Shown in pieces: positions 1 to 64,000 of a stretch of DNA of 64,000 nucleotides (its first letter is position 1; each line of letters begins with the position of its first letter). This DNA comes from Hyphomonadaceae bacterium. Lineage in GTDB: Bacteria; Pseudomonadota; Alphaproteobacteria; Caulobacterales; Aquidulcibacteraceae. The stretch is from positions 1-64,000 of the forward strand of contig JAIELK010000008.1 of assembly GCA_019753175.1 (NCBI GenBank), in the 5' to 3' direction. A program made the position numbers and the translations under genes. The notes under the pieces are model-generated. The model was not told where the DNA came from. It made no database searches and saw nothing but the letters and a program-made list of their open reading frames with translations.

Positions 1-117
1 GGCCTGCTGCGGCGCAGGCGCCTGTTGCGCCGGCCTTGCCTGCTGCTGCATCGGCGCGGGCTGCGCCGCGCCCGGCTGCTTCGAACCCGGGCCCAACTTA
101 TCGACGAACCAAGTCAT
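1..117 (-). CDS. Partial Gln/Ala/Pro-rich hypothetical protein, N-terminus only
   Basis: The reading frame starts with ATG at 117, preceded at a good distance by GGGAGG (minus strand, about 124-129), and runs off the left edge of the window, so only the first 39 codons are visible. The peptide begins MTWFVDKLGPGSK and then becomes a low-complexity run of Gln, Ala and Pro. It follows the 168-codon gene downstream of atpD on the same strand. It is not an ATP synthase epsilon start, which would be a beta-sandwich sequence. I do not recognise the family; the start and strand are well supported by the ribosome binding site. Confidence 0.55.
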   Translation of the reverse strand, partial: MTWFVDKLGPGSKQPGAAQPAPMQQQARPAQQAPAPQQA

Positions 118-188
118 ACGTCCCTCCCGACACCAACACTTCCCCGACCCACAATCCCATTACACCGAACGCGCCGCCGGTTGCGACC

Positions 189-2548
<2,360 letters not shown>

Positions 2549-2552
<4 letters not shown>

Positions 2553-2944
2553 TGTGTTTCACTCGCCTCAATGCGGCAATGAGCGATCCCGCCTTCGCCA
2601 TAGAGAGCGTAATTGGTGCGCGCCGGCACGCGATAATAGGTCGTCGCGCTGTCCGTGCGCATCTCGACCACGAGGTCATTGGTCTGCACACACCGCCGAT
2701 CCGGCGAATTCAAGCCAACGACGCGCTGCCAACAGCGCTTCTGGGTGTGCCCCGCGCCCTCGCCCGAGAAGCCGCCGCCCCTGAGGTCGATGCTGTTCCA
2801 GGCGCTGCGGCTTTCGCGCGCCGCCTCATAATCGGCCGCGCTGATTGGCGTGCAGTCCGCGATGAGCTGCCCCGGTGGCCCGGGCAGCTCATAGCAACCC
2901 GCGAGCGCCACGAGCGCCGCAACGGTGGCCGCGATGCGTTTCAC
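2549..2944 (-). CDS. Small predicted lipoprotein within the ATP synthase operon
   Basis: A 131-residue protein starting with GTG at 2944; the GTG overlaps the atpG stop (GTGA), so translation is probably coupled to atpG. Residues 1-17 form a signal peptide ending in a lipobox, ALAGC, that places the mature N-terminal Cys in a membrane anchor. The mature part has four further cysteines (ADCT, KRCW, RRCV, AHCR), suggesting two disulfides in the periplasm. An open frame continues far upstream of the GTG, but that part is a shadow of atpG. The function is unknown; its position between atpG and atpD is unusual. Confidence 0.75.
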
Positions 2945-3819
2945 AGCGCCTCCGCGCCGGAGATGATTTCGATCAGCTCCTTGGTGATGTTGGCTTGCCG
3001 CTGGCGGTTGTAGCGCAGCGTGAGCTTGCGGATGAGATCGCCCGCATTGCGGGTGGCGCTGTCCATCGCGCTCATTTGCGCGCCGTAGAAGCCCGCCTGG
3101 TTTTCCAACAGCGCCTGCAAGATCTGACCGTTCAGGTAGCGCGGCAGCAGCGCTTCCAGGATATCCGCTTCGTTCGGCTCGTATTCGTAGGTAGCGCCTT
3201 TGAGATCGGGCGGCGTCACGCCTTCCGGGGCTCGTGCGGGGATCAGTTGCAGCGCCGTCGGCGTTTGACTCATCACCGACTTGAAGCGCGAGAAATAAAG
3301 CGTCGCGACATCGAACGCGCCGCTCTCGTAAAGCTCCATGACCGCGTCGCCAACCAGTTGCGAGGCATCTGGAGACACGCTCTTGAAGCCAGACAGGTCT
3401 ATGTAGCGGATGATGCGGTCGGCATAAAGCCGGCGCAGCTGATCGCGGCCCTTCTTGCCGACGCAGAGGATTTTCACCTGCTTGCCTGCGGCGAGCAGCT
3501 CCACGATCTTCTCGCGCGCGGCGCGCACGATCTGGGTGTTGAAGCCGCCGCAAAGACCGCGCTCGCTCGTCATTACCACAACGAGATGCACGTGGTCCTT
3601 GCCGGCGCCGCGCAGCAACGCCGGCGCGTCGTCGCCCTTCACCGCCGCGGCGAGATTGGCGATCACGCGCGCCATGCGGTCGGCATAGGGGCGCGCCGAC
3701 TCGGCCGCACCTTGCGCGCGCTTCAGCTTCGCCGCCGCCACCATCTGCATCGCCTTGGTGATCTTCTGCGTGGATTTCACGCTGGCGATGCGATTGCGGA
3801 ACTCTTTTAGGCTGGGCAT
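2941..3819 (-). CDS. atpG: F1 ATP synthase subunit gamma
   Basis: The central rotor shaft of F1, coupling c-ring rotation to catalysis in the alpha/beta hexamer. The 292-residue protein has the conserved N-terminal [19 protein letters not shown] helix and the C-terminal coiled-coil partner ([19 protein letters not shown], followed by [15 protein letters not shown]). The middle domain contains [10 protein letters not shown], also family-typical. It lies 7 bases after atpA on the same strand and is followed directly by the small lipoprotein gene rather than by atpD. Confidence 0.98.
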
Positions 3820-3826
3820 CGGCGGC

Positions 3827-5362
3827 TCACGCGAACGCCGCGCCGAATTCGTCGAGCGCGGCCTTGATCTTGTCTTCGATGCCGTCCTTGCTGATGTCCT
3901 TTTTGCTGACGATGGCGGACAGCAGGTCCGCCTTCTTGGCGCGCAGCCAGGCGGTCAGCTCCTTCTCGTAGCGGCCAACATTAGCGACATCGATCTTGTC
4001 CAGATAGCCGCGCGTGCCCGCATAGATCAGCACGATCTGCTCTTCGACCGGCACCGGCGAGAATTGCGGCTGCTTCAAGAGTTCGGTGAGACGCGCGCCG
4101 CGATTGAGCAAGCGTTGTGTCGCGGCGTCGAGGTCAGAGCCGAATTTCGCGAACGCCGCCATTTCCCGGTATTGCGCCAGTTCGCCCTTCAACGGGCCAG
4201 CGACCTGCTTCATCGCCTTGATCTGGGCGTTGCCGCCGACGCGCGACACCGAGATGCCGACGTTCAAAGCCGGGCGAATGCCCTGATAGAACAGATCCGT
4301 TTCGAGGAAGATCTGGCCGTCGGTGATCGAGATGACGTTGGTCGGGATGTAAGCCGAGACGTCATTGGCCTGGGTTTCGATGATCGGCAGCGCGGTCAGC
4401 GAGCCGGACTTGCTGTCTTCGTTCATCTTCGCCGCGCGCTCGAGCAAGCGCGAGTGCAGATAGAAGACGTCGCCCGGATAGGCCTCGCGGCCCGGCGGGC
4501 GGCGCAACAACAGTGACATCTGGCGATACGCAACCGCCTGCTTCGACAAATCGTCGTAGATGATCAGCGCGTGCATGCCGTTGTCGCGGAAGTATTCGCC
4601 CATGGCGCAACCCGCGAATGGCGCCAGAAACTGCAGCGGCGCGGGTTCTGAGGCGGTGGCGGCGACGATGATCGAGTAGCCAAGCGCGCCCTTATCTTCG
4701 AGCGTCTTGACCAATTGCGCAACCGTCGAGCGCTTCTGGCCGATGACGACGTAGACGCAATAGAGCTTTTCGCTCTCCGGCGCGTTGCGATCGTGCGCTT
4801 CGCGCTGATACAGGATGGTGTCCATCGCGACGGCGGTCTTGCCGGTTTGGCGGTCGCCGATGATCAATTCGCGCTGGCCGCGCCCGATCGGGATGAGCGC
4901 ATCGATCGCCTTGATGCCGGTTTGCATCGGCTCGTGCACGCTCTTGCGCGGGATGATGCCGGGCGCCTTTACGTCGACGGTGCGCCGCTCGGTCGCCTTG
5001 ATCGGGCCTTTGCCGTCGATCGGCTCGCCGAGCGGATTGACCACGCGGCCCAGCAGACCTTTGCCCACTGGCACGTCGACGATCTCGCCGAGCCGCTTGA
5101 CGGTGTCGCCCTCTTTCAAGCCGCGGTCTTCGCCGAAGATCACGACGCCGACATTGTCGCGCTCCAGGTTGAGCGCCATGCCCTTGATGCCGCCCGGGAA
5201 CTCGACCATCTCGCCGGCCTGCACGTTGTCGAGGCCATAGACGCGCGCGATGCCGTCGCCGACGGAGAGAATGCGGCCGACCTCGGTGACCTTGGCGTCG
5301 GCGCCGAAGCCCTTGATCTGCTCCTTGAGGATGGCGGAGATTTCTGCGGCGCGAACGTCCAT
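3827..5362 (-). CDS. atpA: F1 ATP synthase subunit alpha
   Basis: The non-catalytic nucleotide-binding subunit of F1. The 511 residues equal the usual alphaproteobacterial length. The P-loop GDRQTGKT lies near residue 170, and the N-terminus ([19 protein letters not shown]) is the segment that contacts the delta subunit. [19 protein letters not shown], a signature of the alpha subunit, is present. The gene is 17 bases downstream of atpH and 7 bases upstream of atpG, consistent with one transcript. Confidence 0.98.
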
Positions 5363-5379
5363 GTTCTAGCTTTCCTACT

Positions 5380-5940
5380 TCAGGCGGATTTCAGTTGCAG
5401 ACGCAGCGCGTCCAGTTTGGCTTTGATCGACGCGTCGAACTGGCGGGAGCCGACGCGGACGACGAAGCCGCCGATCAGGCTCGCATCGACGGAGGTTTCA
5501 GCTTCGACCTTGGCCCCGAGCTGTTTACCTAGCGCTTCGACAATGGCGGTTTGTTCCGCCGGCGCGAGCGGACGCGCCGAGACGATTTCGGCCTGGCGCG
5601 CGCCGCGGTCCCGCTGCACCAGGGCGCGATAGGCGGAGGCGATGGACGGCAATTCGGCGGCGCGACGATTTTGGGCGACGACGCCGATCAGTTTGCGGCC
5701 AAGCTCGCTCACGCCAAGCTTGGCGGCCACGGCGGTCAACGCCTTAGCTTTCTCCTGCGGATCGATCAGCGGCGAACGCGCGGCCTCACGCAGGTCGGCG
5801 CTGGCTTTCCAGGCTTGGTCGAACTTGGCGAAATCCTGCTCGACCGCGTCTAAGGCCTTGGCTTGCTTAGCTAAATCGAACACAGCTTGGGCGTAGCGGG
5901 CGGCCGCTTCGGAAGCTTCGCCGTCGAAGGTCTGTGCCAC
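5380..5940 (-). CDS. atpH: F1 ATP synthase subunit delta
   Basis: The peripheral-stalk subunit linking the F1 head to the b subunits. The C-terminal part shows the family pattern IGGFVVRVGSRQFDASIKAKLDALR. The open frame extends upstream to an ATG at 6048, which would give 222 residues, but the extra N-terminus is Gly/Ala-rich and unlike the family. A GTG at 5940 gives VAQTFDGEASEAAARYAQAVF and 186 residues, the usual length, so I prefer it, although the ribosome binding site there is weak. It is the first gene of the visible atp operon; the promoter should lie between 5940 and about 6170. Confidence 0.9.
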   Translation of the reverse strand: MAQTFDGEASEAAARYAQAVFDLAKQAKALDAVEQDFAKFDQAWKASADLREAARSPLIDPQEKAKALTAVAAKLGVSELGRKLIGVVAQNRRAAELPSIASAYRALVQRDRGARQAEIVSARPLAPAEQTAIVEALGKQLGAKVEAETSVDASLIGGFVVRVGSRQFDASIKAKLDALRLQLKSA

Positions 5941-6169
5941 GTCTGTCTCGCTGCTGCCGCCGCTGGCGGCCTCTCCGGCCGCCAAGCCGACGAAAATGAC
6001 GCCGCTTGGGGAAAACCCAAACGCCACGAGCACCGCGGCGCAGCTCATGTGCGCGCGGGCTCGATGACGCGGGGGGCGGAGTAACAGGCCGTCATGGACT
6101 TGACAACCAGCCCCGAGGGCGAGGGGTCAGCGACAAAACAGCCCTGGGGGCAATGGAGCCCCGGCTTGG

Positions 6170-6409
6170 CTATTCCTCGTCGTCGGCGTGATCGGCCTGC
6201 GCGTCGCGCAGGATCGCCTGGGCTCGGAACAGGTCTTCGCTCGATCCCATCAGCCGCCAGCCGTGCTGCATCATCGACGGGTCGAGTTCCGCCATCAACA
6301 CATTGAACTCGGGCAGCAGCGTCTCGATGCCTTGGCTGGCGAGCAGCGATTGCGCCACCAGCGCTTCCGAGCGCGACACAAATCGGGCGATGAGGGCGAG
6401 AGAGGACAT
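6170..6409 (-). CDS. DUF2007-like small protein
   Basis: A 79-residue acidic-tailed protein starting MSSLALIARFVSRSEALVAQSLL. The pattern of an N-terminal beta strand, a helix with AxxxxSLLASQGI, a central hydrophobic strand and a C-terminal xxDLFRAQAILRDA helix matches the DUF2007 fold (small ferredoxin-like proteins that sense or bind something unknown). It ends in HADDEE. A second gene with the same layout lies just upstream on the same strand, so the two are probably paralogues. Confidence 0.7.
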   Translation of the reverse strand: MSSLALIARFVSRSEALVAQSLLASQGIETLLPEFNVLMAELDPSMMQHGWRLMGSSEDLFRAQAILRDAQADHADDEE

Positions 6410-6474
6410 TGGGAGACGCTAGCGGCGGAGCCGGGAGAGTCAAAGCAGGCACTCAGCCTACGCCAAGTTAGCCG

Positions 6475-6846
6475 TCAGCCCGAGCCTGTCGAAGCCGGCG
6501 TGTTGTCGTCGATCCATCGCCGTTCTCTGGTGGGACATGGGGCGCCGTCAGCCAAAGCGCCAAAAACCAAACTTAGGACGCGATCCAAGAAATCGCCTTT
6601 CACAACGAGTTCACCGCCTTCACGAATAGGGTTCGCGAGCGCCTCCCCGATGAGCGCAATAGCCAGGTCCAAGTCGTCTTCGGATACGAGAATTCTGTAG
6701 CCGCCCAGAGCAAGCGTGTAGCGGGGCAGCATGCGAAGCAGATCCTCATTCGCGATGATCGCCAAGACACCCGCGTCGAGCAGGACACTCTGCACGACGA
6801 CGGCCTCGGGTCGATCCAAATAGTATGCGAGCGCTCGCAACCCCAT
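6475..6846 (-). CDS. Second DUF2007-like protein
   Basis: Starting at the ATG at 6846 this protein begins MGLRALAYYLDRPEAVVVQSVL and then shows GVLAIIANEDLLRMLP and GGYRILVSEDDLDLAIALIGEAL, the same strand-helix-strand-helix layout as its neighbour at 6170-6409. An upstream ATG at 6879 is in frame, but the shorter start begins at the conserved strand. The C-terminal 40 residues (VKGDFLDRVLSLVFGALADG and beyond) are an extra tail not present in the neighbour. Function unknown. It lies downstream of the pnp terminator and is probably transcribed separately. Confidence 0.6.
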   Translation of the reverse strand: MGLRALAYYLDRPEAVVVQSVLLDAGVLAIIANEDLLRMLPRYTLALGGYRILVSEDDLDLAIALIGEALANPIREGGELVVKGDFLDRVLSLVFGALADGAPCPTRERRWIDDNTPASTGSG

Positions 6847-6881
6847 GCTCTGCACCGTAGCGCGCCATCTCACAGGCACAA

Positions 6882-6911
6882 GAAAGCCCGCCGCGTGGGC
6901 GGCGGGCTTTT
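6882..6911 (-). terminator. Rho-independent terminator of pnp
   Basis: A perfect 9-bp stem (GCCCGCCGC at 6886-6894 pairing with 6899-6907) with a 4-base loop, flanked by T runs on both strands. It lies 40-70 bases after the pnp stop on the minus strand, and would end the rimP-to-pnp operon. Confidence 0.8.
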
Positions 6912-6954
6912 GTTGGTCCGCTACTCCGGCCTCGCGAAGCGAGAGCCGGACTGA

Positions 6955-9183
6955 CTACTCCCCGCTGGCCTCGCGCCGCGGGCGGTCGCCGCGATCACGG
7001 CGCGGGCCGCGGTCGCCGCGGTCGCTGCGTTCGCGGCGCGGGCCCTTGTCCTCGGCCTCTTCGCCGAGTTCCGCGGTGAGGTCGGCGCCGGTGGCTTGAT
7101 CCACCACCTTCATCGACAGCCGCGTCTTGCCGCGATCATCGAAGCCCAACAGCTTCACCTTCACGACGTCGCCTTCCTTGACCACATCGCTCGGCTTCTC
7201 GACACGTTCGCGTGACAGCTGGCTCACGTGCACAAGCCCATCCTTGGCGCCGAAATAGTTCACGAAGGCGCCAAACTCCATCACCTTCACGACCTTGCCT
7301 TCATAGATCTGCCCGACTTCCGGCTCGCTGGTGAGGCCCTTGATCCACTTGATCGCAGCCTCGATCGACTCGGCGTTGGCGGAGGCGACCTTCACCGTGC
7401 CGTCGTCTTCGACATTGATCTTGGCGCCGGTCTTTTCGACGATCTCGCGGATCACTTTGCCGCCGGTGCCGATCACATCGCGGATCTTGTCGACCGGGAT
7501 ATTGATCTGGACGATCCGCGGCGCGTTGGCGCCGACGCTTTCGCGCGGCGCATTCAGCGCTTTGTTCATCTCGCCCAGGATGTGCAGCCGGCCTTTGTGA
7601 GCCCGCTCCAGCGCCACCTTCATGATCTCCTCGGTGATGCCGGCGACCTTGATGTCCATCTGCAGCGAGGTGATGCCCTTCTCGGTGCCCGCCACCTTGA
7701 AATCCATGTCACCGAGATGATCCTCGTCGCCAAGGATGTCGGTGAGCACTTCAAAGCCGTAGTCTTCCAGAATGAGGCCCATCGCGACGCCCGCGACCGG
7801 CGCCGCGATCGGCACGCCCGCGTCCATCAGCGCCAGCGATGAACCGCACACCGTCGCCATCGACGACGAGCCGTTCGACTCGGTGATCTCAGAGACGAGG
7901 CGCACCGTGTACGGGAATTGCTCGGCGCTCGGCAGCACCGCTTTCATCGCCCGCCAGGCAAGCTTGCCGTGGCCGATTTCGCGTCGTCCCGCGCCGCCCA
8001 TGCGGCCAGTTTCGCCGACGCTATAGGGCGGGAAGTTGTAGTGGAGCATGAAGCGCTCCTTCACCGTGCCGGCGAGCTGATCGACATATTGCTCGTCTTC
8101 GGCGGTGCCCAGCGTGGCGACGACGATGGCCTGGGTTTCACCACGGGTGAACAGCGCGCTGCCGTGCGTGCGCGGCAGGAAGCCGACCATGGATTCGATC
8201 GGACGCACCTTGTCGACGGGGCGGCCGTCGATGCGGCCCTTCTCCTTGACGATGCGGGCGCGCACGATATCGCTCTCGACCGCCTTAAACGCTTCCTTGA
8301 AGGTGTTGGCGTCAACGCCGTCCGCATTGGTGTCGGACTTGACCAGCACGCCCTTGGCCTTGTCGCGGGCGATGCCCACCGCTTCGTGGCGCGCTTCCTT
8401 CTTCACCACCTTGTAGGCGCTGGCGAGTTCGGCGCCGACCAGGTCCATGATCTGCTTCTTCAGCGGCGAGAGATCGTGGGGCTCGAAGTCCCACGGCGTC
8501 TTCGCTGCCGTCTCGGCGAGCTCGATGATCGCATCGATCACCGGCTGCATGCCCTTGTGGCCAAGATTAAGCGCAGCGAGCATCTGCTCTTCGGTCAGCT
8601 CCTTCACTTCGGACTCGACCATCATGATGGCGTTGGCGGTGCCGGCGATAACGAGATCGAGTTGCGAGTTGGCCATGTCGGCGATGGACGGATTCAGCAC
8701 CGGCTTGCCGTCGATCCAGCCGACGCGGCTGGCGGCGATCGGGCCCATGAACGGCACGCCCGACAAAGTCAGGGCCGCGGAAGCAGCCACCAACGAGAGA
8801 ATGTCGCTCTCGTTCTCATTGTCCCACGACAGCACGGTGACGATCACCTGCACTTCGTTCTTGAAGCCCTCGACGAAGAGCGGGCGGATGGGCCGGTCGA
8901 TCAAGCGCGAGATCAGCGTCTCGCGTTCCGACGGTCGGCCTTCGCGTTTGAAGTAACCGCCGGGAATGCGGCCCGAAGCGAAGGCTTTTTCTTGATAGTT
9001 CACGGTCAGCGGGAAGAAGTCCTGCCCCGGCTTGGCCTCCTTAGCGCCGACGACGGTCGCCAGCACGGCGGTCTCGCCCCAGGTGGCGTAAACGGCGCCG
9101 TCGGCCTGGCGCGCGACGCGCCCGGTTTCGAGCGTGAGCTTGCGCCCGGCCCAGTCGAGGGAAACGGATTTGATATCGAACAT
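6955..9183 (-). CDS. pnp: Polyribonucleotide nucleotidyltransferase (PNPase)
   Basis: A phosphorolytic 3'-5' exoribonuclease and degradosome component. Domain order is two RNase PH domains (about residues 1-550, with [20 protein letters not shown] early and [17 protein letters not shown] in the second), then KH ([17 protein letters not shown]) and S1 ([20 protein letters not shown]), and an Arg/Asp-rich tail. The start [13 protein letters not shown] at 9183 matches the family; an ATG three codons upstream sits too close to GGAG, and longer extensions run into the REP-like repeat. In Deinococcus a Y RNA tethers Ro60 to PNPase, so its presence with the Ro60/Y RNA locus at 25-27 kb is relevant. 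Confidence 0.97.
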
Positions 9184-9261
9184 ACGGATCATACTCCGAA
9201 CGCGAAGGCCCCTGCCCGCGCGTTCACGTGCATGCGCAGCGGCGGATTCCGCTGCGCCGAA

Positions 9262-9402
9262 ACCCCTCCCCGCGAGGGGAGGGGGAAGGGGGTGGGGAGA
9301 AACTCCGCGCCTGATGCTCTGCGTGCGCTTGAAGTCGCGCGATGCTTTGAACCGGTGGGGCTTCACCCCACCCCCCGCCCCCTCCCCTCGCGGGGAGGGG
9401 GA
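9262..9402. repeat. REP-like inverted repeat pair in the rpsO-pnp spacer
   Basis: Two GC-rich half elements in inverted orientation. The first (9262-9298) reads CCCCTCCCC, 4-base loop, GGGGAGGGGG, then AGGGGGTGGGG; the second (9365-9402) is its near reverse complement. Each half can form its own hairpin and the two halves can pair with each other over about 35 bases around a 66-base spacer. A second copy of the same design is inside trmB (19331-19446). In the transcript it would form a large hairpin between rpsO and pnp. Confidence 0.85.
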
Positions 9403-9411
9403 GCGGTCGCG

Positions 9412-9681
9412 CTAGCGGCGCAGACCCAGCTTTTCGATCAGCGCCTGATACCGCGCTGAATCCTTGGCCTTGAGATAATCGAGCAGCCGACGACGCTGAC
9501 TCACCATCTTCAGCAGGCCTTGCCGCGAATGGTTGTCCTTCTTGTGCGTCTTGAAGTGCTCAGTGAGGTTGGTGATGCGCTCGGACAGAATCGCCACTTG
9601 AACTTCCGGCGAACCGGTGTCGCTCTTGCTCTTGGCGTTGTCGCGAATGAGCGCGGCTTTGCGCTCGGTAGTAATCGACAT
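9412..9681 (-). CDS. rpsO: Ribosomal protein S15
   Basis: A primary 16S rRNA-binding protein of the small subunit. The 89-residue product starts [18 protein letters not shown] and has the family signatures [15 protein letters not shown] and [19 protein letters not shown]. The ATG at 9681 is preceded by GAGGAG with good spacing; the longer open frame upstream is not needed. It lies between truB and pnp, the standard order. Confidence 0.98.
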
Positions 9682-9691
9682 CGGAACTCCT

Positions 9692-10651
9692 CTAGTCGTT
9701 AGCGATGTGGAACACGCGGGTCGGCGTGAATTTGCCGGCCCGCACGTCGCCCAGCGCAACCGCTTTGCCTTGAAACAAGGCCACCGCCGCGCGGGACGCG
9801 TCCTGCCCGGCGATGGTGCGGTCTCGGAACTTCGGCTTCAGCGCCTCCATCACATGCGGAAGGAGAACGATGGGCCTGCCCTGTCTGAGCTTGAACGCGT
9901 CCTCGCTGTTGATGGCCAGGGCCGGGATGTCGTCCAGCGCGGTCTCAACAGGCTTCAGGCGTTCTGACGCGGCGCCCTTATGGCGCAAATCCTCGAGCGC
10001 GTCGAGGGTCACCGATTCGGCCTCGGTGAACGGCCCCACCGCCGTGCGCCTGAGCCGCCAGACGTGGCCCTCAGCGCCCAAAGCCGCCGCCAAGTCGCGG
10101 ACCAGGGCGCGGATGTAGAACCCCTTTCCCGAGCGGACCCGGAAGGTGGCGAGATCGGGTCCCGCCAAGCCGATCAGTTCGGCTTCGTGGACCACCACCG
10201 TGCGCGCCTCAAGCTCCACCTCTTCGCCGGCGCGGGCCAGATCGTAGGCGCGTTCGCCATCCACCTTCACGGCGGAAAAACGGGGCGGCACCTGCTCGAT
10301 CTCGCCGAGGAAGGCGGGCAGCGCGGTCCTGATCTGATCGGCGGTTGGGCGCACCGCGCTCTCGGCGATCACCTTGCCCTCGCGGTCTTGGGTGTCGGTG
10401 GATGCGCCCCATTTGATCGCGAACTCGTAGGTCTTTTGCGCCTCCATCAGCCAGGGCACGGTTTTGGTGGCTTCGCCGAGTGCAATCGGCAGCACACCCG
10501 ACGCCAGCGGATCGAGTGTCCCGGCATGGCCCGCTTTCTGCGCATTGAAGATGCGGCGCACCGCCGAGACGGCGTGCGTCGAGGTCATGTCCTCGCCCTT
10601 GTCGAGCACCACCCAGCCGGAGATGTCGTCGCCCTTCTTGCGCCGGCTCAT
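9692..10651 (-). CDS. truB: tRNA pseudouridine-55 synthase
   Basis: Makes pseudouridine 55 in the T-loop of tRNAs. The 319-residue protein has the catalytic motif GTLDPLASG (nucleophile Asp) near residue 42, an N-terminal [17 protein letters not shown] segment and a C-terminal PUA-like part. It overlaps the rbfA stop by four bases and ends 10 bases before rpsO. Since two RNAs of the Y array at 26-27 kb carry T-arms with the standard TTCGA loop, TruB is a candidate modifier of them. Confidence 0.96.
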
Positions 10652-11058
10652 TCCTTCTCCTCGTGGCGCAAATCGCGCGCGACTTCTGGGCTCGCCAGCA
10701 ATTCGTCGATGTGGCGCGCTTCGTCGTAGGAGACATCTGCCTGAAAATGCAGCTCCGGGACGAAGCGCAGGTCCACCGCGCGCGCCAAACGACCACGCAA
10801 GAAGCCGCTGCAGCGTGACAAAGCACGCGCGACCATTCGGGGGTCTTGCGGCCCCAGCGCCGACACGAACGCGGTCATATGCTTCAAATCAGGCGAGGCG
10901 CGCACTTCGCCCACCGTCACAGAGACGCCCTGCAGCTCCGGATCGCGCAAGTCCTCGCGCGCGATGATGTCCACCAGCGCGTGTCGCACCAGTTCGGCGG
11001 CGCGCAATTGGCGCTGCGACGGGCCCGCGCCCGCTTGACCGCGCGAGTGGCGTTTCAT
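10648..11058 (-). CDS. rbfA: 30S ribosome-binding factor A
   Basis: A small KH-fold protein needed for late 16S rRNA maturation. The chosen ATG at 11058 gives 136 residues beginning [19 protein letters not shown], with the family core [19 protein letters not shown] and [21 protein letters not shown]. An in-frame ATG at 11091 lies in the upstream lipoprotein coding region and is less likely. The stop overlaps the truB start (ATGA). Normally it follows infB directly; here a lipoprotein gene intervenes. Confidence 0.95.
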
Positions 11059-11060
11059 GA

Positions 11061-11654
11061 CTATTGCGCCGTGTACGCGTAGGCCGCGCACAAGCCAGGA
11101 TCATCACCGGCGGCAGGCTGCGACTCGCCCCGGAACGCCGCCACCTTGAACACCCAACGGCCGCTGCCGTCGACGAACTCGGACACCGCCATGTGCCGTG
11201 TCTGCGACGTCCCGCAGAGCCCGCCCTGCGCCTCGCGCTGACGGATCAAATCCTCGCGGATCACCCGGTAAAGGTACGCATCGACGCGCGGGTCGCCGCC
11301 GAGCACCGCCGCAAAACTCTGCCCGCCCGCGCCAGAACGGGAATCCGCCGGCACGACATTGTAAGGCTGCGCCCGAATGGTGATGCCGTTGGCGAACGCG
11401 AACACCACCGGACCACCACGTGCGCCCTCAAGGCTAACGCGCAGATTGCCGGTCACGGTGCGCGACTGATCGCTGACCGCGCGCCATTGCGAGCGGGCCA
11501 CCGCCGGCTCTTCCTGCGGCACGGCGTCGACGCGCGTCTCCGCCACCACGACCGTGCTAGGCCGCTGGCCCGACAATACGTCGCCGTCGTCTTGTCCATC
11601 GCACGCGAGCAAGAGCCCGCACGCCGCCATTGCCGCAATCACGCCGTTGCGCAT
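11061..11654 (-). CDS. Predicted lipoprotein between infB and rbfA
   Basis: From ATG 11654 the 197-residue product has a signal peptide with lipobox LLLAC (MRNGVIAAMAACGLLLACDGQ), a linker rich in acidic residues and a globular periplasmic domain with two cysteines (GGLCGTSQ and PGLCAAYAY). Its stop lies two bases before the rbfA start. I do not recognise a domain family. Its place inside the universally conserved infB-rbfA junction is unusual, though lipoprotein insertions into ribosomal operons occur. Confidence 0.75.
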   Translation of the reverse strand: MRNGVIAAMAACGLLLACDGQDDGDVLSGQRPSTVVVAETRVDAVPQEEPAVARSQWRAVSDQSRTVTGNLRVSLEGARGGPVVFAFANGITIRAQPYNVVPADSRSGAGGQSFAAVLGGDPRVDAYLYRVIREDLIRQREAQGGLCGTSQTRHMAVSEFVDGSGRWVFKVAAFRGESQPAAGDDPGLCAAYAYTAQ

Positions 11655-11665
11655 CGTCTTACGCC

Positions 11666-14260
<2,595 letters not shown>

Positions 14261-14289
14261 GCAGTCGAGTCGCAATCCTTAACTTGTGT

Positions 14290-15018
14290 TCACGCGTCGC
14301 CAAAGTTCGTATGCAGGGTGCGAGGCTGGCTTTCGTCAGCGTCCGCACCGCCCAGTCCCCATCCGTTGGAGCGCCAGGAATCGGGCCAAGAGCCTGGAAC
14401 GATGGCGTGAAAACCCGCGAGGCGGCCGATCTCCGCCGCCCAGGCCGACGCCAAGCGCTCTTGAAGCAGGCAAGCGTGTATCACACGTTCGCGCCCCAAC
14501 GCCACGCCCAATTCCGCCTGATCGAAACAACCGACAAGGGCGGGCGGGCGGCTCCAGAGCCCAATATGGAGGCGCATCAGCTTTTCGCGACCCTCTGCGG
14601 CGCCATCGCTCGCCTCGATCAGCAGCAGCACCGGCCGGGCGCGGATCGCGGCCTCGACTTGAGTGGCGCCGAGGGCAATCGCGCCGGCTCGCCGGATCAA
14701 GCCGAGATTCGCAAGGCAGCGCTGACGCAGCAGACGCGCGGTCTGGTCTGCGAGATCGGCCGCGGCCTTCGCCGGCGCCTTGAACGCGCGCGAGAAAGCG
14801 CCCTTCGCTGCCGCCTGCTCGATGTGTTTGCGGCTCGCGCGCACCCACGCGCCGCGCCCCGGTAGCTTCGCCGCCACATCTGGAACGACGATCCCATCCG
14901 GACGCAACGCAAACCGGATGAGCTGCGTTTCCGGCAGCACCTCCTGGGTTGCGATGCAGCGCCGCTCTCTGCCGCGGCGCGCGGCCTCAGCTTCTATCTG
15001 GGAAGACGCTGGCGACAT
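14290..15018 (-). CDS. YlxR-type RNA-binding protein fused to an L7Ae-like domain
   Basis: The N-terminal third is a YlxR/DUF448 domain (RRGRERRCIATQEVLPE, LIRFALRPDG, PGRGAWV), and the middle is an L7Ae/L30e-like fold (CLANLGLIRRAGAIALGATQV, ARPVLLLIEASDG). In many alphaproteobacteria these two parts are fused as here, between nusA and infB. Proposed roles are RNA binding and modulation of RNase P or of transcription. The start at 15018 overlaps the end of nusA by 32 bases. It is co-transcribed with nusA and infB. Confidence 0.9.
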   Translation of the reverse strand: MSPASSQIEAEAARRGRERRCIATQEVLPETQLIRFALRPDGIVVPDVAAKLPGRGAWVRASRKHIEQAAAKGAFSRAFKAPAKAAADLADQTARLLRQRCLANLGLIRRAGAIALGATQVEAAIRARPVLLLIEASDGAAEGREKLMRLHIGLWSRPPALVGCFDQAELGVALGRERVIHACLLQERLASAWAAEIGRLAGFHAIVPGSWPDSWRSNGWGLGGADADESQPRTLHTNFGDA

Positions 15019-16657
15019 CGTCGGCGTCTCCTTCGGTTACGGTCTCAGCGACTTCCTCTTCCGGCGGCGCGTCGATCCAGCCAGCCGCGATGCGAGCGTT
15101 CAGGATCATGGCGTCGGCCTGTTCTTGGCTCAGGTCGAAGCCTTCGAGCATGCCCGGCTCGCGCACGCGCTCGCCGCCCTTGGTTTCAAACCAGCCGCGC
15201 AGATCATCGCCCGTGCAGCCAGCGAAATCTTCGAGCGTCTTCACGCCCTTCTCACCGAGCGCCACCAGCATTTGCAGCGAGGTCAGCGAACGCCCGAAGC
15301 CGGGGGCTTCGGCGAGCGCATCTTCCACGCCCAATGCCTTGCGGCGCGCATCGAGTTCAGAGAGCTGCCGCTCCAGATACTCGACTGCGCGCGCTTGCAG
15401 TTCTTCGGCGATTTCGTCGTTCAAGCCTTCGATTGCGGCCAGTTCCATCGGCTCGACGTAAGCGATTTCCTCGACGGTTTCGAAGCCTTCCGAGGCCAAG
15501 AGCTGGGCGAACATCTCGTCGACTTCGAGCGCCTTGATGAAGAGCTCGCTGCGCGTGGCGAACTCCTTCTGCCGGCGCTCGCTCTCTTCCGCTTCGGTCA
15601 GGATGTCGATCGACCAGCCGGTGAGTTGCGACGCAAGCCGCACGTTCTGGCCGCGGCGGCCGATGGCGAGCGACAGCTGCGCTTCGCCAACCACCACCTC
15701 CACGCGCCCCTCCTCGGGGTCGAGCACCACCTTGGTGACTTCCGCCGGCTGCAGCGCGTTGACGATGAAGGTGGCGGGATCGGGCGACCAGGGGATGATG
15801 TCGATCTTCTCGCCTTGCAGTTCGCCGACCACCGCCTGCACGCGCGCGCCGCGCATGCCGACGCAGGCGCCGACCGGATCGATCGACGAATCGTGGGAGA
15901 GCACCGCGATCTTGGCGCGTGAGCCAGGATCGCGCGCGGCGGCCTTGATCTCGATCACGCCTTCGTACACTTCCGGCACTTCCTGCGCGAACAGGCGGGC
16001 CATGAATTCCGGCTTGGCGCGCGACAGGAAAATTTGCGGGCCTTTGCTCTCGCGCCGTACGTCATAAATGTACGCGCGGGTGCGGTCGCCGACGCGCAGA
16101 TTTTCGCGCGGGATGCTCTCGGACTTACGGATCACGCCTTCGGCGCGGCCGAGATCGACGATCACATTGTAGAACTCGACGCGCTTGACCACGCCGTTGA
16201 TGATCTCGCCGACGCGATCCTTGTATTCACTATACTGCCGCTCGCGCTCGGCTTCGCGCACTTCGTGATTGATCACCTGCTTGGCGGTTTGCGCGGCGAC
16301 GCGCCCGAATTCGATTGGCGGCAAGCCTTCGGTGTATTCCTTGCCGACGAAGGCCTCCTTGTCGCTCTTCAGCGCCACGTTGAGCATGATGTCGGTCGAC
16401 GGGTTGAACGGGCGCGTCTCGGGATCGAGCACGCTCTCGTCCACCACCGTCATCACCCGCTTCAGCTCCATCTCGCCGGTCTTCGGATCGATAGTGGCGC
16501 GGATATCGTGCTCGGCGCCGTAGCGCGAGCGCGCGGCCTTCTGCAGCGCGTGCTCCATCGCCTGGATCACGATCTCTTTTTCGATCGATTTCTCGCGCGC
16601 GACTGCGTCGGCGATCTGCAGGATTTCCATCCGGTTTGCTGAAATGCCGGTGCTCAT
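14987..16657 (-). CDS. nusA: Transcription elongation/termination factor NusA
   Basis: Binds RNA polymerase and nascent RNA to control pausing, termination and antitermination. The 556-residue protein has the N-terminal polymerase-binding domain (residues 1-130), an S1 domain ([22 protein letters not shown]), two KH domains ([18 protein letters not shown] and [20 protein letters not shown]) and two C-terminal helix-hairpin-helix acidic repeats. Its start overlaps the rimP stop (four bases), the usual rimP-nusA coupling. Confidence 0.98.
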
Positions 16658-17181
16658 GTGTCTTTCCCTTCGGTATTGTCTCGCTCCGCCGCTTCCGCGG
16701 CCTTGGCGCGCTTCAAATCTTCCTCGATCAGCTTGTCGGTCAGCACCAGGCGCGCCTCCGACAAGGTCGCAAACGGTAGGCGTACATCCTCGCCCTCCAT
16801 GGCAAGCACGATGACATCGCCCTCGACCGCCTTGATCACGCCCTTGTAGCGGCGGCGATTGTCGATCATCGCCGCGGTTTCGAGCTTAGCCTCGTGGCCG
16901 ATGAAGCGCTGAAAATCTTCCAGGCTTATCAGCGGCCGATCAATGCCGGGCGAGGAGACCTCAAGGTCGTACTCGCCCTGGATCGGGTCTTCGAGGTCGA
17001 ACACCGGCGACAGCGCCCGCGACAACCGCCCGCAATCGTCGATGCCCATGTGTCCATCGCTCAGGCGTTCGGCCATGATCTGCAGCCGCTTGCGGCGATT
17101 GCCGGAGAGCCGCACGCGCACGATCCGATAGCCCAGGCCCGCGGCCGTCGGCTCGATCAGCGCGATCACGCGTTCTTCCAC
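16654..17181 (-). CDS. rimP: Ribosome maturation factor RimP
   Basis: A 30S subunit assembly factor. Conserved segments are GLGYRIVRVRLSGNRRKRLQIM, which I read in two parts, and YDLEVSSPGIDRPL. The frame is open up to 17397, but the 5' part contains a terminator hairpin on this strand, so I place the start after it, at GTG 17181 (VEERVIALIEPTAAGLGYRIV), giving 175 residues; no clear ribosome binding site is seen and TTG 17220 is the alternative. It is the first gene of the operon that runs to pnp. Confidence 0.88.
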   Translation of the reverse strand: MEERVIALIEPTAAGLGYRIVRVRLSGNRRKRLQIMAERLSDGHMGIDDCGRLSRALSPVFDLEDPIQGEYDLEVSSPGIDRPLISLEDFQRFIGHEAKLETAAMIDNRRRYKGVIKAVEGDVIVLAMEGEDVRLPFATLSEARLVLTDKLIEEDLKRAKAAEAAERDNTEGKDT

Positions 17182-17215
17182 TGGGTTCGTCGCGCGCAGA
17201 GCGGGCTCCCGGCTA

Positions 17216-17249
17216 AACAAAAAGCGGCGGAGCCCGGGGCCCCGCCGCT
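17216..17249 (-). terminator. Terminator hairpin in the rimP leader (possible attenuator)
   Basis: On the minus strand an 8-bp stem (AGCGGCGG with CCGCCGCT, 17223-17230 and 17242-17249) with a GC-rich inner part is followed directly by TTTTTGTTT. It lies between the promoter at 17288-17316 and rimP, so it could act as a leader terminator controlling the whole rimP-to-pnp operon. Confidence 0.65.
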
Positions 17250-17287
17250 GAACCCTCATCGAGGGCATCAGCGATGTAACGGGAGGG

Positions 17288-17316
17288 AATATAGCCGCTC
17301 CGAAAGCGATTGTCAG
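17288..17316 (-). promoter_or_regulatory. Promoter of the rimP-nusA-infB operon
   Basis: Minus strand -35 CTGACA (17311-17316), 17-base spacer, -10 TATATT (17288-17293). The predicted start lies about 30 bases before the leader hairpin. A related copy of this promoter and of its downstream sequence (CATCGCTGATGCC) is present at 18350-18402. Confidence 0.6.
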
Positions 17317-17386
17317 CCCCCTCCATGCGGGTTGCGGGAAACCCTGTGCTTGACGCAGCCAGCGCAGGGGCGGACGGCTGAACGCC

Positions 17387-18220
17387 GTGCTGCCCAACCC
17401 TTTCCTTAACGCGCGTCGCCAACTCCGAAACGGCTGGTGGATCGCGCTGTTCTTCTTCGTCCTGACGGCGCTGCTTTTCCCCTTGATCTTGATGTCACGG
17501 GAGAACGGGGCCGGCGTTCCGCTCTACCAGCAAGCGGCGATCGTGTTGGCGGCGTCCCTGCTCTGTCAGGCGCTGCGGCGGCGGCCGATCGCGGAGCTTG
17601 TCGGCGCATTCAACTGGAAATGGCCGATGCATCTGCTGCTCGGCTTGGCCGGTGGCGGATTGTTGATGGCGGTCCCGGCCTTGCTGCTGGCGGCGGCGGG
17701 CCTGATCAGTTGGCGCGTCAATCCCGATTGGAGCAGCGCGCTGGGCGCAACGCTATTGGCGCTGGCGGCAGCGGCGGCAACTGAGGAATTGCTATTCCGC
17801 GGCTTTCTCTTTCAACGCTTGATCGACGGCATAGGCGCATGGCCCGCGCAAATGATCATCGCCGCTTTGTTCACGCTCACCCATTCAGACGCGCTCGTCG
17901 AAATCGGCGCGCTTGGCGCTCTTGCAGGCGCGAACATTTTCGTTGCCTCAATCCTATTCGGCTTGGCCTATCTGCGCACACGCAGCCTCGCTCTCCCGCT
18001 CGGTCTCCACTTCGCCGCCAACGCGATGCAAGGGCCGGTGCTCGGTTTCGGCGTGAGCGGCACCGGCGCGCCGGGCTTGTTGATGCCGACGATGCAGGAT
18101 GCTTCGGCTTGGTTGACCGGCGGCGCGTTTGGCCTGGAAGCGAGCGCGCCTGGATTTGTTTGCGTCGTCGCGTTGACCCTGGCGCTTTGGATCTGGCGGC
18201 CGAAAAGCGCTGAAGCCTAA
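17387..18220 (+). CDS. CPBP family intramembrane metalloprotease
   Basis: A 277-residue protein with about seven to eight hydrophobic segments and the CPBP/Rce1-like motif EELLFRGFLFQRL near residue 130, with later conserved positions FTLTHSD and GLHFAANAMQG that supply the zinc-coordinating histidines. Members cleave peptides in the membrane, but the substrate here is unknown. The start is a GTG at 17387. It is transcribed divergently from rimP, and its 3' end overlaps a short minus-strand frame that resembles the trmB tail. Confidence 0.9.
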   Translation: MLPNPFLNARRQLRNGWWIALFFFVLTALLFPLILMSRENGAGVPLYQQAAIVLAASLLCQALRRRPIAELVGAFNWKWPMHLLLGLAGGGLLMAVPALLLAAAGLISWRVNPDWSSALGATLLALAAAAATEELLFRGFLFQRLIDGIGAWPAQMIIAALFTLTHSDALVEIGALGALAGANIFVASILFGLAYLRTRSLALPLGLHFAANAMQGPVLGFGVSGTGAPGLLMPTMQDASAWLTGGAFGLEASAPGFVCVVALTLALWIWRPKSAEA

Positions 18221-18336
18221 AGGCGCGCAAACCGCAACCACACCGGCGCGCAATCCCCGAGTCGCGTGCGCCAACTTCGACGTGCTTTGATACTCCGGTC
18301 GGCGAGGTGCAGACCGTCGAACAGCGACACGATCAT
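18217..18336 (-). pseudogene. Short ORF carrying a duplicated trmB C-terminus
   Basis: A 39-codon frame from ATG 18336 whose last residues, LGDCAPVWLRFARL, nearly repeat the last residues of TrmB (LGDCAPVWLRFVRLSR, encoded near 18815-18865). The DNA at 18222-18250 is likewise nearly identical to the trmB 3' end at 18828-18855. It follows its own promoter-like sequence at 18374-18402. I read it as a tail fragment left by a partial duplication rather than as a functional protein, although a small translated peptide cannot be excluded. Confidence 0.5.
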
Positions 18337-18373
18337 CGCTTCTTCGAGAGGCATCAGCGATGTGTTGGGTGGG

Positions 18374-18402
18374 GATATTGCGGGTTCAGTGCCGCTTGTC
18401 AG
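18374..18402 (-). promoter_or_regulatory. Promoter-like sequence duplicated from the rimP promoter
   Basis: Minus strand CTGACA (18397-18402), 17-base spacer, AATATC (18374-18379), followed by CATCGCTGATGCC as in the rimP promoter region at 17263-17316. The two regions align over about 60 bases with scattered changes. It would drive the short trmB-tail frame. Confidence 0.45.
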
Positions 18403-18408
18403 CCCCTT

Positions 18409-18798
18409 CTAAAGCCCTCGCACCCAGACATAGTTCACTTGCAGCTCTTTGGAAAAGAACGTCGGGCCGCCGAACAAGAAGAAGGTCGGAGGGCCGGGGA
18501 CGAAATGCCTTTCGAAGCTGGTTGTGGTGAGGCTCGGCGCCTCATAATCAGTGAGGTAAATCCAGTTCGCCTCTAATCGCCAACCACCCCGTTGTTGTCG
18601 GCGCCCACCTTGCACACGCCAAGAGTGAAAGTAGACCTTGCTGGGGTAAAGGGCTAATCGCTCACTGATGAGACTTCCCTCAGCACGATAATGACCTGCC
18701 AATTCAGAAGCGTCATAGAAAAACTGACACGCGCTGAGAGCCAACGGCGATAGCATCACTGCCGGCAGTAGGGCGCGCCGTGTTGCGACCGGTCTCAC
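18409..18798 (-). CDS. Predicted lipoprotein of unknown function
   Basis: A 129-residue protein with an N-terminal signal and lipobox (ALSAC, near residue 24), then a beta-rich mature domain with many Tyr, Phe and Trp residues (WIYLTDYEAPSL, FVPGPPTFFLFGGP). It begins 9 bases after the trmB stop on the same strand. The DNA is somewhat lower in GC than its neighbours. The family is not recognised; periplasmic or outer-membrane attachment is inferred from the lipobox only. Confidence 0.7.
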   Translation of the reverse strand: MRPVATRRALLPAVMLSPLALSACQFFYDASELAGHYRAEGSLISERLALYPSKVYFHSWRVQGGRRQQRGGWRLEANWIYLTDYEAPSLTTTSFERHFVPGPPTFFLFGGPTFFSKELQVNYVWVRGL

Positions 18799-18807
18799 TC
18801 AACTTTG

Positions 18808-19581
18808 TTAGCGCGATAGCCTGACAAACCGCAACCACACCGGCGCGCAATCGCCCAGCTTCTTCGTTTCATAGCGCGTCGTCACATGCCCCGGCCACGG
18901 CTTACGCCAATCGTCGGCGCGTTCGGCCAGCCACGCAAAACGCGCATCGCGCGTGAAGAGCCACAGCGTCCACTCGGCATAGTTCGCCCAGTCGGTGGCG
19001 AAGCGCACTTCTCCGCCGGGCTTCAGCACGCGCGCCAACGCATCAAGAAGTTCAGGCTGGATCAGCCGGCGTTTGTGGTGCCGCGCTTTCGGCCACGGAT
19101 CAGGGAAGAGGATGTAGACGAGATCAAGCGACGCCTCCGGCAACCGTGCGATCACATCGCGCGCGTCGCCCATGTGCAGGCGGATGTTGGTCGCGCCGCT
19201 GTCCTCGATGTGCCGCAAGCACGACGCAACGCCGTTCACGAACGGCTCGACGCCGATGAAGCGCGCTTCCGGGTGCGCAACCGCCTGCGCGACCAGATGC
19301 TCGCCGCCGCCAAAGCCGATTTCGAGTGCCGTTCCCCCTCCCCTACAAGGGGAGGGGGTTAGGGGGTGGGGCGACACTCCGATCGTCGATGCACGCACAT
19401 TCGTCACCCCCACCCCTGGCCCCTCCCCCCTCCAGGGGGAGGGGAACAGCGCGTCCACCTCAATCGTCCCTTCCGCCGGCACCGCGAGATGGGGCAGCAG
19501 CGTCTCCAGCAGCCCCGCCTGGCGCGGCTTCAGCGCCCGCGCCTTGATCCGTCCGTAACTGCGCAGCGGCCGTTCGCTCAC
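18808..19581 (-). CDS. trmB: tRNA (guanine-N7-)-methyltransferase with an in-frame repeat insertion
   Basis: Methylates G46 in the variable loop of tRNAs using S-adenosylmethionine. The SAM-binding motif LEIGFGGGEHL and the TrmB signature FPDPWPKARHHKRRL are intact. The GTG start at 19581 overlaps the stop of the upstream 65-codon gene (GTGA). Between EVDAL and LEIGFGGG the protein contains about 40 extra residues rich in Pro, Gly and Ser (such as GVSPHPLTPSPCRGGG), encoded by the REP-like element at 19331-19446. The frame stays open, so the enzyme may be functional with a surface loop. Confidence 0.92.
   Translation of the reverse strand: MSERPLRSYGRIKARALKPRQAGLLETLLPHLAVPAEGTIEVDALFPSPWRGEGPGVGVTNVRASTIGVSPHPLTPSPCRGGGTALEIGFGGGEHLVAQAVAHPEARFIGVEPFVNGVASCLRHIEDSGATNIRLHMGDARDVIARLPEASLDLVYILFPDPWPKARHHKRRLIQPELLDALARVLKPGGEVRFATDWANYAEWTLWLFTRDARFAWLAERADDWRKPWPGHVTTRYETKKLGDCAPVWLRFVRLSR
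19331..19446. repeat. REP-like element inserted in the trmB coding region
   Basis: An element bounded by GTTCCCC and GGGGAAC, with two inverted GC-rich halves: CCCCCTCCCC/GGGGAGGGGG followed by AGGGGGTGGGG, and the reverse arrangement at 19405-19446. It has the same design as 9262-9402, with a different spacer of about 30 bases. It is translated in frame as part of TrmB. Confidence 0.85.
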
Positions 19582-19775
19582 TGCACCGCGCCCACGCACA
19601 CCCCGGGCGCAGTCCAGGCGCCGCCAGCGTCCAGGCAGGCGTTCACCGCGAAGAAGTCGCGCGCATACCAGCCCGCCACCACCCCCACCGCGAGAAACAC
19701 GATCGCCGCCAGCCACACGAGCGGTCGCCCTTTTCGCTTCGGCGGCTCGATCACCACGTCTTTCGGTCCTGTCAT
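19578..19775 (-). CDS. Small single-pass membrane protein upstream of trmB
   Basis: A 65-residue protein beginning MTGPKDVVIEPPKRKGRPL, then one hydrophobic segment (VWLAAIVFLAVGVVAGWYA) and a short periplasmic tail with two cysteines (NACLDAGGAW and GVCVGAVQ). The positive residues before the segment predict an inside N-terminus. Its stop overlaps the trmB GTG, implying coupled translation. No function is known to me; the tail resembles the small Cys-containing membrane proteins common in Caulobacterales. Confidence 0.65.
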   Translation of the reverse strand: MTGPKDVVIEPPKRKGRPLVWLAAIVFLAVGVVAGWYARDFFAVNACLDAGGAWTAPGVCVGAVQ

Positions 19776-19858
19776 TGCCGCACCTGCCCTGATGTGAACT
19801 CGCGCCCGCTTCTTATATCTGCTAGCCGACAGCAGAACACCGACAACGGAGGCCGATG

Positions 19859-21289
19859 ATGCGCGAGAAGCTCAATTTCTATATCGACGGCAAATGGGTC
19901 GCGCCGGCCAAGCCGCGCACGCATGACGTGATCAACCCTGCCAACGAGGAGCCGTGCGGGCGCATTTCGCTAGGCTCGGCCGAGGACGTGAACAAGGCTG
20001 TTGCCGCGGCCAAGCGCGCGTTCGACACCTGGTCGCAGACCAGCGTCGATGAGCGCAAAGCCTATCTCGACAAGATTATCGGCATCTATCAACGCCGCAT
20101 GGCCGAGATGGCCGAGACCATCTCGATGGAAATGGGCGCGCCGATGCCGCTGGCGCAAAGCTCGCAAGCGCCGGCTGGCCTGGGCTACCTGATGGACGCG
20201 CGCAAACAGCTCGATGAATTCCAATTTGAGAGCGATTACGGCAATGGCCGCCGCATTCTCAAGGAGCCGATCGGCGTCGTCGGCATGATCACGCCGTGGA
20301 ACTGGCCGCAAAACCAGATTTGCGCCAAAGTCGGCCCGGCGATCGCCGCCGGCTGCACCATGGTGCTGAAGCCCTCTGAACTGGCGCCGCTGAACGCGGT
20401 GCTGTTCGCCGAGATCGTCGACGAGGCCGGCCTGCCGCCGGGCGTGTTCAACCTCGTCAACGGCGACGGGCCTGGTGTGGGCGCGGCGCTCTCGGCGCAC
20501 CCCGATGTCGACATGATGAGCTTCACCGGCTCGACCCGCGCCGGTCAGTCGGTGATGGAGAATTGCGCCAGGGGCATCAAGAAGGTGGCGCTCGAACTGG
20601 GCGGCAAGAGCCCCAACATCATCCTCGACGACGCTGAGCTGCCAAAGGCGGTAGCGCGCGGCATGCTCCACATGGCCAACAACACCGGTCAAAGCTGCAA
20701 CGCTCCCTCGCGCATGCTGGCGCCGAAGGCGAAGTACGCAGAAGTTGTACAAATCGCCGCCGAGACCGCGAAGTCGATCAAGGTGCAGGCGCCGGACCAA
20801 GCGGAAAAGGGCGCCATCGGGCCGCTCGCGAACGCCAACCAATTCCAGAAAGTGCAGTCGCTGATCCAAAAGGGCATCGACGAAGGCGCGCGCGTCGCCG
20901 CGGGCGGTGTCGGCCGTCCCGACGGCTTCAACCGCGGCTATTACGTCAAGCCCACCGTGTTTGCCGACGTGAACAACGACATGACGATCGCGCGCGAAGA
21001 GATTTTCGGGCCGGTGCTGGTGGTGATTCCCTACGAAACGGAAGCAGACGCGATCCGCATCGCCAACGATACGCCTTACGGGTTGGCGGCCTACGTGCAA
21101 GGCTCGCAGGAGCGCGCCCGCAAGGTGGCGAAGAAACTGCGCGCCGGCAATGTGCACATCAATGGCGCCTTCGGCGGCATGGGCACGCCGTTCGGCGGCT
21201 ACAAGCAATCGGGTTTGGGCCGCGAAGGCGGACACTTTGGGCTTGAAGAATTCCTGGAAGTGAAGGCCGCGATCGGTTGGGGCGAGTAG
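19859..21289 (+). CDS. NAD(P)-dependent aldehyde dehydrogenase family protein
   Basis: Oxidises an aldehyde to the acid; substrate not predictable. The about 476-residue protein has the Rossmann motif [11 protein letters not shown], the general base Glu in [12 protein letters not shown] near residue 243, and the nucleophile Cys in [12 protein letters not shown] near residue 277. PWNWPQNQ is the usual cofactor-site motif. Two ATGs are in tandem (19856 and 19859); GGAGG at 19848-19852 fits the second better. No partner gene is evident; the next gene is a hypothetical. Confidence 0.95.
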
Positions 21290-21354
21290 CTCGTAAACCC
21301 TTTCGCAACGCCTCTTTCACCCAGCGTTATCCCTAAGCGCGGATAAGGACGGCG

Positions 21355-21891
21355 ATGACCTCGCCGTCCGATTCGTTCTCGGCGTCCTTCGACGCCATCG
21401 CGCTCGACGCGACAACCGCGCCCTCCGCGGCGGCGATCGAGGCTGCGCTCAGCGCCTGCGCTTCGCATGACGCGCCGGGGTTCTATCTTCTGGACGACGC
21501 CGATGGCCGCTTCTGCATCGACCGCGATTTCGGCGTCGTCTCGCTGCGGAGCGAGACCATTCTTGAAGCCGAGCGCGATCGTGTGCACGTCGCGCGCCTC
21601 CTTGTGATCGAGCATTCGGGTGAGCGCTACGAGCTGGCGCTCAGGTTGAAACTGACCGGCATGGTGCCGCAAGCGGTGGTCGCGGACGACAAGGCGCGGC
21701 CGGCTGCGACGCCGTGGCCGCAATTTCGGGCCTGGGAATACTCTACGCTCGCCGATCGGTTCGCGGACGAGCGCGCCGCATTCGGCGCGCTGCTGATGTG
21801 GCCGCTGCCGGCGCAAGCGGACCAGGCGGCGGATTTGTCGCTTGCCTACCCGCTTGCTTCGGCTGCCCGCGACGCCGTTTGGGCGCCCTGA
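21355..21891 (+). CDS. Hypothetical protein
   Basis: A 178-residue soluble protein, acidic and Ala-rich, with a beta-rich centre (GFYLLDDADGRFCIDRDFGVVSL followed by ERYELALRLKLTGMVPQ) and a helical C-terminus containing FADERAAFGALLMWPLP. The DADG and DRDFGVV segments recall a cadherin-like or short beta-propeller turn, but I cannot assign a family. It lies between the aldehyde dehydrogenase and the PLP enzyme on the same strand, with 64 and 83 base gaps. Confidence 0.55.
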   Translation: MTSPSDSFSASFDAIALDATTAPSAAAIEAALSACASHDAPGFYLLDDADGRFCIDRDFGVVSLRSETILEAERDRVHVARLLVIEHSGERYELALRLKLTGMVPQAVVADDKARPAATPWPQFRAWEYSTLADRFADERAAFGALLMWPLPAQADQAADLSLAYPLASAARDAVWAP

Positions 21892-21974
21892 ACACGCGCT
21901 TTGCCGCTGCGCCATTGAAAAACGCCGCCAACGGGATCAGAACGGCGCACACCAAGCTGTTCAGGAGCACCCGC

Positions 21975-23255
21975 GTGGCGGAGAAAAAATGGCGCAAGCG
22001 CACGATCGGCAATCGCGCGCTCAAGCCCGAAACGCTGATGATGGGCTACGGCTACGATCCGATGTTGTCGGAAGGGTCGCTGAAGCCGCCGCAATTCCAG
22101 ACCTCGACCTTCGTGTTCCGCTCGGCCGAGGACGGCAAGAACTTCTTCGCCACCATGCAAGGCCGGCGCAAGATGGGGCCGGACGAAGAGCCGGGCCTCA
22201 TCTATTCACGGTTCAACAATCCCAATCTCGAAGTGGTCGAGGATCGCCTGGCGCTGTGGGATGAAGCGGAGGCTGCGCTGTTGTTTGCTTCAGGCATGGC
22301 GGCGATCTCGACGGCGCTGCTCGCCTTTCTGCGTCCCGGCGACGTGATCTTGCAGAGTCGGCCGATCTATGGCGGCACCGAAACGCTGATCCATTCCATC
22401 CTGCCCGAGTTCGGCGTCAGCCAGGTCGCATTCGAGGCGGAGCACGGCGCGGAAGAGATGATGAAGGCTGCCGAAGAGGCCAGGAAGAAAGGCCGCGTCG
22501 GCGCTGTTTTCATCGAAACGCCGGCGAACCCGACCAATGCGCTGGTCGACATTCAAGCGGCGCGGCGCGTCTCGGAGAGTCTCGCCCACGAAGGCAAGCG
22601 CCCTCCCGTCATTGTCGACAATACCATGCTGGGGCCTGTCTACTCGCAGCCGCTCACTCTCGGCGCCGACATCGTGGTGATGTCGCTGACCAAGTATGTT
22701 GGCGGACACTCAGACCTGATTGCGGGCGGCGCGTCCGGCTCCAAGGCGATGCTGGCCCCGGTGCGCCGCATGCGCTCGACGCTCGGCACGATGGCTGACA
22801 CCCACACCGCTTGGCTGTTGATGCGTTCGCTGGAAACGCTGAAGCTCCGAATGGAAGCGGGCGCCGCGAACGCCAAGAAGGTGGCGGAGTTTCTGCGCGA
22901 TCATCCCAAGATCGAAAACGTTTGGTTTCTCGACTTTCTGCCCAAGGATCATCCGGACCGGCCGGTCCACGAACGTCAGAACAAGAGCGCGGGCTCCACT
23001 TTTTCATTCGAAGTAAAGGGCGGGGAAGCCGCTGCCTTCCGCGTGCTCGACAAGCTCGAAGTGATCAAGCTCGCAGTCAGCCTCGGCGGCACCGAGACGC
23101 TTGCTTCTCACCCGGCGGCGATGACGCATTCGGGCATGCCGGCGGAGGAACTGGCGAAGTACTCGATCACGCCAGGGCTCATCCGCATCTCGATCGGCAT
23201 CGAGGATGCGGATGACTTGATCGCCGATCTCGCGCAGGCGCTGGACGCTGCGTGA
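21975..23255 (+). CDS. Cystathionine gamma-synthase/methionine gamma-lyase family PLP enzyme
   Basis: A fold-type I PLP enzyme of Cys/Met metabolism. The Schiff-base lysine is in VVMSLTKYVGGHSDLIAGG near residue 240, and ASGMAAISTALLAFL and YSRFNNPNLEVVEDRLA are family motifs. The GTG at 21975 is preceded by AGGAG at seven bases, giving 426 residues; the open frame extends much further upstream but in the reading frame shadowing the previous gene. Whether it forms cystathionine or cleaves methionine cannot be decided from sequence alone. Confidence 0.93.
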   Translation: MAEKKWRKRTIGNRALKPETLMMGYGYDPMLSEGSLKPPQFQTSTFVFRSAEDGKNFFATMQGRRKMGPDEEPGLIYSRFNNPNLEVVEDRLALWDEAEAALLFASGMAAISTALLAFLRPGDVILQSRPIYGGTETLIHSILPEFGVSQVAFEAEHGAEEMMKAAEEARKKGRVGAVFIETPANPTNALVDIQAARRVSESLAHEGKRPPVIVDNTMLGPVYSQPLTLGADIVVMSLTKYVGGHSDLIAGGASGSKAMLAPVRRMRSTLGTMADTHTAWLLMRSLETLKLRMEAGAANAKKVAEFLRDHPKIENVWFLDFLPKDHPDRPVHERQNKSAGSTFSFEVKGGEAAAFRVLDKLEVIKLAVSLGGTETLASHPAAMTHSGMPAEELAKYSITPGLIRISIGIEDADDLIADLAQALDAA

Positions 23256-23261
23256 AGCGGC

Positions 23262-23606
23262 CTACGGCGCCGGCGTCTCCTGCACCGTGCGCAGATACGC
23301 CACCAGCGCGTCCGCGCTCTGTGGGTTGAATTGGAACTCCGGCATCGGGTGCGCGACGCGGATGCCGTTGATCAGCTCCTCCTCCAGCACGTCGGCGCGA
23401 TAGCGTGAGAGCAGCGTACGGAAGGTCGGCGCCGCGGCGACGGGGCTGTCGCCGTACTCGCCGACGGCGTGACACGCCGCGCATTGCGCTTCAGCGATCG
23501 AGCGGCCGTCCTCGGCCAGGCTTGCGGCTTCGTCCACCGGTGCTTGCGGCGCCGCGCAGGCGGCGAGTGTGATGGCGACAACAACGAAAGCGAAACGACG
23601 CAACAT
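23262..23606 (-). CDS. Small c-type cytochrome, predicted lipoprotein
   Basis: A 114-residue protein with a lipoprotein signal (VVVAITLAACAAPQ), one haem-binding CAACH motif about residue 42, and a probable distal Met ligand in HPMPEFQFNP. This is the class I cytochrome c layout of about 85 mature residues. It would carry electrons in the periplasm, anchored to the membrane. It is divergent from the helicase gene at 23670, and the 63-base gap must hold both promoters. No oxidase or dehydrogenase gene is adjacent. Confidence 0.88.
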   Translation of the reverse strand: MLRRFAFVVVAITLAACAAPQAPVDEAASLAEDGRSIAEAQCAACHAVGEYGDSPVAAAPTFRTLLSRYRADVLEEELINGIRVAHPMPEFQFNPQSADALVAYLRTVQETPAP

Positions 23607-23669
23607 CGCGGACTCCCTGGACACTGCCTTAGCTTAGCGCAGCTTCGTGCGCTTCTATATAGAGGATGG

Positions 23670-24959
23670 ATGTCGATTCCCGCGCCCATGCCCGATCCCG
23701 CCGTGGCCGAGGCGCGCCAAGCGCTCGCCGACCGCACCCCCGTCGTGATGCTGATCGGACGCGCCGGCACCGGCAAGAGCCATTTCATCCGCTCATTGGT
23801 CGCCGACGATCCAGACTTCCCGCAGGCGCTGCTGGCGCCGACCGGGCTCGCCGCCATGAACATCGGCGGCCAGACCGTGCACTCCTTCTTCGGCTTCCCG
23901 CCCCGGCCGCTGATCGGCAATCACGAAAAGCCGCATTACTTTTTCACGCGGACCGCTCGCGCGCTGCGCCGCCTGATCGTCGATGAAGTTTCGATGCTGC
24001 GCGCCGACGTGCTCGACGCCATGGATCAACATCTAAAAGTGGCACGCAAGTCGTCGCGACCGTTCGGCGGCGTGCAGATGCTGCTGGTCGGCGACTTCTA
24101 CCAACTGCCGCCCGTGGTGCGCGGCGAGGAGAGCGCGCTCCTGGAGGAAGCCGGCTACGCGAGCCCCTACGCTTTCTCCGCACATGTGCTGCGCGACGCG
24201 CCGTTGGCGGCGGTGCAGCTGACGGAAGTGCACCGGCAAACCAACCGCGACTTCATCGCCCTGCTCTCTGCGATCCGCGAGCAGCGCGGCGTCGACGAAG
24301 CGGTGACCATCCTCAACACCGTGTGCCTGGAGCGATCGCTGCCGAAGCGGCCGGTTCTGCTCTGCGCCACCAACGCAGTCGCCGACCGCTACAACGCACA
24401 AGGCTTGGCGGCGCTCACGGGCACGACCGCGCGCTATGTCGGCGCCTTCGAAGGCGAGCGGCCAAAGACCTTGGGCGACCGCTTCCCCGCGCCGATGGAG
24501 CTGATCCTAAAGCGCGGCGCGCGTGTCATCTTCACGCAGAACGATCCGGAAGGACGCTGGGTCAATGGTTCGCTCGGCACGGTGAAGTCGCTCGACGAGG
24601 AGATCGTCGTCGTCACGCTCGACGCGGGCGATGACGTTGACGTCGAGCGCGCGACCTGGCCGCAAGCGCGCTGGACCTGGAACGCCAAGGAAAACCGCAT
24701 GGAGGTGAAGGAGGAATTCAAATATGTGCAGTTCCCGCTCGCGCCGGCATGGGCGCTCACCATCCACAAAGCGCAAGGCATGACGCTCGACTCGGTCGAG
24801 ATCGATCTCGGCCGCGGCGCCTTTGCGCCGGGACAGACCTACGTCGCGCTCTCTCGCGCGCGGAGCATGGAGACGCTGCGCCTGACGCGCCCGCTCTCGG
24901 CGCGCGACGTGCAGGTGGATCCGGCGATCGCGGACGGGCTGGCGCGGCTGGGGGTTTAG
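23670..24959 (+). CDS. PIF1/RecD-like superfamily 1 DNA helicase
   Basis: A 429-residue SF1B helicase. Walker A is GRAGTGKSHFIRSL near residue 30, motif Ia APTGLAAMNIGGQTVHSFF, motif II IVDEVSMLR, motif III LVGDFYQLPPV, and the C-terminal UvrD-like part has LTIHKAQGMTLDSVEIDLG and YVALSRARS. This set is diagnostic of PIF1-type enzymes. It starts at ATG 23670 after AGAGG. It converges on the Ro60 gene with a 16-base gap, so the two share a termination region; no functional link is implied by this. Confidence 0.92.
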   Translation: MSIPAPMPDPAVAEARQALADRTPVVMLIGRAGTGKSHFIRSLVADDPDFPQALLAPTGLAAMNIGGQTVHSFFGFPPRPLIGNHEKPHYFFTRTARALRRLIVDEVSMLRADVLDAMDQHLKVARKSSRPFGGVQMLLVGDFYQLPPVVRGEESALLEEAGYASPYAFSAHVLRDAPLAAVQLTEVHRQTNRDFIALLSAIREQRGVDEAVTILNTVCLERSLPKRPVLLCATNAVADRYNAQGLAALTGTTARYVGAFEGERPKTLGDRFPAPMELILKRGARVIFTQNDPEGRWVNGSLGTVKSLDEEIVVVTLDAGDDVDVERATWPQARWTWNAKENRMEVKEEFKYVQFPLAPAWALTIHKAQGMTLDSVEIDLGRGAFAPGQTYVALSRARSMETLRLTRPLSARDVQVDPAIADGLARLGV

Positions 24960-24975
24960 CCCAACCGCGCCGCGC

Positions 24976-26295
24976 CTATTGCCTCTCGCTGGCGATGATC
25001 CAATCGAGGATCTTCTCAGAGAAGCCGTCTACGCGACGCCAGTCGCCCTCGCCGACACCGTGCTGGTACGACGCGACATTGACCATGTATCCCACGCCTT
25101 TGGGCGCATCGACGCGGTCGTGCGATTGTTCGTCGGTAAACACGATGAGCCGCACGCCCTTCTGGTCCACCTCGCGTACCGCCATGCCCAGCTCGGTGCC
25201 GCCGTGAGGCTGCGAGCTGACGATCGCATCGCGCAAGGCGAAGCCGCGGCGCGCCGGAACCTTCTTCACGTCGTTCGAGAACGTGAAGATTTCGACGTCG
25301 TCGCCGATCTCGCGCGCGAGTACGGCGAGGCCGCAGGCTGCATCCATGCGCCGCATCTCCGAGCGCGCCGACAGCGGCGCGTCCATCGAGCCGGAGACGT
25401 CGACCAATAGTCGCGTCTTTCCGGGCAGCCGTTCATGGCCTTCGATAGCGCGGAACATCGCATGTTCGAGCTCCGCTTCTAGGTCAGGCGCATGATGCGC
25501 CGCGGCGATGAAGCGGTACGGCAGCACGCGATCGGTGCGCATCTCGCCCAACGCCTTGGCAATCGCCTTCTTCGGCACCTTGGCGTGGAGCATGTTGCGC
25601 AGGTTGCGCAGCAACGCCAACGCGCCGAGCTTGTTCTCGGCGATCAGCCGCTCGAACGTCTCCTTCTTGTCGGCGCCGCCGGAGAGCGCCACTTCCCAGG
25701 TGTCCGGCGCGGTGAGCTTGCCGTCGATCAGCTGCTTCCACACCTTCTCTTGCGCCGCGTCCTTCGGCTTGGCGTGCGTGATGAACAACACGTCGCGCAG
25801 GCGCACGGCGCCGTCGCGATCGTATTTCGCCAGCTGATAGGCGTCGAACTTGGCGAACGCGCGCGCGAGGCCCTTCTTGGCTTGCGCCGAGACCGCGCGC
25901 GTCTTGCGTTGCTGCATCGGCCCGAGCGCGTCCGCCCAGTAGATGGCCAGGAACTCGGTCAGTTCATCGGGGCGCTGGATCACGCGCTCCAGCGTATCAG
26001 CCACCAGCGCCTTGTGTCCTTCGTGGCGCGCCATCTCGCGCACGACCAGCAGCGGCGCATGGCGCAACTTCATAGCTTCGCGCGCTTCGACCGCCATCGC
26101 GGCGACCGCCTCGGGCTTCACCTTCGGCACAAGCGCCCCGATGCGGTCGGCGATGGAGACGCCATCCTCATAGAACTGATCCTCCCAGAGCATGCAATTC
26201 ATCAGCGCCCGGCGCAATTGCTGCTCCGGCGCGAAAGCGCGGCCCTTGGCGCCTTCATGCGTGCGCGGCGTCTTCGCCTTGTTGATCTTCACCAT
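24976..26295 (-). CDS. rsr: Ro60 orthologue (Rsr), TROVE and vWA domains
   Basis: A ring-shaped RNA-binding protein that in animals and bacteria binds Y RNAs and misfolded RNAs. Residues 1-270 form the TROVE HEAT-repeat ring (including NKLGALALLRNLRNM, the most conserved motif), and residues 285-439 form a vWA domain with a full MIDAS, DVSGSM, plus GGTELG and TDEQSHD. At 439 residues it is shorter than the about 530 of other members. The start ATG is 66 bases downstream of the last Y RNA unit of the array on the same strand, with GAGG 9 bases before it. No rtcB, rtcA or rtcR is nearby. Confidence 0.95.
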   Translation of the reverse strand: MVKINKAKTPRTHEGAKGRAFAPEQQLRRALMNCMLWEDQFYEDGVSIADRIGALVPKVKPEAVAAMAVEAREAMKLRHAPLLVVREMARHEGHKALVADTLERVIQRPDELTEFLAIYWADALGPMQQRKTRAVSAQAKKGLARAFAKFDAYQLAKYDRDGAVRLRDVLFITHAKPKDAAQEKVWKQLIDGKLTAPDTWEVALSGGADKKETFERLIAENKLGALALLRNLRNMLHAKVPKKAIAKALGEMRTDRVLPYRFIAAAHHAPDLEAELEHAMFRAIEGHERLPGKTRLLVDVSGSMDAPLSARSEMRRMDAACGLAVLAREIGDDVEIFTFSNDVKKVPARRGFALRDAIVSSQPHGGTELGMAVREVDQKGVRLIVFTDEQSHDRVDAPKGVGYMVNVASYQHGVGEGDWRRVDGFSEKILDWIIASERQ

Positions 26296-26361
26296 CTCAC
26301 ACCACCTCTTCCGCCTACTCCATCATCACACTGCGCCAACGACAATCGCCAGCGCAAAACA

Positions 26362-26496
26362 TCAACCGGGGAACAGGCGGGACCGTCTAGCGCTCTACCA
26401 CTGAGCTACGGGCCCCCAAACGTAGACCCGGCGGGACTCGAACCCGCGACCTCTCGTTGTGCAGACGAAGTAACGCATCCCTTCACCACCGGTTGA
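26362..26496 (-). ncRNA. Y RNA-like gene 5, tRNA-mimic type
   Basis: The unit nearest rsr. The outer helix TCAACCGG (26489-26496) pairs perfectly with CCGGTTGA (26362-26369). Next come the shared motifs GGTGGTGAAG (26481-26490) and GTTCCCC (26368-26374). The enclosed part is a permuted tRNA: T-arm with a 5-bp stem and 7-base loop (26431-26447), 3' acceptor strand CGGGTCT (26424-26430), an 8-base linker, 5' acceptor strand GGGCCCG (26409-26415), which pair over 7 bp with two G-T wobbles, and the D-arm GCTCAGTGGTAGAGC (26392-26406). There is no anticodon arm. Ends are approximate. Confidence 0.8.
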
Positions 26497-26503
26497 CTTC
26501 GCA

Positions 26504-26617
26504 TGGCGGGGAACGGGCGAGATCGCAGACCCTCCACCGAAGGAGGCGGCGCGCTCTGCATGCTCGCGCACGCCAGCGTTCGCCCTTGCGAAGTAAGCGA
26601 TCTCTTCACCACCGCCA
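26504..26617 (-). ncRNA. Y RNA-like gene 4, non-tRNA type
   Basis: The outer helix TGGCGG (26612-26617) pairs with CCGCCA (26504-26509), and the motif pair GGTGGTGAAG (26604-26613) / GTTCCCC (26508-26514) is intact. An 8-bp inner helix, GAGATCGC (26597-26604) with GCGATCTC (26519-26526), is perfect. The internal module has no T- or D-arm; instead it has two hairpins, a 7-bp one (26548-26554 with 26568-26574) and CCTCC/GGAGG (26531-26535, 26542-26546). Ends are inferred from the helix limits. Confidence 0.75.
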
Positions 26618-26631
26618 AACTTGTCGTCAAA

Positions 26632-26794
26632 GCGACGCCGGGGAACAGTCGAGCTCTGCTCTGCTGCGCTCGTCTTGCGACACGCGCAGCACGTGCTCTA
26701 CCCACTGAGCTACAGGTCCAGGACCTGGCGGGACTCGAACCCGCGACCCCGTCGTTATCAGCGATGAAACAGATCTCTTCACCACCGGCGTCGC
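26632..26794 (-). ncRNA. Y RNA-like gene 3, tRNA-mimic type
   Basis: The longest closing helix of the array: GCGACGCCGG (26785-26794) with CCGGCGTCGC (26632-26641), 10 perfect pairs, then GGTGGTGAAG (26777-26786) and GTTCCCC (26640-26646). Inside are a canonical T-arm (26728-26744), the 3' acceptor strand CAGGTCC (26721-26727) and, one base later, the exactly complementary 5' acceptor strand GGACCTG (26713-26719), then the D-arm GCTCAGTGGGTAGAGC (26695-26710). The acceptor stem is thus circularly permuted and closed by a single base, so its terminal pairs probably open. Confidence 0.8.
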
Positions 26795-26802
26795 ATTTGG
26801 TC

Positions 26803-26972
26803 TCGTCGGGGAACCAACGAAAGCGGTTTCAGCCACGCCATCGCAGGGCTTGCGCCCGAACCCGCGTCACGACGTCCTTCGCGAGGACGACTCCACGGTA
26901 CGATGCATGCGCTGGCTGGATTCGAACCAGCAGAACCCTGAGCGAAGTATCCGCCCTCTTCACCACCGACAA
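26803..26972 (-). ncRNA. Y RNA-like gene 2, partial tRNA-mimic type
   Basis: The outer helix TTGTCGG (26966-26972) pairs with CCGACGA (26803-26809; one G-T), and the motifs GGTGGTGAAG (26958-26967) and GTTCCCC (26808-26814) are intact; an inner GCGG/CCGC helix follows. The internal module has a canonical T-arm, GCTGG-7-CCAGC (26915-26931), but I see no matching acceptor strands and no D-arm. It also has a hairpin with a GCAA tetraloop (26846-26857). It may be a degenerating tRNA-mimic unit. Confidence 0.7.
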
Positions 26973-26979
26973 AAAGGTA

Positions 26980-27049
26980 TCCAGGGGAACACGCGACGCG
27001 GCTCTGGCTCGATTTGAAGTCGAAGAAATCCGCGCCTTCACCACCTGGA
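26980..27049 (-). ncRNA. Y RNA-like gene 1, short type
   Basis: The first and shortest unit, about 70 nt. The outer helix TCCAGG (27044-27049) pairs with CCTGGA (26980-26985); GGTGGTGAAG (27036-27045) and GTTCCCC (26984-26990) are intact, and the inner helix GCGCGG pairs with CCGCGT. The internal loop is short and not tRNA-like. A T5 run follows the 3' end and overlaps the start of unit 2, which could serve in processing or partial termination. Confidence 0.65.
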
Positions 27050-27078
27050 ATTCAAATCTCCTCGTTTCCGCACGACAA
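27050..27078 (-). promoter_or_regulatory. Possible promoter for the Y RNA array
   Basis: Minus strand TTGTCG (27073-27078), 17-base spacer, TTGAAT (27050-27055), each 4 of 6 to consensus. The predicted start would fall within a few bases of the 5' strand of the first Y unit. It lies downstream of the terminator at 27101-27136. The match is weak. Confidence 0.35.
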
Positions 27079-27100
27079 AGGCTTCGGAGCGGCTGGAAAC

Positions 27101-27136
27101 AAAAAACCCCTCCGGAGCGTCGGCTCGGGAGGGGTT
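27101..27136 (-). terminator. Strong Rho-independent terminator upstream of the Y RNA array
   Basis: Minus strand stem AACCCCTCC (27128-27136) pairing with GGAGGGGTT (27105-27113), with an inner GAGC/GCTC stem and GTCG loop, followed by six T residues (27101-27106). It ends the short transcript that starts near 27307 and also insulates the Y array from the spoVR operon. Confidence 0.85.
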
Positions 27137-27160
27137 CAAAACGAACACTCTGGAGCGGGA

Positions 27161-27265
27161 TCAGCCCACTCCGCCTCCGCGAGAATATGTGCGCGCATCG
27201 ACGCACTGAGCGTTCAGCTCAATGCGGCTTCCGCCCAGCGCGATGACTAAGACTGACCGTTTCAT
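27161..27265 (-). CDS. 34-residue ORF or leader of a short transcript
   Basis: ATG at 27265 opens a 34-codon frame (MKRSVLVIALGGSRIELNAQ, then CVDARTYSRGGGVG). It sits between a promoter with a perfect TTGACA (27314-27342) and a strong terminator (27101-27136), so the transcript would be about 200 nt and carry only this frame. A weak GAGAG precedes the ATG. It may be a real small protein, or the RNA itself may be the product; I recognise no family. It lies just after spoVR and just before the Y RNA array. Confidence 0.4.
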   Translation of the reverse strand: MKRSVLVIALGGSRIELNAQCVDARTYSRGGGVG

Positions 27266-27313
27266 CTTCACTCTCGCATGTCCGCGCGCGACCATCGCTC
27301 GCGAAGGGCGCGG

Positions 27314-27342
27314 TGTATGATCTCTGAATTTGGCGGTGTCAA
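27314..27342 (-). promoter_or_regulatory. Sigma-70 type promoter between spoVR and the Y RNA array
   Basis: Minus strand -35 TTGACA (27337-27342, perfect), 17-base spacer, -10 CATACA (27314-27319). Transcription would start near 27307, after the spoVR stop at 27361, and run through the 34-codon frame to the terminator at 27101-27136. Confidence 0.6.
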
Positions 27343-27360
27343 GGCAGAAAACGACGGCGT

Positions 27361-28905
27361 CTACCCGAACATCCGTCTCGGGCTGGTGCTGTGTTCGGCG
27401 TGCTCGACGCCGCTATCGTCGGCCTCGATCAGCTTGACGTCGTAGCCCCAGAGGTCGGCGATGTGCTGCAGAACTTTTTCCGTATCGGTTTCCTCCAGCA
27501 CGATGCCATCCATCACCCGGTGCTGCAGGATCAACTTGCGGTCGCCGGCGAGATCGACGTCGACGATCTGAATGTCCGGATCACGATAGGCGATATCGTA
27601 GTGACGCGACAGCGCGCGGCGGATCTTGCGATAGCCGCGCTCGTCGTGAATGGCGGCGACGTTGAGCGCCTCTTCGTCCTCGTCATCGACGATGCGGAAC
27701 AGGCCGAAATCGCGGATCGCGCGCGGCGACAAGAATTGTGAGACGAAGCTCTCGTCGCGATAATTCGCCCAGATGTCGCGCAACGTGCCGTAGGCATCGC
27801 CATTGCCGGCGATGTCGGGCATCCACTCGCGGTCTTCCTCGGTCGGCGCCGTGCAGATGCGTTCGATGTCGCAGCACATGGCGAAGCCCAGCGCATACGG
27901 GTTGATGCCCGAATAGCGGCGGTCGTCGAAACCGGGCTGCAACACCACGCTGGTGTGCGAATGCAGGAACTCCAGAAACGAACCGTCGGTGAGCTGCCCC
28001 TTCTCGTGCAGGCGGTTCATGATGCGGTGATGCACGAACGTAGCGCAGCCTTCGTTCATGACTTTGGTCTGGCGCTGCGGATAGAAGTACTGGTTGATCA
28101 GCCGCACGATGCGCAGCACTTCGCGCTGCCAGCCCTTCAGCCGCGGCGCGGTCTTTTCCAAAAAATAGAGCAGGTTTTCTTCCGGCAAACCCAAGAGCGC
28201 CTTCCGGCGCGCGTGTCCGTCGGCGTCAGCCTTCTTCTTTTGCCCCGCCGGCACCGTGCGCCATAGGTCGTTGAACAATTGTTCGCCGTGCCGGCGGCGC
28301 TCTTCCTCGCGGCGCTCCTCCGAGCGCAGATCGGGCATGCGCTTGCGCGGATAGCGGTGAATGCCGTGGCTCTGCAGCGCGTGCGCGGCGTCCAAGAGCC
28401 GCTCGACCTCTTCCTGGCCGTGGCGGTCCTCACACTTCGCGATGTAGCCGCGCGCGAACTCCAAATAGTCGAGGATGCCGTCTGCGTCGGTCCACTGCTT
28501 GAACACGTAATTGTTCTTGAAGAAGTGGCTATGGCCGTAGCCCGCATGCGCGAGCACGAGCGTCTGCATCGTCGCGGAATTTTCTTCCATGATGTAGACG
28601 AGGCACGGATTGGAATTGATCACGATCTCGTAGGCGAGGCCCTGGTAGCCCTTGCGGTACATCGCCTCGTTGCGCGCGAAGTGCTTGCCGAACGACCAGT
28701 GCCGGTAAAACAGCGGCATGCCGGTGGACGCGTAGGCGTCGAGCATCTGCTCGGTGGTGATCACTTCGATCTGCGCCGGGTAGGGGTCGAGCCCCATCTC
28801 GCCTACGCCGATCTCGCCGCACGCTTCGTGCACGCGGCGGATGAGATCAAAGTCCCAATCGGGGCCGGAGAAGAGCAACGGTGAGGATGCGGTCGCGATG
28901 CTCAT
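27361..28905 (-). CDS. SpoVR family protein
   Basis: A 514-residue cytoplasmic protein of the SpoVR/YcgB family, named from a Bacillus spore-cortex gene but widespread in proteobacteria, where it acts with PrkA and YeaH in stress or stationary phase; the biochemistry is unknown. Conserved segments include FYRHWSFGKHF, AHAGYGHSHFFKNNY, NEGCATFVHHRIMN and GINPYALGFAM. The ATG at 28905 overlaps the yeaH stop (ATGA), so the longer upstream frame is not used. It is last in the prkA-yeaH-spoVR operon. Confidence 0.95.
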   Translation of the reverse strand: MSIATASSPLLFSGPDWDFDLIRRVHEACGEIGVGEMGLDPYPAQIEVITTEQMLDAYASTGMPLFYRHWSFGKHFARNEAMYRKGYQGLAYEIVINSNPCLVYIMEENSATMQTLVLAHAGYGHSHFFKNNYVFKQWTDADGILDYLEFARGYIAKCEDRHGQEEVERLLDAAHALQSHGIHRYPRKRMPDLRSEERREEERRRHGEQLFNDLWRTVPAGQKKKADADGHARRKALLGLPEENLLYFLEKTAPRLKGWQREVLRIVRLINQYFYPQRQTKVMNEGCATFVHHRIMNRLHEKGQLTDGSFLEFLHSHTSVVLQPGFDDRRYSGINPYALGFAMCCDIERICTAPTEEDREWMPDIAGNGDAYGTLRDIWANYRDESFVSQFLSPRAIRDFGLFRIVDDEDEEALNVAAIHDERGYRKIRRALSRHYDIAYRDPDIQIVDVDLAGDRKLILQHRVMDGIVLEETDTEKVLQHIADLWGYDVKLIEADDSGVEHAEHSTSPRRMFG

Positions 28906-30200
28906 GCCGCCTCCGCGCCTTCGGGCCGGCGCGAGAACAGCTCGCGGAACACAGGATAGATGTCGCGGCGGTGCCTTACACGGCGCATGGCGAACGGCGC
29001 CTCCACCGAGACACGCCGGAAGGTGCGCCACAGATTGGTCGATGGCTCGGTGCCGCCGGGCGGCTCCTCCTCGTCGTCCATCGCCACTTCAACATAGGCG
29101 TAATACTGGCAGATCGGCAGGATCACATCGCGCAATTGTTGCAGCACGATGGCGTTGTCGCTCGACGTGTTATCGCCGTCCGAAGCCTGCGCCGCGTAAA
29201 TGTTCCACTGATCGACCGGGTAGCGGGCGCGTACAACCTCTTCCATCTTGAACAACGCCGTGGAGACAACCGTGCCGCCGGTTTCACGGCTGTAGAAGAA
29301 GGTCTGTTCGTCGACCTCCTGCGCTTCATGGGTGTGTCGGATGAAGACGACGTCGACGTGCTTGTAGCGGCGATTGAGGAAGAGATAGAGCAGCGAATAG
29401 AACCGCTTGGCCAGGTCCTTCATGTGCTCGTTCATCGAGCCCGAGACGTCCATCAGGCAGAACATCACCGCCTTGGCGATCGGCTTCGGCGTCGATTCAA
29501 GCCGCCGATAGCGCACGTCGACCGGATCGATGTACGGGATGCGCTTGTTACGCTTGAGCTTCAACTCAAGGTCGGCCCGCAGCTCTTGGAGTTTCTCGAA
29601 TTGGCCGCCTTCGCGCTCCAGCCGTTCGATCTCTTCGCGCAGCGCTTGGATTTCCTCGGGCTTCGGCCGCTTCAACGCGATGCGGCGCGACATCGAATGG
29701 CGCAGCGTCCTTGGCACCGACAATCGAGCCGGCGGCCCATCGCTGGAAAACCCTGCCTGCCGCCACTGCACCGCTTCCGCGCCGGCCACCTGCCGCTTGG
29801 CGAGATCGGGCAGCTCCAAGTCTTCCAGGTAGAGATCGAGGTATTCCTCATCCGACAATGCAAAACGAAATTCGTCTTCGCCCTCGCCGCTGTCGCTGGC
29901 GCGCGAGCCCTGCCCGCCGCTCTGCTCAGGCCGCGGGATCGTATCGCCTTCAATGTACTTCTTGTTGCCGGGCAGCACGTAATCGCGGACGCCGCCGTCG
30001 CGCGAGCGCCGCAACGACGGCTCATAAACACCGCCGGCCGGGATCGAGACCTCGCCACCCTTGCCGGCGTCCTTGATCGAGCGCGAGCTGGAAGCCTCAC
30101 GCACCGCCTTGCGCACTTGGGCGCGGGCGCGGCGCAAAAAGCGTTGGCGGTTGGCGAAGCTTTTTCCGCCAGGATTGAGGCGCCGATCGATGATGTGCAT
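28902..30200 (-). CDS. yeaH: YeaH/DUF444 family protein
   Basis: A 432-residue protein of the UPF0229 family, with a basic N-terminus (MHIIDRRLNPGGKSFANRQR) and a C-terminal vWA-like domain with DVSGSMNEHMKDLAKRFY as MIDAS motif. In Escherichia coli yeaH is co-transcribed with yeaG (prkA) and is sigma-S dependent; here it has the same arrangement and overlaps spoVR. Together with Ro60 this makes two vWA-domain proteins encoded within 5 kb. Confidence 0.94.
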   Translation of the reverse strand: MHIIDRRLNPGGKSFANRQRFLRRARAQVRKAVREASSSRSIKDAGKGGEVSIPAGGVYEPSLRRSRDGGVRDYVLPGNKKYIEGDTIPRPEQSGGQGSRASDSGEGEDEFRFALSDEEYLDLYLEDLELPDLAKRQVAGAEAVQWRQAGFSSDGPPARLSVPRTLRHSMSRRIALKRPKPEEIQALREEIERLEREGGQFEKLQELRADLELKLKRNKRIPYIDPVDVRYRRLESTPKPIAKAVMFCLMDVSGSMNEHMKDLAKRFYSLLYLFLNRRYKHVDVVFIRHTHEAQEVDEQTFFYSRETGGTVVSTALFKMEEVVRARYPVDQWNIYAAQASDGDNTSSDNAIVLQQLRDVILPICQYYAYVEVAMDDEEEPPGGTEPSTNLWRTFRRVSVEAPFAMRRVRHRRDIYPVFRELFSRRPEGAEAA

Positions 30201-30210
30201 GCGGGCGACC

Positions 30211-32151
30211 CTACCCCGCCTGCTTCACGCGCATGTACCACTCGACCAGCCGGCGCACTTGGCGCTCGGTGTAGCCGCGTTCGACCATGCGCAGCACAAA
30301 TTCCTCGTGCTTCTTCTCCGAGTCGCTGTCTTTCTTCGAGCCAAACGAGATCACCGGAAGCAGGTCTTCGACCTGGCTGAACATGCGCCGTTCGATCACT
30401 TCGCGGATTTTCTCGTACGACGTCCAGGACGGGTTCTTGCCGCCGTGGCCCGCGCGCGCCCGCAGCGTGAACTTCACTACCTCGTTGCGAAAGTCTTTCG
30501 GATTGGCGATGCCGGCCGGCTTTTCGATCTTCGATAGTTCCTGGTTCAGAAGCTCCCGATTCAGCAGCTGCCCGGTGTCAGGATCCTTGTAGTCAATGTC
30601 CTCGATCCAGGCGTCCGCATAATCGACGTAACGGTCAAACAGGTTTTGGCCGAAGTCGTGATAGCTTTCGAGATAGGCCTTCTGGATTTCGTTGCCGATG
30701 AACTCCGCATAGCGCGGCGCCAACTCGGCCTTCACGAACTCCAGCAGCCTGTTCTCTTGCTCCTGCGGGAATTGCTCGCGGCGAACGGCTTGCTCCAGCG
30801 CGTACATGAGGTGCACGGGATCGGCGGCCACTTCGTGGGTGTCATGATTGAAGGTGGCGGCCAGCACCTTGAAGGCAAAGCGCGTGGAAATGCCGTCCAT
30901 GCCCTCGTCGACGCCCGCGGCGTCCTTGTATTCCTGCAGCGTGCGCGCCTTCGGATCGACCTCCTTCAGGCTTTCGCCATTATAGACCCGCATCTTGGCA
31001 AAAGCGTTGGAGTTCTCGTGCTCCTTCAACCGCGACAGCACCGAGAAGCGCGCCAGCATTTCCAGCGTGCCCGGCGCGCACGGCGCTTCAGCCAGTTCGG
31101 AGCCGCGGATCAGCTTCTCATAGATCTTCTGCTCCTCGTTGACGCGTAGGCAGTACGGGACCTTGATCACGTAAATCCGGTCGATGAAGGCCTCGTTGTT
31201 CTTGTTGTTCTTGAACGTCTGCCATTCGGCCTCGTTCGAGTGGGCCATGATCACGCCATGGAATGGGATGGCGCCGATGTTCTCGGTGCCGACATAATTG
31301 CCTTCTTGCGTGGCAGTCAGCAGCGGGTGCAGCATCTTGATCGGCGCCTTGAACATCTCGACGAATTCGAGAATGCCCTGGTTTGCACGATTGAGCCCGC
31401 CCGAGTACGAGTACGCGTCCGGATCGTTCTGTGCGTGCATTTCGAGCTTGCGGATGTCGACCTTGCCGACCAGCGAGGAGACGTCCTGGTTGTTGTCGTC
31501 ACCGGGCTCGGTCTTGGCCACCGCAATCTGGCGCAGGCGCGAAGGCATCATCTTGGCGACGCGGAACTTGGTGAGATCGCCGCCAAATTCATCGAGCCGC
31601 TTCAAGCACCACGGGCTCATCAGCCCGCTCAGCCGCCGCTGTGGAATGCCATATTCGTCTTCGAGGCGCTTACCCCACACGAGTGGATCGAACAGGCCGA
31701 GCGGGTGCTCGAACACCGGCGAAAGCTGGTCGCCAGCCTTCAGCACGTAGATCGGCTGCTCCTCCATCAGCGCCTTCAGGCGCTCGGCCAGCGAAGACTT
31801 GCCGCCGCCGACCGGGCCTAGGAGATACAAAATCTGCTTGCGCTCTTCCAATCCCTGCGCCGCGTGACGGAAAAAGGCGACGATGCGCTCGATCGTCTCT
31901 TCCATGCCGTAGAATTCCGCGAACGCCGGATAGAACCGCACCGTGCGGTTCATGAAGATGCGGCCGAGGCGTGCATCCTTCGAGGTGTCGACCATACGTG
32001 GCTCGCCAATGGCCGCGAGTAGCCGCTCGTGCGCGGTAGCGTAGGCCATCGGATCGCTGCGGCAGAGCGTCAGGAAATCGCCAAGCGACATTTCCGCTTC
32101 ACGCCGCTGCTCGTACGAGCGGGCAAAAGTGCGAAAAATCTCCTCAGACAT
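30211..32151 (-). CDS. prkA: PrkA family AAA ATPase/serine protein kinase
   Basis: A 646-residue protein with an N-terminal AAA domain (Walker A GPVGGGKSSLAERLK near residue 110) and a C-terminal PrkA kinase-like domain. Homologues (YeaG in E. coli, PrkA in Bacillus) act in starvation adaptation and sporulation; later work suggests a protease activity in the Bacillus protein. The ATG at 32151 has GGAGG five bases upstream, excluding the longer frame. It is the first gene of the operon prkA-yeaH-spoVR. Confidence 0.95.
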   Translation of the reverse strand: MSEEIFRTFARSYEQRREAEMSLGDFLTLCRSDPMAYATAHERLLAAIGEPRMVDTSKDARLGRIFMNRTVRFYPAFAEFYGMEETIERIVAFFRHAAQGLEERKQILYLLGPVGGGKSSLAERLKALMEEQPIYVLKAGDQLSPVFEHPLGLFDPLVWGKRLEDEYGIPQRRLSGLMSPWCLKRLDEFGGDLTKFRVAKMMPSRLRQIAVAKTEPGDDNNQDVSSLVGKVDIRKLEMHAQNDPDAYSYSGGLNRANQGILEFVEMFKAPIKMLHPLLTATQEGNYVGTENIGAIPFHGVIMAHSNEAEWQTFKNNKNNEAFIDRIYVIKVPYCLRVNEEQKIYEKLIRGSELAEAPCAPGTLEMLARFSVLSRLKEHENSNAFAKMRVYNGESLKEVDPKARTLQEYKDAAGVDEGMDGISTRFAFKVLAATFNHDTHEVAADPVHLMYALEQAVRREQFPQEQENRLLEFVKAELAPRYAEFIGNEIQKAYLESYHDFGQNLFDRYVDYADAWIEDIDYKDPDTGQLLNRELLNQELSKIEKPAGIANPKDFRNEVVKFTLRARAGHGGKNPSWTSYEKIREVIERRMFSQVEDLLPVISFGSKKDSDSEKKHEEFVLRMVERGYTERQVRRLVEWYMRVKQAG

Positions 32152-32288
32152 CGTGCCTCCGTGTCGCCCGTCGTCCGAGCGGGCCTCATCGCTCAAACGT
32201 CCGGACACATCAAAAAAGCCATGCGAATCTGGCGAGCATAAGGTGGTGTTAGGCGCCGCCACGCCAATCCGCCCAGGGCAACGTGATC

Positions 32289-32324
32289 ATCATGACATGA
32301 TTTGCGCCCGACTGGGCGCCAAAT
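32289..32324. promoter_or_regulatory. Two adjacent palindromes upstream of prkA
   Basis: A perfect 13-bp palindrome ATCATG-A-CATGAT (32289-32301) runs directly into an imperfect one, ATTTGCGCCC with GGGCGCCAAAT (32300-32324). They lie 140-170 bases upstream of prkA and before the divergent PodJ-like gene, where an operator would be expected. The regulator is unknown. Confidence 0.35.
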
Positions 32325-32448
32325 TTCGCACCTTTTTCACAGGCTCGCCGGGTTGTGGTCGGCGGGAAACGGCCCAGACAAAAGCGCCGACTTTACCAGC
32401 CCTTAAGCATGGCAAATGCATGCCGGATGGGATGCGCACGAGGCCTCA

Positions 32449-34350
32449 ATGATCGAGGGCGGCTGGGACTTGGACGGTCTTGACGCCGACATGCGCCTCC
32501 GCGCGCTGGCGGAGGCCGAAGAGTGCGGTCTGACCTTATCAGAGTACCTCGCTTTTCTTCTGCTCGCCTTGGCTGACGACGAAAATCCCGCCCCGAGCAG
32601 CGCCGGCGCTACCGGCTTCGATCCGTCTTCGGCGCCCCCGGAACTCGATGCGGGGCTGAGATCGTTGCGTCGACGCATCGCCGACATTGAGGACGTGGCG
32701 GCCGCCCGCAACGACCGTCATGAACAAGCGCAGGTGGCGCTCGCCGAGACATGCGCCGAACTGGCGCGACGCTCGGATGACGCCGCCGCCTTGGCGCGGC
32801 GCGCTAGTGACGCCGCCACGCAGGGCGCCGCCGCCCAAGACCTGTTGCGTCAGACCCTGGCTGATGAGTTCAGCGAGTTCGCGCGTCGGGCGGCCAGCCG
32901 CATAGACGCAGCACTCGCGGACGTGCGCGCCACCGCTGATGACGCCGCCAAACAGGCGGAGACCGCCGCTTCAGCGCTTGTCGACGAGATGCGGACTGCG
33001 CGCGCTTCGATCGACGCACGCCTGTCGGAAAGCGCCGCCGAGACGCGCAAGCGTATGCAGCTCGCGTTTGCTGAGACCCAGGCCCGCGTCGGCGCCTTGG
33101 CCGATCGCGTCAGCGACAGCGATCGCGCCACACGCGCGGCTGTCGACGGGCTTCACCAGTTAGTCGCCGAAAGCGATGAGAAAACACGCGCGGCGCTGGC
33201 GGCGACGGCCGCCGCGTTGCGTAAGGCGCACGCCGCCCTCGGCGCTGAAAGCGCCCGCGCTGCGGACGATCACCGCCAGATGATTGCGGCGTTGCGCGCC
33301 GACCTGTCGGCCGACGTTCAGATCCTACGCGAGGGACACGCTGCGGTGCTCGCGCGTCAGGACGCGGCAGACGCATTGCTCAGCGAAGCATGCGCCGGCC
33401 TCGCGGCGCTACGCCATGCAGCGAGCGATCGTGAAGCGGCCGTGGCGGCGCTTCGCAACGAGACGCAACAGGCGCTTCGAGCGGACATCGCGGAGATTGC
33501 CGAAGCAATCGCGGCGGACAGAGAGCAGACGGCTGAAGGCATACGCGCCGCTCACGCCGAGGCCGAACGCGTCGAGGCCTGCACCCTCGTATCGCTGAGC
33601 AAGCTCGCCGGCGACATCGCCGCAATCCGCACCGAACACAATCAGACGCTGGCGCAGATCAGCGCCCGCGCCATGGCCGAGCGCAATGTCGAGCAGCGTC
33701 TGACCCAACTCGAGGACGCGTCGGCTTCGATCATGAGCGCCCAAGGGAGCGAAGCCATCAAGCAGCAGCTGGCGGAACTCCGCTCCGCTCTGCTGCGCCG
33801 CGATAGCGACGGCACGCTCGCACGACGGCTCGATGAACTGGCGCACCGCCTCTCCGCCCATGAAGCGCTCAGCAGCGAAGCCATCGAACGGCTCGACGGC
33901 ATGGTCGGCGCCCTCGACGGATTGGGCGCCCCCAGCAGTGAGGCCGAACTCAAGACGGACGAGCGCCTGCGGACGGTAGAGGCAGCCGTGTCCGAGGTGG
34001 CGCGCAGACTCGACACCCGCTCGGAGAATCCCCCTTCGCAGGACGCTGTGATGGCCGTCGAGATCCGCATGGCGGAGATCGAAATGGCGCAGGCGGCGGC
34101 GCTTGACGGCATCCGGGCTCAATTGACGGCATTCATCGACGCCAACAATCGACGCCTCGAGGCTCTCGAACTTGCACCCGCTTTGATCAACATTGGCGAC
34201 ATCGCGTCTGACTTTGAAGCGCTGCGCGCGCACATCGATGAGCGCATGGCCTACATCGAAAATCGCAGCGTCCGTGCGCTACAGCAGGCAGCTGACACCA
34301 TGGGCGTGCTGGAAGAACGTTTCGGCCGGGGCGACCGCCGGTCCGCCTAG
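32449..34350 (+). CDS. PodJ-like long coiled-coil protein
   Basis: A 633-residue acidic, Ala-rich protein. The N-terminus (GGWDLDGLDADMRLRALAEA, then ECGLTLSEYLAFLL) resembles the N-terminal segment of PodJ polar-organizer proteins, and almost all of the rest (residues 80-600) is heptad-rich coiled coil without membrane segment or peptidoglycan-binding domain. ATG 32449 follows GAGG at five bases; ATG 32416 would add 11 residues. It is probably a cytoplasmic scaffold. It is divergent from prkA. Confidence 0.6.
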   Translation: MIEGGWDLDGLDADMRLRALAEAEECGLTLSEYLAFLLLALADDENPAPSSAGATGFDPSSAPPELDAGLRSLRRRIADIEDVAAARNDRHEQAQVALAETCAELARRSDDAAALARRASDAATQGAAAQDLLRQTLADEFSEFARRAASRIDAALADVRATADDAAKQAETAASALVDEMRTARASIDARLSESAAETRKRMQLAFAETQARVGALADRVSDSDRATRAAVDGLHQLVAESDEKTRAALAATAAALRKAHAALGAESARAADDHRQMIAALRADLSADVQILREGHAAVLARQDAADALLSEACAGLAALRHAASDREAAVAALRNETQQALRADIAEIAEAIAADREQTAEGIRAAHAEAERVEACTLVSLSKLAGDIAAIRTEHNQTLAQISARAMAERNVEQRLTQLEDASASIMSAQGSEAIKQQLAELRSALLRRDSDGTLARRLDELAHRLSAHEALSSEAIERLDGMVGALDGLGAPSSEAELKTDERLRTVEAAVSEVARRLDTRSENPPSQDAVMAVEIRMAEIEMAQAAALDGIRAQLTAFIDANNRRLEALELAPALINIGDIASDFEALRAHIDERMAYIENRSVRALQQAADTMGVLEERFGRGDRRSA

Positions 34351-34392
34351 CCTCTTAACAATTCCTAAACCGCGCATCGGCGCAGATGGCGT

Positions 34393-34851
34393 ATGCGACG
34401 GACCAAGCAAGCCCTCGCCGCGTTCTCCATCGCCATCGCCACACTGGCGTTCGCGCTCGCGAGTCACGCCGTCGACCGTCCCGTGCCAAACCCATCGTCC
34501 GATCCGAGCCGCTATTTCGCGATCGACGGCGACACCTTGCAGCATCGCCAGAGCGGCCGGCGCTACCGAATCGCCAATATCGACACCCCGGAGGTTGGCC
34601 GCTCCGCCGCATGCGCCGCTGAGCGGCGCCTCGGCGAACGTGCAACGCGCCGTGTGCGGGATTTGCTGACACGCGCCGAGACGCTGCAGTTGCGCCGCGC
34701 CGGCGGCGACGACGATTATGGGCGCGCCGTGGTCAGGGTACTGATAGACGGGCGCGATCTGGGCGGCATTCTGATCGCAGACGGCCTCGCCCGATCATGG
34801 CGCGGCTATCGCGCGCCCTGGTGCGACGCGTCCGGCCGGCTGATCCTCTGA
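34393..34851 (+). CDS. Secreted staphylococcal-type nuclease (SNase) homologue
   Basis: A 152-residue protein with an N-terminal signal segment (LAAFSIAIATLAFALASHA) and an OB-fold SNase domain. Catalytic signatures are seen: DGDTL near residue 46, RIANIDTPEVG (Arg and Glu of the active site) and the DDYGRAVV arginine near residue 115. It is expected to cut DNA or RNA in a Ca-dependent way outside the cytoplasm. A TTAA-N7-TAAA sequence at 34354-34368 resembles a CtrA site with one mismatch, a possibility only. Confidence 0.88.
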   Translation: MRRTKQALAAFSIAIATLAFALASHAVDRPVPNPSSDPSRYFAIDGDTLQHRQSGRRYRIANIDTPEVGRSAACAAERRLGERATRRVRDLLTRAETLQLRRAGGDDDYGRAVVRVLIDGRDLGGILIADGLARSWRGYRAPWCDASGRLIL

Positions 34852-34942
34852 CGGCGCAGCGCAGCCCTGCCACATTGACGCGTCGGCGCCGCTTGTCGCG
34901 AGCTCCCCGGCCCCATATGCGAGAAGCACTCCAACTGGAAAG

Positions 34943-35797
34943 ATGCCTCTCATGTCCGCGATGGACGAACTCGTCGACATCCTTGCGCTCGACCCGATCG
35001 AAGTGAATCTGTTCCGCGGCTTTAGCCCCAAAAGATCGACCGGCCGCATCTTCGGCGGCCAGGTCGTCGCACAGGCTCTCACCGCCGCCTACAAGACGGT
35101 TGAAGACCGGACTTGCCATTCGCTGCAGAGCTATTTCATCCGCCCCGGCGACCCCTTGCAGCCGGTACTCTATCAGGTCGAGCGTTCGCGCGACGGCAAG
35201 AGCTTCGCGACGCGGCGCGTGATCGCCATTCAAAAGGGCGAGCAGATCTTCAACATGGCCTGCTCTTTCCAAGTCGATGAAACGGGGTTCGATCACCAGA
35301 TGCCGATGCCGGCCGCGCCCGCCGCCGATGCACTGGAAGACGACCGCGCGCGCTGGCGCGAGGTTTTTGCCGATCTGCCCGATGTCGCGCGGCGCTGGTC
35401 GGCGGAAGAGCCGATCGAGATTCGTTCGGTCGATCCGGTCAACGTCCGCCACCCCAAGCCCGCCGAGAACGGCCAGCATGTCTGGATGCGGGCGCGTCGC
35501 GATCTCGGCGACGGCGTTTCGGTCAATCAGGCGCTGCTGGCGTACGCCTCTGACTATTCCCTGCTCGGTACGGCCATGCGGCCGCACGGCGTCAGCTGGA
35601 TGTCCGGCGTGCAGACCGCAAGCCTCGACCATATCATCTGGTTTCACCGCCCAACCAACTTCTCCCGCTGGCATCTCTACGTGCAGGACAGTCCGTCGGC
35701 CTCTGGCGCGCGCGGGTTCAACCGCGGCGCACTCTACCGCGAAGATGGGGTTTTGATCGCCTCGACAGCCCAGGAAGGCCTAATCCGCAAACGATGA
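34943..35797 (+). CDS. tesB: Acyl-CoA thioesterase II
   Basis: Hydrolyses medium and long acyl-CoA to free fatty acid and CoA. The 284-residue double hot-dog protein starts near DELVDILALDPIEVNLFRG, with FGGQVVAQAL and HSLQSYFIRPGD in the first fold, and SWMSGVQTASLDHIIWFH and NRGALYREDGVLIAST in the second. The Asp-Thr/Gln catalytic set is in the second fold. The start may be the ATG at 34943 or the one at 34952. Confidence 0.95.
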   Translation: MPLMSAMDELVDILALDPIEVNLFRGFSPKRSTGRIFGGQVVAQALTAAYKTVEDRTCHSLQSYFIRPGDPLQPVLYQVERSRDGKSFATRRVIAIQKGEQIFNMACSFQVDETGFDHQMPMPAAPAADALEDDRARWREVFADLPDVARRWSAEEPIEIRSVDPVNVRHPKPAENGQHVWMRARRDLGDGVSVNQALLAYASDYSLLGTAMRPHGVSWMSGVQTASLDHIIWFHRPTNFSRWHLYVQDSPSASGARGFNRGALYREDGVLIASTAQEGLIRKR

Positions 35798-35803
35798 ATC
35801 ATT

Positions 35804-35820
35804 GCTAACAGAACGTTAGC
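35804..35820. promoter_or_regulatory. Inverted repeat between tesB and the next gene
   Basis: A perfect 6-bp inverted repeat GCTAAC-5-GTTAGC seven bases after the tesB stop and 25 bases before the start at 35845. It could be an operator or a small hairpin. A GANTC methylation site (GAATC) is next to it. Confidence 0.3.
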
Positions 35821-35844
35821 CATCGCGGTGCATCATCCGGCCTG

Positions 35845-36219
35845 ATGCCAAACAAGTGGGTCGACAAACCCGACTACTTTGGACCCGACCGCAGACGCAG
35901 GCCGGGCCCGAAGCGATGGAGCGAACGCCGCCGGCACAATGAATCCCAGGACTTGCCGCCGCTGGGCGCATTGCTGCGGCGCCTCCGCGTGCAGATGAGC
36001 GGTTTGCGCACACCGGACGAGCGCCGCCACGCGCTTCAGCTCTTGTCCGCCGCGATTGGAGAAGCCCAGCGCCAGGGCCTGCGGGATTGCGTCGGCGCGC
36101 TGCAGGACGCCGACAAGGTGCTGCGGCAAGGCGGGCAGAGCGCCGCTTCGCTTGCCGACGGGAAGCTCGTAGATGCCATGAACGCCCTTGCCCTTGAGCG
36201 CGGCCCTCGCGACGCCTAG
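35845..36219 (+). CDS. Hypothetical protein with a GPDRR motif
   Basis: A 124-residue basic protein starting MPNKWVDKPDYFGPDRRRRPG, followed by a helical domain (LPPLGALLRRLRVQMSGLRT). The (Y/F)xGPDRR motif occurs also in the CheY-like protein encoded at 36653-37264 (DYIGPDRR), and is common in chemotaxis-associated proteins of Caulobacterales. It converges on the cheE-like gene with a four-base overlap of the ends. Its role is unknown; an association with the neighbouring chemotaxis-like cluster is inferred. Confidence 0.65.
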   Translation: MPNKWVDKPDYFGPDRRRRPGPKRWSERRRHNESQDLPPLGALLRRLRVQMSGLRTPDERRHALQLLSAAIGEAQRQGLRDCVGALQDADKVLRQGGQSAASLADGKLVDAMNALALERGPRDA

Positions 36220-36656
36220 CGCTTGGCCGCGAGTGTCCGCAATCCCTGCAGCACCGCGACGCGCGCACTCTCGTCCGAATCGAGACGGCGAAGCGCGCGC
36301 ATGGCCTCGATATGAACGTGCACTGCCGCGCCCGAGGGCGGCGCCTCATGCGCACCCGCAAGCAAAGTGCACAGGCTGTGCGACGCCGCGCTGAGCTCCG
36401 CGTACCCCATGGCCCCGGCTTCCGCGAACACCTGATTGGCAAGGCGATACATTTCAGCGAAGCGATCCGGGCTCTGGCTTTGCCAAAGGGCGCCTATCTG
36501 GTCGAGTTTGCTGTCCACCGCCGCGATACAATCATCGCGGATCAGATCAAGATTCTGCCGGGCGCGGCTCAAGGCTTCGCCGACCGTGATGCCGCCGGTC
36601 TGCGCCAACAACGCCTTTAGTCTAACGACAGGATGGAAGGTTCGAACCTTGATCAT
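36216..36656 (-). CDS. CheE-like helical protein of a chemotaxis-like cluster
   Basis: A 146-residue all-helical protein (ITVGEALSRARQNLDLIRDDC, split here, and QVFAEAGAMGYAELSAASHSL) with no clear phosphorylatable His in an Hpt context. It is last of a minus-strand run of cheY, cheD, a CheU-like gene and a CheY with C-terminal extension, the same order as cheYII-cheD-cheU-cheYIII-cheE in Caulobacter, so I call it CheE-like by position. It overlaps the preceding gene by four bases. Confidence 0.6.
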   Translation of the reverse strand: MIKVRTFHPVVRLKALLAQTGGITVGEALSRARQNLDLIRDDCIAAVDSKLDQIGALWQSQSPDRFAEMYRLANQVFAEAGAMGYAELSAASHSLCTLLAGAHEAPPSGAAVHVHIEAMRALRRLDSDESARVAVLQGLRTLAAKR

Positions 36657-37264
36657 ATCATGACGCGCTGCGGCTTGATGATCGTGTCGATTTCATTTTG
36701 AGACATGTTGGGCTCCGCTGGGTCGCCCAGCGGCGCTTGCAGGTCCCCTGACCGGCGCCCGTCGCTTCCGGGCGGCGGACCCTCGAATTTGAAGCGCCGA
36801 TCGGGTCCGATATAGTCGCCTACCTGCACGAAAGGCCGCTTATCGCGCGCAACGAACATGATGCGTTGCAGGAGCGTGTTCGCAGTAATGGGTTTGGTCA
36901 CAAAGAAATTGGCGCCTGTGTCGCGCGCGCGCGCAACGTCGCTTGCCCGCACATGGCCGCTGATCAGAACCACTGGCACATAAGCATTTGGCCCACCGCT
37001 ATGGCGCAGGTCCCTGAGCATGCGATAGCCGTCGCCATCGCTGACCGAGGGATCGACAAGGAGGAGATCGACCGACCTGCCGTGCAGAACTTTTTCCGCC
37101 TCCTCGGTGGTCAGCGCACGGTGAATGTCATTGACGCCGAAGCCCTTTACTATCTGCGCCAGCACATCCGCCGAGTGTTGGCTCGCCTCCACCAGCAAGA
37201 CGCTGGCGCGCGCGAGGTTCAAACGCGCTTCAGGGTCGACGCCGGCGCTCACAGCACCTCCCAT
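36653..37264 (-). CDS. CheY-like response regulator with C-terminal extension
   Basis: Residues 15-145 form a receiver domain: RASVLLVEASQHS at the first strand, LLLVDPSVSDGDGYRM with the phosphoacceptor Asp, VVLISGH and FVTKPIT with the conserved Lys. The first-strand acidic pair is reduced (VEAS), which may weaken phosphorylation. The 60-residue tail has VGDYIGPDRRF and a Pro/Gly-rich part. By order it corresponds to CheYIII of Caulobacter. It overlaps the preceding gene by 16 bases. Confidence 0.75.
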   Translation of the reverse strand: MGGAVSAGVDPEARLNLARASVLLVEASQHSADVLAQIVKGFGVNDIHRALTTEEAEKVLHGRSVDLLLVDPSVSDGDGYRMLRDLRHSGGPNAYVPVVLISGHVRASDVARARDTGANFFVTKPITANTLLQRIMFVARDKRPFVQVGDYIGPDRRFKFEGPPPGSDGRRSGDLQAPLGDPAEPNMSQNEIDTIIKPQRVMI

Positions 37265-37629
37265 GCATCGTTTGGGTTGTCGTCGAAATGCTCCCCCGCC
37301 AACCGAGCGCGCACTTCATTGAGCGTAATACGGTTGAGAGCGCTCTCGGTCGCGACCTTGGGCAGGTGTGCGCTGTGGCGCGAGATCTCCGCCGCGTAAT
37401 CCCTGAGCGCCGCGATGTGTTGGAGCACGGCGTCGAGCTGCTGCAGCTCGCTGACCAATGCCGCATCCAGTTCCGAACGCACCGCGATCGCGCAGATCGC
37501 TCCTTCGATGCGCAGCCCTAGCACGCGCGCGCGCTCCAACTCCTCCGCGACCATGAGGAAAATCTCGGCGACCGGGATAGGCGCGCCCAGCGGGTCCACG
37601 GCCTGTACGGTGGCTTCGGCGTTGCTCAC
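37249..37629 (-). CDS. CheU-like protein of a chemotaxis-like cluster
   Basis: A 126-residue helical protein (VAEIFLMVAEELERARVLGLR followed by IEGAICAIAVRSELDAALVSEL) without recognised catalytic residues. It lies between cheD and the extended CheY, the position of cheU in the Caulobacter cluster. It starts at ATG 37629, 9 bases after the cheD stop. Function unknown. Confidence 0.55.
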   Translation of the reverse strand: MSNAEATVQAVDPLGAPIPVAEIFLMVAEELERARVLGLRIEGAICAIAVRSELDAALVSELQQLDAVLQHIAALRDYAAEISRHSAHLPKVATESALNRITLNEVRARLAGEHFDDNPNDAWEVL

Positions 37630-37638
37630 GGCCGCGCC

Positions 37639-38214
37639 TTAGAAGAGCTCGACCGAGCCCGCCGCCGGATCCTGCGGCCGGATGGCCGCCGCGGGGCGCT
37701 TGCGCTCGACCTCCAGGATCGTCTCGGTCGTCTCGACTAACATTTGAGCGACGCGGCCCGTCGCTGGCCAGAAACGGATGCGCCGCGCTTGGTCCCCGCC
37801 CAGGCTCTGCCCGACGCAGGGAATGCACTCGAGGCGCAGAAAATCGAGCGCGAACGCCGCGTTTTGGGCGCCAACATCGGAGAGGCCCGGCACGACCCGA
37901 GCGCCTCCGAACAGCTTCGCCTGCATTCTGCGACGAACAGCGCCGCGCTGCAGCATGCCGTTGATCAAGAGCTCCATAGAATTGACGCCGTACTTGAGCG
38001 ATTCCCCGCCATTGCTCGCGTCGCCCGGAAGCAGGAAGTGGTTCATCCCGCCTACCTCGGCCACCGGGTCCCACATGCAGGTTGCGACGCACGATCCTAG
38101 AATCGTCGTGAGCACAACGCCTGGCTCGCTAACCACCGCGTACTCGCCCTGCACCACGTGCAGCATGCGTTCACGCGGTGCGGGAGGCGCGATCGGACTC
38201 GGGGATGTGGTCAT
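37639..38214 (-). CDS. cheD: Chemoreceptor glutamine deamidase CheD
   Basis: Deamidates glutamines of chemoreceptors and binds CheC-type phosphatases in other bacteria. The active-site Cys is in TILGSCVATCMWD and the His in GGMNHFLLPGD, and QAKLFGGARV is also conserved. I choose ATG 38214 (191 residues) over the longer frame because it lies just after cheY, and the extra N-terminus is not conserved. No receptor gene is in the window. Confidence 0.9.
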   Translation of the reverse strand: MTTSPSPIAPPAPRERMLHVVQGEYAVVSEPGVVLTTILGSCVATCMWDPVAEVGGMNHFLLPGDASNGGESLKYGVNSMELLINGMLQRGAVRRRMQAKLFGGARVVPGLSDVGAQNAAFALDFLRLECIPCVGQSLGGDQARRIRFWPATGRVAQMLVETTETILEVERKRPAAAIRPQDPAAGSVELF

Positions 38215-38243
38215 GTCAGCGCACTGCTCACTTTCTGATAACC

Positions 38244-38609
38244 TCAAGCGCTGACGCGGCGCACGACTTCCAACAGCGACTCGGCTTGGAAAGGCTTGAC
38301 GATCCATCCGGTGGCGCCGGCCTGCCGCGCACGTTGCTTCTTTTCTGGGCTGCTCTCGGTTGAGAGCACGAGGATCGGGGTCGAGCGATAACGCGCATCC
38401 ATGCGGGCGTTTTCGATGAACCCATAGCCGTCCATCACCGGCATATTGATATCGGTGATGATGACGTCGGGATTGGTGCGGGAAAGCGCATCGAGACCCT
38501 GCTTGCCATCCTCGGCCTGCACGACATTGAAGCCCGCGCCTTGCAGCACCATGAGCAGCATTTCGCGCATCATCCGGGAATCATCGATGGTGAGTACTGT
38601 TTTGCCCAC
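38244..38609 (-). CDS. cheY: Single-domain response regulator CheY
   Basis: A 121-residue receiver domain with all key residues: Asp pair in TIDDSRMMREML, phosphoacceptor in VIITDINMPVMDG, Ser/Thr in VLSTESS and Lys in WIVKPFQ. It uses GTG at 38609 with GGGAGGAG upstream. It probably receives phosphate from a CheA encoded elsewhere, since no cheA is in the window. It heads the five-gene cluster and its promoter region (38610-38864) contains two TTAACC sequences. Confidence 0.93.
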   Translation of the reverse strand: MGKTVLTIDDSRMMREMLLMVLQGAGFNVVQAEDGKQGLDALSRTNPDVIITDINMPVMDGYGFIENARMDARYRSTPILVLSTESSPEKKQRARQAGATGWIVKPFQAESLLEVVRRVSA

Positions 38610-38864
38610 TCCGCTCCTCCCCCAAGGTGAGACTCATGGCCCGGCGTGAGCGGGAGTCCTTCGGTTAAGCGCTTAGCCCTGCGCGGTTAATGCTGCGTTT
38701 CCGAAGCTGGGCTCAGGGCCCCTCCGCGCCTCGCCCACGCGTCGCACCGCGGGTGAGCCGGCTGCCCGGGGCCGACCACCGGGGCACGGCAAACGCGCGC
38801 ACTGGCTTGCCTGCGCCGCCCCGCGTTAGGGTGATGTTCACGCGGTTGCGATTGGGGGGCGCGA

Positions 38865-40082
38865 GTGGAGCGGGCAACGGTCTCGGAATGGCGGGCCGGC
38901 TGGCGCGCCGTGGTGGCCGCCGGACTCGGCGTAGCCACCGGCTTGTCCCTGTTCGCCTACGTGGTCAGCCTCTTCATCCGACAATACGCAGCCGAGTTCG
39001 GCTGGACCCGGGGCGACATCGCCGCGACCGCCCTGGCGACTCTTTCGGCCGGATTGCTTGCGCCGCTGATCGGGCGACTAACGGATCGCGTCGGCGTGCG
39101 TCCGATGATCGTGATCTGCACGCTGGGCTACGGCCTGGTGTGCTGCGCGATGGCGGCGCAGACGGGCGACATCCGCGTGTATTACGGCCTCTACTTCCTG
39201 CTCGTTCTGTTCGGGATTGGCACCGGATCGCTCACATGGACGCGCGCGGTGAGCGCCCATTTCGTGCGCACGCGCGGCCTGGCCCTCAGCATCGCGCTGA
39301 CGTTCGTCACCTTCTCCGCCATGGCCATGCCCCCCACCCTTCAGGCCGTGATCGATGCGCACGGGTGGCGCGCGGCTTGGCTTGTGCTCGGCGGGCTTGC
39401 CGTCATCGCCGGCGCCGTCGGACTTCTGCTGCTGGGACCGCAGCCTGTCACCAAAGCCGCACCGGGGGCAGGCGAGATTTCCACGCTTGCGGCCGCCGCG
39501 CGCGTGCCGGCATTCTGGCTCGCCGTGGGCGGGATGTTCCTCATCAACATCCCCTCCGGCGGCATCATGAACCAGATGGCCGCGCTGATCGCCGACAGGG
39601 GATTCAGCAGCGGCGATGCGGCGCAAGTCATGTCGGCTTTTGCGCTTTCGGTATTCTTCGGCCGCTTGATCGCCGGAGTATGCCTCGACCATTTTCCCAC
39701 GGGCGTCGTGGCGTTCGTGTCGATGGCGGCGCCGGCAATCGGCTGCGTGCTGTTGACGGAAGCAGCCGGCGAGGGATTGGTCATCGTCGTCGTCGGTATC
39801 GCGCTTGCGGGGATCAGTCAGGGCGCCGAAGGCGACATCGGCCCTTACGTCGTGGCGCGCCGCTTTGGTCTCGCCGCTTTCAGCGGCATGCTTGGCGCCT
39901 TGAGCGCGGCGACGATCGTGGGCACAGCCGCGGGCGCGCTTCTTTTCGGCAGCGTCCATGACGCGACCGGCGGCTACGACTTGGCTTTATGGATCGGCGC
40001 AGGCGCGTTCCTTGCCGGTGCGACCTGTTATCTGACCGTTGGGGGCGATTCAAACCCAAAGGTCGCATCAGGCTTGGCGTGA
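38865..40082 (+). CDS. MFS transporter
   Basis: A 405-residue protein with 12 predicted membrane helices and the loop 2-3 motif GRLTDRVGVRPM. The pattern (FIRQYAAEFGWTRGDIA near the N-terminus, GWRAAWLVLGGLAV in the middle, QGAEGDIGPYVVARRFG in the C-half) is that of the monocarboxylate/oxalate-formate antiporter group (OFA/MCP-like). The substrate is unknown. The GTG start is preceded by GGGGGG. Confidence 0.88.
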   Translation: MERATVSEWRAGWRAVVAAGLGVATGLSLFAYVVSLFIRQYAAEFGWTRGDIAATALATLSAGLLAPLIGRLTDRVGVRPMIVICTLGYGLVCCAMAAQTGDIRVYYGLYFLLVLFGIGTGSLTWTRAVSAHFVRTRGLALSIALTFVTFSAMAMPPTLQAVIDAHGWRAAWLVLGGLAVIAGAVGLLLLGPQPVTKAAPGAGEISTLAAAARVPAFWLAVGGMFLINIPSGGIMNQMAALIADRGFSSGDAAQVMSAFALSVFFGRLIAGVCLDHFPTGVVAFVSMAAPAIGCVLLTEAAGEGLVIVVVGIALAGISQGAEGDIGPYVVARRFGLAAFSGMLGALSAATIVGTAAGALLFGSVHDATGGYDLALWIGAGAFLAGATCYLTVGGDSNPKVASGLA

Positions 40083-40141
40083 GCGCGAGTCCAGGCGCGC
40101 CGCGGACGCTTCGAACGGCGGACGACCTTTGACCGCACTGA

Positions 40142-40654
40142 TCAGGGATCAATCGGGTATCGCCAGAGCACTAACTTTCGAAACCTTTCGTAAACCCAGA
40201 CGCGCCTGAACCTTGCAGGTGCCTCGTCAATGAGCGGCACCATCACGTGCTTAGCATGGTGAGCAAAATCACCTGGGTAACTTTGGACATCCCCGACGAG
40301 CCAATTCTCGTCGTCATAGTACAGCAATAGTTCCACCGGCTTCCCAAATGTCGCGTAGCTGCTGCCAAGCTTTTTCCGCAGCATCTCGCGCTCTGGAAGC
40401 CTGACACGATAGTTCGACATTGCCACCATCTGCGGGGCGATGCGCAATGCACGGAGCCGGGCGCGCTGCATCTCTTGGTCGAGTAGGCGTCCAAGCTCGA
40501 AGTAAACTTCCTGCTGGCCTAATTCGCAGAGAACATCGGGCTCACCTTGCGGTCGGCACGTCACAGTATTGCTATGAACGCTTAGCCCCGCCGCACCCAC
40601 AAACTCTAAGAAAACAGTTCGTTCATGCTCAGCCTTGGCGGTCAAGGCCACCAC
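40142..40654 (-). CDS. Hypothetical protein downstream of cobS
   Basis: A 170-residue protein starting at GTG 40654, which overlaps the cobS TAG. It shows PDVLCELGQQEVYFELGRLLD and an Arg-rich C-terminus (APARFRRVWVYERFRKLVLW). The DNA is clearly lower in GC than its neighbours, suggesting acquisition. A nuclease-like core is possible because of the D/E residues followed by a beta strand, but no convincing motif is complete. It stands where cobT is usually found. Confidence 0.55.
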   Translation of the reverse strand: MVALTAKAEHERTVFLEFVGAAGLSVHSNTVTCRPQGEPDVLCELGQQEVYFELGRLLDQEMQRARLRALRIAPQMVAMSNYRVRLPEREMLRKKLGSSYATFGKPVELLLYYDDENWLVGDVQSYPGDFAHHAKHVMVPLIDEAPARFRRVWVYERFRKLVLWRYPIDP

Positions 40655-41637
40655 TAAGCCACCTTCACCCGCGTCGCCGCTTCCGGCAAATCGGCACCGA
40701 ACGCGCGCTGGTAGAACTCCGCCACGGTGGGGCGTTCCAACTCATCGCACTTGTTGAGGAACGTCATCCGGAACGCGAGGCCGACGTCGCCGAAGATTTC
40801 CGCGTTTTGCGCCCAGGTGATCACCGTGCGCGGGCTCATCACGGTGGAAATGTCGCCGTTCATGAAGGCGTTGCGGGTCATGTCGGCGACGCGGACCATG
40901 GCCATGATGGTGCGTTTGCCCTCTGGCGTGTTGTAGGTCGGCGCCTTGGCGGTCACGATCTCGGCTTCGACGTCGTGATCGAGATAATTGAGCGTGGCGA
41001 CGATCGACCAACGGTCCATCTGCGCCTGGTTGATCTGCTGCGTGCCGTGGTACAGCCCGCTGGTGTCGCCAAGACCGATCGTGTTGGTGGTCGAGAACAA
41101 GCGGAAGTATGGGTTGGCGGTGATGACGCGGTTCTGATCCAGCAGCGTCAGTTTCCCACTCGCTTCCAGCACGCGCTGGATCACGAACATCACGTCGGGC
41201 CGGCCCGCGTCATATTCGTCGAAGCAGATCGCCACCGGCCGCTGCAGCGCCCAAGGCAACATGCCTTCGCGGAACTCCGTAATCTGCTTGCCCTCTCTCA
41301 GCACAATCGCGTCCTTGCCGACGAGGTCGATGCGGGAAACGTGGCTATCCAGATTGATCCGCACCAGCGGCCAGTTCAGGCGCGCCGCCACCTGCTCGAT
41401 GTGCGTCGACTTGCCGGTGCCGTGATAGCCCTGGATCATCACGCGGCGGTTGAAGGCGAAGCCGGCCAGGATCGCCAAGGTCGTTTGCGGATCGAACCGG
41501 TAGGCGTCGTCGATCTCAGGCACGTACTCTGTCCTGGCCTTGAAGGCGGGAACTTTCATGTCGCTTTCGACGCCAAACTCGCGGGCCGAGACATGGCGGT
41601 CGGGCTTCATGGACAGGAGATCGTCGGCAGTCGTCAT
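40654..41637 (-). CDS. cobS: Aerobic cobaltochelatase subunit CobS
   Basis: A AAA+ ATPase (327 residues) of the aerobic cobaltochelatase CobNST, which inserts cobalt into hydrogenobyrinic acid a,c-diamide. Walker A is [18 protein letters not shown] near residue 75, Walker [10 protein letters not shown], sensor FSTTNTIG. In alphaproteobacteria it is normally followed by cobT; here it is followed by an unrelated gene and no cobT is within the window. The same protein type can also work in other MoxR-like systems, but the family assignment is clear. Confidence 0.93.
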
Positions 41638-41750
41638 TGTCTCTCTTTATGGCCCCGCTTCGGCGTAAGCCAAGGTGTTTGTGCGACTGCACAACGCCGC
41701 AGCGCCGGAAAGGCGGCGAGCGCCGCCCGTAACCCCCGGCAGTGCGCCCG

Positions 41751-42368
41751 CTATGCCAGGCCGGCGGCCTTCAGCGTCTGGTACGCCCTGATCACGCGTT
41801 GCAGGTTGCCCTCCGCGGCACGATCGCCGCCGTTCGAGTCCGGGTGCCAACGCTTCACCAGTTCAGCGTAGCGGGTGCGGATATCGGCGGATGTGGCATT
41901 CTCCTCGAGAGACATGGCGTCCAGCGCCATCGCCTGCAGGCGCGTTAGGCGGCGGCGTTGCGGCGGCGGCGCGGTCGCGGGCTCGGCGCCGAACATGCCG
42001 AACGGATCGACACGATTGCCGGCCTGGAACCCGCGCATCGCGGCCGAATAGCGGTCGAGGCGACCGGAGCGGAAGGTCCAGGTCGGCCGGTGTCCAACCT
42101 CTTCCTTGGCGCGGTAGGCCGCCAGCTCGGCGTCACCCATGCCGGCGAAGTAGTCCCAGCGTTTGTTGTATTCGGCCGCGTGCTCAAGGCAGAAGTGCCA
42201 GAATTGGCCCTCGTGCTCGCGACCTTTCGGCGCGCGATGGCCGCCCGCTCGCGCGCAGCCTATATGGTCGCACGGGCGATCCTCCGGCGCGTGGCGCTGG
42301 GTTTCCGGGTCAGGCTTCTTGACACGGATGTCGACGAACTTCGGTCGGTAATCAAAAACGTCCGACAT
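41751..42368 (-). CDS. DnaJ-domain protein upstream of cobS
   Basis: A 205-residue protein with a C-terminal J domain (residues 145-205) containing the HPD motif in LVKRWHPDSNGGDR. The N-terminal part has CDHIGC, HRAPKGR and FCLEHAAEYNKRWDYF, a conserved Cys/His-containing module of this family (COG2214-like). It likely acts as an Hsp70 co-chaperone. It is typically next to cobS and bolA, as here. Confidence 0.9.
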   Translation of the reverse strand: MSDVFDYRPKFVDIRVKKPDPETQRHAPEDRPCDHIGCARAGGHRAPKGREHEGQFWHFCLEHAAEYNKRWDYFAGMGDAELAAYRAKEEVGHRPTWTFRSGRLDRYSAAMRGFQAGNRVDPFGMFGAEPATAPPPQRRRLTRLQAMALDAMSLEENATSADIRTRYAELVKRWHPDSNGGDRAAEGNLQRVIRAYQTLKAAGLA

Positions 42369-42420
42369 GAGGTCCGCGAGTATGGGCGCCAGAAGTTAAG
42401 CGGACAAGGAATTGACAGAC

Positions 42421-42702
42421 GTGAAAACACAGCTTTCTCGCGCCGAGCGGATAGAAAATGCACTGCGAGAGCGCTTCGCGCCGCTTGACTTCGAGCTGGT
42501 CGACGAGTCGGCCCGCCACGCCGGCCACGCTGGGGCCAGCCCGGGGGGCGAGACCCACTATCGCTTGCGGATGATTTCCAGCGCCTTCTCGGGTCTCAGC
42601 CGTGTTGCGCGTCAACGACTGGTTTACGCCGCTCTTCAACCCGAGTTCGATTCCGGCTTGCATGCGCTGTCGCTGGACCTCAAGACTCCGGACCAGAGCT
42701 AA
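42421..42702 (+). CDS. bolA: BolA family protein
   Basis: A 93-residue protein with the BolA fold: RIENALRERFAPLDFELVDE, GGETHYRLRMISSAFSG (with the conserved His/Cys-loop region) and SRVARQRLVYAAL. BolA proteins partner with monothiol glutaredoxins in iron signalling. The GTG at 42421 is 10 bases after AAGGA; a TTG at 42412 is too close to it. It is divergent from the DnaJ-domain gene. Confidence 0.92.
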   Translation: MKTQLSRAERIENALRERFAPLDFELVDESARHAGHAGASPGGETHYRLRMISSAFSGLSRVARQRLVYAALQPEFDSGLHALSLDLKTPDQS

Positions 42703-42726
42703 GAAGAAAAGGGCTTGCAGCAGACC

Positions 42727-43314
42727 ATGTGGCGGCGGGCAGCGGCTTGGGCGGCGGCGCTTGCGGTTGGCGCGGCGCTTGGCCTCGCGTCGGCGTGGGC
42801 AGCGCTCGCCTTTACGCGCGGCGGGGGCGCGGAAACCTACGGACCATGGTCCCATAACCGCCATGCCGGCTCGGTCGCCGCCGACCCCTACACCCGCGCC
42901 GTCATTGCACGCGAAGGCTTGCTCGCGTTGAGCGCCCGCGAAGCGCTTTATTTCAACTTGGCCGAGGACGAAAGTGGCCGCGCGCTTGACGAAAGCTGTA
43001 TCTATGAACTCAGCGCGCCGCGATTAGCGGCGCGTTGGTGGTCGGTAACGCTGTATGGCGCTGACGACTTCCTGGTGCAGAACACCGACCACGCGCCATC
43101 CATCGATGCTTCGCGGGCGCTCACCAATGCGTCAGGCGGCTGGCGCGCGCGGATTTCGCCGGTGCGCGGCGACGCCGCCAATTGGCTCTCGTCGCGAAAC
43201 GCCGGACGAGGCTTTACGCTGATGCTGCGCATCTACAACCCGGAACAACGTTTCCGGCGCAGCGAAGAGACGCTGCCCGCGCTGACGACCGTCTCATGCG
43301 CGGGACGCGCCTGA
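42727..43314 (+). CDS. DUF1214 domain membrane-anchored protein
   Basis: A 195-residue protein with an N-terminal membrane segment (AAAWAAALAVGAALGLASAWAAL, about 23 residues) and a DUF1214 domain outside (LSAREALYFNLAEDESGRAL, WWSVTLYGADDFLVQN, RGFTLMLRIYNPEQ). It overlaps the following DUF1254 gene through TGATG. Such pairs are common in alphaproteobacteria and their function is unknown. The ATG at 42727 is preferred to the TTG at 42715. Confidence 0.85.
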   Translation: MWRRAAAWAAALAVGAALGLASAWAALAFTRGGGAETYGPWSHNRHAGSVAADPYTRAVIAREGLLALSAREALYFNLAEDESGRALDESCIYELSAPRLAARWWSVTLYGADDFLVQNTDHAPSIDASRALTNASGGWRARISPVRGDAANWLSSRNAGRGFTLMLRIYNPEQRFRRSEETLPALTTVSCAGRA

Positions 43315-43838
43315 TGTCAGGGACGGCGAAATATGTTTGGGCGGCGCTGCTGGTGGCGGTGATTGTGCATCTTGCACTGGTGCACGCGGTTCCGCGCGTG
43401 ATGATGAACACGGCCATTGAACGCATCGGCGGCGAGAGCTTCAACACCTGGCGGCCGGCCCCGCGCGTGACGGCCGAATCGCGCAGCATTCCGCGACCTT
43501 CTCCCGATTTTGCGTATTTTGCTTGCGCCTACGATCTCGGCGACGGGCCGATCAGCATCCGGGTCGCGCCGTGGCCATCTTACTGGTCTTTGTCGCTCTA
43601 CGCCGCCAACAGCGACAATTTCTTCGTCGTCGACGACCGCGAGACTGACTTCGACGCACGCGTCACGCTGATCCGCGCCGGAACGCGCCCGCCTGAGGAT
43701 GCGCCGAACCTCGTCGAAAGCCCAAGCCGGCGGGGCATCGCCTTGATCCGCCGATTGGCGCCCGACGTCGCCAGCCACGCCGCAGCCAATGAGACTGCGC
43801 GCGGCGACATCTGCGCCCCTATGGCGCCGCCGGCGTAA
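43314..43838 (+). CDS. DUF1254 domain membrane-anchored protein
   Basis: A 174-residue protein with an N-terminal membrane segment (YVWAALLVAVIVHLALVHAV) and a DUF1254 domain (FAYFACAYDLGDGPISIRV, WPSYWSLSLYAANSDNFFVVDD). ATG 43314 overlaps the stop of the DUF1214 gene (TGATG), so the two are translated together and may form a complex at the periplasmic face. The 3' end overlaps that of mmcB by 20 bases. Confidence 0.85.
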   Translation: MSGTAKYVWAALLVAVIVHLALVHAVPRVMMNTAIERIGGESFNTWRPAPRVTAESRSIPRPSPDFAYFACAYDLGDGPISIRVAPWPSYWSLSLYAANSDNFFVVDDRETDFDARVTLIRAGTRPPEDAPNLVESPSRRGIALIRRLAPDVASHAAANETARGDICAPMAPPA

Positions 43839-44259
43839 ACAACAGCCGCTGCACGGCAAGCCGCGCGAAAACCAGCGTCACCGCCTTGCGCCGCGCGCCG
43901 GCGAGCAAGCGAGTCGGCGAATCCCGCAATACCGCGCCGCCAAAGCCATCGGCTACCATCAGGCCGACCTCTTCGGGAATGAGATCGATCGGAAACCCTT
44001 CGGGCACCGCGAAAAAGAACCGGTCACAATAGTCCAAGTAGTCGGGCCATTTCTGGTCGACGGCAAAATCCTCGACGCAGGACTTTGTCTCCACGATCCA
44101 GATTTCGCCGTTCGAAGACAAAGCCATCAGGTCAGCGCGGCGTCCGTTCGCGAGCGGCACTTCCAACAGTGGCGAGAGCCCATGATCCCACAATAGCCGC
44201 GTCACCCCGCGCGCCAGCGCAGCGGTGATTTCGGGCCGCGAGTGCGCTTCCTCAGCCAT
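43819..44259 (-). CDS. mmcB: MmcB family DNA repair protein
   Basis: A 146-residue PD-(D/E)xK-type nuclease-fold protein. The catalytic set is RRADLMAL (Asp), then EIWIVETKSCVEDF (Glu-x-Lys) near residue 60. MmcB is a damage-inducible repair protein in Caulobacter, where it is LexA regulated; I see no GTTC-N7-GTTC box in the 110 bases upstream. ATG 44259 is chosen; the upstream frame crosses a terminator. Confidence 0.88.
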   Translation of the reverse strand: MAEEAHSRPEITAALARGVTRLLWDHGLSPLLEVPLANGRRADLMALSSNGEIWIVETKSCVEDFAVDQKWPDYLDYCDRFFFAVPEGFPIDLIPEEVGLMVADGFGGAVLRDSPTRLLAGARRKAVTLVFARLAVQRLLFTPAAP

Positions 44260-44317
44260 GCCTCTGCTTAGCACAGGGACAGCTTCGGGCGCCAAAGCTG
44301 GCGAGCCACAAACAGCA

Positions 44318-44343
44318 ACGCCCCGCTCTCGCGAGCGGGGCGT
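44318..44343 (-). terminator. Hairpin terminator between the diiron protein gene and mmcB
   Basis: A perfect 11-bp stem (ACGCCCCGCTC at 44318-44328 with 44333-44343) and a 4-base loop, 26 bases after the stop of the gene at 44369 on the minus strand. The T run is poor, so termination efficiency is uncertain. Confidence 0.6.
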
Positions 44344-44368
44344 CATCAGTTCGCACGGCCAGGCGAGG

Positions 44369-45529
44369 CTACTCCGCCGCGATCGCCGCCGCTTTCACGC
44401 CCGTCAGCGCGCCGGTGTTGATGCCGAAATTGATGGTCTGCAGATAGCGGATGCCATCTTCGGCGATGGCGTCGCCGACCATCTCATCGCCCTCGGCCTT
44501 GAACTCGTCGAAGTCGACGTACATCGCGTAGAAGGCTTTGGTGCGATCGGTGATGATGCCGGCGTTCCACAGCGTCTTCACCAGCACGCGGAAGATGTTG
44601 GTCGATTCCTTCATGTTCTCGCGGCGGGCTTCGTCGGTCGCGACCGCCTGAAAACCTTCCATCACCTTGTTCGGGTCGAGCCCGAACTGCTCGTAGATCG
44701 CCGTCATCTGGTGCGGCGCAACCAGGTTGAACAGCAGCGTCTGGAAGCAGTGCGCGGCCCAGTTCTCGACGATCTCGTGCTCTTCAGGCGACAGCTTCGG
44801 AATGGTGCGGTCGGCCCAGATCTTCCCGAACTTGTGGTGGAAGGCTTCGTCGGTCATCACCAGCTGGGTCAGCTTCTTCGCCAGCGGATCGTCCCATTCC
44901 TTGAAGATGGTGGCGAAGGCGCCCATGGCGAGGCCCTCGACCAGCATCTGCATGCCGATGATCTTCTTGTACACCTCGGGCGCATGCACGATTTCTTGCA
45001 ACAGACCCGCCAGCACCGTGCCGCACGGCAGCGGCGTGCCCCAGCGGGCGATGATGTACTTGGCGAAGGCGGTGACGTGACGGCCTTCTTCGCGCGTCTG
45101 ATTGGCGGCGTATTCCTGCGCACCCGGGTCGCGCAACACGTGGCAGAGCGAAGCCGACAGGTTCAGCGCCCCCTGCTCACCGTGCAGGATCGAACTCATC
45201 ACCCAGCGGCCAACCTGGCTCTTGAAGCGAATGCGCTCCGCTGGTTTGTCCTTGAAATAGTCGCTGACGTAGTCGGTCAGCAGCGCTGGGACGAGATGAT
45301 CGGGAATGAAATCCACCGCATCGGGATCGAAGTCATCCTTGAAGTCGATGTATTTCTTGTCGAGCGGGTCCCAAAAGTGATCATGCGTCGCCGAGATGAT
45401 CTTGTCGAACGCGGTCGAACGGTTGAGGTGGCGATCGATCGCCAGCATCGCGCCGAAATCGGTGGGCGCCACCGCATCGTAAACTTCGTCCTTGGTGATC
45501 TGGCGGATCGGGGCGGCGGAATCGGCCAT
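44369..45529 (-). CDS. Ferritin-like diiron protein
   Basis: A 386-residue helical protein with two metal-binding pairs: HGEQGALNLS and TREEGRHVTAFAKYI, then IGMQMLVEGLAMGAF and VMTDEAFHHKFGK. This is the carboxylate-bridged diiron layout of ferritin-like oxygenases. The family is not one with a defined substrate known to me; an oxygen-dependent hydroxylation or desaturation is inferred. A perfect FNR/FixK box lies 76-89 bases before the ATG, suggesting control by oxygen. It stands alone in its transcription unit. Confidence 0.8.
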   Translation of the reverse strand: MADSAAPIRQITKDEVYDAVAPTDFGAMLAIDRHLNRSTAFDKIISATHDHFWDPLDKKYIDFKDDFDPDAVDFIPDHLVPALLTDYVSDYFKDKPAERIRFKSQVGRWVMSSILHGEQGALNLSASLCHVLRDPGAQEYAANQTREEGRHVTAFAKYIIARWGTPLPCGTVLAGLLQEIVHAPEVYKKIIGMQMLVEGLAMGAFATIFKEWDDPLAKKLTQLVMTDEAFHHKFGKIWADRTIPKLSPEEHEIVENWAAHCFQTLLFNLVAPHQMTAIYEQFGLDPNKVMEGFQAVATDEARRENMKESTNIFRVLVKTLWNAGIITDRTKAFYAMYVDFDEFKAEGDEMVGDAIAEDGIRYLQTINFGINTGALTGVKAAAIAAE

Positions 45530-45604
45530 CGCGTCGTCTTCTCCCGGTCATGAGGCCCGGCGTCGCGGTCCTCGGTGGTCAGAGCGCGGAAAATAGGCAG
45601 GCTC

Positions 45605-45618
45605 TTGATCCAAATCAA
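45605..45618. promoter_or_regulatory. FNR/FixK-type binding site
   Basis: TTGATCCAAATCAA matches the consensus TTGAT-N4-ATCAA exactly. It is located between the divergent diiron protein gene (start 45529, minus) and the zincin gene (start 45757, plus), nearer to the former. It overlaps the -10 position of a possible minus-strand promoter (TTGACG at 45634-45639), which would fit repression under low oxygen, or may activate from another start. Confidence 0.75.
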
Positions 45619-45756
45619 GGAAAATGACGCCCCCGTCAACTTGAGTGACGGTTTGTTTACAATTTCCGTCAGGGCACGCGCCCAAAACCAGCCGGCGCGC
45701 GAACTCCCCGCGGCGGCCGCTCGATCCTATTTGGGCCCGAGCAGTCGGAGCTAGCC

Positions 45757-46149
45757 GTGACCCATCCCCCTTCGCTTGACGATTTCGACCGCATCGCGCG
45801 CGCCGCGTGGGAGGCGCTGCCCTCCACATTTCGCGAGCTCGCCGGCGACGTGGTCTTTCGCATCGAGGATTTCGCCGACGATGAGGTGCTCGGCGAGATG
45901 GGCATCGAAGACCCGTTCGAACTGTCGGGCCTCTATCACGGCGTCGATCTCACCCAGCGCTCGATCATGGACCCGGCGCCGGGGCAGCCGATGGTGTTTC
46001 TCTATCGCCGCGCCATTCTGGACGAATGGATCGAGCGCGGCGACATCGCGCTCGACCACCTGATCGCGCACATCCTCGTGCACGAGATCGGCCACCATTT
46101 CGGTTTCAGCGACGAGGCGATGGACGCGATCTTGGAGCGCGAGGAATAG
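45757..46149 (+). CDS. Metallopeptidase family protein (minimal zincin)
   Basis: A 130-residue acidic protein with the zincin motif HEIGHHFGFSDEAMD near the C-terminus (HExxH plus a third ligand). It belongs to the minimal MMP-like family found next to unrelated genes in many alphaproteobacteria. No signal peptide, so it is cytoplasmic. The start is GTG 45757 with CGGAG six bases upstream. Substrate unknown. Confidence 0.9.
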   Translation: MTHPPSLDDFDRIARAAWEALPSTFRELAGDVVFRIEDFADDEVLGEMGIEDPFELSGLYHGVDLTQRSIMDPAPGQPMVFLYRRAILDEWIERGDIALDHLIAHILVHEIGHHFGFSDEAMDAILEREE

Positions 46150-46154
46150 GCCAA

Positions 46155-47579
46155 TCAGCTGGCCTGAAACCCGCGTCGCGACATCTCCCCCCACGACTTC
46201 ACGCCGCGCGCCCACTCCCACAACCCGCGCAAGCGCCATAACGAATTGAGCTGGCGATAGCCGAAGTTTTCCACGACGGCGGCAACGGCGAGCGCGGCGA
46301 GATCGCTGCTTTTTGGGTAGCGGCGCAGTTCGGCTTCCTCGATCGCCAACGAACCAACGCTGACAGCGACGCCGAGCGCGAAGGTCACGGCCAGGAAGGC
46401 CAGCAGGTAATCGAGCGAAAGAATGCCAAGCGCCCACATCAACGGCACCAAGACAAAGCCGGCGACTTCCACGACCGGGCCGAGCACGTCGAACAGAAAC
46501 ACCTGCCCCATGCCCAGCATCCCGGCGCGGCCGTATTGCGGGTTCAGAAACATGCGCCGGTGAGTGACGAACGTCTCCAGCGCGCCACGGTGCCAGCGTG
46601 CACGCTGGCGGGCCAGCACCTTGAGCGTCTCCGGCGCTTCGGTCCAACACACGGGTTCAGGCACGAAAGCGATGCGATAGGCGCGCCCGCGTTCGCGGAA
46701 GTGGCGATGCAGGCGCACCACCAGTTCCATGTCCTCGCCGACGGTGTCGCGCTTGTAGCCGCCGATTTCGATCAGCACCGAGCGCCGGAACAGGCCGAAC
46801 GCGCCCGACACGATGGTGAGCGCGCCAACTTTGCTCCAAGCCAGACGCGCCAACAGAAACGCCCGCAGATACTCGATCGATTGCAGCAGCGCCCAGAAGT
46901 TCCGTGGCACGCCGATCCGCACCACGCGCCCGTCCTTGATCACACAGCCATTGGCGATGCGCACGGTGCCGCCGGTGGCGACCACCGCCTGCGGATCCTC
47001 CACGAACGGCTGCACCGCGCGCAGCAGCGCATCCGGCTCCAGCATCGAGTCGGCGTCGATCGAGCAGACGATCGGCGCGCGCGCCATGTTGAGGCCAGCG
47101 TTCAGCGCATCCGCCTTGCCGCCATTGACCTTGTCGACCACCACCAGACGGTCGCTGATCGCCGAGCGATAGATCGCTTCGATGGGCTGGTGCTGCAGCT
47201 GCGTGTCATGCGTGCGCTCTATGAGCTGGAGCGCAAACGCGCGCTTGAGCACCCCCATCGTGTCGTCCGTCGAGCCGTCATTGATGATGATCACCTCAAA
47301 GTCCGGATAGTTGAGCGCCAGCAGCGAGCGCGTGCTGTTCTCGATGGTCGCGGCTTCGTTATAGGCTGGCGCGAGCAGTGCGATCGGCGGCGCGTTCGCC
47401 GCGCTGCGCCGCCACAATGTGCGGACGCGCGGCTCCGGCGGCTCAACCGATAGCGTGCGTTGGGCGATGGCGAGTTGGAGCAGATAGACCAGGTTTTGCA
47501 ACAGACCGACGCCAATCACGATGGCCGCGACCGTCTCGGCGAGCGACGTAATGAAATCGGTGAAAAAGGAACCTGTCAT
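46155..47579 (-). CDS. Membrane glycosyltransferase, family 2
   Basis: A 474-residue processive-type GT2 enzyme. An N-terminal membrane segment is followed by the GT-A domain: LLAPAYNEAATIENS, INDGSTDDTMG, CSIDADSML, TVGEDMELVVRLH and QRARWHRGALETF (the QxxRW motif of polymerising synthases), then four or so C-terminal membrane segments. It resembles hyaluronan/PNAG/cellulose synthases and would assemble a polysaccharide from nucleotide sugars. Its start overlaps the stop of the HEAT-repeat gene. Confidence 0.9.
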   Translation of the reverse strand: MTGSFFTDFITSLAETVAAIVIGVGLLQNLVYLLQLAIAQRTLSVEPPEPRVRTLWRRSAANAPPIALLAPAYNEAATIENSTRSLLALNYPDFEVIIINDGSTDDTMGVLKRAFALQLIERTHDTQLQHQPIEAIYRSAISDRLVVVDKVNGGKADALNAGLNMARAPIVCSIDADSMLEPDALLRAVQPFVEDPQAVVATGGTVRIANGCVIKDGRVVRIGVPRNFWALLQSIEYLRAFLLARLAWSKVGALTIVSGAFGLFRRSVLIEIGGYKRDTVGEDMELVVRLHRHFRERGRAYRIAFVPEPVCWTEAPETLKVLARQRARWHRGALETFVTHRRMFLNPQYGRAGMLGMGQVFLFDVLGPVVEVAGFVLVPLMWALGILSLDYLLAFLAVTFALGVAVSVGSLAIEEAELRRYPKSSDLAALAVAAVVENFGYRQLNSLWRLRGLWEWARGVKSWGEMSRRGFQAS

Positions 47580-48571
47580 GCGTCGGGCCGCGTCGGGCCG
47601 CTGGCGCGCGCGAGCTGTTTGACGCCGAGGTCGCCGAGGCGCTTCAGCGCCTCCTCCGCGCGATAACGCACCCACCATACGGGATCGCTCAGCAGCGGGG
47701 TCAAATGCTCTGCCTGCCGCCAGAGATGGAGCTGGCCGATGGCTTCGGCCGCGCGCAAACGCACGCGCCAGTCACTGTCGCGCGTCGCGCGCGCCAAGGC
47801 GTCGGCGGCCCCATCGAAGCCGAGCGCGCCGAGGCCGCCGGCCGCCGCCGCCCGCACCGCAGGATCGGGATTGTGCAGAGCCAGACGCAAAGGATCGAGC
47901 GCGTGCCGGCTTCCGGTCTCGCCGAGCGCGCGCACCAACAGCGCCCGGGTCAGCGGCTGCAGCGGCGTCCTGAGCGCGGCGAGCGCTTCGTTCAGGTGCG
48001 TGCGCACGCGCTCTGCGATCAACTCTTGCATCGCAGAGGAGCGCCGCGCACCCGTTCGTTCCGACGCTTCGATGAGTCCGGCGATGTCAGGGCCCACGCC
48101 GAGCGCACAACGCGCGCGCAGCGCCGTCAGCCAGACTCGCAGGTCGCGCGACGCTTCGGCGCGTTGCAGCACATCGATGGTCTTCTCGCCCGGAAACAGG
48201 CTCAGCGCTTCAAGCGCCTGGACCCTTTTTCTCACGTTGCGGCACAGCGCCTGCCGTCGCAGGATCGCATCAATGCCCAGCGCACGGAGATAAGCGACAA
48301 GCCGCTCCTTCGTCCCTCCCTGCATGAGCTGGACGGTGTCGAGCGCCGTCTCGACCAAGGCCTCACGTTCAACGCGCCGTTCGATGCGGATCTTCGGCGC
48401 CTCCTGCTGGCCCGCCGCAAACCGCATCAACGCACGCGCCAGCTTTGGCCGCAGCGTCAAGCGCACGCGCTCGACGTGGTCGCGATGAAGCCGCGCGATT
48501 ATCAGCGCCGCCAGCACGCTCATCGAGGCGCACATCAAAGCGAGAGACGTGAGCCAGACCAGCGAGAGCAT
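47576..48571 (-). CDS. Membrane-anchored HEAT-repeat protein
   Basis: A 331-residue protein with an N-terminal membrane segment (VWLTSLALMCASMSVLAALI) and Arg/Leu-rich HEAT-like helical pairs in its C-terminal half (ALDPLRLALHNPDPAVRAAA, ALARATRDSDWRVRLRAAEA). HEAT repeats usually bind proteins. It lies between the YaiO-like gene and the glycosyltransferase gene with an immediate stop-start junction on one side and a four-base overlap on the other, so the three form one unit. Confidence 0.8.
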   Translation of the reverse strand: MLSLVWLTSLALMCASMSVLAALIIARLHRDHVERVRLTLRPKLARALMRFAAGQQEAPKIRIERRVEREALVETALDTVQLMQGGTKERLVAYLRALGIDAILRRQALCRNVRKRVQALEALSLFPGEKTIDVLQRAEASRDLRVWLTALRARCALGVGPDIAGLIEASERTGARRSSAMQELIAERVRTHLNEALAALRTPLQPLTRALLVRALGETGSRHALDPLRLALHNPDPAVRAAAAGGLGALGFDGAADALARATRDSDWRVRLRAAEAIGQLHLWRQAEHLTPLLSDPVWWVRYRAEEALKRLGDLGVKQLARASGPTRPDA

Positions 48572-49618
48572 TCAGAACGTCCGCGCCAACGCCGCCGTGA
48601 TCTCGGTGCGGTCAAAGGCCTCGCGCTGCTCGCGCGCGACCGCGACGCGCAAGCGCAGCCTGGGCGTCATCGCTACCGATCCACCCAGCGCCAGCGACTG
48701 CACGTCGACGGTGGCGCCTTCCGACGACTCCGGTGCATCGCTCCAGGAGACCTCGATGTCCGCATCGTCGTGCACGCGGGCCGCCAACGAAACGCCGTAG
48801 CCAAAGCGCACGTCGTCGCGCTCGTCCCGAACGGCGACGCTTCGCACCGTGACACGCGCGCCCATGTCGCGCTCATGCGATGCCGACAACCCCAGCCGGT
48901 GGATCGCGCCGACCTGATATTCCGCCAGCGTCAGTGCGCCAGCGAATCGCCAGGGGTCGCCCTCGGGGGTGGCGTACTCGAGTCTCGCCTGGACCTCCGG
49001 TTTGAACAAAGGGTCGCTCGCGCCGCCGAGCGCGATGCCCCAGGCGCCATGACCGGCCGCGTGCGTGAAGCGCAGCTCGCCGAACACATCCGACTGACGG
49101 AAGCGTTCGACGACTTCGACGCCGCCGCCCCACCAGGTGTCGCCCTTCCTGCGCGCGAGCGAAACGGTCGCCTCGCGCCAAGGATCGAGGTCGTCGGACA
49201 GTGCGCTGTAGGCGATCGAAGCATCCACGCGCCATGTCACGTCCGCGGACTGCGCCGCTGACAGCGCACGCGAGAGAGCGGCTACATCCGGATCGGCGCG
49301 GCGGGCTTCGCCAATGGCGCCGAGCCAACGGCGCGCCTCTTCGAGATCGCCAGCGCGATAGGCAAGTTGCGCCAAGCCGAGCTTCGCATCGTCGTAGCCA
49401 GGCGCAATGGCGAGCGCGCGCGCGAAGGCCTCCTCCGCGCCTGCCGCATCGTGGGAGGCGGCCCGCGCAAAACCAAGGCGAACCCAAGCGTCGGCGTCAT
49501 CGGGATCGGCGATCGTCCGGGCCTCGCGTGTTCCGTGATCGGCGCACCCATATCTATGCACCGCGCACGCGTCAGCGTGTGCAGGACAGACGATCGCCGG
49601 CGGGGTGTCCATAATCAT
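48572..49618 (-). CDS. YaiO-like outer membrane protein with TPR region
   Basis: A 348-residue protein whose residues 35-115 form TPR-like helices (DADAWVRLGFARAASHDAAG, AEEAFARALAIAPGYDDAKL) and residues 125-348 a beta barrel with alternating aromatic strands, ending in a typical terminal Phe (TAALARTF). This is the layout of YaiO/PgaA-like export proteins. The visible N-terminus (MIMDTPPAIVCPAHADAC) is not a clear signal peptide, so the true start or a frame error near 49560-49620 should be considered. Confidence 0.7.
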   Translation of the reverse strand: MIMDTPPAIVCPAHADACAVHRYGCADHGTREARTIADPDDADAWVRLGFARAASHDAAGAEEAFARALAIAPGYDDAKLGLAQLAYRAGDLEEARRWLGAIGEARRADPDVAALSRALSAAQSADVTWRVDASIAYSALSDDLDPWREATVSLARRKGDTWWGGGVEVVERFRQSDVFGELRFTHAAGHGAWGIALGGASDPLFKPEVQARLEYATPEGDPWRFAGALTLAEYQVGAIHRLGLSASHERDMGARVTVRSVAVRDERDDVRFGYGVSLAARVHDDADIEVSWSDAPESSEGATVDVQSLALGGSVAMTPRLRLRVAVAREQREAFDRTEITAALARTF

Positions 49619-49713
49619 TGCTAGGTCCGGGACTTCGCCTTCGGCCTAGCAGGCAGCTCTCAAGTAAGCGTTTACTACGATGGTGCGGTCAGCCGCCGAA
49701 GCTTAAGAAGAAC

Positions 49714-50625
49714 TTACTGGACCATCGCCGAGAAGCACGATCCCGGTCCGGTGAGCCCATGGCGCCCGAGGCAATACGTTCGCTCGCTCGCATCAACCGA
49801 CACCGAAAGACACTGCCGCAATTGCAGCCGCTGCATGGTCAGGCATTGCTCCGTGATCGGCTCATCCAGAAGATCCGACACGCGCCTGCGCTCGGCGTCA
49901 GCCGCCCCGGTCACGATCAGCGCGCCCACTGTCAGCATGCGGTTGGTGACATCGGCGTAGCCGCGCTGTTCTCGCGCGCCGCGTATGCGCGGCCCGCTCG
50001 CTTCGCGTCCGGCGAGCGCGTCCCAGAAGCCGCGGCCGCCGAATTCGTCCGCTTCGTTCATCGGCCGCGCCTCCAGTGCGCCAATGCGCAGCCGCTCTCG
50101 CATTTCAGGCGTGAGACGCGCGCTGACCAGCGTTGCGCTCCGTCGCTCCGGGGAGCTGACCCACGATGCGGTCGAAGACCGCGCCAGCTGGTGATAGCGA
50201 TCGCCAGCGATATCGGCGCGCGCGGCGTCAGCGCGCGCGACGCCCAAGATGAGCTGGATGGCTTGTGGCGAACCAGGCGCTTCGTTGCGTGCGTAGGTCG
50301 TGTCGCTGCGCAGCAACGTCAGCAATTGCGAGCGGCCGAGATTGCGCTGGCGGCGCTCGACGCCTGCCGCGAACGCCGGCGATTGCGCTGCGGTCATGGC
50401 CCCATAAGCGATGAAACCACGGGCCACACGCTCCGGCTCATGGCGCGACAGGCGGGTGAGCGCGCCATTGATCACGCGCGCGCTATCGACCTCCATGTCG
50501 AGAAGGACGCTGACGTCGTTCTGATAAAGTGCGTAGGCTTCGACCGCGTCGTGCACCTCATCGGCGTGGGCGGGCGCAGCGTGGCACAGCACCAGTGACG
50601 CAATGGCAAATGTCAGAGCGCGCAT
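49714..50625 (-). CDS. Secreted hypothetical protein
   Basis: A 303-residue protein with a Sec signal peptide (MRALTFAIASLVLCHAAPAHA) and an Arg/Ala-rich helical mature part. It contains two conserved cysteine positions late in the chain (EQCLTMQRLQLRQC) and a third and fourth (YCLGRHG, GSCFSAMVQ), suggesting two disulfides. I recognise it only as a Caulobacterales-type conserved secreted protein. The window from 50626 to 50737 upstream holds its promoter. Confidence 0.7.
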   Translation of the reverse strand: MRALTFAIASLVLCHAAPAHADEVHDAVEAYALYQNDVSVLLDMEVDSARVINGALTRLSRHEPERVARGFIAYGAMTAAQSPAFAAGVERRQRNLGRSQLLTLLRSDTTYARNEAPGSPQAIQLILGVARADAARADIAGDRYHQLARSSTASWVSSPERRSATLVSARLTPEMRERLRIGALEARPMNEADEFGGRGFWDALAGREASGPRIRGAREQRGYADVTNRMLTVGALIVTGAADAERRRVSDLLDEPITEQCLTMQRLQLRQCLSVSVDASERTYCLGRHGLTGPGSCFSAMVQ

Positions 50626-50737
50626 TCCGGGATTGTGCGCGAGGTCCGGTTAACACCTCGACCATTGAGAGAAGTTAACATCGCGCTCGCCAAATGCGCC
50701 GAGCATCGCGCGCAAAGCGCTCATGATTACTGGAAAT

Positions 50738-50813
<76 letters not shown>

Positions 50814-50891
50814 TGAAAGCCGCATGGTACGGCTCCGGTTTTCTTGGGAAAGGCGGAACCTACGCTCCGCCCCTAGTCTCTTCAAGCCTCC

Positions 50892-51365
50892 TCAGCGGGC
50901 GCTGTCGTCATCCTCGCCACCGGGGAGTTCGCCGATTTCATCCTCGGGAAACTCCTCTTCGTCTTCGAGCAGCGGCACGCTGTCATCGGCGGCGTCATCG
51001 CCCAAGTCAGCCTCCTCTTCGGAGAAGCCCTCGGGCAGCTCATCGCCGGAGGGGGCGGCCGCGTCCTCGTCCTCGTCGGTGATGAGCGGCTCGGCGTCAG
51101 CTTCGCTGTCGATCTCAGGCGTCGTTTCCTGTTCTTCGTCCTCGTCATCGTCGCTCTTGGCCTTGGCGGCTTCGAGTTCCTCTTCGTCCTCGTAGGCGTC
51201 GTTGGCGCTGACGCGGGAGCGCCCGCGCCTAACCCGGACACCCTCCTCGGTCGGATCGAAGCTCGCGGTGCACTTCGGGCAAACCGCCGGGCGCCGACGC
51301 AGATCGTAGAACTTCGCGCCGCAATTCGGGCAGAGCTGTTTTTCGCCCAGTTCGGTCCTGACCAA
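50892..51365 (-). CDS. TIGR02300 family zinc-ribbon protein with acidic tail
   Basis: A 157-residue protein. Residues 1-40 contain two CxxC pairs (QLCPNCGAKFYDLRRRPAVC, then PKCTASF), the FYDLNRDPxxCP-type zinc ribbon of this alphaproteobacterial family. The rest is dominated by Asp and Glu. It is divergent from aroA, which is the usual arrangement. Function unknown; a nucleic-acid or protein-binding role is inferred from the zinc ribbon. Confidence 0.9.
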   Translation of the reverse strand: MVRTELGEKQLCPNCGAKFYDLRRRPAVCPKCTASFDPTEEGVRVRRGRSRVSANDAYEDEEELEAAKAKSDDDEDEEQETTPEIDSEADAEPLITDEDEDAAAPSGDELPEGFSEEEADLGDDAADDSVPLLEDEEEFPEDEIGELPGGEDDDSAR

Positions 51366-51472
51366 ACCGTTTCTCCTCGCAACTTCCCGCGCGTTGGCTT
51401 TGTCTCGCGGGGCGCTCGCTTGCCACCAACCGGGGCGCCTGTCAAAACCTTTGTCCCCGGCGTCTGCGCGCC

Positions 51473-52798
51473 ATGGGACACAAGGCTTTACGGATGCTTC
51501 TGAGAGCGCGATCAGGTCGCCCGCTGCGCGGACGCGCCCGCCCGCCCGGCGACAAGTCGATTTCCCACCGGGCAGTGATTATGGGCGCGCTGGCTTCCGG
51601 CCGCACCGAGATCGACGGGCTCTTGCGCGCTGACGACGTCAATTGCACGGTCGCGGCCGCCCGCGCGTTCGGGGCGGAAATCATCGACGACGGCGGGGTC
51701 TGCGCGATCATCAGCGCCGGCGGCTTTCGCCAACCCGCGGAGACCATTGATTGCGGCAATTCGGGCACCGCCGCCCGGCTGCTGATTGGCGCGGCGAGCG
51801 GATATCGGTTGAGCGCGCGCTTCGACGGCGACCAGAGCTTGCGGCGCAGACCGATGGGACGGGTGGTTGCGCCCTTGTCGCAAATGGGCGCGCGCTTCGA
51901 CACCACCGATAATCGCCTGCCGCTGATCGTACATGGCGGCGCGCTGAACGGGATCATGTATCGTTCGCCCGTATCCTCGGCGCAGGTGAAGTCGGCGGTG
52001 TTGCTCGCGGGCCTGCGCGCCGCCGGCGAAACCGTGCTGATCGAGCCCGAACGCTCGCGCGATCACACCGAGCGCATGCTGGCTGTGTTCGGCGCCGACA
52101 TCGACACCGTCGAGATCGACGGGGTGTTGCATCCCCGCGTGCGCGCCAGCGCGTTGAAAGCCGCACGCATCTACGTGCCAGCCGACCCCTCGTCCGCAGC
52201 GTTCCCGATCGCCGCCGCGCTGATCGTCAAAGGCAGCGACGTGCGCATCCAGGACGTTCTGGTGAATCCGCTGCGGCTCGGCCTTTATGAGACCCTGCTC
52301 GAGATGGGCGCCAAGCTAACCTACGAAGAGGCGCGCGATCCGATCGGCGAGCCGATCGCCGATGTGGCGGCGCGCACGAGCGCGCTCGTGGGCGTGACGC
52401 CGCCGCCGCGCCGGGCGCCATCGATGATCGACGAGTTTCCGATTCTTGCCGTTGTCGCCGCCTTCGCCGAGGGCGAGACGCGCATCACCGGCGCCGCCGA
52501 GCTGCGCTTGAAGGAGAGCGACCGGATCGCGCTCATGGTGGACGGATTGCGCGCCTGCGGCGTCGATGCGGAAGAGCTGCCGGACGGCCTGATCGTACGG
52601 GGGAAAGGGCCGAAAAGCGTCCGCGGCGGCGCCCATATCCGCACACACGGCGATCATCGCGTGGCGATGTCTTTCCTCGTGCTTGGCCTGGCGTCGCGCG
52701 ATCCGGTCACCGTCGACGACGCTGACATGATCGCGACTTCGTTCCCCGGCTTCACCGCCTTTATGCAATCGCTCGGCGCCGATATCGCCGCCGCATAG
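51473..52798 (+). CDS. aroA: 3-phosphoshikimate 1-carboxyvinyltransferase (EPSP synthase)
   Basis: Makes 5-enolpyruvylshikimate 3-phosphate in the shikimate pathway. The 441-residue protein has RPPGDKSISHRAVIMGALA near the N-terminus, CGNSGTAARLLIG and LVNPLRLGLYETLLEMG in the middle, and RLKESDRIALMVDGLRACG with HGDHRVAMSF near the C-terminus; all substrate-binding Lys, Arg and Asp positions are visible. In relatives it is followed by cmk and rpsA; here an antisense symporter gene and others intervene. Confidence 0.97.
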   Translation: MGHKALRMLLRARSGRPLRGRARPPGDKSISHRAVIMGALASGRTEIDGLLRADDVNCTVAAARAFGAEIIDDGGVCAIISAGGFRQPAETIDCGNSGTAARLLIGAASGYRLSARFDGDQSLRRRPMGRVVAPLSQMGARFDTTDNRLPLIVHGGALNGIMYRSPVSSAQVKSAVLLAGLRAAGETVLIEPERSRDHTERMLAVFGADIDTVEIDGVLHPRVRASALKAARIYVPADPSSAAFPIAAALIVKGSDVRIQDVLVNPLRLGLYETLLEMGAKLTYEEARDPIGEPIADVAARTSALVGVTPPPRRAPSMIDEFPILAVVAAFAEGETRITGAAELRLKESDRIALMVDGLRACGVDAEELPDGLIVRGKGPKSVRGGAHIRTHGDHRVAMSFLVLGLASRDPVTVDDADMIATSFPGFTAFMQSLGADIAAA

Positions 52799-52811
52799 AT
52801 CGCACGCCGTG

Positions 52812-54065
52812 TCAAACGCCGTCGCTGCGCTCTGTGTTGCGTTCTTGACGCGCCAAGATCGAGGTCGTGGAGAGGTCGGCGGTGACGTTGCCGAGCGTCC
52901 GAAAGATGTCGGGTATGATCTCGACGGCGAGGAGAATGCCTAGCACTTCGAACGGCACGCCCAGCGCCAAGCAGATCGGCGCGATCGACGCGATGAACGA
53001 GATCTGCCCTGGCAACCCGACCGACCCGACGCTGACGCCGAAGGCGACGACCACTGCGCCGATGATCTGCAAGAGCGTCGGCTCAAGTCCGTAGAGATGC
53101 GCGATGAACAAGCAGACCGCGAGATTGGCGACCGGGCTGGTGAATCGAAAAACCGCGACCGCGAGAGGCAGCGTGACATCGGCAATGTGAGCCGGGATGC
53201 GCAGCCCGCGCAGGGACGCGTCGAGCATCGCCGGCAGCGAGGCCAGCGAAGATTGCGTCGACGCGGCGATCGCCCACACGGGCGCGGCAGATGCGGTGAA
53301 GCGCCCGATCGGTTGCGCGCCCCAGGTGACGCCGAGCACCCAGGCGATCGCAACGCTGCCCATGGTGATCGCCGAGACGATGGCGACGTACTGCACCAGC
53401 GTCTCCGCCGCGCCAAAGCCGGCGCGCAGGCCAACGCCCAACGCCAGCGAAAAAACGCCGATCGGCGCCGCCAGCAGAACCCAACGCACCACCACGATCA
53501 TCGCTTCCGACACGGCGCGGAAGAAGCCCACGATTTGGCTGCGCAAGGCCTCGGGCAATTGGGTTGTGGCAAACGCGAAAAACACCGAAAAAACGACGAG
53601 TTGGAGGATGTTGTCTTCCGCCGCCGCAGCGACTGGATTAGCCGGCGCCAGTCCCTGGAGCCAAGTGACGAACGAAGGCGGCTCGTCGATGCTAACCGCC
53701 GCGCCGCCCACGCTTGCGACAAACGCTTGGGCGGTATCTCGATCTACGGGCCACAGCGTCAGCGCCCACTGCGTCGCGACGATGCTGTAGGCGGCGGCCA
53801 ACACGATCAGAAACGAAAACAGGAGAACAGCGCGGGCGACGAGGCCGCCAGTCTTGGCCGCGTCGGCGACGGAGGCGATGCCGGTGATCAGCAGCGACAC
53901 CACCAGCGGCACTACAGTCATGCGCAGCGTGTTCAGCCAGAGGCCGCCGAAGGCTTCAACCACTTCCGCCCAGCTCGTCAAAGCGGGCGCTTCGGCGCGC
54001 ACCAGCGCCCCGGCGACGATACCGGTGACGAGCGCTAGCAAGACAAGAACACTGACAAGTCTCAC
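52812..54065 (-). CDS. Dicarboxylate/amino acid:cation symporter
   Basis: A 417-residue secondary transporter of the DAACS family (GltP/DctA type), with eight membrane helices and two re-entrant loops. Signatures include WLNTLRMTVVPLVVSLLITG and the Ser-rich loop AASTQSSLASLP; the C-terminal part has GSVGLPGQISFIASIAPICL. The GTG at 54065 has GAGAGGGG at 6-7 bases and is preferred to ATG 54086 and 54137. The substrate (C4-dicarboxylate or acidic amino acid) is not determined. Confidence 0.9.
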   Translation of the reverse strand: MRLVSVLVLLALVTGIVAGALVRAEAPALTSWAEVVEAFGGLWLNTLRMTVVPLVVSLLITGIASVADAAKTGGLVARAVLLFSFLIVLAAAYSIVATQWALTLWPVDRDTAQAFVASVGGAAVSIDEPPSFVTWLQGLAPANPVAAAAEDNILQLVVFSVFFAFATTQLPEALRSQIVGFFRAVSEAMIVVVRWVLLAAPIGVFSLALGVGLRAGFGAAETLVQYVAIVSAITMGSVAIAWVLGVTWGAQPIGRFTASAAPVWAIAASTQSSLASLPAMLDASLRGLRIPAHIADVTLPLAVAVFRFTSPVANLAVCLFIAHLYGLEPTLLQIIGAVVVAFGVSVGSVGLPGQISFIASIAPICLALGVPFEVLGILLAVEIIPDIFRTLGNVTADLSTTSILARQERNTERSDGV

Positions 54066-54199
54066 GCCGTACCCCTCTCGCCACATTGATGTGTCGCCAG
54101 CGCGACACTCATCCAACGACCATCGTTCTGTCAGCAAATCATTAACCTTGCCAGATCAATAACGCGGCGCTGAACGGCCACTTTAGGAGAAGAATACTC

Positions 54200-54937
54200 A
54201 TGCGTACCTTGCTTCTGGGCGCGGCAGCCGCCGCGGCTCTCATCGTCCCGGCGCAAGCCAGCGCTCAAACCAACGGCTACGTCGATCTTTCGATTGGTCA
54301 AACCGACATCGCTTCAGAGGATATCGACAATATCGGCCTCGGCGGCGCTGTCGCAGTCGACCTATCCGGCAATTGGCGCGCACAATTCGATGTGGACACC
54401 ACGCGTTCGTCAGTAGACGGCGCCGATTTCACGACAAGCAGCACTGCGGCGCACGTGTATTACGAAGGTCCGACCTGGGCGGTCGGCGGCGTACTCACGT
54501 CACGCGACTTTGTGTTCGGCAACGAGTGGTCGCTGGGCATTGAAGGGCAAGCACACATGGGCGCCCTTGTTCTGGAGGGCGGCGCTGCAATCGGCACGCT
54601 TGAAGGATTCGGAGACGAGGCGGGCACCACAAATCTGGACGCCAGCGCCACCTGGTACGTGACGCCCGACTTCTCGGTCGCCGCCGGCGCCAGCATGCTC
54701 GACATTGAGGATCTCGGCGACGAGGTCACCACGTACGGCATTGATGGCGAGTACAAGTTCGCCGGCTCGGCCTTCTCGGCTTTCGCGGGTTGGTCGACCA
54801 GCGATGTCGACAGCGAAGATGTAGACACTTGGCGCATCGGTGGCCGCTACGCATTTGGCGACGATACGTTGCAGGGGCGGCGCAGCACTGGCCCGCGGTG
54901 GTCGCGCGGCTTGGGGTCGCTGCCGTTCATCAGCTGA
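54200..54937 (+). CDS. Small outer membrane beta-barrel protein
   Basis: A 245-residue protein with a signal peptide (MRTLLLGAAAAAALIVPAQA) and about ten alternating hydrophobic strands of 8-11 residues (NGYVDLSIGQTDI, AAHVYYEGPTWAVGGV, SLGIEGQAHMGALVLEG). The last part, RYAFGDDTLQGRRSTGPRWS, is typical of short alphaproteobacterial porin-like proteins that end in a Ser/Arg-rich tail rather than Phe. The start has AGGAG upstream. It is followed by a strong terminator. Confidence 0.8.
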   Translation: MRTLLLGAAAAAALIVPAQASAQTNGYVDLSIGQTDIASEDIDNIGLGGAVAVDLSGNWRAQFDVDTTRSSVDGADFTTSSTAAHVYYEGPTWAVGGVLTSRDFVFGNEWSLGIEGQAHMGALVLEGGAAIGTLEGFGDEAGTTNLDASATWYVTPDFSVAAGASMLDIEDLGDEVTTYGIDGEYKFAGSAFSAFAGWSTSDVDSEDVDTWRIGGRYAFGDDTLQGRRSTGPRWSRGLGSLPFIS

Positions 54938-54960
54938 ACCTTGGCAAACCAAAGATGAGA

Positions 54961-54991
54961 AGCGCGGGGGCTCAGCGTCCCCGCGCTTTTT
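54961..54991 (+). terminator. Rho-independent terminator of the beta-barrel gene
   Basis: A perfect 9-bp stem (AGCGCGGGG at 54961-54969 with CCCCGCGCT at 54979-54987) followed by five T. It lies 24 bases after the stop of the gene at 54200 and directly at the 3' end of the convergent monooxygenase gene, which it may serve weakly. Confidence 0.85.
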
Positions 54992-56487
54992 CACTTTGCG
55001 GGTTGCGCTTCGCGTGCGTTCGCGCTCGCTGCAGCCGCCGCATCATCCCCCCAGCGCTTGAACTCGAGCACGCCGTCGTCGAGCGCTCCAAACCGCAAAT
55101 CCAGCAGGTCGTGCGCGTAGCTCTGACGTTGCTTCCAAGGCGCCGCGCCCTGTTTCGGCAGAATAGCCGCCGCACGCTGGAAATAGCCCGACGAAAAATC
55201 CACCCACGGCCGCTCTTCCATCGGCCCTTGCAACCGCGGCGTGACTTGAGCATATCCGCGCGCATCCATGTAATTGATGAGCCGGCAGACATACTGGCTG
55301 ATCAAATCCGCGCGCAGCGTCCAGGACGCATTGGTGTAGCCAAATACGAAAGCAAGGTTGGGCACGTCTGAAAGCATCGTGCCCTTGTACGCGAACGACT
55401 TCCCGGTCTCGATCTTACGTCCATCGACCCAAGTTTCGGCGCCGCCGAGCATCTGCAGCGCAAGCCCGGTCGCGGTGACGATCACGTCGGCGTCGAGATG
55501 ACGGCCCGACTTCAGTTTGACCCCAGTCTCGGTGAAGGTCTCTATCTGGTCGGTGACCACGGACGCTTTGCCTTGCTTGATGGCGAGGAACATGTCGTCA
55601 TCGGGCACCAGGCAGAGCCGCTCCTCCCATGGATTATAGCGCGGCGTGAAGTGCTCGCGCACTTGCTCGGGTCCGAGCTGATCTTCGATGCGCTTCAGCA
55701 AACGCTCTCGCGTCGCCTTCGGCCGCGCGCGCGCCAAGCGGAAGAACACCTGCTGCATGACAATGCGCAGAAAGCGAATGACATCATACGCGATCTGTTC
55801 AGGCAGAACGCGGCGCAAACCGTGCGCAACTCTGTCCACCGCCGGCATCGAAACCATGTAGGTCGGCGATCGCTGCAACATAGTGACATGCGCGGCCTTG
55901 TCGGTCAGCGACGGCGCCAGTGTCACAGCGGTTGCGCCTGACCCGATGATGACGATCTGCTTGCCCGAATAGTCGAAACTCCTCGGCCAGTGCTGGGGAT
56001 GGATGATGCTGCCCTTGAAGAGTTCATAACCGGGGAACGTCGGCAAGTAGCCTTGATCGTAGCGGTAGTACCCCGCGCACATCATCACCCAGCGCGCGGT
56101 GAAGCGCTTCATCGAGCCCTGATGCTCGGCCTCGACGGTCCAGAGCGCCGCTTGCGAATCCCAGGACAGCCGCTTGACGGCATGTTTGAAACGAATGCGC
56201 GGGCGCACGCCGTATTCGTCAGCCGTCTGACTCACGTACTTGCGGATCGACGGTCCGTCGGCGATCGCCTTCTGCTCGGTCCACGGCTTAAAGCTGTAGC
56301 CCAGCGTGTACATATCGCTGTCCGAGCGGATGCCGGGATAGCGGAACAGGTCCCAGGTGCCGCCGATCGCCTCGCGCGCCTCCAGGATCGCGTAGGTCTT
56401 GCCGGGGCAGTGTTTACCCAGATGCACCGCCGCGCCAATGCCCGACAGGCCTGCGCCGACAATAAGGACGTCGAAGTGCTCGCTCAT
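54991..56487 (-). CDS. Baeyer-Villiger-type flavin monooxygenase
   Basis: A 498-residue class B flavoprotein monooxygenase. The FAD motif VLIVGAGLSGIGAAVHL is at the N-terminus, and the NADPH motif IIGSGATAVTLA near residue 180. The Baeyer-Villiger fingerprint FxGxxxHxxxWP is present as FKGSIIHPQHWP. It would insert oxygen next to a ketone, using NADPH and O2. The substrate is unknown; no alcohol dehydrogenase or esterase gene is adjacent. Confidence 0.92.
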   Translation of the reverse strand: MSEHFDVLIVGAGLSGIGAAVHLGKHCPGKTYAILEAREAIGGTWDLFRYPGIRSDSDMYTLGYSFKPWTEQKAIADGPSIRKYVSQTADEYGVRPRIRFKHAVKRLSWDSQAALWTVEAEHQGSMKRFTARWVMMCAGYYRYDQGYLPTFPGYELFKGSIIHPQHWPRSFDYSGKQIVIIGSGATAVTLAPSLTDKAAHVTMLQRSPTYMVSMPAVDRVAHGLRRVLPEQIAYDVIRFLRIVMQQVFFRLARARPKATRERLLKRIEDQLGPEQVREHFTPRYNPWEERLCLVPDDDMFLAIKQGKASVVTDQIETFTETGVKLKSGRHLDADVIVTATGLALQMLGGAETWVDGRKIETGKSFAYKGTMLSDVPNLAFVFGYTNASWTLRADLISQYVCRLINYMDARGYAQVTPRLQGPMEERPWVDFSSGYFQRAAAILPKQGAAPWKQRQSYAHDLLDLRFGALDDGVLEFKRWGDDAAAAASANAREAQPAK

Positions 56488-56608
56488 GCGTCATTGTCTC
56501 TGAAGATGAGGCGCCAACCAAGAACCTGACGCCAGGACATGTGTTCGCGTTTTCGCGGTTTTGTGGGCCACACCCCCCGTTGGGGCGCCCTCAGACCGCT
56601 CACCATCA

Positions 56609-58105
56609 TTAGTCCAGCCAAAGCGGCACTCTTTCGATGCGTCCGACTTCGGCCACCGCAGATCGAACGTCGGGGCGGTCTCGGACGACCGCCAATCGCT
56701 CCGAAACAATGCGCTGTTGTGGAAGAGCTCGCCCGAGGCGTGGATTCTCGGGATAGATTTGCAACGCGCGGAGGGCATCGTCCCGCTGCTGGATATTGCG
56801 AAGTCGCCGAATAAACACTGCAGCTGCCTCGTCGATTTCGTTTGCACAGAGCAACGCCTCCGATAGGGCGGAGGGATTGTCAGCTTCGTTTTGTCGCAAA
56901 TAAGCAAGCGATTGGTCGCGCAGCTCGTCGCGCCCCAGTTGAACCGCCGCGCAGGCGCGCGTGCTATGAACCCACATGTCACCGTAGCGTGAAGCGAGTC
57001 CCACCTCCGATAGCGTGTCGATCGCGTCCTGCGCGCGACCCTCTCTCTGAAGCATCACTGCAAAGTTGATTACCTGGCTGACGCTGGGGCCTCCGCCCTC
57101 CCTCGCGAGGATCGAGAACCGGAAGGCGACGTGCGCCTCGTTGACCCGGCCCAAGTCATAGAGTGCGTACGCTTCCTCGTTCAGCAGCCAATTCAACTGC
57201 TCGCTGTGATCGTCAAATCGCGTGTCACCGTCGCTCGCCTGCGCCGCTTGGAGCGCCGGCTGCAATACTGCAAGGGCTTCTCGCGGCCGCCCGAGCGCTC
57301 GAAGAGTGCGCGCAATGTCCGCAATGGGCCACAGGCGACGGGGGTTATTCCTGGCGTCCGAGCGCGCACGCGCCAACTCCGCCTCTGCAGCGGCAACCAA
57401 GTCCAATCGGCCTTCGGCTTCCAACTGGCTCCGGACGACGTCGAATCGCCGGTCAATGCGAACACTCAACAAGGAGGATGCGGAGACCACGCCCCGCAGT
57501 CGCTCAGTCGCGCGCGGGTGGTCTCCGACTTCCAAGAGCAAGCGGGCGTGGTGCAGTCGTATGCCGTCATCATGGCGGCCATCCGGCGCCTGGTAGCCAG
57601 CGGAGGCCAAACGGTCGTGCACCTCGCGAGCGCGCGTCCCTGAGGGGTCGGACAGTTCCGCCGAGTGGATTATTCGCCAGACCTGCCGACCTTCTAGAGC
57701 GGCTACCTCGGCAGATGGGAGCGCGTTGAACGCATCAAAGACAACCTCCGACCGCTCGAAAGCCAAACCGACCCAGAGACGAAGTAGCTGTGCGAATTCC
57801 ATCTCGTGGGCGATTGCGAGATCGGCGGCGGCCAGCGCAAGATCTACATTCTCTGCGCGCCGAGCGCAGCGCACCACTTCGTACAAAAACGCACCTCGCT
57901 GCTCTGCAGTGAGTTCCAAGAAAGCTGGTGAGGATGCGAACTCGTAGGCGCCAGCGGCAGCATCGGGGCATCTGGCCTGATCGGTAATGGCGGCAAAGTG
58001 CTGGCGCGCCTCGCTGAATGCATCCGCAGCGGCCTTAGGACAGAAGGCGACAAGCGCCCAGCAACAGAGCGCAAAGGCCGGAGTCAGTGAAACAGCCGAC
58101 TTCAT
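56609..58105 (-). CDS. Secreted TPR-like helical protein
   Basis: A 498-residue protein with a signal peptide (LTPAFALCCWALVAFCPKAAA) and a long series of helical pairs resembling tetratricopeptide repeats (NVDLALAAADLAIAHEME, RPREALAVLQPALQAAQASD, NEEAYALYDLGRVNEAHVAF). Such proteins usually hold periplasmic complexes together. It has several Cys residues in pairs (RCPD, RCARR, ACAAV, LLCAN). It is divergent from cmk and belongs to the genes separating aroA from cmk. No family assigned. Confidence 0.7.
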   Translation of the reverse strand: MKSAVSLTPAFALCCWALVAFCPKAAADAFSEARQHFAAITDQARCPDAAAGAYEFASSPAFLELTAEQRGAFLYEVVRCARRAENVDLALAAADLAIAHEMEFAQLLRLWVGLAFERSEVVFDAFNALPSAEVAALEGRQVWRIIHSAELSDPSGTRAREVHDRLASAGYQAPDGRHDDGIRLHHARLLLEVGDHPRATERLRGVVSASSLLSVRIDRRFDVVRSQLEAEGRLDLVAAAEAELARARSDARNNPRRLWPIADIARTLRALGRPREALAVLQPALQAAQASDGDTRFDDHSEQLNWLLNEEAYALYDLGRVNEAHVAFRFSILAREGGGPSVSQVINFAVMLQREGRAQDAIDTLSEVGLASRYGDMWVHSTRACAAVQLGRDELRDQSLAYLRQNEADNPSALSEALLCANEIDEAAAVFIRRLRNIQQRDDALRALQIYPENPRLGRALPQQRIVSERLAVVRDRPDVRSAVAEVGRIERVPLWLD

Positions 58106-58178
58106 CTAACCACCTCTGCGTGCCCCCAACAGGAAACACCACTCGCACGGCACGGCTTGTCTTTGCTAGACCCCGCTC

Positions 58179-58820
58179 ATGATCATCGCCGTTGATGGAC
58201 CAACCGCATCGGGGAAAGGCACCGTCGCCGCCGGCCTCGCCAAGCTTTACGGGCTGAAACGGCTCGACACCGGCGCGCTTTATCGCGCCGTTGGGCTTGC
58301 CGTGCTCGACACGGGCGGCGACCCCGGGGATGAGGCGGCGGCGGTGGCGGCGGCGCGCGCGCTCGACCTTGCCGCGATCGATGAAACCCGGATCCGCTCC
58401 TCTGCCGCCGGCGTCGCCGCCTCCCAGGTCGCTGCTCTTTCTGTGGTGCGCGCGGCTTTGGTCGACGCCCAGCGCGCCTTTGCCGCCGACCCAGCCGGCG
58501 CCGTGCTGGACGGACGCGACATTGGCACCGTGATCTGCCCCGACGCCACGGTGAAGCTGTTCGTCACCGCCTCGCTCGAGGCGCGAACCGAGCGCCGGCT
58601 CAAGGAGCTGCACGCGCGTGGCGAGGATATCAGCTTCGACACCCTGAAGGCCCAAATCGCCGAACGCGACGCCCGCGACCTAAACCGATCCGACGCGCCG
58701 TTGCGCCAAGCAGCGGATGCGCACTTGCTGGATACCACCGACCTTTCTATAGAAGCCGCGGTGGAAGCCGCCCGGCGCATCGTCGAGGCGGCTTGCTCGC
58801 GTCATGGGGCCTCCTCGTAG
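58179..58820 (+). CDS. cmk: Cytidylate kinase
   Basis: Phosphorylates CMP and dCMP with ATP. The 213-residue protein has the P-loop [18 protein letters not shown] at the N-terminus, [17 protein letters not shown], and [20 protein letters not shown] with [20 protein letters not shown], all family signatures. It precedes rpsA by 101 bases, the usual order. There is a weak ribosome binding site. Confidence 0.96.
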
Positions 58821-58921
58821 GCCCTGCTGGCTCGCCTGCCCTTTGAAGGACGGCGCCATGGTGGCGCCGAGACCGCCGGAGCCAACCGGTCGGCCCTTTT
58901 TGATTTGGAGAACGAATACGC
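58821..58921 (+). promoter_or_regulatory. Leader of rpsA with possible attenuator
   Basis: The cmk-rpsA spacer holds a palindrome GGCGCC-ATGGT-GGCGCC (58853-58869) and then a GC-rich imperfect stem (GACCG with CGGTC) followed by a T5 run (about 58898-58902), before the ribosome binding site TTGGAGA. It could be a leader terminator or a binding site for S1 itself, which is known to repress its own mRNA in E. coli. Confidence 0.35.
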
Positions 58922-60631
58922 ATGGCTTCGCAAGCCCAGACCCATACCCTCAACCCTACCCGCGATGATTTCGCCGCCCTGCTCGACCAGAGCTTCGAGC
59001 GCCGCGGCATGGTGGAAGGCCGAGTCATCGCCGCCACGGTCGTCGCCATCGAAAACGACTTCGTCGTTGTCGACATCGGCCTCAAGACCGAAGGCCGGAT
59101 CCCAATCCGCGAGTTTCTGATCGATGACGGCGCCGGCCAGCCGAAGCCGGGCGACATCGTCGAAGTCTATCTTGACCGCATCGAAAACGCGCTCGGCGAC
59201 GCTGTCGTCAGCCGCGAAAAGGCGCGCCGCGAAGAAGCTTGGACGCGCCTTGAGAAGAGCTTTGCAGCGCAAGAAGCTGTCAATGGCGCGCTCGTCGGCC
59301 GCGTGAAGGGCGGCTTCACCGTCGACCTCGGCGGCGCCAACGCGTTCCTGCCCGGCAGCCAGGTCGACATCCGCCCGGTGCGCGACGTCGGCCCGCTGAT
59401 GAACATCGTGCAGCCGTTCGCGATCCTCAAGATGGACCGCCAGCGCGGCAATATCGTCGTGTCGCGCCGCGCCGTGCTCGAAGAGAGCCGCGCCAGCGAG
59501 CGCGCCGAGATCGTCGGCCAGCTCAAGGAAGGCGAAGTCCGCGACGGCGTGGTCAAGAACATCACCGATTACGGCGCATTCGTGGACCTGGGCGGCATCG
59601 ACGGCCTGCTCCACGTCACCGATATGAGCTGGAAACGCATCAGCCACCCAAGCCAAGTGCTGAACGTCGGCGACACGGTGAAAGTCCAGATCGTCAAGAT
59701 CAATCCCGACACCCAGCGCATCAGCCTCGGCATGAAGCAGCTGATGAGCGATCCGTGGGACAGCGTCGAAGCCAAGTATCCCGCCGGCGGCAAGTTCTCC
59801 GGCCGCGTGACCAACATCACCGACTACGGCGCCTTCGTCGAACTCGAACCTGGCGTCGAAGGCTTGGTCCACGTCTCGGAAATGAGCTGGACCAAAAAGA
59901 ACATGCATCCGTCCAAGATCCTGAGCACGTCTCAGGAAGTCGACGTGCAGGTGCTCGACGTCGACGGCGACAAGCGCCGCATTTCGCTGGGCATCAAGCA
60001 GGTTCAAGCCAATCCGTGGGACGCCTTCGTGCAGGCGCACCCGATTGGTTCGGTCATCGAAGGTGAGATCAAGAACATCACCGAGTTCGGTCTGTTCGTC
60101 GGCCTCACGCCCGAACTCGACGGCATGGTGCACCTCTCCGACATCGCTTGGGACGCGCAAGGCGAGGAAGCCCTTGCGCGCCACAACAAGGGCGATGTGG
60201 TGAAGGCCAAGGTGCTCGATGTGGACGTCGAGAAAGAGCGCATTTCGCTCGGCATCAAGCAAGTCGCCGCCGATCCGATGGCGGATGCAGACTACCGCAA
60301 GGGCCAAGTGGTCACCGTCGAGGTGGTGGAAGTGGCGAGCGGCGGCCTCGAAGTGGCCTTCGGCGAAGGAAACGCGCTGCGCTCCTTCATCCGCAAGTCC
60401 GACCTCTCGCGCGACCGCTCCGAGCAGCGCCCGGACCGCTTTGCCGTCGGCGACCGCATCGACGCCATGGTCACCGGCTTCGACCGCCAAAGCCGCAAGG
60501 TTTCTCTGTCGGTCAAGGCCATGGAACTGGCCGACGAGAAGGAAGCGATCGCCCAGTTCGGCTCGTCTGACAGCGGCGCCTCCTTGGGCGACATCCTGGG
60601 CGCCGCGCTCAAGGATCGGCCCAAGCCGTAA
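58922..60631 (+). CDS. rpsA: Ribosomal protein S1
   Basis: Brings mRNA to the 30S subunit. The 569-residue protein has six S1 domains in tandem, each with the RNA-binding strand pattern ([78 protein letters not shown]). Domain repeats are about 85 residues apart. A terminator follows the stop. Confidence 0.98.
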
Positions 60632-60638
60632 GGACGGA

Positions 60639-60668
60639 AGCGCCGGCTCCACGAGGCCGGCGCTTTTT
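60639..60668 (+). terminator. Rho-independent terminator of rpsA
   Basis: A 9-bp perfect stem (AGCGCCGGC at 60639-60647 with GCCGGCGCT at 60655-60663), 7-base loop, then TTTTT. It lies 7 bases after the rpsA stop. Confidence 0.9.
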
Positions 60669-60694
60669 CCCCGCTTTTCAATGACTTTCAGGTT

Positions 60695-60718
60695 GACGCC
60701 CGGCCTCGGTCGGGCGTC
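60695..60718 (+). promoter_or_regulatory. Hairpin in the ihfB leader
   Basis: An 8-bp perfect inverted repeat GACGCCCG (60695-60702) with CGGGCGTC (60711-60718), followed by TATCTTTG, 35 bases before the ihfB start. It may be a second terminator or an operator near the -35 TTGACG. Not decidable by eye. Confidence 0.35.
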
Positions 60719-60753
60719 TATCTTTGTTGTGCCTTCGCCCAGGAGCTCAAGCC

Positions 60754-61044
60754 ATGCTGCGTTCAGAGCTGGTCGCCCGCCTGCAGGAAGAGATGGCGCC
60801 GATCAAGGCGTCCGAGGTTGAGGCTGCGGTCGATGTCGTGCTGGACGAGATCGCGGTGGCCCTAGCCGAGGGCGGACGGGTCGAACTGCGCGGCTTCGGC
60901 GCTTTCTCCGTGCGCAAGCGCGAGGCGCGCACGGGCCGCAATCCCCGCACTGGCCAGACGGTAAAGGTCGAAGCCAAGCGCGTACCGTTCTTCAAGCCGG
61001 GCAAGGAATTGCGGCTGCAGGTGAACGGCGGAGAGGAGCCTTAG
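60754..61044 (+). CDS. ihfB: Integration host factor subunit beta
   Basis: A 96-residue DNA-bending protein of the HU/IHF family. The C-terminal arm has [20 protein letters not shown] with the intercalating Pro, and the dimerisation part [20 protein letters not shown] is typical of IHF-beta. ATG 60754 has AGGAG eight bases upstream; the longer frame is not needed. Position after rpsA is the standard one. Confidence 0.96.
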
Positions 61045-61078
61045 CGGGGCCCTGCTGGCCCCTTGAGACATTGGTCCC

Positions 61079-61702
61079 TTGGCCGACGTTGCGAAGATGA
61101 CGCCCTGGTTCACAGCCCGCGAACGCTTTGATCCGACCGATGGCGATACTTGGAACAAGTATGTCGCTTGGAGCGGACTCAAGCAGTTGGACGAACTGAT
61201 CTCGTTGGATTTCTCGCTTTGCCCGCTCGTCTTGAAGGACGTGAAGGACGAGTACTGGGACTATGTGGCCGACTTCCGAATGTTCGGCTTCTTCACAGAC
61301 TTAGACTTTCTGAAGACCCAAGCCGTCAATGCGTCGAACTACCGGCTAATTTGCGCGGTGCTTAATCCGCAAGGACTTCCGCAGTTGCCCAGCACTCTGC
61401 GAGCGTTTGAGTTTTTGGGATTTGACCTGCTTGAAGTGGAAGGGACGACGAGCGCTCTGACGAACTGCGGCGGCTTTCCGTTGGCTTTTGCCAATTCGGA
61501 ACTGTCGTCCAAGGGGCTGATAACCAGCTACGAACGCGCCGAGGCGGTACGTCATGAGCTTCGAGTGAGATACCCAGAGGAGCCGCACGCAGAGTGCGAC
61601 CTCTGGGCGGTCTTTGTCGAAGGCGAACGGCTCGGCGCCCTGAGCCAGCCGCCGGCAGCGCCAGGCCCCGGGCTGCCGGCGCCGGAGATCAATCCGAACT
61701 GA
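61079..61702 (+). CDS. Hypothetical protein, lower GC than its surroundings
   Basis: A 207-residue soluble protein, start TTG 61079 or, more likely, ATG 61097 (MTPWFTARERFDPTDGDTW). It has Trp/Phe/Asp-rich segments (SGLKQLDELISLDFSLCPL, EYWDYVADFRMFGFFTDLDF) and a Pro-rich tail (PPAAPGPGLPAPEINPN). GC is visibly lower than in flanking genes, so it may have come in by transfer. No family recognised; it follows ihfB by 34-52 bases but need not be in its operon. Confidence 0.6.
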   Translation: MADVAKMTPWFTARERFDPTDGDTWNKYVAWSGLKQLDELISLDFSLCPLVLKDVKDEYWDYVADFRMFGFFTDLDFLKTQAVNASNYRLICAVLNPQGLPQLPSTLRAFEFLGFDLLEVEGTTSALTNCGGFPLAFANSELSSKGLITSYERAEAVRHELRVRYPEEPHAECDLWAVFVEGERLGALSQPPAAPGPGLPAPEINPN

Positions 61703-61773
61703 AACGCGTCTGAAAAGCGCTCGCAACGTCGGGCGCGATACGCCGGACGGGCCGCTATTCTTGAGGATGCGAA

Positions 61774-61857
61774 ATGAAACCGCACGGCCATCTCATCACC
61801 CTGCTGCTGGCCGTCATGCCGGCGCTCGCCGCGCTCTTTGCCGCGCCCGGCGCCTAA
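61774..61857 (+). CDS. Very small hydrophobic ORF
   Basis: A 27-codon frame (MKPHGHLITLLLAVMPALAA then LFAAPGA) with GAGGAT about eight bases before the ATG. It encodes a single hydrophobic helix of about 18 residues, as in small membrane peptides. It is too short for certainty; the hydrophobic content and the ribosome binding site are the only support. Confidence 0.3.
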   Translation: MKPHGHLITLLLAVMPALAALFAAPGA

Positions 61858-61914
61858 TCCTCGTCATTTCCCTCGCGCGCGAACGCCTATATGGCTCGCG
61901 ATGGGAGGCTGACT

Positions 61915-63714
61915 ATGACGCCGTGGGCGGCGATTGCGCGCGATTACCGTTTTGTTAGCGGCTTGGCGCGCGTGTTCTGGCGCATCCGCAAGATCGATCC
62001 CAAGTCGAATGTGCTGATCTGCGACGATTTCGAAGACGCATGCGATCGCTTCGCTGAACACACGGCGCTGTTGTTCGAGGGAGAGCGCTACACCTATCGC
62101 CAGCTCGATGCGCTCGCGAACCGCTTCGCCGCGTGGGGCCTAGCGCAAGGCCTCGCCCCCGGCGATTGCGTAGCGCTCTTGATGCCGAACCGCGCCGAAT
62201 ATGTGCCGGCGTGGATTGGCATGACCAAGATCGGCGTCGCCGCCGCACTGATCAACAGCAACCTCACCGGCGCCGCGCTTGCGCACTGCTTGTCGATCTC
62301 CGGCGCCAGCCACGTCATCACCGACGAAGAAGGCGTTGCAGCGGCCAGCACCATCCGCGCCGGCCTTGCGCGCCCGCTCACCTACTGGGTCATCGACCCC
62401 AACGCGCCGCTCGCCGACAACCAGCGCCTCCTCGATCTCAAGGAGCCAAGGGCGCCGCCGGAGCGCCCGCCGCGCTCGCTGCGCGCAAACCTCACCGCGC
62501 GCGACACCGCGCTCTACATCTACACCTCCGGCACCACCGGCATGCCGAAGGCCGCAAAGATCGCCCACACGCGCGCGCAGCTCTATATGCGCGCCTTCGC
62601 TGGCGCGACCGACACCAACGCCGAAGACAAACTCTATTGTGCGCTGCCGCTTTATCACTCGACCGGCGGGCTCTGCGGCGTCGGCGCAGCGCTGCTTAAC
62701 GGCGCAACCTTGGTGCTGCGGCGCAAGTTCTCGGTGTCGCACTTCTGGGACGATGTGCGCGCGCACGAATGCACGATGTTCGTTTATATCGGCGAACTCT
62801 GCCGCTATCTGATGAACCAGCCGCCGCAGCCTGGCGAACGCACGCACAAGCTGCGGCTCGCATTCGGCAACGGTCTGCGCCCTGAGGTGTGGACCGAGCT
62901 CGAGGCGCGCACCGGCCTTACGCGGATCATCGAGTTCTATGGCTCGACCGAAGGCAATGTCTCGCTCTTCAATTTCGACGGCAAACCGGGGGCCATCGGC
63001 CGCATTCCCGGCTATCTGCGCCATCGGTTCGACATTCGGCTGGTGAAGTTCGACATTGAAGCCGAAGAGCCGATCCGCAACCCGGAAGGCTTCTGCGTCC
63101 CGTGTGAGGTTGGCGAAGCTGGCGAGGCCATTGGCCTGATCGGCGAAGATGCGCGCTCAGGCTATTCGGGCTACGCCGACAAGGCCGCGTCCGAAAAGAA
63201 AGTGCTGCGCAACGCGTTCGTCGAGGGAGACGCCTGGTTCCGCACCGGCGACCTGATGCGCCAGGATCAGGAAGGCTATTTCTACTTCGTCGACCGCATC
63301 GGTGACACCTTCCGTTGGAAAGGTGAAAACGTCTCGACCACGGAAGTCGCCGAAGTGATCGCGCGTTTTCCCGGTGTGGCGGAGGCCAATGTCTATGGCG
63401 TGAAAGTCGGCAATCTCGACGGCCGCGCGGGCATGGCCGCGATCACGCCGCAGGACGGCTTCGATTTGCCGGCTCTGCGCGACCATGTGGTGCGCGAGTT
63501 GCCGCGTTTCGCGCGCCCGCTCTTCATCCGCATTCAGCCGGCCATCGAGACGACCGGTACGTTCAAGTATCGAAAGGTCGATTTGGTGCGCGATGGCTTC
63601 GACCCAGCCAAGACAGAGTTCACGCTGTACGTCGATCACCCGCTGGCGCATCGCTATGAACGAATCACACCCGAGATTTACGCCGACATCCAAAGCGGCG
63701 CGTTCAAACTCTAG
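61915..63714 (+). CDS. Long-chain acyl-CoA synthetase (FATP/FadD6 type)
   Basis: Activates fatty acids to acyl-CoA through an acyl-AMP. The 599-residue protein has the AMP-binding motif YIYTSGTTGMPKAAKIAHTR near residue 205, IEFYGSTEGNVSLFNFDG near 340, and FYFVDRIGDTFRWKGENVST near 470, followed by the C-terminal catalytic-lysine region GTFKYRKVDLV. This pattern is that of very long-chain/FATP-type synthetases. ATG 61915 follows GGGAGG; the frame opens at 61891. Its TAG overlaps the stop of the convergent ABC gene (CTAG). Confidence 0.93.
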   Translation: MTPWAAIARDYRFVSGLARVFWRIRKIDPKSNVLICDDFEDACDRFAEHTALLFEGERYTYRQLDALANRFAAWGLAQGLAPGDCVALLMPNRAEYVPAWIGMTKIGVAAALINSNLTGAALAHCLSISGASHVITDEEGVAAASTIRAGLARPLTYWVIDPNAPLADNQRLLDLKEPRAPPERPPRSLRANLTARDTALYIYTSGTTGMPKAAKIAHTRAQLYMRAFAGATDTNAEDKLYCALPLYHSTGGLCGVGAALLNGATLVLRRKFSVSHFWDDVRAHECTMFVYIGELCRYLMNQPPQPGERTHKLRLAFGNGLRPEVWTELEARTGLTRIIEFYGSTEGNVSLFNFDGKPGAIGRIPGYLRHRFDIRLVKFDIEAEEPIRNPEGFCVPCEVGEAGEAIGLIGEDARSGYSGYADKAASEKKVLRNAFVEGDAWFRTGDLMRQDQEGYFYFVDRIGDTFRWKGENVSTTEVAEVIARFPGVAEANVYGVKVGNLDGRAGMAAITPQDGFDLPALRDHVVRELPRFARPLFIRIQPAIETTGTFKYRKVDLVRDGFDPAKTEFTLYVDHPLAHRYERITPEIYADIQSGAFKL

Positions 63715-64000
63715 TCAAAGACGACGAGCATCTTGCCCTCGATCGTTTGTAGCGTCCCCTTCCGCCCATACGCGGTTGCGAGCGCCTCGTCTGTGATTGC
63801 CTCGGCTGGCGTGCCCGTGGCGACTACCCGCCCGTCTTTCATGATCATGATGCGATGAGCAGCGCGCGCCGCCAGCGCCACGTCGTGCGTTGTTATCAAG
63901 ACTCCGCCGCCCTGCGCGGCATGCGCGCGCAGGATGTCCGCCAGCGCGAGCGACTGCGCGGGATCGAGACCCGCGTCCGGTTCATCCAGAACAAGCAGCG
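63711..64000 (-). CDS. ABC transporter ATP-binding protein, C-terminal part
   Basis: The window ends within this gene, so only the last 96 codons are seen. They contain Walker B and D-loop (LLVLDEPDAGLDPAQ), the H-switch (LITTHDVALAARAA) and the C-terminal helical end (GTPAEAITDEALATAYG). The end is like that of FecE/HmuV-type ATPases for iron-siderophore, haem or cobalamin uptake, but the substrate is not determinable from this part. Confidence 0.75.
   Translation of the reverse strand, partial: LLVLDEPDAGLDPAQSLALADILRAHAAQGGGVLITTHDVALAARAAHRIMIMKDGRVVATGTPAEAITDEALATAYGRKGTLQTIEGKMLVVFD

What the first reader, a model, noticed from the sequence alone, without database searches (positions are those of the whole stretch)
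26362..27049. Five-member tandem Y RNA array beside a Ro60 gene
Between a terminator and the rsr start the minus strand holds five units, each with GGTGGTGAAG on the 5' side and GTTCCCC on the 3' side. The helix outside these motifs differs in sequence in each unit but pairs in each: TCCAGG/CCTGGA, TTGTCGG/CCGACGA, GCGACGCCGG/CCGGCGTCGC, TGGCGG/CCGCCA and TCAACCGG/CCGGTTGA. Constant motif plus compensatory change across paralogues is direct evidence for a conserved RNA structure. Known bacterial Y RNAs are encoded near Ro60 and bind it through a bulged terminal stem; I infer these are its partners. Known loci have one or two; five tandem units of different internal design look unusual.
Basis: partly seen in the sequence, partly recalled or inferred. 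Interest (0 to 1): 0.95.

Follow-up and report, generated by a model that had tools for sequence, protein, structure and literature searches.

The report
Tandem Y RNAs beside compact Ro60
A bacterium carries five different small RNAs in a row in front of the gene for a Ro60-like RNA-quality-control protein; they share one likely protein-docking stem but carry different heads, and similar rows of two to seven turn up in many other bacteria and in phages.

Summary
Confirmed and extended. Minus strand 26361-27049 holds exactly five hairpin units, 5-14 nt apart, ahead of a Ro60/Rsr gene (24976-26295). All share a basal stem GG-U-GG/CCCC, a 4x7 internal loop and a UUACUUCG-like element; outer and inner helices differ but pair. 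In 80 related loci units lie on the rsr strand (227 sense, 3 antisense). A covariance model hits 9 of 30 congeners, the 9 with this compact rsr. U3 and U5 are YrlA-like tRNA mimics, U2 has a T-arm only, U1 and U4 neither. So they are very probably Y RNAs. 'Five is unusual' is only partly right: 75 of 80 relatives have at least two motif copies, 40 have four, two have seven; a Caulobacter phage has seven. New here: the docking motif differs from the GGGCCGA type beside canonical Rsr, and the two types segregate with Rsr type. The 2.4-kb leader-array-rsr cassette sits between genes that are neighbours in relatives; of eleven cassettes only one pair shares a flank. Expression and Rsr binding were not testable; main Y RNA papers were not held.

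The parts
27314..27342 (-). promoter-like sequence TTGACA-N17-CATACA near the start of the portable cassette
   Evidence: read by eye; CTTGAC and an ATCATAYA-like block align in most of the upstream sequences of relatives. The consensus scanner reported no promoter, so this rests on the alignment only
27161..27265 (-). leader ORF, 34 codons plus stop, ending SRGGGVG
   Evidence: 10 of 12 cassettes have an ORF ending GG-x-[MIV]-[GD]-stop just upstream of the terminator; L093 and L094 end GGMA and GGEAA. No Pfam match
27101..27134 (-). intrinsic-terminator hairpin CCCCTCCCGAGC..GCTCCGGAGGGG and T-run between leader ORF and first unit
   Evidence: -20 to -24 kcal/mol in 12 of 12 cassettes; motif upstream of rsr on the sense strand in 57 of 80 loci, only downstream in 2, absent in 21, antisense in 0 of 80
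26980..27049 (-). U1, class A Y-like RNA: basal stem plus one inner hairpin, no tRNA-like module
26801..26974 (-). U2, class B: T-arm-like hairpin plus a second conserved hairpin, no D-arm
26632..26794 (-). U3, class C: YrlA-like (permuted T-arm, acceptor-like stem, D-arm)
   Evidence: Rfam YrlA 52.9 bits, E 4.3e-10, gathering 69
26504..26617 (-). U4, class D: GC-rich hairpins, no D-arm
   Evidence: RNAalifold drew a local hairpin instead of the inner helix for this class
26361..26497 (-). U5, class F: YrlA-like; ARAGORN calls 26424-26495 tRNA-Cys
   Evidence: Rfam YrlA 41.2 bits, E 1e-6, gathering 69
24976..26295 (-). rsr, compact Ro60 ortholog, 439 aa, TROVE plus vWA region with DVSGSM
   Evidence: Pfam TROVE E 1.1e-17 over its cut-off; vWA models below theirs; AlphaFold2 model mean pLDDT 84.8, Foldseek to Ro60 2i91 TMq 0.77 and to 9kop E 6e-18
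24960..27360 (.). whole cassette: 2.4 kb between convergent spoVR (27361-) and a Pif1-like helicase gene (-24959)
   Evidence: in G016, G026 and G022 the same two genes have 23-38 bp between their matched ends; flanks differ between cassettes

Best explanation
The locus encodes a set of five Y RNAs for the compact Ro60 ortholog next to it. Shown by sequence: one conserved basal module (private outer helix, GG-U-GG/CCCC with one bulged U, 4x7 internal loop, inner helix, UUACUUCG-like element) repeated five times with five different heads; no terminator found between the units or before rsr; linkers of 5-14 nt; strong association with compact rsr. Inferred: the array is transcribed with rsr from a promoter upstream of a leader ORF and terminator (a likely attenuator), the precursor is cut into single RNAs, each basal module docks on the Rsr ring as Y RNAs do, and the head decides what the ring is joined to or shut off from. 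The tRNA-like heads (U3, U5) would do what YrlA is reported to do (tether the ring to PNPase, act as tRNA mimics); the heads without it (U1, U4) would act as gates or recruit other partners. The cell thus has one ring with a rack of interchangeable adaptors.
For: Five units only here. 227 sense vs 3 antisense units in 80 loci, all 227 within 4.5 kb upstream of rsr, 75 of 80 loci with at least one; that finder demands a stem. With no stem demanded, a stem of at least 4 pairs is present in 255 of 319 sense and 3 of 26 antisense motif pairs. Inner helix (six pairs), not used for selection: 71% paired in register vs at most 46% when slid, one pair 90% vs 45% shuffled, on 248 distinct units. Core pair 0/6: GC 192, CG 48, AT 5, GU 3. 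Ortholog classes A, F, B, D, C: 3 of 19, 13 of 38, 12 of 41, 9 of 25, 14 of 43 predicted pairs have two-sided changes. Covariance model R1: 34 matches in 9 of 30 congeners, the same 9 that have compact rsr, 0 in the other 21. In 299 genomes of the order, the 12 with at least 3 motif copies all have TROVE. YrlA core in U3 and U5. Rsr has the Ro60 fold. Y RNA tethers Rsr to PNPase in D. radiodurans, and the YrlA stem holds Rsr while its tRNA-like domain binds PNPase (passages of PMC7790460, PMC8394870, PMC4726728).
Against: No expression data. Rfam YrlA hits are below gathering (52.9 and 41.2 vs 69) and the Rfam model does not reach the basal stem; U1, U2 and U4 have no YrlA hit. Whole-array fold loses two basal stems. 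Of R1's training units, some come from 8 of the 9 hit genomes, so only its 21 blanks and G014 are independent; in that search only 3 of the 5 own units reach E 0.01. 15 of 27 TROVE-bearing genomes in the order lack the strict motif: four have canonical Rsr, six have more distant compact Rsr, five have only weak TROVE matches and no units by the finder. The terminator upstream would silence the array unless read through or by-passed.
Confidence: 0.8

Rival explanations
1. The repeats are cis-acting: a long structured 5' leader of rsr mRNA in which Rsr binds its own message at several basal stems and feeds back on its synthesis; no free small RNAs are made.
For: Array and rsr are on one strand, 65 nt apart, and the terminator scan found none between them; leader ORF and terminator upstream look regulatory.
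Against: Class-specific heads conserved over many species, including full tRNA-like modules with D- and T-loop sequence, are not needed for a leader. In L101, L160 and L161 some units lie more than 2 kb from rsr, and in L076, L078 and L080 palindromic promoter-like blocks (by eye) lie between units.
Confidence: 0.12
2. The stretch is a row of decayed or permuted tRNA genes.
For: ARAGORN calls U5 tRNA-Cys and, in 6 of 22 other loci scanned, calls tRNAs in the arrays (Glu, Phe, His, Asn, Ser).
Against: The isotypes vary at random; the Rfam tRNA match at U5 is 23.5 bits, below 29; the order T-arm then D-arm is that of YrlA, not tRNA; U1 and U4 have no tRNA-like part.
Confidence: 0.02
3. Hairpin repeats with conserved ends and variable middles are recombination sites (integron attC-like), and the RNA is incidental.
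For: The cassette sits at different places and units are gained and lost in order.
Against: In the window, the ORFs of 100 aa or more inside the cassette other than rsr have no Pfam match, so no recombinase was seen (cassettes of relatives not checked). Inner helices and heads covary as RNA; the basal motif tracks Rsr type.
Confidence: 0.03

Closest known systems
YrlA / bacterial Y RNAs (Rfam RF02553; Salmonella rsr-yrlBA-rtcBA; D. radiodurans Y RNA)
   Same: Encoded beside a Ro60 ortholog; long closed hairpin with a basal stem and a head; U3 and U5 have the permuted tRNA-like core in the YrlA order.
   Different: Five units (up to seven in relatives) instead of the two named in the Salmonella operon (PMC7790460, passages); basal motif GUGGUGAAG/GUUCCC; some heads without a tRNA-like part; no rtcBA among the eight neighbourhood ORFs scanned.
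Y RNAs of canonical Rsr loci in the same order and class (L024, L069, L071); metazoan Y RNAs and nematode sbRNAs
   Same: Basal helix, internal loop, inner helix, then a GGUUAUCG-like element; several units per locus. Matches to the nematode sbRNA family RF01656 at 38.2 and 37.4 bits (cut-off 38) and 29.0; the gathering-level run on the same loci had listed none.
   Different: Those use GGGCCGA.../CAYGCCCG. No class II motif in 7 canonical loci, and no compact locus of 96 has two class I motifs on the sense strand. Metazoan sequence is recalled; PMC4726728 (passages) describes a single bulged C with a 3-nt bulge opposite, here the single bulge is a U.
Ro60 / Rsr proteins
   Same: TROVE plus vWA region in the Ro60 fold: Foldseek TMq 0.77 to Ro60 2i91, 0.62 to D. 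radiodurans Rsr 2nvo, best E to 9kop and to Ro60 of Thermus phage phiLo 9l5y.
   Different: 439 aa against 500-538 in the solved chains, 15-25% identity; Pfam TROVE matches in two separate pieces.
Phage-borne Rsr with Y RNA candidates (Listeria phage CKA15, PMC12282133, passages)
   Same: Rsr-like gene within 2 kb of three highly transcribed regions in the same direction.
   Different: There only suggested. Here phage arrays are read in sequence: 7 units in Caulobacter phage CcrPW, about 5 in Xanthomonas phage 10KY502B.

Membership tests
Bacterial Y RNA | encoded next to a Ro60 ortholog | tested here: met
   rsr 65 nt downstream; 9 of 30 congeners have model matches and the same 9 have compact rsr
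Bacterial Y RNA | ends pair in a basal stem with an interrupted, conserved segment | tested here: met
   all five fold so alone, 3 of 5 in the whole-array fold; conserved in 248 distinct units. The sequence of the segment differs from the canonical type
Bacterial Y RNA | at least one Y RNA per species has a tRNA-like head (recalled from the abstract of Chen 2014, paper not held) | tested here: met
   U3 and U5, YrlA E 4.3e-10 and 1e-6
Bacterial Y RNA | binds Rsr | not testable with these tools
   needs pull-down or gel shift
Bacterial Y RNA | exists as a small stable RNA | not testable with these tools
   no RNA data
Rfam RF02553 YrlA (as curated) | score at or above gathering 69 | tested here: not met
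   best 52.9 bits in the window, 55.9 in L197; described only as YrlA-like
Ro60/Rsr protein | TROVE plus vWA domain in the Ro60 fold | tested here: met
   TROVE 64.8 bits, cut-off 23; vWA models 24.9 and 21.3 bits, below cut-offs 27 and 27.7; predicted fold matches Ro60 structures over nearly the whole chain
tRNA | covariance score over cut-off | tested here: not met
   Rfam tRNA 23.5 bits, gathering 29, against the ARAGORN call
Transcription attenuator (leader peptide plus terminator) | leader ORF followed by a terminator with an alternative antiterminator fold | tested here: inconclusive
   ORF and terminator conserved; no antiterminator was shown

The most novel reading that the evidence does not exclude
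A second lineage of Ro60 has evolved its own docking code (GUGGYGNAG/GUUCCC instead of GGGCCGA/CAYGCCCG) and a portable operon in which one ring protein comes with a fixed-order rack of up to seven adaptor RNAs, some tRNA mimics and some not, so that RNA-targeting specificity is changed by gaining or losing RNA units rather than protein genes. The operon carries its own attenuator, changes place between intergenic sites without a visible recombinase, and is also carried by phages, where the tRNA-like heads may protect or divert host tRNA-handling enzymes.
Probability: 0.3. Interest if true: 0.85.

Novelty: new variant of a known kind. Interest (0 to 1): 0.66.

Why it matters
What the different Y RNAs of one Ro60 do is an open question. 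Here one ring protein comes with five (in relatives up to seven) RNAs that share a docking stem and differ in the head, in a cassette small enough to clone whole; deleting single units would ask directly whether each head sends the ring to a different enzyme or substrate. Two docking motifs that segregate with two Rsr types, even within one genus, give a natural test of which contacts make Y RNA binding specific. The motif also reveals many Y RNAs that Rfam's cut-off misses and that tRNA finders sometimes call tRNAs.

Tried and rejected
Rfam at gathering level on 11 related loci gave nothing; the units show only at relaxed thresholds or with the motif found here. The first motif pattern for the genus was one base too long and found 1 of 30; the corrected one is. 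Idea that outer stems in one array are selected to be mutually unlike: self 4.44 of 5 pairs, cross within array 2.36, cross between genomes 2.46, so no sign of it. Idea of recent horizontal spread in the genus: rsr and spoVR identities are alike and correlate over 7 genomes (r 0.68, Mantel p 0.016, one close pair weighs heavily), so presence and place vary but recent transfer is not shown. Idea that class I and class II share the same 4x7 loop: of 11 class I folds only one showed it, dropped. Rsr homologues by protein: 69 of 50,697 phage records and 20 of 72,556 plasmid records, all under 60% identical. Literature: ten searches listed no paper whose title or abstract start concerns tandem Y RNA arrays or this motif; of seven papers I saw passages only. 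Chen 2014, Sim and Wolin 2018, Wang 2018 and Wolin 2013 are not held, so an earlier description cannot be excluded. The 80 loci were chosen by rsr similarity and capped at 80 of 134; 42 of 80 are named Bradyrhizobium, so counts are not independent.

Full report
What is there. On the minus strand, between a terminator-like hairpin and rsr, lie five hairpin units, U1 to U5, at 27049-26980, 26974-26801, 26794-26632, 26617-26504 and 26497-26361. The linkers are 5, 6, 14 and 6 nt, and 65 nt separate U5 from the rsr start. Folded alone, each closes with a variable outer helix, GG-U-GG against CCCC with a bulged U, an internal loop of 4 by 7 nt and an inner helix. In the whole-stretch fold, 3 of 5 basal stems form. 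The only five motif-plus-stem places in 64 kb are these, and so are the only five hits of a covariance model up to E 10 (two of the five were in its training set). A motif search of the whole genome finds five places, all here.

Conservation. A scan of the GTDB collection with an alignment of eight Rsr proteins gave 134 confirmed loci, of which 80 were kept: Hyphomonadaceae including one named Terricaulis, 42 named Bradyrhizobium, other Alphaproteobacteria, Acidobacteria and one record labelled Clostridiales. The Terricaulis record is G014, a congener of the window by the tool's kinship, so the window's genus is probably Terricaulis. A finder that requires motif and stem gives 227 units on the rsr strand in 75 of 80 loci, all within 4.5 kb upstream, and 3 on the other strand. 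To avoid circularity I also took motif pairs without asking for a stem: a stem of four or more pairs is present in 255 of 319 sense pairs and 3 of 26 antisense pairs. The inner helix was not used for selection; over 248 distinct units (from 262; a few of the loci are the same genomes) its six pairs are 71% paired in register and 38-46% when slid by 1-3 bases, and its best pair is 90% paired against 45% when partners are shuffled. Pair 0/6 of the core is GC 192, CG 48, AT 5, GU 3. Many loci are closely related, so counts are not independent events.

Classes. In twelve loci of the window's genus and nearest relatives the units fall into classes in a nearly constant order A-B-C-(C)-D-(D2)-E-F, with gains and losses; the window has A, B, C, D, F (two units were relabelled by hand, and units with a deviating 5' motif, such as one in L091 and one in L038, were not listed). 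Labels were set partly by the outer stem, and D and D2 were told apart by the D-arm itself. Before relabelling, T-arm-like and D-arm-like sequence was seen in C 14 and 14 of 14, D2 5 and 5 of 5, F 9 and 8 of 11, B 8 and 0 of 9, D 4 and 0 of 8 (the T-arm test was loose), A and E none of 9 and 7. RNAalifold on class alignments finds two-sided compensatory changes in 3 of 19 (A, all 9 members), 13 of 38 (F, all 9), 12 of 41 (B, 9 of 10 members given), 9 of 25 (D, 8 of 9) and 14 of 43 (C, 11 of 14) predicted pairs; D2 and E were not folded this way. For class D it drew a local hairpin in place of the inner helix. Class C outer helices vary freely yet pair (CG 6, AU 4, GC 1 at one pair).

Association with rsr. 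In the genus, 9 of 30 genomes have compact rsr; the covariance model gives 34 matches, all in these 9 and none in the other 21. Training units came from 8 of the 9, so G014 and the 21 blanks are the independent part. In 299 genomes of the order, 12 have three or more motif matches and all 12 have TROVE; 8 have exactly one match and none of these has TROVE; the reversed pattern gives one match in all. In G510 the four matches are on another short contig than rsr; in the other 11 they lie just upstream of it. Conversely 15 of 27 TROVE-bearing genomes lack the strict motif. Four have the longer, canonical Rsr. Six have compact Rsr of 49-56% identity; in the four of these that I read, three to four units with a GUGGCGNAG-like variant can be seen by eye, of which the looser pattern counts two each. 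Five have only weak TROVE matches and no units by the first finder.

Two docking stems. Beside canonical Rsr the units read GGGCCGA...GGUUAUCG...CAYGCCCG, which looks like the metazoan Y RNA motif as I recall it; three of them match the nematode sbRNA family, at 38.2, 37.4 and 29.0 bits (cut-off 38). In 96 compact loci (L072 and L087 are the same place) I count 335 class II motifs sense and 0 antisense, and 3 class I motifs sense and 26 antisense; in 7 canonical loci 16 class I sense, 0 antisense, and no class II. 88 of 96 compact loci have at least two class II motifs; four of the eight others (L075, L107, L156, L159) have under 0.5 kb of sequence upstream of rsr. Of 7 canonical loci 4 have at least two class I motifs, one has one and two have none by this pattern. 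G021 is in the window's genus and has the canonical type.

How many per locus. In the 80 loci the class II count is 4 in 40, 3 in 13, 2 in 11, 5 in 8, 1 in 3, 7 in 2, 0 in 2 and 6 in 1, some contigs being short. Caulobacter phage CcrPW has seven units. In Xanthomonas phage 10KY502B the motif is counted four times and I read a fifth by eye. A Deinococcus gobiensis plasmid has two. So five is high but not odd. The Salmonella operon is named with two (PMC7790460, passages).

The cassette. Only rsr is shared between the window and 114 other loci tested; spoVR, yeaH, prkA and the helicase beside the window's array have no match there. In G016, G026 and G022, which lack compact rsr, spoVR and the helicase gene are convergent neighbours with 23-38 bp between matched ends; in the window the same two genes are 2.4 kb apart with the cassette between them. 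G019 and G023, which have the cassette elsewhere, keep the two genes about 0.5 and 0.35 kb apart. Among eleven cassettes compared by up to 4 kb of flank, only one pair shares a flank (L092 and L143, right side; L091 had no left flank to compare). The ORFs inside the window's cassette other than rsr have no Pfam match. Left of the array lie a promoter-like block, a short ORF and a terminator-like hairpin; the terminator motif is upstream of rsr in 57 of 80 loci and antisense in none. This looks like an attenuator, but no antiterminator was shown and the promoter scanner reported nothing.

The protein. 439 aa, TROVE. The model built from 33 sequences has mean pLDDT 84.8 and pTM 0.78 and matches Ro60 2i91 (TMq 0.77, 16% identity), D. 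radiodurans Rsr 2nvo (0.62) and the recent TROVE structures 9kop and 9l5y, the second titled Ro60 dimer from Thermus phage phiLo.

Mechanism. In D. radiodurans Y RNA tethers Rsr to PNPase and gates it (passages of PMC4726728, PMC7790460, PMC8058203); the basal stem of YrlA holds Rsr and the tRNA-like domain binds PNPase (passage of PMC8394870). PMC7790460 (passage) also suggests that the tRNA-like domain could act as a competitive inhibitor of an anticodon nuclease. I infer the same docking for all five units and different uses for the heads. Shown: sequence, pairing, association, predicted fold. Inferred: processing, binding, partners, attenuation.

Known or new. Y RNAs beside Ro60 in many bacteria and in phages are known (Chen 2014, abstract recalled; cited so in a passage of PMC12282133). 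I did not find arrays of this size or this docking motif in the held library, but key papers are not held. I file it as a new variant of a known kind.

Noticed in passing
window 27101-27342, minus strand: Promoter-like block, 34-codon leader ORF and conserved terminator ahead of the array: a likely attenuator that goes with the cassette.
   Followed up: partly
window 26424-26495; L094, L104, L113, L147, L197, L198: ARAGORN calls tRNAs of varied isotype in the arrays (6 of 22 loci scanned; window); phage records carry tRNA-Thr (10KY502B) and tRNA-Ser (Gurke) annotations there.
   Followed up: partly
L122, L123, L104, L113, L147, L110, L101 and in part L098, upstream of the first unit: A further conserved GC-rich element of about 200 nt (GGGAGACCCGGATCC...GGGGCCTGCCGGAGGGAACG) in Bradyrhizobium and other alphas; no Rfam match there in L122 and L147, the two of these scanned.
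   Followed up: no
L095 8384, L098 8726, L101 8760: The terminator motif, behind what looks by eye like a similar leader, also lies downstream of rsr, away from the array.
   Followed up: no
L076, L078, L080 upstream of rsr: TTGTTGCA...TGCAACA-type palindromes with promoter-like blocks (by eye) between units in relatives with 53-56% identical Rsr, suggesting a dedicated regulator.
   Followed up: no
L198 6878-7223: A permuted-tmRNA match above gathering (57.7 vs 47 bits) in Brevundimonas phage Gurke, downstream of its Rsr gene.
   Followed up: no
window 7776-7870, minus strand: ARAGORN tRNA-Ala(GGC) of 95 nt, longer than usual; a 76-nt tRNA-Ala(GGC) lies at 50738-50813.
   Followed up: no
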